Assembly: GCA_026400815.1 (NCBI GenBank)
Contig: JAPLOI010000066.1
Location: 1-34,218, forward strand
Direction of reading: 5' to 3'
Length of the DNA: 34,218 bases
DNA from: Alphaproteobacteria bacterium
GTDB taxonomy: Bacteria; Pseudomonadota; Alphaproteobacteria; Acetobacterales; Acetobacteraceae
Under the pieces are notes generated by a model. The model did no database searches. It was not told where the DNA came from and worked only from the letters and a program-made list of their open reading frames with translations. Positions 1-34,218 of this stretch are shown piece by piece. Position numbers and translations under genes: made by a program. Position 1 is the stretch's first letter. Every line of letters begins with the position of its first letter.

Positions 1-189
1 GCCGGCGTTCTGGGCCGGGCCACGGGCGGCCGAGGCGGCCCAGATGGCAACCACGACGAGAAGCCCCAGGCTCCAGCCCGCCACGGCCAGCGCGGCGCAC
101 CAATCGGGGGACAGGTCGAGCAGGCCGCAGGCGCCGCCGAGGGCGGCGGTCATCAGCCCGACAATCAGAATGGTTACTGCAAGACGCAT
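1..189 (-). CDS. Small membrane protein, 3' end cut by window edge
   Basis: Reading the minus strand from the ATG at 189 gives 63 open codons to the window edge, so only the N-terminal part is present. The residues form two hydrophobic stretches (about 3-20 and 32-53) split by a short loop with Asp and Cys residues. This looks like a two-pass inner-membrane protein. No family is recognised. It is divergent from the gene starting at 342; the 152 bases between them include a short AT-rich patch around 200-222 that could hold a promoter. Confidence 0.5.
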   Translation of the reverse strand, partial: MRLAVTILIVGLMTAALGGACGLLDLSPDWCAALAVAGWSLGLLVVVAIWAASAARGPAQNAG

Positions 190-341
190 GCAGCCCAACG
201 GCAATGTTAAAATTTACTACAGCGGAAGATGCCCCGGCCGCCCGCGCGTTGCCCCCTCGTAGTATTACGTAGCCGATGGCGATCGGGAACCCCTGCGGCC
301 TGGCGGCGTTTGGTGCCGTTTGGTGTTGCGGGAGGTGGGCG

Positions 342-707
342 ATGGCCCTGCGGAAGACAGAGGTGCTGGTGGACGCACTGGGGGCCTGTGCGGATGCGCT
401 GGAACGCCATGCGGGGGGCACTGGCGCGCTCGAGGGTGGCAGCCTGCCACGGCTGCGGCCGCCGAGCTTCGGGGCGGCTGTGGGGCGGATGGCGCCGCAT
501 TGGCCCGGGGAGGACATGCCGCCCAACAGCGCGGCGCTGGCGCTGGATGCGCTGGAGCTGGCGGCCGAGTTCCGCGACGTGGCGCTGGAAGTGCAGCGCG
601 GCAATGCCGGGCGTGGGTGGGTCAATTCCCTGCTGGGCCGGGCCAGCCGGCACCTGGCCGACGCGCCGCTGGAACATGTTCGGATGGCTGCACTGGAGGT
701 GCTTTAG
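342..707 (+). CDS. Hypothetical protein, 121 aa
   Basis: The ATG at 342 is preceded by GGAGG at 331-335, which favours it over the longer open frame beginning at 276. The product is Ala/Leu-rich and looks largely helical. It begins MALRKTEVLVDALGACADAL, has a Pro/Arg-rich middle, and ends in a helical segment rich in Leu, Glu and Arg. It has no signal peptide or transmembrane segment. I do not recognise the family. It is followed by a long AT-rich non-coding stretch and so appears to be a single-gene unit. Two other frames are open across the same bases, as is usual at this GC content, but only this one combines a good ribosome binding site with ordinary amino-acid composition. Confidence 0.55.
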   Translation: MALRKTEVLVDALGACADALERHAGGTGALEGGSLPRLRPPSFGAAVGRMAPHWPGEDMPPNSAALALDALELAAEFRDVALEVQRGNAGRGWVNSLLGRASRHLADAPLEHVRMAALEVL

Positions 708-1090
708 GGGGAGAACGACACTGGCGGGGCCCTGCCCAAGATGTAAATGACAAGTTAATGAGAAATTGTTAACAAAAATGAATTTTAGAATTTGAGATAA
801 TAAATCTCCAAAAAAGGCATCTTTCTTACTTGTCAGCGCTCAATATATGCTGAAAACTCCCTGCAAGACGCTCGCTCTGCGCACCTGCTCGGGAGATATG
901 CCCTGCACACTAATGGTGGCCTTACGCTATGTGGACGATCCACATAGCTCCTCTTCACGTGAAAAATGTTGTGTCATTTTTCTATGCAATAAAACACATA
1001 TATAATATTCTATTATTTATATATTGAAACATTTCGTATTTTATATTTGAATAAAGATGTACAAAACCTAATCTCTGGTGGCCAACAACA
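708..1090. promoter_or_regulatory. AT-rich intergenic region upstream of the EAL-like gene
   Basis: This 383-base gap has no supportable gene. From about 745 it is strikingly AT-rich compared with the flanking genes, with runs such as TATATAATATTC around 1000. It contains a perfect hairpin at 926-948 (GCTATGTGGA, loop CGA, TCCACATAGC) and a perfect 10-base palindrome TTCACGTGAA at 954-963. A TATAAT at 1001-1006 could be a -10 box, but I find no convincing -35 partner. The region probably carries the promoter and operator of the gene at 1091; the hairpin could also belong to a small RNA. Function is inferred. Confidence 0.45.
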
Positions 1091-1936
1091 ATGCTCGTGC
1101 GGACAACTACTGACGGAAACTATCAAAATACTCATCTCTCCAACCCGGAGATTGATGAAAGGTTTACTTCCATCGTGGCACGCCGGGAGGAGCGCCAGCT
1201 GCGGCAGGACATCATCTCCGGCCTGTCCGCGCAGGATTTCGCGTTGTCCTACCATCTGCGGTTCGGCATCGCCTCCCCGCGGATCTGTGCCCTGGAGGGC
1301 GTGGTGCGGTGGCAACATCGCCGGCGCGGTGCGATTTCCGAAGTGGCGCTGATGGCGTTGGCCGAGAAGGCGGGCGCGACTCGCGAGTTGCAGCACTGGG
1401 CGCTTTCCAGCGGATGTGCCGCCCTGGCAGTGTTGCCGGACGGAACGCGGCTTTCGCTGAACCTCACGCCATGGCAGGTGCGCAACCAGGGATTGTACGA
1501 CAGCATCCACGCTGCAACGGAAGAGCATCGCGTGCGCCCAGACCAGCTGGAACTGGCGCTGAGCGAGATGGCGCTGGAAAGCCTGGATGACGAGGCGCAA
1601 TTGGCACTGGCCGGCCTGTTCGATGACGGAGTGTCCCTTGCGGTCAGCCAGTTCGGCGCGCTGACGGGTAGCCTGACGCTGCTGGGGCGGTTTCCGCTGG
1701 ACCGCGTGCGGCTGGATGCCACGCTGGTGCGGCGGGTTCTGCTGGAGCCGGATGCGCGGGCGATGGTGGGCGCGGTGGTAACGGTGGCGCATGCCATGGC
1801 GGCGCGGGTGGTGGCATCCGGGGTGGAGACCGAAGCGCAACGGAAATGCCTGGCCGAACTGGGGTGCGACGAGGCGCAGGGACCGTTCTATGGCGGCGGC
1901 GTGCAAGCCGGAATGCTGGTGAACGTCGTTGTGTAG
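1091..1936 (+). CDS. Degenerate EAL-domain protein, probably inactive
   Basis: This 281-residue protein aligns by eye with EAL domains (cyclic-di-GMP phosphodiesterase fold). The EAL motif has become LEGVVRW (Glu69). The Asn motif is kept as SLNLT (Asn124). Glu159 sits in the ELALSE segment. The DDFG metal motif has become SQFG (186-189), the active-site Lys is Arg207 in DRVRLD, and EGVET has become SGVET (243). The C-terminal LGCDEAQG is kept. Loss of both metal-binding Asp, the Lys and the Glu argues against phosphodiesterase activity; such domains often act as c-di-GMP or protein-binding modules. About 50 N-terminal residues precede the domain. There is no GGDEF, sensor or membrane segment. 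GGTGG at 1077-1081 supports the ATG at 1091. Confidence 0.8.
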   Translation: MLVRTTTDGNYQNTHLSNPEIDERFTSIVARREERQLRQDIISGLSAQDFALSYHLRFGIASPRICALEGVVRWQHRRRGAISEVALMALAEKAGATRELQHWALSSGCAALAVLPDGTRLSLNLTPWQVRNQGLYDSIHAATEEHRVRPDQLELALSEMALESLDDEAQLALAGLFDDGVSLAVSQFGALTGSLTLLGRFPLDRVRLDATLVRRVLLEPDARAMVGAVVTVAHAMAARVVASGVETEAQRKCLAELGCDEAQGPFYGGGVQAGMLVNVVV

Positions 1937-1975
1937 CGTGGCGCCGGTGGCCCACCCGGCCGCAGGGACGGGCCG

Positions 1976-2455
1976 CTAGAAAATTCCAAGTTTCGTGCCC
2001 GCCGCCAGCGCGGCGCCGAGCTCGTGGCAGCGGGCGAGATCGGCGGGCGGGATGGTTTTGGGGACCAGGATGGCTTCCGGCGTTTGGGCGCGGGTGCAGA
2101 TGATCAGCGGTTCCGCCACCGGGCGCAGGCGCCAGCCAGTGGCGATGCGGGCAATCTGGCGGGCCGCGCCCTGCCCGTCGCTGCCGGCGCAGATCATCGC
2201 GGCGTAGGCGCGGCCGTTCAGGCGATCGAGCACCGGGTAGTAGGTGCGGTCGAAGAAATCCTTCATCACGCCAGCGAGGCTGGCGAGGTTCTCGGGCGCC
2301 GCGAACAGATAGGCGGCGGCATCCAGCACATCCTGTGGCCCGGCTTCGGCGGCGTGCAGCAAGCGGGCCTCGCCTTCAGCGCGCGCGCCGGCCAGCGCGG
2401 CCTCGGCCATCGCGCGGGTGCCGCCTGTGGCGGAGTGGAAAACGATCAGCAGCAT
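1976..2455 (-). CDS. Flavodoxin-like NAD(P)H-dependent oxidoreductase
   Basis: The product is 159 residues beginning MLLIVFHSATGGTRAMAEAA. The SATGGTRAMA segment is a flavodoxin-type FMN phosphate-binding loop directly after the first beta strand. A later segment around YLFAAPENLASLAGVMKDF resembles the WrbA/flavodoxin family turn that contacts the isoalloxazine ring. It is a compact single-domain flavoprotein, probably a cytoplasmic reductase or flavodoxin-fold electron carrier. The open frame runs on upstream to 3316, but that part is the antisense of the next gene; the ATG at 2455 is the sensible start. It converges with the EAL-like gene (39-base gap) and is divergent from the luciferase-like gene at 2528. 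Confidence 0.75.
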   Translation of the reverse strand: MLLIVFHSATGGTRAMAEAALAGARAEGEARLLHAAEAGPQDVLDAAAYLFAAPENLASLAGVMKDFFDRTYYPVLDRLNGRAYAAMICAGSDGQGAARQIARIATGWRLRPVAEPLIICTRAQTPEAILVPKTIPPADLARCHELGAALAAGTKLGIF

Positions 2456-2527
2456 GGCGGTTCCGGGCTGGCGCGGTAGCGCGGGATGAGGGCAGGATAG
2501 CAGCAACAAGACCGCGGGAGAGACGCC

Positions 2528-3610
2528 ATGGATGTTGGTATCCAGATGATCTTCGCCACCTATGGCTGGCAGGACATGCCGGACCACCAGGCCTGGGACG
2601 AGGAAATCAAGCTGGCGCGGCTGGCCGCCGATCTGGGCTTCGATTGCCTGTGGGCGGTGGAGCACCATTTCGCCGACTACTCCTTCTGCCCGGACAATTT
2701 CCAGGCGCTGACCCATCTGGCGGCGCTGTGCCCGAACATCGATATTGGCACCGCGGCGGTGATCCTGCCGTGGAACAACCCGCTGCGCGTGGCGGAAAAG
2801 GCGATCGTGCTGGACATGATCTCCGGCGGGCGGCTGCGGCTGGGCATGGGGCGTGGGCTGGCGCGGCGCGAGTTCGCGGCGTTCAACCAGACCATGGACC
2901 AGAGCCGCGAGCGCTTCGACGAGGCCTCGGCGATGATCGTGCAGGCGGTGAAGACCGGCTGGATCGAGGGCGACGGCAAATACTATCCGCAGCCCAGGGT
3001 GGAACTGCGGCCGCGGCCGAAATACGACCTGTCGGACCGCATCTACGCGGTGGCCTCCAGCGACGATTCGCTGGCCTCGGCCGCGCGGCTGGGCGCGCGG
3101 ATGGTGATGTTCGCCGACCGGCCCTGGCATCTGCGGCTGCCGGCGATCCACAAGTATCGCGCGCTGTTCCAGGAGGCGCACCACCGCGTGGCCCCGCCGG
3201 AGCTGATCGCGGATTTCTGCGTGTGCACCGCGACCGATGATGAGGAAGTGGCGCGCCGCCACCTGGGCAGCTTCGTGGAGAGCAACATCCACCACTACGA
3301 GCTGATGGGCGAGCATTTCTCCCAGGTGAAGGGCTACAACGCCTATGCCGAGAAGAGCGCCATCGTGCGCGGGGCCGGCGTGGACGGGATGATCGACGGG
3401 TTCATGAAGGCCGCCGTCTGGGGCTCGCCGGACCGCATCCTGCGCGCGCTGGAGGACCGGCGGGCGACGATGGGGCAGCTGGAGCTGGCCACCAGCTTCC
3501 GCTTCGGCGGCATCCCCTACGAGGTGGCCGAGCGCTCCATGCGGCTGTTCGCCAAGGAGGTGCTGCCCGTGCTGAAATCCTGGGAGGCGATTCCGGCGGC
3601 AGCCGAGTAG
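2528..3610 (+). CDS. LLM-class flavin-dependent oxidoreductase
   Basis: This is a 360-residue luciferase-like monooxygenase family protein. Typical features are the N-terminal IQMIFATYGW strand, LAADLGFDCLWAVEHHF (the EHHF barrel motif near residues 47-50), GTAAVILPWNNPLRVAEKA, and DMISGGRLRLGMGRG, which is characteristic of bacterial luciferase-like TIM barrels binding FMN or F420. Length matches the family. A GGGAGAG ribosome site at 2517-2523 supports the start. It probably performs flavin-dependent oxygenation or reduction of an unknown small molecule. An unknown gene follows 11 bases downstream and is likely co-transcribed, and an acyl-CoA dehydrogenase follows that. Substrate cannot be assigned from sequence. 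Confidence 0.88.
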   Translation: MDVGIQMIFATYGWQDMPDHQAWDEEIKLARLAADLGFDCLWAVEHHFADYSFCPDNFQALTHLAALCPNIDIGTAAVILPWNNPLRVAEKAIVLDMISGGRLRLGMGRGLARREFAAFNQTMDQSRERFDEASAMIVQAVKTGWIEGDGKYYPQPRVELRPRPKYDLSDRIYAVASSDDSLASAARLGARMVMFADRPWHLRLPAIHKYRALFQEAHHRVAPPELIADFCVCTATDDEEVARRHLGSFVESNIHHYELMGEHFSQVKGYNAYAEKSAIVRGAGVDGMIDGFMKAAVWGSPDRILRALEDRRATMGQLELATSFRFGGIPYEVAERSMRLFAKEVLPVLKSWEAIPAAAE

Positions 3611-3621
3611 GAGACGACGAC

Positions 3622-4116
3622 ATGGTAGGGCCCGACTGGCTGTTCGAGCGCCCGATCGCGCGCGGCACCGTGCGCCTCGGCATCCAGGGCACGCGGTTCC
3701 AGGCGGAGCTGAACGGGCGGATGCTGAAGCTGGCGAACAACGACATCCTCAAGCTGGAGGATCTCGCCGCCAGCCGGCACACCGCGCATCTGGTGAAGCC
3801 GCTGCGCGATGGTGGCTACACGCATCTGCTGGGCGGCTCCGTCGGCCTGCTGCCGGAGGAGGCGCGGATGCTGCGCGAGGTGGTAATGGGCTCCCGCGAG
3901 GGGCTGCATTTCCATCGCGCCAAGCTGGTGGAGGCGCTTGAGGCGGAACGCGCGCAGCGGGCGATCGATGGGGCGCGCGAGGAACGGGTGGATAGCGGCA
4001 TCATTCACCACGACGAGGCCAACGACGCGCAGATCACCCCGGCGCGGCAGCGGCTGATGGATTTCGACGAGCGCTACCCGAAGATCCTGGCAGAGTTGCA
4101 GGCGAAGGGCGCCTGA
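3622..4116 (+). CDS. Hypothetical protein, 164 aa
   Basis: This soluble protein begins MVGPDWLFERPIARGTVRLG. The N-terminal third looks beta-rich (GTVRLGIQGTRFQAELNG). The centre has LKLEDLAASRHTAHLVKPLR, and the C-terminal half is helical and charged with a His/Asp-rich patch SGIIHHDEANDAQITPARQR. There is no signal peptide or membrane segment, and I do not recognise the family. It starts 11 bases after the luciferase-like oxidoreductase stop, so it is probably in the same operon and may be its partner or part of the same catabolic route; that link is inference. An acyl-CoA dehydrogenase follows after 65 bases in the same direction. Confidence 0.7.
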   Translation: MVGPDWLFERPIARGTVRLGIQGTRFQAELNGRMLKLANNDILKLEDLAASRHTAHLVKPLRDGGYTHLLGGSVGLLPEEARMLREVVMGSREGLHFHRAKLVEALEAERAQRAIDGAREERVDSGIIHHDEANDAQITPARQRLMDFDERYPKILAELQAKGA

Positions 4117-4181
4117 TCCCGGCGGTTCCGCCGCGGGCGCCGATGCGCTAATCCCGGGGCGCCGTTCAGGGAGTTTGCCCC

Positions 4182-5759
4182 ATGCCCGTTGCCGCCCCGC
4201 CCGCCGAGACCGCCTGGTTGCTGCGCCATGTCGTGGGCTTCGCCGACATGGAAGAAGCCGACGTCGCCGCGATCCTGGAGGAATCCACCCGCACCGCCGA
4301 GGGCGTGCTGGCACCGCTGGATGCGCCGGGGGATCGCGCCGGGGCGAAACTGGTGGATGGCCGCGTGGTGATGCCGGGCGGGTTCGCCGAGGCGTTCCAT
4401 GCCTATGCCGAAGCGGGCTGGATCGGCATTGGCGCCGACCCCGCGCATGGCGGACAGGGCCTGCCGGAGGTGCTGGCGCTGGCGGCGTTCGAGCCGGTGT
4501 CCTCGGCCAACATGGCGTTCGGCCTGTGCCCGATGCTGACCCAGGATGCGATCAAGGTGCTGAGCGTGCACGGCACGGCGGAGCAGCAGGCGCGGCTGAT
4601 GCAGCCAATGATCGCCGGGCGCTGGACCGGCACGATGTGCCTGACGGAGCCGCAATCGGGCTCCGACCTCGGCGGCATCCGCACCAAGGCGGAACCGGCG
4701 GCGGATGGCACGTTCCGCATCACCGGGCAGAAGATCTACATCACCTATGGCGAGCACCCGTACACCGAGAACATCCTGCATCTGGTGCTGGCGCGGCTGC
4801 CGGATGCGCCCGCCGGCAGCGCCGGCATTTCGTTGTTCGCGGTGCCGAAGATGAATGAAGATGGCAGCCGCAATGCCGTCGCGTGCCTTTCCCTGGAGCA
4901 CAAGCTGGGCATCCATGCCTCGCCCACCTGCGTGATGGGGTTCGAGGGCGCGGTGGGCGAGATGGTCGGCGCGCCGAATCGCGGCCTGCCGGCGATGTTC
5001 GCGATGATGAACGCGGCGCGGCTGGGGGTTGCGATGCAGGGCGTGGCGGTGGCCGAGCGCGCCTTCCGCCGCGCGGTGGATTTCGCCAGGCAGCGGGCGC
5101 AGGGCGGGGCGACGATCGACCGGCACCCCGATGTGCGGCGCATGCTGCTGACGATGCGGGCACTGGCCCTCGGCGGGCGCCTGCTGACGCTCTATGCCGC
5201 CACGGTGGGTGGCGCGCGCGCCGAACTGCTGATCACGGTGGCGAAGGCCTGGTGCACCGATGCCGGGGTGGAGGCGGCCTCCACCGGCGTGCAGGTGCAT
5301 GGCGGGATGGGCTTCATCGAGGACACCGGTGCCGCGCAGCATCTGCGCGATGCCCGGATCACGCCGATCTATGAGGGGACCAACGGCATCCAGGCGATCA
5401 CCCTGCTGAAGCGCGGCCTGCTGCGCGACCAGGGCGTGGCGGTAAAGGCGCTGCTGGACGAGATCGCCGATACCCCTGCCCTCGCGCCGTCGGCCGGGCT
5501 GGCCAGCGAGGCCGCCGCATGGCTGCGCCAGGCCGAACCGCGCGCGGCGGAAGCCGGGGCGGCGGCGTTCCTGTCGGTGATCGGCACGCTCACGGCCGGC
5601 TGGCTGTGCGCGAAGCTGCTGGCGCAAGATGACGCGCCGGCCGATGCCGCCCGCGCAGCGCGGGTGTTCCTGGACCAGGTGCTGCCGCGCATCGATGCGG
5701 CCGCCGCCACCATCCTGCGCCCGAGTGCCGCCGTGGTGGACGAGGCGGCGATCGCCTAG
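4182..5759 (+). CDS. Acyl-CoA dehydrogenase, DmdC-like class
   Basis: This is a 525-residue FAD-dependent acyl-CoA dehydrogenase that introduces the alpha-beta double bond in acyl-CoA thioesters. It has the hallmarks of the large DmdC-like subgroup (3-methylmercaptopropionyl-CoA dehydrogenase and relatives): GGQGLP (90-95), TGTMCLTEPQSGSDLG (149-164), ITGQKIYITYGEH (180-192), SLEHKLGIHASPTCVM (237-252), VQVHGGMGFIEDTGAAQH (370-387) and RITPIYEGTNGIQ, where Glu398 is the predicted catalytic base. A C-terminal helical domain follows. It is shorter than the roughly 590 residues usual for DmdC, lacking part of the N-terminus and part of the linker near residue 340. The true substrate is unknown; it could be a general beta-oxidation enzyme. 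Confidence 0.9.
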   Translation: MPVAAPPAETAWLLRHVVGFADMEEADVAAILEESTRTAEGVLAPLDAPGDRAGAKLVDGRVVMPGGFAEAFHAYAEAGWIGIGADPAHGGQGLPEVLALAAFEPVSSANMAFGLCPMLTQDAIKVLSVHGTAEQQARLMQPMIAGRWTGTMCLTEPQSGSDLGGIRTKAEPAADGTFRITGQKIYITYGEHPYTENILHLVLARLPDAPAGSAGISLFAVPKMNEDGSRNAVACLSLEHKLGIHASPTCVMGFEGAVGEMVGAPNRGLPAMFAMMNAARLGVAMQGVAVAERAFRRAVDFARQRAQGGATIDRHPDVRRMLLTMRALALGGRLLTLYAATVGGARAELLITVAKAWCTDAGVEAASTGVQVHGGMGFIEDTGAAQHLRDARITPIYEGTNGIQAITLLKRGLLRDQGVAVKALLDEIADTPALAPSAGLASEAAAWLRQAEPRAAEAGAAAFLSVIGTLTAGWLCAKLLAQDDAPADAARAARVFLDQVLPRIDAAAATILRPSAAVVDEAAIA

Positions 5760-5789
5760 ACTGTGCTTGCTGTGCCGAAGGTGACCCGC

Positions 5790-6110
5790 ATGACATTCCG
5801 ACGCTTCCTTCCCGACGCGACGATGCTGTTGGGCCTTGTGCTGCTCGCCGGCTGCGAGACGGTGAAGGAGAACACCACCTGCCCCACCATCCCCGCCTTG
5901 CGCGGGGAGGTGCGGCCGAAGCCGCCGGTGATGGAGGAAGAGCAGATCTGGCAGCCCGGGCATTGGGAATGGACCGGCACCAACTACCTCTGGCGCGACG
6001 GGCGGTGGATCAAGCGCGAGGGGCGGAGCAATCTGTGGCAGTTCGGCAACTGGGTGCGCGACCGCACGGTGGGGCCGTGCCGGTGGGAGCCGGCGCACTG
6101 GGTGAACTAG
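5790..6110 (+). CDS. WXXGXW-repeat lipoprotein
   Basis: This short protein (106 residues from the ATG at 5790) has a charged N-terminus, a hydrophobic stretch and the lipobox LLAGC, with Cys22 the predicted lipidated residue. The rest is Trp-rich with repeated W..G.W-like units (WQPGHWEW, WRDGRWI, WQFGNWV, WEPAHWV), as in YXWGXW/WXXGXW repeat proteins of the envelope. It is predicted to be anchored in the inner or outer membrane facing the periplasm; the role of the family is poorly known. The start at 5790 is chosen over 5763 because GAAGG lies at a proper distance upstream and the lipoprotein signal then has normal length. It converges with the LysR gene after 13 bases. Confidence 0.75.
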   Translation: MTFRRFLPDATMLLGLVLLAGCETVKENTTCPTIPALRGEVRPKPPVMEEEQIWQPGHWEWTGTNYLWRDGRWIKREGRSNLWQFGNWVRDRTVGPCRWEPAHWVN

Positions 6111-6123
6111 GAATACACGCCTC

Positions 6124-6996
6124 CTAGGCCCCCTGCTCCAGCGCCCGGATCATATGCGCCCGTAGCCTGTCCGCCGGTGCCGAGAGCGGCTCGGCGGCCA
6201 GCAGCGCGATCTCGGTATCCGACAGGGCCGGCATGCTTCCGCCATCCAGCGCCACCAGGCCCGGCGGCACCATGACCTTCGGCAGCACCGTCATGCCCAG
6301 CCCCGCCCGCACCGCGGCGAGCGAACCGGCGAGCGAGCCGCAGGTATAGGCCACGCGCCAGCGCCGCCCGGCGCGGTCCAGGGCATCCACGGCGCGCTTG
6401 CGATAGACGCAGGGCGGCGGGGAGACGACGAGCGGCAGGGCGCGGCCATCCTGCGGCGGGCCGGCGGGGCCGGCGACCCAGACCAGCGGCTCCCGCCACA
6501 CGCGCACGCCACCGGCCAGGCGGGCATCGGCGGCGGGTTCGCGCTTCACCAGCACGATGTCGAAGCGGTTGTCGCGGAAGGCATCCAGCAGGTTCAGCGT
6601 CAGGTCGCAGGTGACTTCCAGCACCACCTCCGGATAGGCCTTCGCAAAGCGGGCGAGCACGCCGGGCAGGTGGGAGGTGGCGAAATCCTCCGGCGTGCCG
6701 AGGCGGACGAGGCCGGCGAGGTGCGGTTCGGCGACCTTGGCGACCATTTCATCGTTCAGCGCCAGCATGCGGGTGGCGTAGCCCAGCAGGGTCTCGCCGC
6801 GGGCGGTGAGCTTCACGCTTTTGGTGGTGCGGTCCAGCAGGCGCTGGCCAATGCCGTCTTCCAGGCGTTTGATCTGCAAGGAAATAGTGGATTGCGTGCG
6901 CAGCAGGCGCTCGGCGGCGCGCGAGAAGCTGCCGGTTTCCGCCACGGTGGCGAAGGCGCGCAGCAGGTCCAGGTCGAGTTGCGGCGTGGCGGGCAT
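6124..6996 (-). CDS. LysR-family transcriptional regulator
   Basis: This 290-residue protein has an N-terminal winged helix-turn-helix (about residues 8-66: LLRAFATVAETGSFSRAAER, then STISLQIKRLEDGIGQRLLDR) and a C-terminal periplasmic-binding-like effector domain (AGLVRLGTPEDFATSHLPGV onward), as in LysR proteins. Helix 3 reads RTQSTISLQIKRLED. It is divergent from the isocitrate dehydrogenase gene. The classic LysR arrangement suggests it controls that gene, itself, or both. A perfect dyad, TCATTG-N7-CAATGA, lies immediately upstream of its start codon at 6997-7015. The effector is unknown. Confidence 0.93.
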   Translation of the reverse strand: MPATPQLDLDLLRAFATVAETGSFSRAAERLLRTQSTISLQIKRLEDGIGQRLLDRTTKSVKLTARGETLLGYATRMLALNDEMVAKVAEPHLAGLVRLGTPEDFATSHLPGVLARFAKAYPEVVLEVTCDLTLNLLDAFRDNRFDIVLVKREPAADARLAGGVRVWREPLVWVAGPAGPPQDGRALPLVVSPPPCVYRKRAVDALDRAGRRWRVAYTCGSLAGSLAAVRAGLGMTVLPKVMVPPGLVALDGGSMPALSDTEIALLAAEPLSAPADRLRAHMIRALEQGA

Positions 6997-7015
6997 TCAT
7001 TGTCCCAGTCAATGA
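6997..7015. promoter_or_regulatory. Perfect dyad, candidate LysR operator
   Basis: TCATTG at 6997-7002 is the exact reverse complement of CAATGA at 7010-7015, with seven bases between. The dyad lies in the short divergent region between the LysR gene and isocitrate dehydrogenase and contains T-N11-A spacings, as LysR binding sites do. Its position against the LysR start codon would suit autoregulation. No binding data can be read from sequence. Confidence 0.4.
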
Positions 7016-7094
7016 GTGAAGTTTGAACTATCAATTTCAGATATTGACCGCTACTCCCTAGATGCAAGGCACCGCAACGAACGGAGCCGGTGCC

Positions 7095-8597
7095 ATGACG
7101 CTGATGACCCCTCTCTCCACCCCCCTGGCCCATGCCGAACACGACGCACAAAGCTTCCGACCGGTGCCGGTGGCCGTGGCCATGGGCGACGGCATCGGCC
7201 CCGAGATCATGCGCGCCAGCCTCGCCGTGCTGCAGGCCGCCGGCGCCGCGCTGGAGATCCGCGAGATCGCGCTGGGCGAGGCGGTGTACAAATCCGGCCA
7301 CAGCAGCGGCATCGCGCCCGGGACCTGGGACGTGCTGCGGGCGACGAAGCTGCTCTACAAGGCACCGATCACCACCCCACAGGGCGGCGGCTACAAAAGC
7401 CTCAACGTGACGCTGCGCAAGTCCTTGGGCCTGTTCGCCAATGTGCGGCCCACCGGCGCCTATGCCCCCTTCGTCGCCACCAAGCATCCCGGCATGGACG
7501 TGGTGATCGTGCGCGAGAACGAGGAGGATCTCTACGCCGGGATCGAGCACCGGCAGACCGACGAGGTGTACCAGTGCCTCAAGCTCGTCTCCCGGCCCGG
7601 CACGGAGAAGATCGTGCGCTTTGCCTTCGAATACGCCCGGCGCAATGGCCGGCGGAAGGTGTCCTGCTTCTCCAAGGACAACATCATGAAGCTGACGGAC
7701 GGTCTGTTCCACAAGACCTTCGATGCGATCGCCAAGGAATACAAGGAGATCGAGACCGATCACTGGATCATCGACATCGGCGCGGCGCGGCTGGCGAACA
7801 ATCCCGGGCAGTTCGACGTGATCGTCACCGGCAATCTCTACGGCGACATCATCAGCGATATCGCCGCCGAGATCGCGGGATCGGTGGGCCTCGCCCCCTC
7901 GGCGAATATCGGCGCGCACGGGGCGATGTTCGAAGCGATCCACGGCTCCGCGCCGCCGCTCGCGGGCAAGGACGTGGCCAATCCCTCCGGCCTGCTGCTG
8001 GCCGGCGTGATGATGCTGGTGCATGCGGGCCAGCCCCGGGTGGCGGAACGGGTGCACAATGCCTGGCTGCGCACGATCGAAGACGGGGTGCACACCGCCG
8101 ACATCCCGCAGGATACGCCCGGCGCACAGCGCGTGGGCACCAAGGGCTTCGCCCAGGCAGTGATCGCCCGGCTGGGGCTGGAGCCGCGCCACCTCGCCCC
8201 GGTGCGCTACGGCGAGGCCGGCCCCGCGATCGCTGTGCCAGAGGCGGCGCCGACCGTACCGGCGGAAAAGCGCACCGTGGGGGTGGATGTGTTCCTGCAC
8301 TGGTCCGGCGGCACGCCCGACAACCTCGCCACCCGGCTGCTGCCGGTGGCGGGCGGCATGGAACTGGCGATGATCACCAACCGTGGCGTGAAGGTATGGC
8401 CGCAGGGCCTGGCGGAAACCTTCTGCACCGACCATTGGCGCTGCCGCTTCCTGGCGCCCACGGGCGGCGATTTGGGCCATGTGGACATCGTCGCCCTGCT
8501 GGCGCGGCTCGCGGGCGCGGGGCTGGACTTCATCAAGACCGAGCATTTGTGCAGCTTCGGCGGCGTGGCAGGCTACTCCCTGGGCCAGGGCCAGTAG
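7095..8597 (+). CDS. icd: Isocitrate dehydrogenase with C-terminal extension
   Basis: This enzyme catalyses oxidative decarboxylation of isocitrate to 2-oxoglutarate with NAD(P). Family motifs are present: VAMGDGIGPEIM near the N-terminus, SLNVTLRKSLGLFANVRP (substrate loop with Ser, Asn and Arg), VIVRENEEDLYAGIEHR, FSKDNIMKLTDG (catalytic Lys), DVIVTGNLYGDIISDIAAEI and HGSAPPLAGKDVANPSG. About 150 extra C-terminal residues form an added domain, as in Thermus- and Rickettsia-type isocitrate dehydrogenases of roughly 480-500 residues, not the 416-residue E. coli type. The ATG at 7095 is chosen for its GGAG at 7083-7086; an upstream in-frame ATG exists at 7062. Cofactor preference is not clear. 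It is divergent from a LysR gene and followed by the NHL and SbtA genes. Confidence 0.88.
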   Translation: MTLMTPLSTPLAHAEHDAQSFRPVPVAVAMGDGIGPEIMRASLAVLQAAGAALEIREIALGEAVYKSGHSSGIAPGTWDVLRATKLLYKAPITTPQGGGYKSLNVTLRKSLGLFANVRPTGAYAPFVATKHPGMDVVIVRENEEDLYAGIEHRQTDEVYQCLKLVSRPGTEKIVRFAFEYARRNGRRKVSCFSKDNIMKLTDGLFHKTFDAIAKEYKEIETDHWIIDIGAARLANNPGQFDVIVTGNLYGDIISDIAAEIAGSVGLAPSANIGAHGAMFEAIHGSAPPLAGKDVANPSGLLLAGVMMLVHAGQPRVAERVHNAWLRTIEDGVHTADIPQDTPGAQRVGTKGFAQAVIARLGLEPRHLAPVRYGEAGPAIAVPEAAPTVPAEKRTVGVDVFLHWSGGTPDNLATRLLPVAGGMELAMITNRGVKVWPQGLAETFCTDHWRCRFLAPTGGDLGHVDIVALLARLAGAGLDFIKTEHLCSFGGVAGYSLGQGQ

Positions 8598-8659
8598 CCA
8601 CGGGTTGACGCACGGCCGCGCCCGGCGTGCAGTCCCACCTTCAAGCGGGAGAGACTGGC

Positions 8660-9556
8660 ATGTCGAGCGCGGCTGAATCCTTGGAAATCGGGCACGATGC
8701 CCATCGCTACAGCTTCCAGCGCCAATGGGCGAAGCTGCCGCGGCACTGGAGCTTCGGCAGCGCCAACCCCACCGACCGGCCTCCGCGCACGGCGCTGAAG
8801 GGCGCGGTGGCGGGCAATGGCGAGGTGTACGTGCTGTCCCGCAGCGCCCATCCTGTGATGCTGTTCACGCCGCAGGGTGAGTTCATCACCTCCTGGGGTG
8901 AGGGGCTGTATTCCAACTTCGTCCATTCCATCTCGATCGCGCCCAACGGCGACGTGTATGTGATCGATTCCGGCCTGCACGCCATCTTCCACCATAAGCC
9001 CGATGGCACGCTGGTGCGCACGCTGGGCACGCCGGGGATGCCCTCGCCCACCTGGCAGGGCAATCCATTCAACATGCCCACCCACATCGTGTTTCACCCC
9101 AATGGCGACGCCTACGTGTCGGACGGTTACGGCAACAAGCGCGTGCACCGCTTCGCCATGGACGGCACGCACAAATTCTCCTGGGGCGGGCATGGCGAGG
9201 GGCCGGGCCAGTTCTCCCTGGTGCATTTCATCGCGCTCGATGCCCAGGGCCGCATCTACATCACCGATCGCGAGATCGACCGCATCCAGATCTTCGACGA
9301 GGCCGGCACCTGGCTGGCCGACTGGCGCGGCACCTTCGACATGCCGAGCGACATCGCGATCGGCAAGGACGCGATGTATGTCGGCGGGCGCGACGGGCTT
9401 TCGATCTGGAGCCACGACCGCCAGGAGATCATCCGCTGGAAGGCGGATGAGCCCTATGCCGGCGCGTTCAACATCCACGGCGTGTGGCTGGACGCGCAGG
9501 AAAACATCTACCTCGCCCATTTCGACAAGGCGGTGAGCAAGCTCACGCGCATCTAG
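8660..9556 (+). CDS. NHL-repeat beta-propeller protein
   Basis: This 298-residue protein is built of NHL-type repeats: AVAGNGEVYVLSRSAHPVML, SIAPNGDVYVIDSGLHAIF, VFHPNGDAYVSDGYGNKRVH, ALDAQGRIYITDREIDRIQI, AIGKDAMYVGGRDGLSIW and WLDAQENIYLAHFDKAVSKL. This gives about six blades. Sequence style is closest to bacterial homologues of peptidyl-alpha-hydroxyglycine alpha-amidating lyase, but catalytic function cannot be asserted. No signal peptide is seen, so it is probably cytoplasmic. The ATG at 8660 has a GGGAGAG ribosome site at 8647-8653; an in-frame alternative start lies at 8627. The sbtA start is only 7 bases after its stop, so it is very likely the first gene of, or part of, the carbon-uptake operon. 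Confidence 0.8.
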   Translation: MSSAAESLEIGHDAHRYSFQRQWAKLPRHWSFGSANPTDRPPRTALKGAVAGNGEVYVLSRSAHPVMLFTPQGEFITSWGEGLYSNFVHSISIAPNGDVYVIDSGLHAIFHHKPDGTLVRTLGTPGMPSPTWQGNPFNMPTHIVFHPNGDAYVSDGYGNKRVHRFAMDGTHKFSWGGHGEGPGQFSLVHFIALDAQGRIYITDREIDRIQIFDEAGTWLADWRGTFDMPSDIAIGKDAMYVGGRDGLSIWSHDRQEIIRWKADEPYAGAFNIHGVWLDAQENIYLAHFDKAVSKLTRI

Positions 9557-9563
9557 GAGCCGG

Positions 9564-10541
9564 ATGACGATACTGGACCTCGCGGCGGCGAACCTGCTTT
9601 CGCCGCTGCTGCTCTGCTTTGCCCTGGGCGCGCTTGCGGTGCTGCTGCGCAGCGATCTGCGCGTGCCGGAGCCGGTGTTCAACGCGCTGTCGATCTACCT
9701 GATGCTTGCCATCGGGCTGAAGGGCGGGGTGGAACTGTCGCGCCTGCCGCCCTCGGCCTTCGTGCTGCCGGGGCTGGCCGCACTCGGGCTGGGCATGGCG
9801 ATCCCGCTGTGGTGCTACGCGCTGCTGCGCCGGGTTGGCCGGTTCGGGGTGGCGGATGCCGCGGCGATTGCGGCGCATTACGGATCGGTCTCCGCCGTTA
9901 CCTTCGTGGCCGCCATCGCCTACCTGGATGCAACGCGCACGCCATACGAGGGCTACGCCCCTGCCCTGCTGGCGATCATGGAGGTGCCGGGCATCGTGGT
10001 GGCCTTCGCGCTGGCCCGTGCCGGTGGCGCGCTTGGTGGTAGGGGCACGGCAGGCGAGGCGGTGCGGGAGATCCTGTCCGGCAAGAGCGTGCTGCTGCTG
10101 GCCGGCGGGCTGCTGATCGGCGCGGTGGTGGGCGAGGGCGGCTATGCCCGCGTGAAGCCGCTGTTCTCCGACCTGTTCCAGGGCGCGCTGTGCCTGTTCC
10201 TGCTGGAACTCGGCATCCTGGCCGCCGGGCGGCTGGGGGATTTCCGGCGGGTGGGCCCGTTCCTGGCCGTATTCGCCGTGGCGATGCCGGTGCTGCACGG
10301 AGTGCTCGGCGTGGCGGTGGGCCATGCGATCGGGCTTTCCGTGGGCGGGATGACGGTGCTGGGCACGCTCGCCGCATCGGCCAGCTACATCGCCGCCCCG
10401 GCCGCGGTGCGCCTGGCTTTGCCCCAGGCCAATCCGGGCTATTACCTCACGGCCTCGCTCGCCATCACCTTCCCGTTCAACCTCACGCTCGGCCTGCCGC
10501 TCTACAACGCGCTGGCACGCTGGATCGCCGGAGGACCGTGA
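9564..10541 (+). CDS. sbtA: Sodium-dependent bicarbonate permease, SbtA family
   Basis: This 325-residue inner-membrane protein has about ten transmembrane segments. It shows SbtA-family signatures: LMLAIGLKGGVELS, AAIAAHYGSVSAVTFVAA (first conserved half), a central hydrophilic break near residues 155-170, LFLLELGILAAGRLGD, then the mirror-image second half with LGTLAASASYIAAPAAVRLA and LAITFPFNLTLGLPLY. The two inverted halves form the substrate and sodium site in this family. The family imports bicarbonate in cyanobacteria; members in heterotrophs are presumed to do the same. The gene overlaps the PII-like gene by one base (TGATG) and a carbonic anhydrase follows, which strongly supports a role in inorganic carbon uptake. 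Confidence 0.92.
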   Translation: MTILDLAAANLLSPLLLCFALGALAVLLRSDLRVPEPVFNALSIYLMLAIGLKGGVELSRLPPSAFVLPGLAALGLGMAIPLWCYALLRRVGRFGVADAAAIAAHYGSVSAVTFVAAIAYLDATRTPYEGYAPALLAIMEVPGIVVAFALARAGGALGGRGTAGEAVREILSGKSVLLLAGGLLIGAVVGEGGYARVKPLFSDLFQGALCLFLLELGILAAGRLGDFRRVGPFLAVFAVAMPVLHGVLGVAVGHAIGLSVGGMTVLGTLAASASYIAAPAAVRLALPQANPGYYLTASLAITFPFNLTLGLPLYNALARWIAGGP

Positions 10542-10852
10542 TGCAAACCGTGCCCGTCTCGCTGGTAACGATCGTGGCCGAAAAGGTGCTGGCCGCCCGC
10601 CTCACCCACGCCATCCTGGCCGCCGGCGCCACCGGCTACACCATCACCGAGGCGCACGGCGTCGGCTCGCGCGACATGCGCGCCTCCACGCTGGATGGCG
10701 AGAATATCCGCATCGAGGTGCTGGCCGGAGAGGGCGTGGCCGATGCGCTGCTGGAGATGCTGGCGCGCGACTGGTTTCCGCATTACGCCGTGGTCGCCTG
10801 GGCGGCCGAGGTGCGCGTTGTCCGGGGCGAGAAATACGCCGGGCGTGGTTAA
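10541..10852 (+). CDS. sbtB: PII-like protein, SbtB-type partner of SbtA
   Basis: This small protein (103 residues) has the ferredoxin-like PII fold pattern: VSLVTIVAEKVLAARLTHAI (beta1-alpha1), ATGYTITEAHGVGSR leading into a T-loop-like segment DMRASTLDGEN, then IRIEVLAGEGVADALLEMLA and a final strand pair VVAWAAEVRVV. SbtB proteins bind adenine nucleotides and gate SbtA. The start at 10541 overlaps the sbtA stop, implying translational coupling. It lacks the Cys-rich C-terminal tail of many cyanobacterial SbtB proteins, so redox control by that tail is not expected. The assignment rests on both fold and gene order; fold alone would only say PII-like. Confidence 0.82.
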   Translation: MQTVPVSLVTIVAEKVLAARLTHAILAAGATGYTITEAHGVGSRDMRASTLDGENIRIEVLAGEGVADALLEMLARDWFPHYAVVAWAAEVRVVRGEKYAGRG

Positions 10853-10877
10853 TCTGCGTGGCCTGCTGATCCGCTAC

Positions 10878-10899
10878 GCCCGTCCGAAGCAGGACGGGC
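10878..10899 (+). other. Intercistronic hairpin between sbtB and carbonic anhydrase
   Basis: GCCCGTCC (10878-10885) pairs perfectly with GGACGGGC (10892-10899) around a six-base loop. It lies in the 80-base gap before the carbonic anhydrase gene and ends 33 bases before its ATG. No T-run follows, so it is more likely an RNA processing, stability or attenuation element than a terminator. Role inferred. Confidence 0.5.
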
Positions 10900-10932
10900 T
10901 TCGCGGGCAGGACACGAAAGCGGAGTTCCTGA

Positions 10933-11541
10933 ATGGATGGATTGCTGAACGGCTACGCCCGGTTTCGCGCCGGCGCCTGGCCGGAGCGCAAGCGGATGTT
11001 CGAACGCCTGGCGGAACGTGGCCAGGCGCCGCGCGCCATGGTGATCGCCTGCGCCGACAGCCGGGTGGACCCTGGCATGATCTTCGATGCCGGGCCGGGC
11101 GAGCTGTTCGTGGTGCGCAACGTGGCCAACCTGGTGCCGCCCTATGCGCCCGATGGCGCGCACCACGCCACCAGTGCGGCGCTGGAATTCGGCGTGCGGG
11201 TGCTGCGCGTGGGCCATCTGATCGTGATGGGCCACGGCATGTGCGGCGGCATCACCGCCCTCATCCATGGCGGCCCGGAGCAGGCCACCGACTTCCTGAT
11301 GCCTTGGATCAACATCGCCGCCAAGGCCCGCGACCGCGTGCTCGCCTGCGACGACGGCGGCGACCCGCAATTGGCGCTGGAACAGGCGGCGGTGGCCCTG
11401 TCGCTGGAGAATCTGCGCGGCTACCCATGGATCGCGGAACGGCTGGCCGACGGCTCCATGGAACTGCACGGCGGGCATTTCGACGTGCGGCACGGCATCC
11501 TGAACCTGCTGGACCCCGACGGAACCTTCCGGCCGGCTTGA
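10933..11541 (+). CDS. Beta-class carbonic anhydrase
   Basis: This is a 202-residue enzyme interconverting CO2 and bicarbonate. The zinc and active-site set is complete: Cys40, Asp42 and Arg44 in CADSRVDP, then His101 and Cys104 in GHGMCGG. The NVANLVPPY segment and the C-terminal LHGGHFDVRHG are also typical of beta-carbonic anhydrases. There is no signal peptide, so it is cytoplasmic. GGAG at 10922-10925 supports the ATG at 10933. It sits 80 bases after the PII-like gene in the same direction as sbtA. A cytoplasmic anhydrase would equilibrate imported bicarbonate with CO2 for carboxylases, or recapture CO2 from decarboxylations such as the one catalysed by the neighbouring isocitrate dehydrogenase (inference). 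Confidence 0.95.
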   Translation: MDGLLNGYARFRAGAWPERKRMFERLAERGQAPRAMVIACADSRVDPGMIFDAGPGELFVVRNVANLVPPYAPDGAHHATSAALEFGVRVLRVGHLIVMGHGMCGGITALIHGGPEQATDFLMPWINIAAKARDRVLACDDGGDPQLALEQAAVALSLENLRGYPWIAERLADGSMELHGGHFDVRHGILNLLDPDGTFRPA

Positions 11542-11567
11542 GACGGCAGCGCAAGGTAAGGAAAGGG

Positions 11568-11650
11568 AACCGCCAAGACGCCAAGGACGCAAAGAAGGCG
11601 CCAAGGGGGCCTTGGCGTTTCCTTGGCGCTCTTTTGGCGCCTTGGCGGTT
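11568..11650. repeat. Long imperfect inverted repeat (CGCCAAGG type), likely bidirectional terminator
   Basis: The sequence AACCGCCAAGACGCCAAGG at 11568-11586 is mirrored by a right arm ending GGCGCCTTGGCGGTT at 11650. The outer arms match over 16 of 17 bases, and the inner CGCCAAGG / CCTTGGCG pair around 11608-11617 gives a second stem. The unit CGCCAAGG recurs several times within 83 bases. It lies between the convergent carbonic anhydrase and selA genes and touches the selA stop, so it can fold in both transcripts. It probably acts as a two-way terminator, and it resembles dispersed extragenic repeats, though copy number cannot be judged here. Confidence 0.65.
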
Positions 11651-13037
11651 ACCCGTCCTTCAAACCACCCAACTGCGCCACGAACCCCGCCTCGTCCTCC
11701 AGGCAGCGCAGATCGAGCAGGACCGCGCCCTGGGTGATGCGGCCGATCACCGGGGTGGGCAGCGCCCGCAATGCCGCCAGTAGTCGCTCCGGTGCACGCC
11801 CGTCGCCATCGGCGGGCGTGAGCGACAGCCCGGCGCTCGGCAGGCTTTCCAGCGGCAACGCACCGGAGCCGATCTGGCTGGCGCACTCCGCCACGGCCAC
11901 CTGCCACCCCTGCCCCAGCCGCGCCGCCACCGCCGGCTGCAGCCGCTCCGCCAGTGCCCGCAGCTCGTCCGGCTTGCGCGTCAGCAGCCGCAGCGTGGGC
12001 AGGCGCTGGGCCAGCCGGTCGGGATCACGATACAGGCGCAGTGTAGCCTCCAACGCGGCCAGCCGAATCTTGTCCAGCCGCATGGCGCGCTTGATCGGGT
12101 TCTTCGCACAGGCCCGCACCAGATCCGCACGCCCCACGATGAACCCCGCTTGAGGCCCGCCGAGCAGCTTGTCGCCGGAAAAGGCCACCAGGTCCGCCCC
12201 ATCCCCCAGCGCATCGCGCACCGTACGCTCCCGCCGCAGCCCGTAGTGGGAGAGGTCCACCAGCGTGCCGGAGCCGAGATCGTCCAGTACCGGCACGCCA
12301 TGCGCGCGGCCGATGCGCGACAGCTCGGCCGGTGCCACCTCCGCCGTGAAGCCCTGGATCAGATAATTGCTGGTGTGCACCTTCATCAGCAGCGCCGTGC
12401 GCTCGGTGATCGCGCTTTCATAGTCGCGCGCATGGGTGCGGTTGGTGGTGCCGACCTCGCGCAGCACCACGCCGGCTCGCGCCATGATATCCGGCATGCG
12501 GAAGGCGCCGCCGATCTCGATCAGCTCGCCGCGCGACACGATCGCCTCGCGCCCTGCCCCCACCGTGTTCAGCATCAGAAACACCGCGGCGGCGGCGTTG
12601 TTCACCAGGATGCAGTCCTCGGCCCCGGTCAGCTCGCGCACCAGGCCGCGCACCGCGTCATCCCGCTCGCCACGGCCGCCGGTTTTCAGGTCGAACTCCA
12701 ACGCGGCGGGCTGGCGCATCACGCGGGTGGCGGCCTCGATCGCCTCTTCCGAGAGCACGGCACGGCCGAGATTAGTGTGAAGCACGGTGCCGGTGAGGTT
12801 GAAAACAGGGCGCAGGCGGGGGGTTTCGGACTCGGCCAGTGCCGCGAGGGCATGTCGGGCGGCGGCTTCGGTGAGGGTGGCGCGGTCCGGGGGCGGGTCG
12901 GGGAAGTCGGCGCGCAGGGCGGCGAGGGCCGTGCGGATGGCGGCGACGGTGGCAGTGCGGCCGTGCTGGGCGGCGGCGACCTGTGCCTGGGGGGAACGTA
13001 GAATTTCGTCGACGGAGGGGAGTGGGCCGCGCATCAT
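11649..13037 (-). CDS. selA: L-seryl-tRNA(Sec) selenium transferase
   Basis: This 462-residue PLP enzyme converts Ser-tRNA(Sec) to Sec-tRNA(Sec) using selenophosphate. Family landmarks are the N-terminal [11 protein letters not shown], the long conserved segment around [20 protein letters not shown] and [69 protein letters not shown], and the PLP-binding Lys in [18 protein letters not shown]. Length matches bacterial SelA. The start at 13037 (a second ATG follows at once) has AAGG about 8 bases upstream. selB, usually adjacent, is not in the window: downstream is a convergent carbonic anhydrase and upstream a divergent unknown gene. The organism presumably makes selenoproteins encoded elsewhere. 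Confidence 0.95.
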
Positions 13038-13094
13038 TCTGTTGCCTTGCAAAGCTGGCTTCCTCCGATGCTGCTGATGCCTCAGGGAACGTAT

Positions 13095-13451
13095 ATGCAG
13101 AAACTCCAGGTGAGCATATTGCTGATCGATCCCTGGGATCTTGTCACTGAAAATGGCTCCCATCACTCAGGGATCATGACAGTGATAGATCGGAGTGGGT
13201 CACTACAAGGTCGATCTTTGCGGGTTCAATTCGACAGACCGCTCTCAATCAATCAAGACGACCTCGTCAACCTGACAGTTGCCGACTTTCTTGCCCAACC
13301 TCGACATCGGAACGAAAGAGAGAGCTTCTTCGGCGGTCATCCTGTGGTTTTCAGTCTTGCAGTTGAAATGGCACACGGGCAGCCGAGAGACGGAGGGGAG
13401 CCGCACCTCGTCAGTATTGCCGTGATGAAAGCCATAGAGCCTGACGTCTAG
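13095..13451 (+). CDS. Hypothetical protein, 118 aa, divergent from selA
   Basis: The protein begins [20 protein letters not shown] and continues with a polar beta-rich body ([20 protein letters not shown]) and a C-terminal segment [20 protein letters not shown]. There is no signal peptide or membrane helix. AGGGA at 13084-13088 gives the ATG at 13095 a good ribosome site and argues against the TTG at 13047. Base composition is noticeably less GC-rich than its neighbours, and wobble positions are less biased to G/C, which could mean recent acquisition. No family is recognised. Its start lies close to that of selA (57 bases apart, divergent), and it ends just before the hairpin cluster at 13463-13558. 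Confidence 0.6.
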
Positions 13452-13462
13452 CATTCGATGAG

Positions 13463-13558
13463 CTGGGCTTAGCCCAGGCCGCCAGCGGCCGAGCCCTTGA
13501 CCTCAATGGATGGGGGTCTGGGGCCTCAGGCCCCAGCGGGTCGAGGGCAGAGCCCTCG
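13463..13558. repeat. Four consecutive perfect hairpins in an intergenic gap
   Basis: Within 96 bases there are four perfect stem-loops. CTGGGC-TTA-GCCCAG lies at 13463-13477. GGCCGC-CA-GCGGCC lies at 13477-13490, sharing a base. CTGGGGCC-TCA-GGCCCCAG lies at 13518-13536. CGAGGGC-AGA-GCCCTCG lies at 13542-13558. Three of the four have three-base loops. The cluster lies between the convergent hypothetical gene (stop 13451) and the iron alcohol dehydrogenase (stop 13578) and would fold in either transcript. It is probably a bidirectional terminator or part of a family of palindromic extragenic repeats. Confidence 0.65.
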
Positions 13559-13577
13559 CCTTCCTTCCTTTGGTCCG

Positions 13578-14747
13578 TCAGGCGTTCGCGGCCCACACCT
13601 GCCGGTAGAGCGAGACGATCTCCTCCTTCGTCGGCACGCGCGGATTGTTGGCCGGCGAGCCGGAGGCCAGGGCCTGGTCGGCCATCAGCTCCAGCTTGCC
13701 GTCCCACACCGCGGGGGTGATGCCGAAGCCGGCCGGGGTGGGCACGGAAAGCACGCTGTTCCAGCGCACCAGCCCATCGGCGAGCTTGCCGGCCGCCACC
13801 TCGTCGCTATCCCCGGCAGCCGCAAAACCCACCCGCCGCCCGGCCTCCGCGTAGCGCGCCAGCGCCGATTGCAGGCCGAACCGCGTCACGGCCGGCAGCA
13901 GCATGGCGTTGGAAAGCCCGTGCGGCACGTGGAAATGCGCCCCGATCGGACGGCTCATGCCGTGCACCAGCGCCACGGAGGCGTTGGAGAAGGCGATGCC
14001 GGCCTGCATGGAGCCCAGCATCATCGCCTCGCGCGCCGCGGCGTTGTCCGGTTGGTGGTAGGCGGTCTCCAGGTTCGCGCCGATCAGGGACATCGCCGAG
14101 ACGGCCAGTGGATCGCTGAACGCATTGGCACGCTTGGAGACATACGCCTCCAGCGCGTGGCTGAACGCGTCCACCCCGGTATCCGCCGTGGTGCGCTTGG
14201 GCACGGAGAAGGTGAGCTCGTAATCCACGATGGCCGCCAGCGGCAGCGCGCCCAGCCCGGCGATCAGCATCTTCTCGTCGCGCACCGCATCGGTGATCAC
14301 GGTGAAGCGCGTCGCCTCGCTGCCGGTACCGGCGGTGGTGGGGATGGCGATGATCGGCAGCTTGGCGATATCGGCCGCGAACGGCACCTTATAGGCGGAC
14401 ATCGGCTTGTCCCCCATCGCCAGGATCGACATCGCCTTGGCCGTGTCGATCGGCGAGCCGCCGCCGAAGCCGATCAGGCAATCATAGTCACCCGCCCGCA
14501 GCGCGGCCACGCCGGCCACCACCACGGTATCGGTCGGCTCCGGAATGGTATCGGAGAACACGGCCACCTTGATGCCCGCCTTGGCCAGCGGATCCAGGCA
14601 TTTGTTCACCAGGCCGGATTTCACCATGAACGGATCGGTGACCACGAGCGGCTTGGAAAGCCCGAACTTGGCCAGCACCTCGGCAATCTCAGCGGTGGCG
14701 CCACCGCCAACCAGCATGAAGCGGGGGGATACGAGCTGGAACGACAT
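13578..14747 (-). CDS. Iron-containing alcohol dehydrogenase
   Basis: This 389-residue group III (Fe-dependent) alcohol dehydrogenase interconverts alcohols and aldehydes or ketones with NAD(P). The nucleotide-binding GGGSPIDTAK lies at 95-104 and IPTTAGTGSEAT at 135-146. Predicted metal ligands, by analogy to FucO, are Asp193 and His197 in GVDAFSHALE, His262 in VHGMSRP and His276 in HFHVPHGLSN. Length is normal. It is the last gene of the minus operon starting at 18630, 49 bases after the DUF1330 gene. Substrate is unknown; the adjacent amidohydrolase could release an alcohol or amine-derived product, but that is conjecture. Confidence 0.93.
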   Translation of the reverse strand: MSFQLVSPRFMLVGGGATAEIAEVLAKFGLSKPLVVTDPFMVKSGLVNKCLDPLAKAGIKVAVFSDTIPEPTDTVVVAGVAALRAGDYDCLIGFGGGSPIDTAKAMSILAMGDKPMSAYKVPFAADIAKLPIIAIPTTAGTGSEATRFTVITDAVRDEKMLIAGLGALPLAAIVDYELTFSVPKRTTADTGVDAFSHALEAYVSKRANAFSDPLAVSAMSLIGANLETAYHQPDNAAAREAMMLGSMQAGIAFSNASVALVHGMSRPIGAHFHVPHGLSNAMLLPAVTRFGLQSALARYAEAGRRVGFAAAGDSDEVAAGKLADGLVRWNSVLSVPTPAGFGITPAVWDGKLELMADQALASGSPANNPRVPTKEEIVSLYRQVWAANA

Positions 14748-14796
14748 GGGCGCCTCCTGAACCTTTCCCGCTGCTTGCGGCGGCAGAGGCGCGCCG

Positions 14797-15096
14797 TCAA
14801 GCCGGCGGTGCGAAGCCTTCCACCATCACCACGTCGCCGCTGCTCGCTCTTTGCCGCAGGGCGATCAGCGGGGCGTATTCCGGGCTGTGGTAGAACGTCT
14901 TCAGCCCCGCCATGGTCGGGAATTCCAGCACCACCAGCCGCTTGAAGGGCGAGGTGCCCTCCACCGTCTCCATCGCGCCGCCACGCACGCGATAGGTGCC
15001 GCCATATTGCGCGATCACGGCTGGCACCTGCGCGCGATATTCCTCGAACATCGCCGGGTCGGTCACGTCGATGTTCGCGATCAGAAATGCGGGCAT
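14797..15096 (-). CDS. DUF1330 family protein
   Basis: This 99-residue protein is of the dimeric alpha/beta-barrel type. It starts MPAFLIANIDVTDPAMFEEY and carries the family's YGGTYRVRGG and LVVLEFPTMAGLKTFYHSPE segments, typical of DUF1330 proteins. They have a ferredoxin-like fold related to small monooxygenases, but no settled function. The upstream reading frame is open further, but the ATG at 15096 matches the family's N-terminus. It follows oppF-like by 5 bases and precedes the iron alcohol dehydrogenase, so it is part of the same operon. Confidence 0.88.
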   Translation of the reverse strand: MPAFLIANIDVTDPAMFEEYRAQVPAVIAQYGGTYRVRGGAMETVEGTSPFKRLVVLEFPTMAGLKTFYHSPEYAPLIALRQRASSGDVVMVEGFAPPA

Positions 15097-15101
15097 GGCG
15101 C

Positions 15102-16201
15102 CTACCCCGCCTCCACCTTCGCCTGCGCCCGCTTTTCGGCATACAGCGCGAGGCGCTTGGCTGCGTTGGGAGCCGTGGCACTCACGCCGATCGCCTCGCT
15201 GGCCGGCGGCAGGCTCTCGATGTTGTGGCACGCGGTCATGTGCCCGGCGGTGATGCCGCCCACCGATGGGTTGCGCAGCACCGGATCCTCCACCTTGCAG
15301 ATATCGGTGGCCCAGGCGCAGCGTGTGTGGAAGCGGCAGCCGCTGGGCGGGTTCATCGGGCTCGGCACGTCGCCGCCCGGGATCTGCCGGGCGGTCTTGC
15401 GGTGCGGATCGGGCCGCGGGATCGCCGAGAGCAGCGTGCGCGTGTACGGATGCAGCGGGGCGAGGAACAGCTCGTCCTTCGGCGCCAACTCCACGATCTT
15501 GCCGAGGTACATCACCGCCACCCGGTCCGCCATGTGCTTCACCACGGCGAGGTCATGGGCGATGAACAGGTACGAAAGCCCCAGCCGTTCCTGCAAATCC
15601 TTCAGCAGGTTCACCACCTGCGCCTGGATAGACACGTCCAGCGCCGAGACCGGCTCGTCGCACACCACCAGCGCCGGCTCCACCGCCAATGCGCGGGCGA
15701 TGCCGATGCGCTGGCGCTGGCCGCCGGAGAATTCATGCGGGTAGCGCTGGGCGTGATAGGGGGCGAGGCCCACCAGCCCCAGCAACTCGTTCACCCGCGC
15801 CTTGCGCTCCGTGGCGTTGCCGATCTCATGAACCAGCAGCGGCTCCTCCAGGATATCCCCCACCGTCATGCGCGGGTTCAAGGAGGCGAACGGGTCCTGG
15901 AACACGATCTGCATACGCCGGCGCAGCGCACGCAGCGGCGCGCCATCCATGGCGGTGATGTCCTGGCCCTCGAACCACACCTGGCCCGTGGTCGGCTCGA
16001 TCAGCCGCAGCACCAGGCGCGCGGTGGTGGACTTGCCGCAGCCGGATTCGCCCACCAGCGCCAGCGTCTCGCCGCGCGCCAGCTTGAACGACACGCCGTC
16101 CACGGCGCGCACCGTGCCGACGGTCTTGGCCATCACCAGGCCCTTCTTGACCGGGTAATGCTTGGCGAGGTCCTGGACCTCCAGCAGCGTCACAGGCGTG
16201 C

Positions 16202-16205
<4 letters not shown>
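15102..16205 (-). CDS. Oligopeptide/dipeptide ABC transporter ATPase, OppF/DppF type
   Basis: This 367-residue ATPase energises a peptide-type ABC importer from the cytoplasmic face. Walker [10 protein letters not shown] is at 52-60, the Q-loop is Gln103 in VFQDP, the signature FSGGQRQR is at 159-166, Walker B ends in LVVCDEP at about 179-185, and the H-loop is in FIAHDL. The C-terminal oligopeptide-transporter extension holds Cys residues (CRFHTRC) that in OppD/F proteins can bind an iron-sulfur cluster. Its start overlaps the OppD-like stop by four bases (ATGA). No permease or binding-protein genes are near, so partner proteins must be encoded elsewhere. Confidence 0.93.
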
Positions 16206-17196
<991 letters not shown>

Positions 17197-17200
<4 letters not shown>

Positions 17201-18630
17201 GCTGACCTGAACAATGGGGGGGAGACTTCGTCCACATGGCGGCGGCCCCAATCCAGGTTGGGCACCTTCGCCATCACTTCCTTCTGCGCCTCGTTGAGGT
17301 GCTCCGCCGCGGCGGCGTAATCCATCGTCAGCAGTTCGCCGCCGCGCACCACCACGGTGCCGTCGACGATCACGGTGTGCACCGCGCGGTCGCCGGCCGA
17401 GTAGATCAGGCTGCGCAGCGGGTCGCGCGCCGGGCGCATGCGCGGGTGGGTGATGTCCACCAGCACGATATCCGCGCGGCACAGCGGCGCCAGCCGCCCG
17501 ATATCCTCGCGGCCCAGCGCCTTGGCGCCATTCACCGTCGCCGCCTCGAACAAATCGCTGCCCGACAGCGTGCGCACGTCGCTCGCCTGGGTGCGGGCGA
17601 GGTAGGCGGCCAGGCGCATCTCATCCAGCATGTTGTGCGGGAAGGTGTCGGTGCCGATGCCCACATTCACCCCGGCGCGCCGATAGCGGCCAATATCCTT
17701 CAGCGTGATGCCGCGCCGCGCGAACACCGTGGGGCAATGCGCCACCGTGGTGCCGGTCTCGGCCATGCGGATCACGTCGGTTTTCGTGTGCCAGGGCGTC
17801 TGCGGATGGTCATCCAGGAAAATGCCGTGGCCGATGATGGTGCGCTCGCCCAGCAGGCCAAGCTCGTCCATCCAGCCGATCGGCGTAAAGCCGTGGCGGC
17901 GGGTGATCTCGTGGAACTCGCTGACCGACTGCGCCGCATGGATCTGCCAGGAAAGCCCACGCTTGCGGGCCTCCTGCGCGGATTCGCGCAGCAGCGTCTC
18001 GGTGCAGGTATCGATCTGCGCCGGCACCACCATGCCGAACAACCGGCCGGAAGGGTGCTGCTCCGCGCGTTCGATCAGGGTGAACGCCTCCGACATCATC
18101 TTCTCGCCGGCGGCTTCGTTCCACTCGTAATCCACCTGGTGGCCGTTCTTGGTGTACCAGCGGCCGGAGCGGAACATCGGCGCCACGCACACGCGCATGC
18201 CGGATTCGGCGAGCAGGTCCAGCCAGCCCGGATGCGCCATGCTGAGATCGGCGACGGTGGTCACGCCCGAGAGCAGCAACTCAGACAGCGCCACGCGCAC
18301 GCAATCCGCCACCGCCGAGGAATCCGGCCGGAAGATCGGCAGGTACTCGTACAGCGAGGAGTTGTAGAGCCGCGGCGAGCCAACCTCGTCCGTCAGCCCC
18401 TTGTTCATCGGCTCGGAAGACGGGTGGGTGTGGATGTTCACCAGGCCGGGCATCACCATGAAGCCGCGGCCATCCACCACCTCGTCTGCCGGGCCTTCAT
18501 AGCCCCGCCCGACGAAACGGATCACGCCGCCTTCATAGGCAACGTCCGCATCCTGCATGTAGGTGTGGCTCTTCGTGCCCGCGTCCCAGGCCACAACGTA
18601 AGACGCGTTGCGGATCACCGTCGTCGCCAT
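17197..18630 (-). CDS. Amidohydrolase, atrazine chlorohydrolase/TrzN-like subgroup
   Basis: This 477-residue metal-dependent hydrolase belongs to the amidohydrolase superfamily (cytosine deaminase/AtzA/TrzN-like group). Metal ligands are visible: His67 and His69 in VNIHTHP, His231 in QIHAAQS, His268 in [10 protein letters not shown], and Asp328 in [11 protein letters not shown]. The protein has the usual small beta-sandwich formed by N- and C-terminal strands around the TIM barrel. Relatives deaminate or dechlorinate N-heterocycles and amidines; the natural substrate here is unknown. It is the first gene of a five-gene minus operon that includes two transporter ATPases. Any annotation as a true chlorohydrolase would go beyond what the sequence supports. 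Confidence 0.88.
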
Positions 18631-18727
18631 GGTCCCCCTCGCGGCATTCAGCCATTCACATCGTCATACTCCCCCAGAGGCGCGCAAGGGTCCAGTGGTC
18701 TTCTGCGGTGCAGCAAGAAAGGCAGGG

Positions 18728-18787
18728 CCCAACCGCCAAGGCGCCTGGGACGCCCAGCGTTCGCCACGTCGAGCATGGCGGGTTGGG
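18728..18787 (-). terminator. Probable terminator of the pyruvate kinase gene
   Basis: CCCAACCGCCA at 18728-18738 pairs with TGGCGGGTTGGG at 18776-18787 with one bulged G. An inner stem CTGGG-ACG-CCCAG lies at 18745-18757. The structure begins one base beyond the pyruvate kinase stop codon on the minus strand. There is no T-run, so termination efficiency is uncertain. The AACCGCCAAGGCGCC left side resembles the repeat at 11568-11650, which suggests a shared extragenic element. Confidence 0.5.
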
Positions 18788-18788
18788 A

Positions 18789-20321
18789 TCAAAGGGCGAG
18801 TTCGTCTGCCGGCCAGGAGTGCAAGGGACCGAAGCGGGGCGATTTCTTGCTGGTGTGCCGATCCATGCGGTGGAGCACATCGGCAAGGAAACGCAGCCCT
18901 TCCACCACATACGGCCCCTTGTTCAGCATCACGCACTCCGCGCGCTGCGACATTGCGGCATCGGTGGCCTCGGCGCGCGTCGGCAGCCCGTCGCTCACCA
19001 GCGACTCCAGCACCTGCGTGGCCCACACCACCGGCACATGCGCTGCCTCGCAGAGCCACATCATCTCCTCCTGGATTTCCGAAAGCCGCCCAAAGCCAAG
19101 TTCAACCGCCAGGTCGCCGCGGGCGATCATGACCGCAACCGGCCCGCGCGCGCCGGCCCGCACGATCAGCCGCGGCAGATTGCGCACGGCCAGCTGCGTT
19201 TCGATCTTGAGCACGAACGGCAACGGCGCATGTCCCAGCCGGCGGCGGGCAAGTTCGTCGTGCAGCAACTGCACATCCTCCGGCCTCTGCACGAACGAGA
19301 AGCCAACCAGGTCCGCCAGTGCCGCAACAATGTCGAGGTCGGCCAGATCCTTGGCGGTCAGTGGCGCCAGGCCCAACTCGGTGCCCGGGAAGTTCACGCC
19401 CTTCTCGGGTTTCAGGCGCTCGCCCTTGCTCCGGGCACTGAACACCTCCAGCACCACGCGGCGGGAATCGCCCGCGAGAACGCGCGTCCCGATGCGACCA
19501 TCGTTGATCCACACTTCGGCACCGGGCACCAACTTTGCGAGAATGTCCGGAAAGGTGATGGTTGCCGTCACCGTATCCTTCACCTCCGCGTCCTCAACGG
19601 CGCGCACCAGCGCGATCCGGTCGCCGCGAAACAATCGCACGCGATCTGCGGCATGCACGGTCTCGATGCGGCATTTCGGCCCACCGATATCCATCAGGAT
19701 CCGGCATTCGCGTTTCGCCTCGGCTGCGATTGTGCGCACCAGCCCGGCCATCGCCTGCCAGGTCGCGGCATCATCATGGGCGCAGTTGATCCTGGCGCAG
19801 GTCATCCCCGCGTCGACCAACCCGCGCACCAGTGCCGCATCGCTGGCCGCCTCCGTCGGCAGGGTCACCATGATGCGCGTCTTCGGCCCGCCGGGATTTG
19901 TGCCGAACAGGTCGTGCTGGGCCTGATCCAGGGTACGACGGCCCGCCGTGAAGATGCCGGTCGGCGGAAAAGGTGGTGTACCGGCACCGGCAAGCCGCGA
20001 CAGCGTGGCGCACAGCGCATCGAGCGTGGCCCGCACATGCGCCTCGCTGCGCCCCAGGGAGGAGAGACCGAGCATGGCCAGCGTGGATTGCAGGTCGCTG
20101 AGGTCCAGCCGGTGAAGCGCCAGGTAGTCGGCGAGGTTGCGCGAAGCTGGCAGGAAGGCGCGTTCGGTGATGCCGGCGTGCCATTGGCCAAAGATCGCCT
20201 GTGCCGTTTCGTGCACCGTCGTGCGGATCGCCTCGACTTCAGCCAGCAGCGCTCCGGATTCCAGCCTCGCTGCCGGGCCGCGTCGGCCGGTCGGGCCGCC
20301 TGCAGGGCGATTGGCGTTCAT
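18789..20321 (-). CDS. Pyruvate kinase-like protein with N-terminal extension and no C-terminal domain
   Basis: This 510-residue protein has about 140 extra N-terminal residues, then a pyruvate kinase barrel. Landmarks are ARINCAHDD (176-184; usually ARxNxSHG), MDIGGPKCRIET (210-221; usually DLKGPKIRT), KGVNFPG (307-313), FSFVQRPED (341-349), LKIETQ with Lys372 and Glu374, IARGDLAVELG with Asp403, and WATQVLES leading to PTRAEATDAA. The usual MLSGETA loop reads MLNKGP, and the allosteric C-terminal domain is missing. Catalytic Lys and metal ligands are kept, so phosphoryl transfer from phosphoenolpyruvate is possible, but substrate and regulation may differ. It appears to be a single-gene unit. 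Confidence 0.82.
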   Translation of the reverse strand: MNANRPAGGPTGRRGPAARLESGALLAEVEAIRTTVHETAQAIFGQWHAGITERAFLPASRNLADYLALHRLDLSDLQSTLAMLGLSSLGRSEAHVRATLDALCATLSRLAGAGTPPFPPTGIFTAGRRTLDQAQHDLFGTNPGGPKTRIMVTLPTEAASDAALVRGLVDAGMTCARINCAHDDAATWQAMAGLVRTIAAEAKRECRILMDIGGPKCRIETVHAADRVRLFRGDRIALVRAVEDAEVKDTVTATITFPDILAKLVPGAEVWINDGRIGTRVLAGDSRRVVLEVFSARSKGERLKPEKGVNFPGTELGLAPLTAKDLADLDIVAALADLVGFSFVQRPEDVQLLHDELARRRLGHAPLPFVLKIETQLAVRNLPRLIVRAGARGPVAVMIARGDLAVELGFGRLSEIQEEMMWLCEAAHVPVVWATQVLESLVSDGLPTRAEATDAAMSQRAECVMLNKGPYVVEGLRFLADVLHRMDRHTSKKSPRFGPLHSWPADELAL

Positions 20322-20796
20322 TGCAACATCGGCTCCTCTCCTCAGTGCCGTCCGGCGATACGGCAGTCCGCCACCGGCCCGCGCAACAAAGACCAGGACC
20401 AGCCGCCACGGACCGATGCGCCATCGGCCAACACGTCAGGCGCTTGGCACGACGCATCAGGCATGGCTGCTTTCGAACACGCAGAATAATACCGGCTTGG
20501 GCAAATCCCGTTCCATGAAGGATCGATGACGGCCAAATTGCCGCGGCGAATTCGCGTTATGGAGGGAGCGTCGTGCCGTACGTCACGGCCCGCAGCCTGC
20601 TGGGCGATGGCCCATCTGCTCCCGCGGCGATTGTGAACAGCGCTGCAACAGCGGCATTCTACCAAGCTGGCTTTGGGGTTGCGCTGCCTGCACAGACGCT
20701 ATTCTGGTTCTCCGCCCCCGCGTCGTTCGCGGCGGCTTGGATCCCGGCTTCGTCGGTCGTGGCCGGAGGCCTGGCGCGTTGGCAATCGCCTTTCTT
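20322..20796. other. Intergenic region with no clear gene
   Basis: This 475-base gap lies between the pyruvate kinase start and the YtcJ-type amidohydrolase stop, both on the minus strand. It must hold the pyruvate kinase promoter near 20322-20450 and the amidohydrolase terminator near its right edge. A GTG at 20573 follows an excellent GGAGGGAG site (20561-20568) and opens a frame to 20959. That frame runs into the antisense of the amidohydrolase, and its product looks like nothing I know. It may be the remnant of a lost gene. No tRNA or repeat is seen. Confidence 0.4.
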
Positions 20797-22422
20797 CTAC
20801 CCGTGCCGGTCGTACACCACCGCCCCGCCACGGATCGTCAGGTCCGCCCGCACGCCGATCAGCTCCGACGGGTCGAGCGCGAAGATGTCACGCGACAGCA
20901 CCGCTACATCGGCAAGCTGGCCCGGCACCAGCCGGCCGCGCACGCCTTCCGCGAACTGAGTATAGGCCCCGGCCCAGCTATAGGCATGCACCGCTTCGGC
21001 CAGGCTGATCGCCTGGTCGGCCCCCAGCACCGTGCCGTGGCGCGTGCTGCGCGTGACCATGGCGTGGATGTTCGGCATCGCATCGGTCTCCGACACCGGG
21101 GCATCCGATCCCGCCGCAGGATGCATCCCGGCCTCGATCCAGGCCCGCATAGGGTTGCCCGCCTCGGCCCGCGCCCGGCCGACATTCTGCACATACATGT
21201 CGCCGAATTCGTGCACGAAGATCATCTGCGGCACCGCCTCGATCCCGCGCGCCGCCATGCGGGCGATCTGGTCCGGCCGCACGAACTCGCAATGCTCGAT
21301 GCGGTGGCGCCGCCCGGCCACCGGGTGCGCCGCGCTGTCCATCGCCTCGAACCCCGCCAGCGTCACCTCGATCCCGGCATCGCCGATGGCATGGATGGCA
21401 AGCTGCCAGCCCAGGCGGTGATACTTGTCCAGTAGCCCGTGGAACTGCTCCTGCGGGAAGATGAACATGCCGGTCCCCGGCGTCTCGTTGCCCTGGGGCT
21501 CATACGGCAGGCTCATCGCCGCGGTGCGCCCGCCGGCCGAGCCATCGGCGAACACCTTCATCGCCCCCCAGCGCAGCATGTCGTCGCCATCCATCGGCCG
21601 CATCCCGCGCGCCCATACCTCGTCGGCGATCCCATCCGGATTGCCCGCCAGGCAGCCCCACACGCGCACCGGCAGCCGCCCGGCTTCATGGGCCGCGTGA
21701 TAGGCATCCACCTCCCGAATGCCGGCCACCATGCCGACATTGGCGTCCATCACGCTGGCAAAGCCCTGGGAGAGCATGTGCCGCCCTGCCCGCTCGATCG
21801 CGTCCACCAGCTGTGCATCGCTCGGCTTGGCGATATGGGCGCGCACCATGCGGATCGCACTTTCATGCAGCACCCCATTCGGCCGCCCCTCGCGCCGTTC
21901 GATCGCGCCCCCGGCGGGATCGGGCGTGGTGTCGTCAATCCCCGCCAGCGCCAGCGCTGTCCGGCTGGCGACCGCCGCATGCCCACAGGTCCGCACCGCC
22001 AGCACGGGATGGCCGGGGGCCGCCGCCTCCAGCTCATCCGCTGTCGGATAGCGGTTCTCGCGCAGCTCCGTGTCGTCCCAGCCGCGGCCCACGATCCAGC
22101 CGCCCTTCGGCGCCGCCTTCGCGGCCTCGCGGATTCGGGTCAGCAGCGCATCCAGGCTGTTCACCGCCGGCGCGCGCAGGTTCACCTGGCCCATCCCCAG
22201 CCCCATCGGCAGCAGATGCTGGTGGCTGTCATTGAACGCCGGCAGCGCCAGCCGCCCGCCGAGGTCGATCCGCTTCGTGCCAGGCCCGGCCAGCGCCGCC
22301 ACGGCATCGCGCGCGCCCACCGCCACCACGCGGCCATTGTGGATCGCCAGCGCCTCGGCGAAGCCCTCGCGCAGCCCGCGCCAGATGCGGCCACCGGTGA
22401 TCAGGATATCGGCATAGCTCAT
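20797..22422 (-). CDS. Amidohydrolase, YtcJ-like
   Basis: This 541-residue metal-dependent amidohydrolase is of the YtcJ group (amidohydrolase 3 family). The N-terminal strand set MSYADILITGGRIW and RVVAVGARDA precedes the barrel. Metal-binding His67 and His69 lie in AFNDSHQHLLP. IVGRGWDDTELRENRYPTAD and VRTCGHAAVASR are subgroup-typical, followed by WGAMKVFADGSAGGRTAAMS (carbamylatable Lys), LAIHAIGDAGIE, RIEHCEF and AAGSDAPVS. It is cytoplasmic. The ATG at 22422 has GGAGGG about 8 bases upstream and is preferred to the longer frame to 22476. Substrates in this group are mostly unknown. It is divergent from the UPF0114 gene, 83 bases away. Confidence 0.9.
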   Translation of the reverse strand: MSYADILITGGRIWRGLREGFAEALAIHNGRVVAVGARDAVAALAGPGTKRIDLGGRLALPAFNDSHQHLLPMGLGMGQVNLRAPAVNSLDALLTRIREAAKAAPKGGWIVGRGWDDTELRENRYPTADELEAAAPGHPVLAVRTCGHAAVASRTALALAGIDDTTPDPAGGAIERREGRPNGVLHESAIRMVRAHIAKPSDAQLVDAIERAGRHMLSQGFASVMDANVGMVAGIREVDAYHAAHEAGRLPVRVWGCLAGNPDGIADEVWARGMRPMDGDDMLRWGAMKVFADGSAGGRTAAMSLPYEPQGNETPGTGMFIFPQEQFHGLLDKYHRLGWQLAIHAIGDAGIEVTLAGFEAMDSAAHPVAGRRHRIEHCEFVRPDQIARMAARGIEAVPQMIFVHEFGDMYVQNVGRARAEAGNPMRAWIEAGMHPAAGSDAPVSETDAMPNIHAMVTRSTRHGTVLGADQAISLAEAVHAYSWAGAYTQFAEGVRGRLVPGQLADVAVLSRDIFALDPSELIGVRADLTIRGGAVVYDRHG

Positions 22423-22505
22423 CGGTTGTTCCCTCCGCAGGCGCCGCGATGTGCGGCGGCATGGCCCTGTCGTCAACCCACTGCCTTGGCGCTATCCTGC
22501 GGCCC

Positions 22506-22994
22506 ATGGACCGCATGATCGAATCCCTGCTGCTCGGCACGCGCTGGCTGCTGTTGCCGCTCTACGTGGCACTGATCGCCTCGGTGATCGCCATCTACGT
22601 GATGGTGGGCCGCGAACTGGTGCACCTGTTCGGCGGCATCCTCACCCTGCCGGAATCGGAGATGGTGCTGATCCTGCTGGCCATCCTCGATCTCTGCCTG
22701 GTCGCCAACCTGATGGTGATGGTGGCGATCTCCTCCTACGAGAGCTTCATCTCCCGCATCGACGTCGCCGACGAAACCGCCAAGCCGGAATGGCTCGGCA
22801 AGATGGACAGCGGCAACGTGAAGCTGAAGGTCTCGCTGTCGATCGTGATGATCTCCGCCATCCACCTGCTGCGCGGCTTCATGATGAACACGGAGACAGA
22901 GAAGCTGGTGGTGATGTCGGGCGTGCACATGGTCTTCGTGCTCTCCGCCGTGCTGCTGGCCGTGGTGGACCGGCTGGGCCGCAAAAGCCACTGA
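22506..22994 (+). CDS. UPF0114/YqhA family membrane protein
   Basis: This is a 162-residue integral membrane protein of the TIGR00645/UPF0114 group. It starts MDRMIESLLLGTRWLLLPLY and has helices at about 12-35, 50-75, 105-125 and 135-155. The family pattern LAILDLCLVANLMVMVAISSYESFISRID, shown here in shortened terms, runs through the second helix and the loop after it. Function is unknown; relatives are suggested to be small channel-like or stress-related proteins. The ATG at 22506 matches family N-termini; the frame is open to 22449. It converges with the GhrA-type gene, whose stop is 4 bases away. Confidence 0.88.
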   Translation: MDRMIESLLLGTRWLLLPLYVALIASVIAIYVMVGRELVHLFGGILTLPESEMVLILLAILDLCLVANLMVMVAISSYESFISRIDVADETAKPEWLGKMDSGNVKLKVSLSIVMISAIHLLRGFMMNTETEKLVVMSGVHMVFVLSAVLLAVVDRLGRKSH

Positions 22995-22998
22995 GCCC

Positions 22999-23940
22999 TC
23001 AGTACCCCCGGCCCGCCTGGTACAGGTTGGGCAGCGCCTCCCCGCGCCCATGCGCCAGGATGGCGCCTGCCACGTAGCGTGCCCGCTCCCGCCGCGTGTC
23101 GAAGGCGGCGTTGTGCGGGGTCATGATGATGCGCTTGTGGCCCCACACGGGATGATCGGCCGGCGGCGGCTCGGGCGCGAACACGTCCAGGAAGGCGCCG
23201 TGCAGGCGGCCGGAATCCAGCGCCGCCATCAAATCCGCCAGCACCAGCTGCGGCCCGCGCCCGGCATTCACCACGCCCGCACCCTTCGGCATCATCGCGA
23301 AGCGTTCGGCATTCATCAGCCCCTTGGTCGCCGCGGTATCCGGCAGCACCATCACCAGCATGTCCGTCTGCGCCAGGAAGGCCGGCAGCTCCTCCATCCC
23401 CGCGAAGCTCGTGATCCCCGGGATATCCTTGCGGCTTGCCGACCAGCCGGACACCGGGAAGCCAAACGCCTGCATCATCTTCGCGGTGGCACTGCCGAGA
23501 TTGCCCATGCCCATCACGCCCACCCGCACCTCCGGCGCGATCGGCTCGGGGTCGAACTGGTCCCAGTGGCGCGCCTGCTGGCCGGCGATGTTGCGCGGCA
23601 AATCCTTCATCAGCGCCAGCGCGCCCAGGATCGCATACTCCCCCATGCGCCGCGCGAACCCGTCGCTGTACATCCGCACCAGCGGCACGTGCTGCGGCCA
23701 GGTGGGATCGTTGACGATGTGCTCCACCCCGGCGCCAGGGCTGAAGATCGCCTTCAGGTTCACCATCCCCGCCAGCCGCTCGGGGTCCTTCCCCCACATC
23801 AGCACGTAATCCACCGCGGCGAGATCGAGCGCCGGGTCATCCCACAGCCGCAGCTCCACATGCGGGGCGAATTCGGCGAAGTGCGGGCCGTAATCGGCGA
23901 GCGCGTTGGCGCCGCCATGGCGGATGGCAAGGATGGTCAC
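22999..23940 (-). CDS. D-2-hydroxyacid dehydrogenase, glyoxylate/hydroxypyruvate reductase A type
   Basis: This 313-residue NAD(P)-dependent reductase resembles GhrA. It has the Rossmann GMGNLGSAT motif, then VNAGRGPQLV with the catalytic Arg, FLDVFAPEPPP with the Glu of the relay and MTPHNAAF with the His. KAIFSPGAGVEHI is typical of the substrate domain. It probably reduces glyoxylate or hydroxypyruvate to glycolate or glycerate, although other 2-keto acids are possible. The GTG at 23940 is preceded by AGGGGG. It is the last gene of a MATE exporter, secreted protein, reductase run, 17 bases after the preceding stop. Confidence 0.9.
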   Translation of the reverse strand: MTILAIRHGGANALADYGPHFAEFAPHVELRLWDDPALDLAAVDYVLMWGKDPERLAGMVNLKAIFSPGAGVEHIVNDPTWPQHVPLVRMYSDGFARRMGEYAILGALALMKDLPRNIAGQQARHWDQFDPEPIAPEVRVGVMGMGNLGSATAKMMQAFGFPVSGWSASRKDIPGITSFAGMEELPAFLAQTDMLVMVLPDTAATKGLMNAERFAMMPKGAGVVNAGRGPQLVLADLMAALDSGRLHGAFLDVFAPEPPPADHPVWGHKRIIMTPHNAAFDTRRERARYVAGAILAHGRGEALPNLYQAGRGY

Positions 23941-23957
23941 GTCAGCCCCCTGTCTTG

Positions 23958-24473
23958 CTACTGCTTCACCGAGCGCATGATCGCGGTCGCGTCGCGCACG
24001 TCGGGGTAGGTGATGGCGCCGTTGCGCGGCACCACTTCGGCGATCAGCGGCCGGCTGATGCTCATCCAATCCTTCGAGACGGAGATGTCTGCGTCGCCAT
24101 CGAAAATGATGATCACCTGCTTCACCTTGATGCCGGAGGGGATCGCCTCCATCCCGCCGGCGCCGCGGCGGAACCCCGCAGGCAGCTCGCGCTCATAGCC
24201 GCCGGCCACCTGCCCCGGCGCCGCCGGCAGCAGGATCTCCTTGCCACGGCCGCGATAGAACGCATGCACCTTCTCGAAGCTGTCCGACGAGACGGCGATG
24301 GTGGAGCTCATGCCCATGCCCATGTTGGCCTCCTTCGCCTGTTCCGCCGCCTTGGCTTCCAACGCAGCATCGCGCACCGCGCCGGGATAGGCGGCCCATT
24401 GCGCCGCCGCCACGCCCGGCACTGCCGGTGCGGCCAGAAGCGCAGCCAGAAGCATCGCGGCCCATCGCGACAT
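23958..24473 (-). CDS. Secreted hypothetical protein, 171 aa
   Basis: The N-terminus MSRWAAMLLAALLAAPAVPG is a clear Sec signal peptide, with a likely cut after VAAA or nearby. The mature part has AVRDAALEAKAAEQAKEANM, a Met/Gly-rich stretch, then SFEKVHAFYRGRGKEILLPA, an Asp-rich strand VIIIFDGDADISVS and a final SISRPLIAEVVPRNG segment. It is predicted to be periplasmic or exported. I do not recognise the family. It lies between MATE (62-base gap upstream) and the GhrA-type gene and is probably co-transcribed. Confidence 0.7.
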   Translation of the reverse strand: MSRWAAMLLAALLAAPAVPGVAAAQWAAYPGAVRDAALEAKAAEQAKEANMGMGMSSTIAVSSDSFEKVHAFYRGRGKEILLPAAPGQVAGGYERELPAGFRRGAGGMEAIPSGIKVKQVIIIFDGDADISVSKDWMSISRPLIAEVVPRNGAITYPDVRDATAIMRSVKQ

Positions 24474-24535
24474 GTGCAGCCTCTCCCTGATCTGCCGCCA
24501 CACTGCCGTTCCGCCCCTCAGCCCACAAGCCACCC

Positions 24536-25903
24536 TCAGGCCAGAACCAGTGCGGACTGGCGGGTGTGAAGATGGAACCGCGCCGAGAGCATCACGGCCG
24601 CACAGGTGAGCCCGGCGATCAGCCCCACCCACATGCCGCCAATCCCCATGCCGCCGTGGAAGCACAGCAGCCAGCCGGCCGGCATGCCCACGCCCCAGTA
24701 GGAGAAGGCGGCAATGAACATCGGCACCCGCGTGTCCCTCAACCCGCGCAGCGCGCCCATCGCCGCCACCTGCACCCCATCCGACAGCTGGAACAGTGCT
24801 GCCAACGACAACAGCGCACCGGCGCCGGCGATCAGCGCGGGATCGCTGGTGTACAGCGCCGCGATCGGCACCGGCAGCAACCACATCAGCGCCGCTGGCA
24901 CGCTCTGCGTTCCCAGTGCCGCGAAGATGCCCACCAGCCCGGCCCGGCGCACACCCGCGGTATCGCCACGGCCCACCGCATTGCCCACCCGCACCGTCAC
25001 GGCCATGGAAAGCCCCAGCGGGATCATGAAGCTCAGCGCCGCCACGTTCAGCGCAATCTGGTGGCTGCCCGCCGCCACCTCGCCGAAGCTGGCCACCACC
25101 AGCGCGGCGGCGGCGAACACCCCGGCCTCCAGCATCACGCTGGCCGACATCGGCGCGCCGACGCGCAACAGCGCCATGATCGCGGCCGGGCGCGGGGCAA
25201 TGCCGCCCACCTCCCAGCCCAACCCCTGCGTCACCTGGCTGAAGCGCACATAGGCCAGGTACGACAGCGCCGAGACCCACATCGCCGTCACGTTGGCCCA
25301 GGCGCAGCCCATCGCGCTCAACGCCGGCACGCCGAACTTGCCATACATCATCACCCAGCCCAGCGGCGCCAGGATCGCCAGGCCCAGCAGCCCAAAGCAC
25401 AGGCTGACGCGCGGGCGGGAGATGCCGTCGGTCAGGCCGCGGCAGGCGCAGAACACCGCCGTGGCCGGCGCCGTCAGGCTCAGCACGCGCAGGAACGCCA
25501 CCGTCTCCGCGCTCAATGCGGGATCGATGCCGAGCAGGCCCACCACGTAGGGCGCGACCAGCCACGCCAGCCCGATCACCGCAATGCCGACAAACAAGGC
25601 CAGCCACAGCGCCTGGCGGAACAGCGGGATCACCTCGCCGCGCCGCCCTGCCCCGTCCAACTGCGCCACGCCGGGCGGTAGCGCCATCATCAGGCCGACA
25701 ATGCCCATCAGCGCCACGCCCCAGGCATTGGTGCCGATGGCAACAATGCCCAGCACCCGCGCGCCGAGATGGCCTGCCAGCAGCACATCCACCGTATGCT
25801 GCGCGAACAGCGCCACCTGGGCGGCGATCAGGGGCAGCGCGAGGGTGAGGGTCTCGCGCAGGTCCCGCCAGGGGAACCCGCGTTTGGTCAGGTAGGAAAC
25901 CAT
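24536..25903 (-). CDS. MATE family multidrug/toxin efflux transporter
   Basis: This 455-residue membrane protein has about 12 helices in two similar halves. Typical MATE segments are ALPLIAAQVALFAQHTVDVL with the first-half motif, GTNAWGVALMGIVGLMMALP, GAPMSASVMLEAGVFAAAAL starting the second half, HQIALNVAALSFMIPLGLSM, and AVTVRVGNAVGRGD. Such proteins export cationic or aromatic compounds using sodium or proton gradients. The open frame extends to 26032, but the ATG at 25903 matches the usual short hydrophilic N-terminus. The upstream region is the hairpin-rich gap at 25904-26228. Confidence 0.92.
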   Translation of the reverse strand: MVSYLTKRGFPWRDLRETLTLALPLIAAQVALFAQHTVDVLLAGHLGARVLGIVAIGTNAWGVALMGIVGLMMALPPGVAQLDGAGRRGEVIPLFRQALWLALFVGIAVIGLAWLVAPYVVGLLGIDPALSAETVAFLRVLSLTAPATAVFCACRGLTDGISRPRVSLCFGLLGLAILAPLGWVMMYGKFGVPALSAMGCAWANVTAMWVSALSYLAYVRFSQVTQGLGWEVGGIAPRPAAIMALLRVGAPMSASVMLEAGVFAAAALVVASFGEVAAGSHQIALNVAALSFMIPLGLSMAVTVRVGNAVGRGDTAGVRRAGLVGIFAALGTQSVPAALMWLLPVPIAALYTSDPALIAGAGALLSLAALFQLSDGVQVAAMGALRGLRDTRVPMFIAAFSYWGVGMPAGWLLCFHGGMGIGGMWVGLIAGLTCAAVMLSARFHLHTRQSALVLA

Positions 25904-26228
25904 GGGAGTCCGGGCCCGCAGGCCCGCCTTTGCATCCGAAGGAAAGAGAAGGGCCCGGGGGCCCTGGGGTTCAGCCGCGGCGCGCGGACAGCCGCGCGGC
26001 GCAATCTGCGTCGGGGCGGCGATCTGTGGCACTCATGCAGGCATTCCCTTCGTCAGCGGCGCGCACCATGGCGAAACCACGCCGCCGGCACAACCGTTGC
26101 ATGGCTGATCTGCCGGCGGAGCAAGGAAGCAAGCGTCTTCTTTTTTCTGAAGAAACAAAGAAGCAAAAAAGACTTTGTTCGTTTGCGCCCACTGCGGCCC
26201 GTGGGCGCAAACGAAATTGAGTGGTTGC
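25904..26228. other. Hairpin-rich intergenic region
   Basis: This 325-base gap has no supportable gene. It contains four perfect hairpins. CGGGCC-CGCA-GGCCCG lies at 25911-25926. AGGGCCC-GG-GGGCCCT lies at 25950-25965. CGCGCGG-ACAG-CCGCGCG lies at 25981-25998. The 15-base stem listed separately lies at 26178-26215. A purine/pyrimidine-rich stretch at 26127-26176 has mutually complementary T-rich and A-rich runs. The MATE promoter must lie near the left side. No strong promoter can be named. Confidence 0.5.
26178..26215 (-). terminator. Intrinsic-type terminator of the alpha/beta hydrolase gene
   Basis: TTCGTTTGCGCCCAC (26178-26192) pairs perfectly over 15 bases with GTGGGCGCAAACGAA (26201-26215) around an eight-base loop. 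It begins 13 bases past the hydrolase stop. On the minus strand the stem is followed, ten bases on, by a TTTTTT run (complement of 26165-26170). This is the best terminator-like structure in the window. Confidence 0.75.
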
Positions 26229-27065
26229 TTAGCGAGTTTTTTCCAGGAAGGCGCCGACGATCCGGTTGAACTCGGCCGGGCGCTCGAAATAGCCGGAATG
26301 GCCGGCATCGCCGATATGCGCCACCTCCGCGCCAGGCACCACGGCGGCGATCGCGTCCGCCGCGAAGGGGGGCATCACCACGTCCTCGTCGTTCGGCACG
26401 AACAGGATCGGGCAGGCCACCTTGCGCAGATCCTCCGGCGGGCGGGTGCGGCTTTCCATCAGGCGCTTGCGCAATGCCTCCTTGTCCCAACGGGCGTTCA
26501 TGCCGTCGATCTGGCGATACAGCAGATGAAGCGCCGGCTGCTCCGCGGCCATCCGCGCGCCGCAGGCCGGGTGCATGCCGGCCTCCCAGAGCTTCGGCAC
26601 CAGCGCCTCCCCGAACGCCGACCAGTCCTTCAGCATCGAAAGCTCGGGCTCGCGGATCTTCTTCACGTCGATCGGCCCCGTGGTGGCGGCGAGCACGATG
26701 CCCTTCAGCGCCGGCGGGCGGCGCAGCGCATATTCGATCGCGGTCCAGCCACCCATGGACTGGCCCACGATGCGCAAATCCGGCAGGTCCAGATGGCTCA
26801 CCAGGGCGGCAAGGTCGTCGGCATAGTCCGCCGGGTTCGGCCCGCCCTCGATGGCGGTGGAGGGCGCGAAGCCGCGATGCGCGAAGGTGACGCAGGTATA
26901 GCGCGGCGCGAAATGTGCAACCTGCTGCCACCAGCTCATGTGATTGCCGCCGAGCCCATGGGCGAACACCACCGCCGGGCCGCTGCCGGTGACCTCGTAG
27001 TAGAGCGTGGAGCCAGGGCGGGCGAGCGTGCCGGTGCGGCGCGGCGGCAGGGCGGGTAGGTCCAT
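26229..27065 (-). CDS. Alpha/beta hydrolase
   Basis: This 278-residue enzyme has the alpha/beta hydrolase fold. The oxyanion-hole segment is VVFAHGLGGNHMSWW, the nucleophile elbow is GQSMGG with Ser103, the acid is probably in FVPNDEDVVMPP, and the catalytic His is in GDAGHSGYFERP. Sequence style is that of small esterases, enol-lactone hydrolases and epoxide-type hydrolases, so the reaction cannot be fixed. It lacks a signal peptide and is cytoplasmic. It starts 9 bases after the D-amino-acid dehydrogenase stop and is followed by a strong terminator, so the two form a short operon. Confidence 0.9.
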   Translation of the reverse strand: MDLPALPPRRTGTLARPGSTLYYEVTGSGPAVVFAHGLGGNHMSWWQQVAHFAPRYTCVTFAHRGFAPSTAIEGGPNPADYADDLAALVSHLDLPDLRIVGQSMGGWTAIEYALRRPPALKGIVLAATTGPIDVKKIREPELSMLKDWSAFGEALVPKLWEAGMHPACGARMAAEQPALHLLYRQIDGMNARWDKEALRKRLMESRTRPPEDLRKVACPILFVPNDEDVVMPPFAADAIAAVVPGAEVAHIGDAGHSGYFERPAEFNRIVGAFLEKTR

Positions 27066-27074
27066 GTCAGGCTC

Positions 27075-28331
27075 CTAGCGGAAGCGGGCGGGCGAATAAG
27101 GTGCGGGGTCGATCACCGGCGGTGTGCCGGAAACAATATCGGCGACAAGGCGCCCGGTGGTGGCGCCGGCGGCCAGGCCGATATGCCCGTGGCCGAAGGC
27201 ATGCACCACGTCCGCACAACCGCTGGCCGGGCCGATCACCGGCAGGCTGTCCGGCATGGAGGGCCGATGCCCCATCCACACCTTGACCTGCTCCGGCTTG
27301 AGATCGCGTGGCAGGGATGGCCAGGTGGCGAGCGCATAGTCTCGCAGCACCTCGGCGCGTTTCCAGTTGGGTGCCGCTTCCAGGCCGGCGATCTCCACCT
27401 GCCCGGCGATGCGCAGGCCCTGCGGGGTGCGGACGTTGGACATCTTGCCATCCGAGGGGATCATCGGCGTGCGCGGGCCGGTCTCTGCGCCCAGGATCAG
27501 CGCGTGGTAGCCGCGCTCGGTCTCCAGCGGCACGTCGTCGCCGGCTTGGGCAGCCAGCACTTTCGACCACGCGCCGGCGGCGATCACGGCGCGCTCGCAG
27601 GGCACCGGGCCGGCGCTGGTTTGCACGCCGTGCAACGTGCCGTCTTCGATCTCCAGCGATTCCACCTTGGCCCGCACCAGCGTGCCGCCGCGGGCGATGA
27701 CGAGGTTCACCAGGGCGGCGACATAGGCGCCGGGATCGATGCAGTGGCCGCCTTCATGCACATGCACGGCGAAGCGGTAGCGCCGGTCCAGCTCCGGCTC
27801 GCGCTGGCGCAGCTCGTTCTCGTCAAGCTCGGTCCAGGCGATGCCCTGCTCGCGGCGGATCGCCCAGGTTTCCTGCTCCGCCTCGAAATCGGCGCGGCTG
27901 GGATAGGGGTAGAGCAAGCCGCCGCGCTGGATAAGGTGGGCGACGCCGGCTTCCTCGGCCAAAGCGAGGTGTTTCTCTGGGCAGCCGACCACCAGGGCGC
28001 GCATGGCCGGGGCGGTGCGGCGCACCTTGTCCCAGGTGGAGCCGGCCCGCAGGAAACGCAGCAGCCAGGGCAGCGCGCGCGGGAAGTAGGACCAGCGGAT
28101 GGCCAGCGGCCCCAGCGGATCGGCGAGCCAGCCGGGCACTTTCCGCCACAGGCCGGGGCCGGACATTGGGATGACGGAGCTGGGGCTGAGCCAGCAGCCA
28201 TTGCCATAGCTCGCCGCCTGCTCGCCGCCGGGTTCGCCGGGTTCGATGATGGTCACGTCGTGCCCGTCGCGCTGCAGCTCCACCGCGCTGACCGCCCCCA
28301 CGATCCCTGCCCCGATCACCGCCACATGCAT
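27075..28331 (-). CDS. D-amino-acid dehydrogenase-like FAD oxidoreductase
   Basis: This 418-residue flavoprotein resembles DadA and related DAO-family oxidases. The N-terminal dinucleotide motif is VAVIGAGIVGAVSAVELQRD, with the FAD ribose Glu in VTIIEPGEPGGEQAASYGNG. The C-terminal motif is GHRPSMPDSLPVIGPASG, then HAFGHGHIGLAAGATTGRLV. DadA proteins deaminate D-amino acids to 2-keto acids, passing electrons to the respiratory chain. The ATG at 28331 puts the glycine motif at the usual place; a longer open frame upstream is antisense to other genes. It is divergent from NIPSNAP and leads the operon with the alpha/beta hydrolase. Confidence 0.9.
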   Translation of the reverse strand: MHVAVIGAGIVGAVSAVELQRDGHDVTIIEPGEPGGEQAASYGNGCWLSPSSVIPMSGPGLWRKVPGWLADPLGPLAIRWSYFPRALPWLLRFLRAGSTWDKVRRTAPAMRALVVGCPEKHLALAEEAGVAHLIQRGGLLYPYPSRADFEAEQETWAIRREQGIAWTELDENELRQREPELDRRYRFAVHVHEGGHCIDPGAYVAALVNLVIARGGTLVRAKVESLEIEDGTLHGVQTSAGPVPCERAVIAAGAWSKVLAAQAGDDVPLETERGYHALILGAETGPRTPMIPSDGKMSNVRTPQGLRIAGQVEIAGLEAAPNWKRAEVLRDYALATWPSLPRDLKPEQVKVWMGHRPSMPDSLPVIGPASGCADVVHAFGHGHIGLAAGATTGRLVADIVSGTPPVIDPAPYSPARFR

Positions 28332-28424
28332 CGCACTTCGCCCCGTTGCGTCGCTTCTGCGCGCCGCGCACGATAGCCGGGGTGCGGGCGCTGCACAGCC
28401 CGTTCGTTCCAAGGGAGGAAACCG

Positions 28425-28751
28425 ATGATCTACGAACTTCGCGTCTATCGCACGATTCCGGGCCGGCTGCCGGCGCTGCTGTCGCGCTTCCAGAACCACA
28501 CGCTGAAGCTGTGGGAGAAGCACGGCATCCGCCAGGCCGGGTTCTGGACCACGCTGGTGGGCGAATCGAACAATGACCTGACCTACCTGCTCGCCTGGGA
28601 ATCGCTGGCCGAGCGCGAGCAGAAGTGGAACGCGTTCGCCACCGATCCCGATTGGCTGAAGGTGCGGGCCGAGACGGAGGCCGATGGCGCGATCAACCAG
28701 AACGTGATGAACGCGTTCCTGTCGCCGACTGCCTTCTCGTCTGTGAAGTAG
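28425..28751 (+). CDS. NIPSNAP family protein
   Basis: This 108-residue protein starts MIYELRVYRTIPGRLPALLS and carries the NIPSNAP pattern: FWTTLVGESNNDLTYLLAWE, LAEREQKWNAFATDPDW and NAFLSPTAFS. The fold is a dimeric ferredoxin-like alpha/beta barrel. The biochemical role in bacteria is unknown. A GGGAGG ribosome site sits 8 bases before the ATG. It is divergent from the D-amino-acid dehydrogenase gene across 93 bases and probably co-transcribed with the TauE/SafE permease, which begins right after its stop. Confidence 0.9.
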   Translation: MIYELRVYRTIPGRLPALLSRFQNHTLKLWEKHGIRQAGFWTTLVGESNNDLTYLLAWESLAEREQKWNAFATDPDWLKVRAETEADGAINQNVMNAFLSPTAFSSVK

Positions 28752-28752
28752 G

Positions 28753-29490
28753 CTGGAGCTTCTGCTTGTTGGCCTCGGCGCTGCGGCGGCGGGGTTTGTC
28801 CAGGGGTTGAGCGGCTTCGCCTTTGCCATGGTGTCGCTCGCCTTCTGGGCCTGGGTGCTGCCGCCCGACAGCGCGGGGCCGCTGGTGGTGGCGTGTTCGC
28901 TGCTCGGCCAGTTGCTGAACGGGCGCACCACCTGGCAGGGCCTGCGGCTGCAGGCGGCGTGGCCGTTCATCGCCGGCGGGGTGCTGGGCGTGCCGGTGGG
29001 CGCCTGGGTGCTGCCGCTGATCGATGCCGCGCTGTTCCGGCTGGGATTCGGGATTTTCCTGGTTGGTTGGTGCAGCGCGATGCTGCTGCTGCGGACGCTG
29101 CCGCGGTTCGAGTGGGGCGGCATGGCGGGCGATACCGCGGTGGGGTGGATCGGCGGCGTGCTCGGCGGGATCGGCGGGCTGACCGGGCCGGTGCCCACGT
29201 TGTGGATGACGCTGCGTGGCTGGGAGAAGGCGCGGCAGCGGGCGCTGGTGCAGGCCTTCAATACCGCGATGCATGCGTTGGCGCTTTCGGCGTTTGTGGC
29301 GAAGGGGTTGGTGGGGGCGGAGGAGATCCGGCTGTTCGCCCTGGCCGCGCCCTGCATGCTGTTGCCGCTGTGGGCGGGCACGCTGCTTTTTGCGCGGCTG
29401 GGGGACCAGGATTACCGCCAGTTGGTGATGGTGCTGTTGCTGGCGGCAGGCGCCTTGATGATCGCGAACGGGATTCCGAAACCCGGCTGA
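28753..29490 (+). CDS. TauE/SafE family sulfite/organosulfonate exporter-like permease, unusual start
   Basis: This is a membrane protein of the TauE/SafE (DUF81) group with about seven or eight helices: FVQGLSGFAFAMVSLAFWAW, LLVGLG before it, VGWIGGVLGGIGGLTGPVP (the second conserved half) and a final LLLAAGALMIANGI. The family exports sulfite or sulfoacetate-like anions. The start is a problem. The first helix begins at codons 28753-28800 (LELLLVGLGAAAAGF), but that stretch has no ATG, GTG or TTG. The first standard candidate is TTG at 28807, inside the helix. I place the start at the CTG at 28753, just after the NIPSNAP stop; CTG starts are rare, so this is uncertain. Confidence 0.75.
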   Translation: MELLLVGLGAAAAGFVQGLSGFAFAMVSLAFWAWVLPPDSAGPLVVACSLLGQLLNGRTTWQGLRLQAAWPFIAGGVLGVPVGAWVLPLIDAALFRLGFGIFLVGWCSAMLLLRTLPRFEWGGMAGDTAVGWIGGVLGGIGGLTGPVPTLWMTLRGWEKARQRALVQAFNTAMHALALSAFVAKGLVGAEEIRLFALAAPCMLLPLWAGTLLFARLGDQDYRQLVMVLLLAAGALMIANGIPKPG

Positions 29491-29534
29491 AACGTGGCTC
29501 GGGCTTCATGGCATCGTCATAACCGGATGCCGCC

Positions 29535-30239
29535 ATGCCCCCTTCGCCCCGCCCACGCTTGGCCGTGCTGATCGATGCCGAAGGCATTCCGGCCCGCCTG
29601 TCTGACGAGATCTTCGAGGCGGTGGGCACGCATGGCGAGCCGATCGTGCGGCGGATCTACGGCGACTTTTCCAGCCCGCGGCTTTCCGGCTGGCAGCGGG
29701 CCTTGGCGCGGCATGCGCTGACGGCGCAGCAGCAGTTTACCATCGCATCCAATGGCGGGGCGGCGGGGATCGCGCTGGCGATCGATGCGATGGATTTGCT
29801 GCATGCCCGATCGGTGGACGGGTTCTGCCTGGCGAGTGCCGGGACGGATTTCACCCGGCTGGCCACCCGCATCCGCGAGCAGGGGCTGGACGTGCTGGGC
29901 TTTGGCGGGCCGGCGGCGCCGGAGAGATTTCGCGAGGCGTGCCGCGCGTTCTCCATGCTGGAGGTGGCGGTGGGCGAGGTGCTGCTGCCGGTGGTGGCCG
30001 ATCCCGCGCCGCTGCGGCAGGCGGCGACGCAGTTGTTGCGGCGGGCGATCCTGAAGGTGCCGGCGCGGGATGGCTGGCGGCATTTGTCGCCGCTGGGCAA
30101 GGCGTTGCGGGACATCTCGCCCAGTTTCGACGTGAAGCATTTCGGCCACGGCAAGCTGCTCGACCTTGTCGCCGATACCGGGGCGTTCGAGCTGAGCAAG
30201 CGCGAGGGCCGCGTGGTGGTGCGGCCCCGCGAAAGCTAG
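29535..30239 (+). CDS. NYN-domain protein with C-terminal OST-HTH/LOTUS domain, catalytic residues eroded
   Basis: This 234-residue protein has an N-terminal NYN (PIN-like RNase) domain, RLAVLIDAEGIPARLSDEIF, then AIDAMDLLHARSVDGFCLAS and a TDFTRLATRIREQGLDVLGF segment. The OST-HTH part lies at about 165-230, including GWRHLSPLGKALRDISPSFD and a final FELSKREGRVVVRP strand. Asp14, Asp84 and Asp105 are kept. The usual KNASD motif reads GGAAG (about 74-78) and the usual SSDSDF reads SAGTDF (101-106), so two conserved Asp and one Asn are lost. It probably binds RNA without cutting it. It converges with the next gene with a four-base CTAG overlap. Confidence 0.85.
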   Translation: MPPSPRPRLAVLIDAEGIPARLSDEIFEAVGTHGEPIVRRIYGDFSSPRLSGWQRALARHALTAQQQFTIASNGGAAGIALAIDAMDLLHARSVDGFCLASAGTDFTRLATRIREQGLDVLGFGGPAAPERFREACRAFSMLEVAVGEVLLPVVADPAPLRQAATQLLRRAILKVPARDGWRHLSPLGKALRDISPSFDVKHFGHGKLLDLVADTGAFELSKREGRVVVRPRES

Positions 30240-30634
30240 GTTTTCTTCTGCGTTTCGTCGGCGCTGGCCAGCAGCGAGACATGGGCGCTGACGACGTGCC
30301 AGCCATCGGGGAAGCGGGCCATGATCTTGGTTTCGCGGCCGATGGCGCCGGTGTTCACGCGTTCGTAGATCAGGTGGGTGGCAGCGAAGTCCTGGCCGAA
30401 GGTGACGATCTCGATGCGCTTCTGCACGCGCGGGGCGTATTTGACCACGGCGGCGCGGTGGGCACGGATGGCGTCGTGGCCGAAGCCGATCTCGGTGACG
30501 CCGAAGCGGACGGTGCGCGGGTCGGCCCAGAAGATTTCGTTCAGGACCGGGGTGTCGTTGGCCATCAGGGCCTTTTCGTAGCGGTCGAAGGTGGCGCGCA
30601 CCTCCGCGATCACGGCGGGGTCGTTGATCTGCAT
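30236..30634 (-). CDS. HpxZ/AtzH-like SnoaL-fold protein
   Basis: This 132-residue protein resembles the oxalurate-catabolism protein HpxZ and AtzH (DUF3225/SnoaL-like). Landmarks are AEVRATFDRYEKALMANDTP, VLNEIFWADPRTVRFGVTEI, GHDAIRAHRAA, YERVNTGAIGRETKIM and WHVVSAHVSL. HpxZ genes usually lie beside amidases of purine-ring breakdown and AtzH beside cyanuric-acid enzymes; AtzH acts as an amidase. No such gene is adjacent here, so function is open. The stop codons of this and the NYN gene interlock. Confidence 0.85.
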   Translation of the reverse strand: MQINDPAVIAEVRATFDRYEKALMANDTPVLNEIFWADPRTVRFGVTEIGFGHDAIRAHRAAVVKYAPRVQKRIEIVTFGQDFAATHLIYERVNTGAIGRETKIMARFPDGWHVVSAHVSLLASADETQKKT

Positions 30635-30745
30635 GCGGGTGGGTCCGATTGAGGGTTGCGGGGTGGCAGCCTACCCTGCCCTTCGGAATCGTCCACCGAG
30701 GAACTGCCATGAAGCTCTATCGCCTGAACCAGCCTGGGAGAGGAG

Positions 30746-31696
30746 GTGCCGCGGCCGGGGCCTGGCCAGGCGCTGGTGCGGGTGCGGGCGACCTCGCTCA
30801 ACTATCGCGACCTGATGACGGTTTCCGGCCGGTATGCGCGCGGGGCACCGATGGCCGGGCTGGTGCCGCTGTCGGATGGGGCGGGCGAGGTGGTGGAGGT
30901 TGGTGCCGGCGTGACCCGGGTGAAGGCCGGGGACCGGGTGGCGGGGATCTTCATGCAGCGCTGGGTGGCCGGGCGGATCACGCCGGAGGCGAGTGCATCG
31001 GCGCTGGGGGGCGCGGTGCATGGGATGATGGCGGAGTATGTGGTGCTGGACCAGGACGGGTTGGTGCATGTGCCGGCGCATCTGAGCTTCGAGGAGGCGG
31101 CGTGCCTGCCGTGTGCGGCGGTGACGGCGTGGCATGCGGTGGTGGAGCATGCGCGGTTGCGGGCGGGCGAGACGGTGCTGGTGCAGGGCACCGGCGGGGT
31201 TTCGATCTTTGCCTTGCAGTTCGCGCGGCTGCTGGGGGCGCGCGTGATCGCGACTTCCTCCAGCGATGACAAGCTGTTGCGGGCGTTTTCGCTGGGGGCT
31301 TCGGACGGGATCAATTATCGCGCGGCGCCGGAGTGGCAGGCGGAGGCGGTGCGGTTGACCGGGGGCGCGGGGGTGGATGAGATCGTGGAGGTTGGCGGGG
31401 CCGGGACGTTTGCGCGGTCCCTGGATGCGGTGCGGCTGGGTGGGTGCATCAGCATGATCGGGGTGCTGACCGGGGCGGCGGAGGTGAACCCGGTGGGGAT
31501 CATGCGCAAGTCGCTGTCGGTGCGCGGGATCTATGTGGGGTCGCGGGAGATGTTCGAGGATATGAACCGGGCGATCGGGCTGCATGGGCTGCGGCCGGTG
31601 ATCGACCGGGTGTTTCCGTTCGCGGACGCGCGCGAGGCGTTGAAGCACATGCAGGGAGCTTCGCATTTCGGGAAGATCGTGATCCGGCACGATTGA
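30746..31696 (+). CDS. Zinc-type/quinone-oxidoreductase-like NAD(P)-dependent dehydrogenase, 5' end disrupted
   Basis: The in-frame body (GTG at 30746) runs from PRPGPGQALVRVRATSLNYR through PLSDGAGEVVEVGAGVTRVK to the cofactor motif ETVLVQGTGGVSIFALQFAR and ends KHMQGASHFGKIVIRHD. It belongs to the MDR superfamily, NADPH:quinone reductase type. The family's first strand is found in another frame at 30709 (ATG with GAGGA upstream): MKLYRLNQPG. The normal linking segment of about eight residues is absent, and in-frame upstream codons hit TGA at 30725. This is best explained by a short out-of-frame deletion near 30739. The gene may be a pseudogene, or it may make a shortened protein from the GTG. 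Confidence 0.75.
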   Translation: MPRPGPGQALVRVRATSLNYRDLMTVSGRYARGAPMAGLVPLSDGAGEVVEVGAGVTRVKAGDRVAGIFMQRWVAGRITPEASASALGGAVHGMMAEYVVLDQDGLVHVPAHLSFEEAACLPCAAVTAWHAVVEHARLRAGETVLVQGTGGVSIFALQFARLLGARVIATSSSDDKLLRAFSLGASDGINYRAAPEWQAEAVRLTGGAGVDEIVEVGGAGTFARSLDAVRLGGCISMIGVLTGAAEVNPVGIMRKSLSVRGIYVGSREMFEDMNRAIGLHGLRPVIDRVFPFADAREALKHMQGASHFGKIVIRHD

Positions 31697-31742
31697 GGCG
31701 GAACTTTCCGATAGTGGAATAAAAAAGTCCGGCTGGGCGTGC

Positions 31743-32345
31743 TCAGTCGCGGCCATATTTTTTGCGGAAGTGGCGCGCGGCGGCGAGGACGTAGGGGCGG
31801 AAGGGTGGGTCGCCGGGCGGGAGGATGGGATTGCGCAGGCTCGGGGCGCGCGGGGTGGCCGGGAGTGGCGTGCGCTTGGGGCGCGGGCGCGGCGGGAGGG
31901 CGAGGAAGGTGGGCTGGGGTACGGCCAGCAGGCGGCAGAGGGGGCGCAGGTAGCGCCCTGCCGTGGGGGCGGTGGCGAGGAAGGCCGGGAGGTCCGGGCG
32001 TTCCAGGAACGCGACCAGCTGGGCGTGGGCGAGGCCGGCGTGGTGCCGGCCGGCATTGACGAACCAGGATTTGGCGCGGGGGATGCGCGGATTCTGGGCG
32101 TGGGAGGGCGCCGGCGTGGCCTGGGGGGGCCGCCTGGTGCCGCGCGGGCGCGGGGTGGGGAGGCGGTTGGCCTGCCAGAGAGCGTAGAGGCGCGCGAACA
32201 GGCGCGCGGCGCGGCCGACGCGGTTGAACAGCAGCTGCAGCATCAGGGCGTGCGACTCCCGCGCCGCGACGGGCGGGGTGAGGAGACCGATGACGGCGCG
32301 GATGGTCGCGACGATGTGGATGAGGTGGCCGGGAAGAGATAACAC
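31743..32345 (-). CDS. Hypothetical protein, probably restricted to Acetobacteraceae
   Basis: This 200-residue basic, Pro/Arg/Ala-rich protein has a hydrophobic-helical N-terminus (MLSLPGHLIHIVATIRAVIG, then LMLQLLFNRVGRAARLFARL), a Pro-rich middle, a conserved-looking core SWFVNAGRHHAGLAHAQLVA to TAGRYLRPLCRLLAVPQP, and the ending PYVLAAARHFRKKYGRD. I recall similar unnamed proteins with a YVLAA..RKKYG ending in Acetobacteraceae, but cannot verify that here. Function is unknown; the basic tail may bind nucleic acid. It is convergent with the damaged oxidoreductase gene. The AT-rich region upstream is shared with the repeat protein gene, which points the other way. Confidence 0.6.
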   Translation of the reverse strand: MLSLPGHLIHIVATIRAVIGLLTPPVAARESHALMLQLLFNRVGRAARLFARLYALWQANRLPTPRPRGTRRPPQATPAPSHAQNPRIPRAKSWFVNAGRHHAGLAHAQLVAFLERPDLPAFLATAPTAGRYLRPLCRLLAVPQPTFLALPPRPRPKRTPLPATPRAPSLRNPILPPGDPPFRPYVLAAARHFRKKYGRD

Positions 32346-32762
32346 GTTAGTTAGATACGTCAGCGAGAGAGGCGGCGCAAGGGGATCCTGAACATTTTTT
32401 CCTGGAGCCCGATTGATCCTTCGCTTTGGGCGGACAGCCGGCGGCGATCAAAGGTGCTCCTGTGCCCCAACATCAACGCCGGGCGGCGGCCAAGCGGGCG
32501 CCCTTGGCCCGGCAGCGGGCGCTTTCAACCGGGCCCCCAGGGGGCGTTTCCCGTTACCTGGAAGATGCATACCGCTTTTATTGTATTAAAACTCCTGAAA
32601 TTCACTTATTATAATATATAATGTCGCTCAATTTGATTATTATATCAACCCTATCAAATGCCGGATGCGTCCGCGGGGAGTTCGTTTTAAAATACTCCTA
32701 TCGCATTCGTCGGGTTCTTCTTGAGTAGCCCGTTGCATGTGCGCGCGATTGGGAGGCTCAAG
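32346..32762. promoter_or_regulatory. Divergent intergenic region, AT-rich on its right half
   Basis: This 417-base region separates the hypothetical gene at 31743-32345 from the repeat protein. The left part (to about 32565) is GC-rich with no gene I can support. The right part, 32565-32720, is strongly AT-rich. A candidate sigma-70 promoter for the repeat protein is CTGAAA (32595-32600), 16 bases, then TATAAT (32617-32622), which would leave a 5' leader of about 130 bases. GGGAGG at 32751-32756 is the ribosome site of the ATG at 32763. Confidence 0.4.
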
Positions 32763-34070
32763 ATGGCTGTCAGCGCATTTCTGGCTATCGCTAACTATAC
32801 TTTCAACCGAAATGTGGCGTCCCAAATCGTAGAAGATGGATCAGCCAACCTGATCACCTACCTCACAGGGTTGGGGACACTCCAGACCGCCGGAAAACTG
32901 GCGTCTGTGACGCTCACCGGCACCAACAACTCGGTGACCGCAGCCCAGGCAACGTCCATTGCAGGTTTGACGAATTTTGCCGTGGGTTCGGGGGCAACGC
33001 TGGTGGTGGCGGACGCGGCGGCCAACCTGCTGCTGGCTGGCAATGGGCCTGGTCTTGCCAAGGCGACCTCGGTGCAGCTCACCGGCGGCACCATTGCCAC
33101 TGCCGCACAAGCGACTTTGTTGGCTGCGTTGCGGAATTTCTCGCTGGCCACCGGCACCATCCTGGTGGTGCAAGGCAGATCGGGTGACCTGCTGAACAGT
33201 GAATATGCCGCAGGGATCGCCAAGGCGAGCTTGGTGCAGCTTACCGGCAGCAACACGGTGACTGTCGCACAAGCGGCCGCGTTGGCTGCATTGACGAATT
33301 TCTCACTGTCAACGGGCGCCACCCTGGTGGCGCAAGGCAGATCAAACGATTTGTTGAACAGTGCCTATGCCAATGGTCTGGCCAGGGCAAGTTCGGTGGT
33401 GCTCAGCGGCAGCAACACGGTCACGGCCGTACAAGCAAATTATTTGGCTTCATTGAAAAATCTCTCTCTGTTTACGGGTGCCACCCTGGTGGTACAAGAC
33501 GGATCGAGTGATTTGCTGAGCAGTTCCTATGCCACTGGCCTGGCCAAGGCGACCTCGGTGGTGCTCAGCGGCAGCAACACGGTCACTGCCGCACAAGCGG
33601 CCAGGTTGGCGGCGTTGACGAATTTCTCGCTGGCCACAGGCGCCACCTTGGTGGTGCAAGGCGGAGTGAGTGACCTGTTGAGCAGTGAATATGCCGCAGG
33701 TCTGGCCAAGGCGACCTCGTTGCAGCTTACCGGCAGCAACACGGCTACGCTCTCTCAGGCGAATGCGTTGGCTGCGTTGCGGAACGTCTCGCTGGCCGCA
33801 GGTGCGACCTTGGTGGTGCAAGGCACATTGTTTGGTTTGCAGGACAAGTTCTATGCCGCAGGTCTCGCGAAGGCGACCTCGGTGCAGTTCATCGGCAGCG
33901 CCACGGTCACTGTCTCTCAGGCGAATACGTTGGCTGCGTTGCGGAACTTCTCGGTGGCCACAGGTGCCACCCTGGTGGTGCAGGCCGGGCTGAGCGACCT
34001 GGTGAACAGAGCTGGCTCGGTTTCTCGCTACAGCGTTTCAGTTCCGATAAGTGGATCGCCTGCCGGTTGA
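32763..34070 (+). CDS. Tandem-repeat protein, 435 aa, 3' end probably altered by insertion
   Basis: After about 42 N-terminal residues (MAVSAFLAIANYTFNRNVAS, no clear Sec signal), the protein consists of seven repeats of 54-55 residues starting at residues 43, 98, 152, 206, 260, 314 and 368. The consensus is LAKATSVQLTGSNTVTAAQA, then ALAALTNFSLATGATLVVQG and SSDLLNSEYAAG. It is Ala/Thr/Ser/Leu-rich with alternating strand-like segments, consistent with a beta-solenoid surface or adhesin-type protein (inference). It has no Cys. Repeat seven follows the pattern to about codon 415 (base 34009) and then changes to an unrelated tail ending at 34070, as if cut. GGGAGG supports the ATG at 32763. 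Confidence 0.8.
   Translation: MAVSAFLAIANYTFNRNVASQIVEDGSANLITYLTGLGTLQTAGKLASVTLTGTNNSVTAAQATSIAGLTNFAVGSGATLVVADAAANLLLAGNGPGLAKATSVQLTGGTIATAAQATLLAALRNFSLATGTILVVQGRSGDLLNSEYAAGIAKASLVQLTGSNTVTVAQAAALAALTNFSLSTGATLVAQGRSNDLLNSAYANGLARASSVVLSGSNTVTAVQANYLASLKNLSLFTGATLVVQDGSSDLLSSSYATGLAKATSVVLSGSNTVTAAQAARLAALTNFSLATGATLVVQGGVSDLLSSEYAAGLAKATSLQLTGSNTATLSQANALAALRNVSLAAGATLVVQGTLFGLQDKFYAAGLAKATSVQFIGSATVTVSQANTLAALRNFSVATGATLVVQAGLSDLVNRAGSVSRYSVSVPISGSPAG
32889..34009 (+). repeat. Tandem array of 162-bp coding repeats
   Basis: Repeat units begin at 32889 (165 bases), 33054, 33216, 33378, 33540, 33702 and 33864, each one encoding 54 residues in frame, except the first, which encodes 55. 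DNA identity is visibly high between units, for example AAGGCGACCTCGGTG at the start of several and GCCACCCTGGTGGT in the middle. The array is suited to unequal recombination, so copy number may vary between strains. The last unit stops matching after AACAG at 34009, about 17 bases short of completion. Confidence 0.85.
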
Positions 34071-34082
34071 TACGCACGTTGT

Positions 34083-34145
34083 GCCGCTGCCGTGGAGCCA
34101 CGCAGGGTGGGCGTCGCCCGACCGGAGCGGCTCCACGGCAGCGGC
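34083..34145. repeat. 17-bp perfect inverted repeat with inner hairpin
   Basis: GCCGCTGCCGTGGAGCC (34083-34099) is the exact reverse complement of 34129-34145. The 29-base loop itself folds through GGGC-GTC-GCCC (34109-34119). It lies 13 bases past the repeat-protein stop on one side and 8 bases from the transposase stop on the other, so it may terminate transcripts arriving from both directions. It could alternatively be an internal structure of an insertion sequence end. Confidence 0.7.
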
Positions 34146-34152
34146 GGCGCTA

Positions 34153-34218
34153 TCATGCTGCCACCCGGGATGGCAGGTGGTCGAGATAGGCCCGCTCAGG
34201 CGTCCGTGCCCCCAGGCT
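34153..34218 (-). mobile_element. C-terminal tail of a DDE integrase-type transposase, cut by window edge
   Basis: Reading the minus strand from the window edge gives 21 residues and a TGA at 34153-34155: SLGARTPERAYLDHLPSRV then AA. The S-L-G-x-R-T-P-x-x-A-Y pattern is the characteristic ending of IS3- and IS481-like transposases, in which the preceding part reads like NxxRPHxxLG. Only this tail is inside the window. The element's outer end would lie in the direction of the repeat gene, possibly at 34010. Confidence 0.55.

What the first reader, a model, noticed from the sequence alone, without database searches (positions are those of the whole stretch)
7095..11541. SbtA-SbtB-carbonic anhydrase module coupled to an NHL protein and isocitrate dehydrogenase
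Five codirectional genes: icd, NHL propeller, SbtA-type bicarbonate permease, a PII-like gene overlapping it by one base, and a complete beta-carbonic anhydrase. SbtA/SbtB is best known from cyanobacterial carbon concentration. Here there is no RuBisCO or carboxysome gene in the window, and the gene next door releases CO2. A role in anaplerotic carboxylation or CO2 recapture is plausible. The NHL protein, 7 bases before sbtA, is a possible new component.
Basis: partly seen in the sequence, partly recalled or inferred. Interest (0 to 1): 0.72.

Follow-up and report, generated by a model that had tools for sequence, protein, structure and literature searches.

The report
Bicarbonate-uptake and isocitrate-dehydrogenase gene cluster
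A bacterium with no evident CO2-fixing RuBisCO keeps bicarbonate-uptake genes, a carbonic anhydrase and a spare isocitrate dehydrogenase together beside a regulator whose relatives sit by inorganic-carbon genes in other bacteria, while the beta-propeller gene first suspected as a new part looks like an older neighbour.

Summary
The five genes are real and as placed; the reading changes. (1) The NHL propeller is probably no component: 8 of 9 species of the genus hold its orthologue, and in the three of these without sbtA it directly precedes the carbonic anhydrase gene. (2) The icd is a second isocitrate dehydrogenase (IDH): it occurs in exactly the 5 of 9 species with sbtA, while a separate NADP-IDH scores over its cut-off in 8 of 9. 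An IDH gene also lies upstream of sbtA-sbtB in 3 of 80 named sbtA loci: two Meiothermus, one Rhodothermales. Of its 19 closest relatives in 385 Alphaproteobacteria, 16 lie by IDH, sbtA, DAB or PEP carboxylase genes; 0 of 9 LysR loci at 43-46% identity do. The lysR-icd promoter carries one element seen in half of lysR-sbtA promoters and one seen in most lysR-IDH promoters. Best reading: a LysR-controlled inorganic-carbon/2-oxoglutarate gene cluster in a bacterium where only a RuBisCO-like protein was found. Function is inferred, not shown.

The parts
6124..6996 (-). lysR: divergent LysR-type regulator, likely regulator of the gene cluster
   Evidence: LysR Pfam domains; relatives beside IDH, sbtA, DAB or PEPC genes in 16 of 19 class-level matches
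6998..7014 (.). CATTG-N7-CAATG inverted repeat (T-N11-A type), putative LysR site
   Evidence: only exact match in the window (0.08 expected); exact at lysR-icd in 5 of 5 sbtA-bearing species of the genus with five different spacers and in 6 of 12 lysR-sbtA upstream regions
7030..7037 (+). ATCAATTT element (inside TCAAT-N7-ATTGA), putative second LysR half-site
   Evidence: exact in 12 of 14 lysR-IDH upstream regions, 0 of 12 lysR-sbtA regions, 0 of 9 control LysR loci
7095..8597 (+). icd: accessory isocitrate dehydrogenase, TIGR02924/PRK09222 type with C-terminal domain; APPL at the cofactor motif, not the APKY of the Thermus enzyme
8660..9556 (+). NHL-repeat propeller protein; older neighbour of the CA gene, probable passenger
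9564..10541 (+). sbtA: Sbt_1 family, Na+-dependent bicarbonate transporter type
   Evidence: 376.6 bits; 7cye E=1.3e-30
10541..10852 (+). sbtB: PII-like protein without the C-terminal CGPxGC loop
   Evidence: nearest PDB chain 2cz4 (TTHA0516) 4.6e-26, SbtB chains about 7e-9
10853..10932 (.). sbtB-CA gap with a stable hairpin (-41 kcal/mol), 66 bases longer than the 14-base gap in four sister species
10933..11541 (+). beta-carbonic anhydrase
   Evidence: directly after NHL in the three sbtA-less sister species that hold the locus

Best explanation
This is a LysR-controlled inorganic-carbon gene cluster, probably one operon, of an alphaproteobacterium (order Acetobacterales) in which no bona fide RuBisCO was found. 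SbtA brings in bicarbonate with Na+; SbtB, a nucleotide-binding PII-like protein, gates it; the beta-CA equilibrates HCO3- and CO2; and an accessory, probably NAD-linked isocitrate dehydrogenase adjusts flux between isocitrate and 2-oxoglutarate plus CO2. The neighbouring LysR, by analogy with cyanobacterial CcmR, probably senses a TCA-side metabolite such as 2-oxoglutarate and adjusts carbon-skeleton supply (HCO3- for anaplerotic and biosynthetic carboxylases, 2-oxoglutarate for amino acids) when inorganic carbon is short. The NHL gene is carried along because sbtA-sbtB lies inside an older NHL-CA gene pair. Shown here: gene identity, co-occurrence, synteny, recurrence of the regulator's gene neighbours, shared promoter elements. 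Inferred: transport substrate, IDH cofactor and direction, effector, co-transcription, physiology.
For: icd and sbtA are together in 5 and both missing in 4 of 9 genus members (one of the four 68% complete); a separate NADP-IDH is over cut-off in 8 of 9. An IDH of the same type lies upstream of sbtA-sbtB on the same strand in 3 of 80 named loci: L136 and L151 adjacent, L133 with a short ORF between. The SbtA tree puts the window with alphaproteobacterial SbtAs and Meiothermus/Rhodothermales elsewhere, so the icd-sbtA joins look independent on the SbtA side (no supports printed). LysR relatives: 16 of 19 by IDH (8), sbtA (4, one 2.4 kb away), dabBA-PII (1) or PEPC plus dabBA-PII (3), against 0 of 9 loci at 43-46% identity; in the family the 8 best of 17 non-own LysR matches include 7 beside sbtA. 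Promoter elements. Neighbours of sbtA in 80 named loci: SbtB 64, CA 10 within about 1.7 kb, PurK 10, PurE 7, DabA 3.
Against: Only 2 of 4 docked HCO3- ligands of Synechocystis SbtA (S114, S324) are kept; Y140 and S327 are L136 and A277, so the substrate is not certain. No expression, binding or transport data. No icd match in the 18 sbtA loci of the 15 other sbtA-bearing family genomes (L024 has no upstream sequence), and sbtA lies beside icd in 0 of 29 other alphaproteobacterial icd loci read within 1.5 kb (33 such matches). 3 of 19 LysR relatives have no such neighbour within about 5 kb. CATTG-N7-CAATG is exact in 0 of 6 lysR-icd and 0 of 3 lysR-Iso_dh promoters outside the genus (5 of these 9 have it with one mismatch), and genomes without this cluster hold exact sites too (G033 4, G120 1). 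In the LysR tree three controls fall among the linked rows. In the IDH tree the Meiothermus rows lie in the same starred 19-row set as the window. Several rows share a genus. PEPC and pyruvate carboxylase were not searched in the own genome.
Confidence: 0.6

Rival explanations
1. Reductive-carboxylation reading: SbtA and CA feed CO2 to the accessory IDH, which runs 2-oxoglutarate + CO2 to isocitrate as a redox or carbon sink.
For: IDH is listed as a CO2-using enzyme of DIC metabolism in PMC10880623 Table 1 (passages). CO2, made from HCO3- by the CA, is its substrate; a cytosolic CA beside an HCO3- importer makes sense if CO2 is wanted. The IDH is an extra copy.
Against: Aerobic IDH usually runs oxidatively (recalled). 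The window IDH lacks the APKY of the NADP-type Thermus enzyme, which, if it means NAD use, disfavours reduction. No reductive TCA enzymes were looked for.
Confidence: 0.15
2. The Sbt_1 protein here carries another substrate, such as a TCA-type carboxylate, which would explain the IDH link without bicarbonate.
For: Two of four docked HCO3- ligands differ, also in the other 10 SbtAs aligned in A1; linkage to IDH.
Against: Sbt_1 genes of this kind recur by CA, PurK/PurE and DabA, and the same regulator type sits by DAB inorganic-carbon genes; SbtB is kept.
Confidence: 0.14
3. The NHL protein is a true functional component of the SbtA system.
For: NHL is 7 bases before sbtA and lies there in 5 of 5 sbtA-bearing species of the genus.
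Against: NHL precedes CA without sbtA in G033, G119 and G120; it lies on another contig in G103 and G020, which also have sbtA; NHL beside sbtA in 0 of 80 named loci.
Confidence: 0.05
4. Chance or neutral clustering: independent insertions next to one another with no shared function.
For: Two separate blocks (lysR-icd and sbtAB) flank NHL, so two insertion or loss events are needed.
Against: Both blocks are present or absent together (5 and 4 of 9), the promoter element is kept with diverged spacers, and the same gene set recurs around this regulator type in other families.
Confidence: 0.06

Closest known systems
Cyanobacterial sbtA-sbtB with LysR regulator CcmR/NdhR
   Same: SbtA transporter and PII-like SbtB as neighbours; a LysR that represses Ci transporter genes with 2-oxoglutarate and NADP+ as co-repressors (PMC3401165, abstract and outline read)
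   Different: No bona fide RuBisCO found; SbtB lacks the CGPxGC loop; an accessory IDH and a CA in the gene row; 2 of 4 docked HCO3- ligands changed; orthology of the LysR to CcmR not tested
DIC supply systems of non-autotrophs (cytosolic CA; MpsAB)
   Same: Supplies CO2/HCO3- to bacteria that are not autotrophs (PMC8567241, abstract and outline read)
   Different: Uses SbtA-SbtB plus CA together, with a dedicated IDH and a LysR
DIC toolkits of autotrophs (PMC10880623, 12 of 16 passages read)
   Same: SbtA, CA and DIC-accumulating complexes as a toolkit; IDH listed among CO2-using enzymes
   Different: That review treats autotrophs; 'LysR' has 0 occurrences in its main text and no passage shown reports an icd-sbtA gene row
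Thermus isocitrate dehydrogenase (2d1c)
   Same: Aligns over both domains, E=3e-111
   Different: APPL in place of APKY at the cofactor motif; accessory copy beside another IDH

Membership tests
SbtA (Sbt_1, PF05982) | Full-length Sbt_1 domain over cut-off | tested here: met
   376.6 bits vs 27, positions 1-307 of 308
SbtA (Sbt_1, PF05982) | Docked HCO3- ligands S114, Y140, S324, S327 of Synechocystis SbtA | tested here: inconclusive
   S110 and S274 kept; L136 and A277 in place of Y140 and S327
SbtA (Sbt_1, PF05982) | Na+-dependent bicarbonate transport | not testable with these tools
   needs an uptake assay
SbtB | P-II protein encoded beside sbtA | tested here: met
   P-II 56.3 bits; one-base overlap with sbtA; matches SbtB structures at about 7e-9
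SbtB | C-terminal CGPxGC redox loop | tested here: not met
   window SbtB ends VVRGEKYAGRG; the motif is present only in some SbtBs (PMC8352866), so it does not define the family
Beta-carbonic anhydrase | Pro_CA domain with C-x-D-x-R and H-x-x-C | tested here: met
   143.4 bits; CADSR and HGMC
Isocitrate dehydrogenase TIGR02924 / PRK09222 | Score above equivalog cut-off | tested here: met
   648.8 vs 561.35 and 725.7 vs 509
Isocitrate dehydrogenase TIGR02924 / PRK09222 | NADP specificity implied by the PRK09222 name | tested here: inconclusive
   APPL in place of APKY (2d1c) or APDI (NAD-dependent 6lky); what the motif means for cofactor use is recalled
Cyanobacterial CO2-concentrating mechanism | RuBisCO | tested here: not met
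   own-genome search gave one RuBisCO-like protein (KDDH) and one sub-threshold hit; genome 97.55% complete
Cyanobacterial CO2-concentrating mechanism | Carboxysome genes | not tested
   no carboxysome family was searched
CcmR/NdhR-type LysR control of sbtA | LysR gene and conserved operator beside sbtA | tested here: inconclusive
   LysR and shared promoter elements found; orthology to CcmR not tested; binding and effector not testable here

The most novel reading that the evidence does not exclude
A RuBisCO-free carbon-concentrating regulon in Alphaproteobacteria: one group of related LysR regulators governs bicarbonate uptake (SbtA or DAB) together with TCA-linked carboxylation/decarboxylation enzymes (PEPC, accessory IDH), so that inorganic carbon uptake is set by, and serves, 2-oxoglutarate and oxaloacetate supply. 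In the boldest form the accessory IDH runs reductively on CO2 delivered by SbtA and CA.
Probability: 0.35. Interest if true: 0.78.

Novelty: new variant of a known kind. Interest (0 to 1): 0.6.

Why it matters
SbtA-SbtB is studied mostly as a helper of RuBisCO (recalled, and the tenor of the listings). Here it is tied by gene order and co-occurrence to an isocitrate dehydrogenase, and its regulator's relatives are tied to DAB transporters and PEP carboxylase. That turns an open question, what bicarbonate pumps do outside autotrophy and how they are controlled, into a direct test of one regulator, one promoter and one gene cluster. In the held PMC library, the titles and abstract openings listed by my searches (the 4 to 20 best of 4 to 170 hits each) showed no icd-sbtA gene row, and no paper held DabA, LysR and inorganic carbon together (0 papers). 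Most subscription papers are not held, so this is weak evidence of novelty.

Tried and rejected
NHL as a component: rejected by neighbourhoods in relatives. Cyanobacterial-type CCM: rejected for lack of bona fide RuBisCO. Transfer of a whole icd-sbtA-sbtB cassette from Meiothermus-like bacteria: not favoured, since the window SbtA groups with G103 and other alphaproteobacterial SbtAs; the IDH tree does not decide it, as the Meiothermus IDHs fall in the same starred 19-row set as the window (quick tree). Gain versus loss of the two blocks: the NHL tree makes the sbtA-less species paraphyletic (supports as printed include 1.00, 0.99 and 0.64), which favours gain, but acyl-CoA dehydrogenase identities point another way (G119 closest); left open. 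Wider regulon by the CATTG-N7-CAATG pattern: the other two exact sites in the own genome lie inside ORFs by my gene caller. G110: LysR and sbtA lie on different contigs and adjacency was not shown.
Full report
Observation. The five genes are in the sequence as described and their families are firm. A sixth gene belongs to the picture: a lysR, 6124-6996, divergent from icd with 98 bases between the two start codons. The window's family in the tool (label f1) also holds contigs whose lengths match records of Elioraea sp. Yellowstone and Plastoroseomonas arctica, both order Acetobacterales; the genus itself is unnamed.

Genus comparison. Nine genomes of the genus are held. sbtA occurs in 5. The same 5 hold this icd at 90-100% identity; the other 4 (G033, G119, G120, and G121 which is 68% complete) have only 36-40% relatives or none. 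A different NADP-IDH (PRK08299) is over its cut-off in 8 of 9; the miss, G124, is 88% complete. So the window icd is a second IDH. The order lysR-icd-NHL-sbtA-sbtB-CA is complete in L097 and L099 and agrees in the cut contigs of G122 and G123. In G033, G119 and G120 the same place reads acyl-CoA dehydrogenase, WXXGXW-repeat ORF, NHL, CA, selA, with neither lysR-icd nor sbtA-sbtB.

NHL. Orthologues at 60-82% identity occur in 7 of the 119 other genomes surveyed in the family (G033, G119, G014, G020, G055, G111, G103); weaker NHL relatives are common (55 of 120 genomes with any match). Five of these 7 have no sbtA; in G020 and G103 sbtA lies on another contig. Among the 80 named sbtA loci NHL lies beside sbtA in none; two weak hits lie 4-9 kb away (one query). 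The NHL protein is therefore most simply a passenger of an NHL-CA pair.

icd and sbtA across phyla. SbtB follows in 64 of 80. A full-length IDH of the same type (60-62%) lies upstream on the same strand in 3 of 80 (68 of the 80 have more than 2 kb upstream): L136 (93 bases before sbtA) and L151 (117 bases), and L133 with about 0.7 kb and a short ORF between. L133 and L136 are both Meiothermus. In the 18 sbtA loci of the 15 other sbtA-bearing family genomes no icd match was found (L024 has no upstream sequence), and in 29 other alphaproteobacterial icd loci read (of 33 matches) sbtA is not within 1.5 kb. Other recurrent neighbours of sbtA in the 80 loci: PurK 10, PurE 7, LysR 10, CA 10 within about 1.7 kb of the end of sbtA, DabA 3 (one representative each of PurK, PurE and DabA checked by Pfam). 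PurK uses bicarbonate (recalled; PurK assisting PurE is touched on in a passage of PMC10880623). This supports a bicarbonate role outside RuBisCO.

The LysR relatives. In 120 family genomes, 17 non-own LysR matches passed E 1e-60. The best 8 (48-64%) include 7 beside sbtA; G110 could not be shown; the other 9 (44-48%) served as controls. In 385 Alphaproteobacteria, 19 non-own matches passed E 1e-74. Neighbours: this type of icd in 5 (L243-L247), a shorter Iso_dh relative in 3 (L239-L241), sbtA in 4 (L249, L252, L253 adjacent; L251 at 2.4 kb), dabB-dabA-PII in 1 (L242, extended as L281), PEPC on one side and dabB-dabA-PII on the other in 3 (L255-L257, extended as L282, L298, L283); 3 (L248, L250, L254) have none within about 5 kb. 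L239-L241 and L255-L257 come from three genomes of one genus, so events are fewer than rows; the 16 come from 9 families by the tool's labels. Control: the nine loci at 43-46% identity by tblastn, about 7-10 kb each, hold none of the query genes at E 1e-10 (0 of 9). In the LysR tree (FastTree, supports not shown) three of the nine controls (L286, L291, L293) fall among the linked rows, so the linked set is not a clean clade.

Promoter. CATTG-N7-CAATG occurs once in the window, at 6998-7014 (0.08 expected). It is exact between lysR and icd in all five sbtA-bearing species with five different spacers and in 6 of 12 lysR-sbtA upstream regions. It is exact in 0 of 6 lysR-icd and 0 of 3 lysR-Iso_dh regions outside the genus (5 of the 9 have it with one mismatch) and in 0 of 8 of the rest. 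Background is 15 in 873,551 bases of family loci, the sites themselves and overlaps included; the nine genomes hold 0 to 7 exact sites each, also where the cluster is missing. A second element, ATCAATTT (window 7030-7037), is exact in 5 of 5 window-genus, 4 of 6 other lysR-icd and 3 of 3 lysR-Iso_dh upstream regions, in 0 of 12 lysR-sbtA regions and 0 of 9 controls; background 11 in 1,740,448 strand-bases of family loci. The window promoter thus carries both elements. Rows of one genus are not independent, and no binding was tested.

Mechanism. That SbtA, SbtB and CA supply and equilibrate inorganic carbon follows from the families. Caution: two of four docked HCO3- ligands differ. The IDH has APPL where the Thermus enzyme 2d1c has APKY and the NAD-dependent 6lky has APDI; the Meiothermus and Rhodothermales IDHs have APDI, so NAD use is suggested, not shown. 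By analogy, cyanobacterial CcmR, a LysR over Ci transporter genes, has 2-oxoglutarate and NADP+ as co-repressors (PMC3401165 abstract). The best single account is a LysR that matches inorganic carbon uptake to 2-oxoglutarate and oxaloacetate supply.

Literature seen. PMC8352866: whole text in two parts. PMC10880623: 12 of 16 passages. PMC3401165 and PMC8567241: abstracts and outlines. Others: search listings only. No listed title or abstract opening showed an icd-sbtA gene row, and the DabA + LysR + inorganic carbon search found 0 papers.

Verdict. New variant of a known kind; interest 0.6.

Noticed in passing
10853-10932: The sbtB-CA gap holds 66 extra bases and folds into a strong hairpin (-41 kcal/mol); four sister species have a 14-base gap.
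   Followed up: partly
11542-11650: Long near-palindrome rich in CGCCAAGG-like repeats (-54 kcal/mol) between the CA and selA genes.
   Followed up: no
L085:9160-10266 (own genome, contig C55): RuBisCO-like protein of 368 aa with KDDH (canonical KDDE recalled); matches to RuBisCO and MtnW models, all far below cut-offs.
   Followed up: partly
18789-20321: A 510-aa ORF with no counterpart at that place in sister loci L098, L099 and L071; L098 and L071 instead hold an extra gene of 362-364 aa (looks like an acyltransferase) between the counterparts of the window's genes at 14797-15096 and 15102-16205.
   Followed up: no
L282, L283, L298: PEPC - LysR - dabB - dabA - PII in one codirectional row in three genomes of one alphaproteobacterial genus.
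   Followed up: partly
L040 (G115): sbtA in this family member is matched in two pieces with a stop in each: a decaying copy or an assembly error.
   Followed up: no
L153, L167, L172 (Thermus); L197, L199 (Verrucomicrobia): purK (five of five) and purE (four of five) lie near sbtA-sbtB, suggesting bicarbonate supply to purine synthesis.
   Followed up: partly
L074, L075, L076: NHL orthologues in other genera lie by M81-peptidase-like genes (L075, L076; L076 checked by Pfam) or a SelA-like gene (L074), hinting at an unrelated catabolic role.
   Followed up: no
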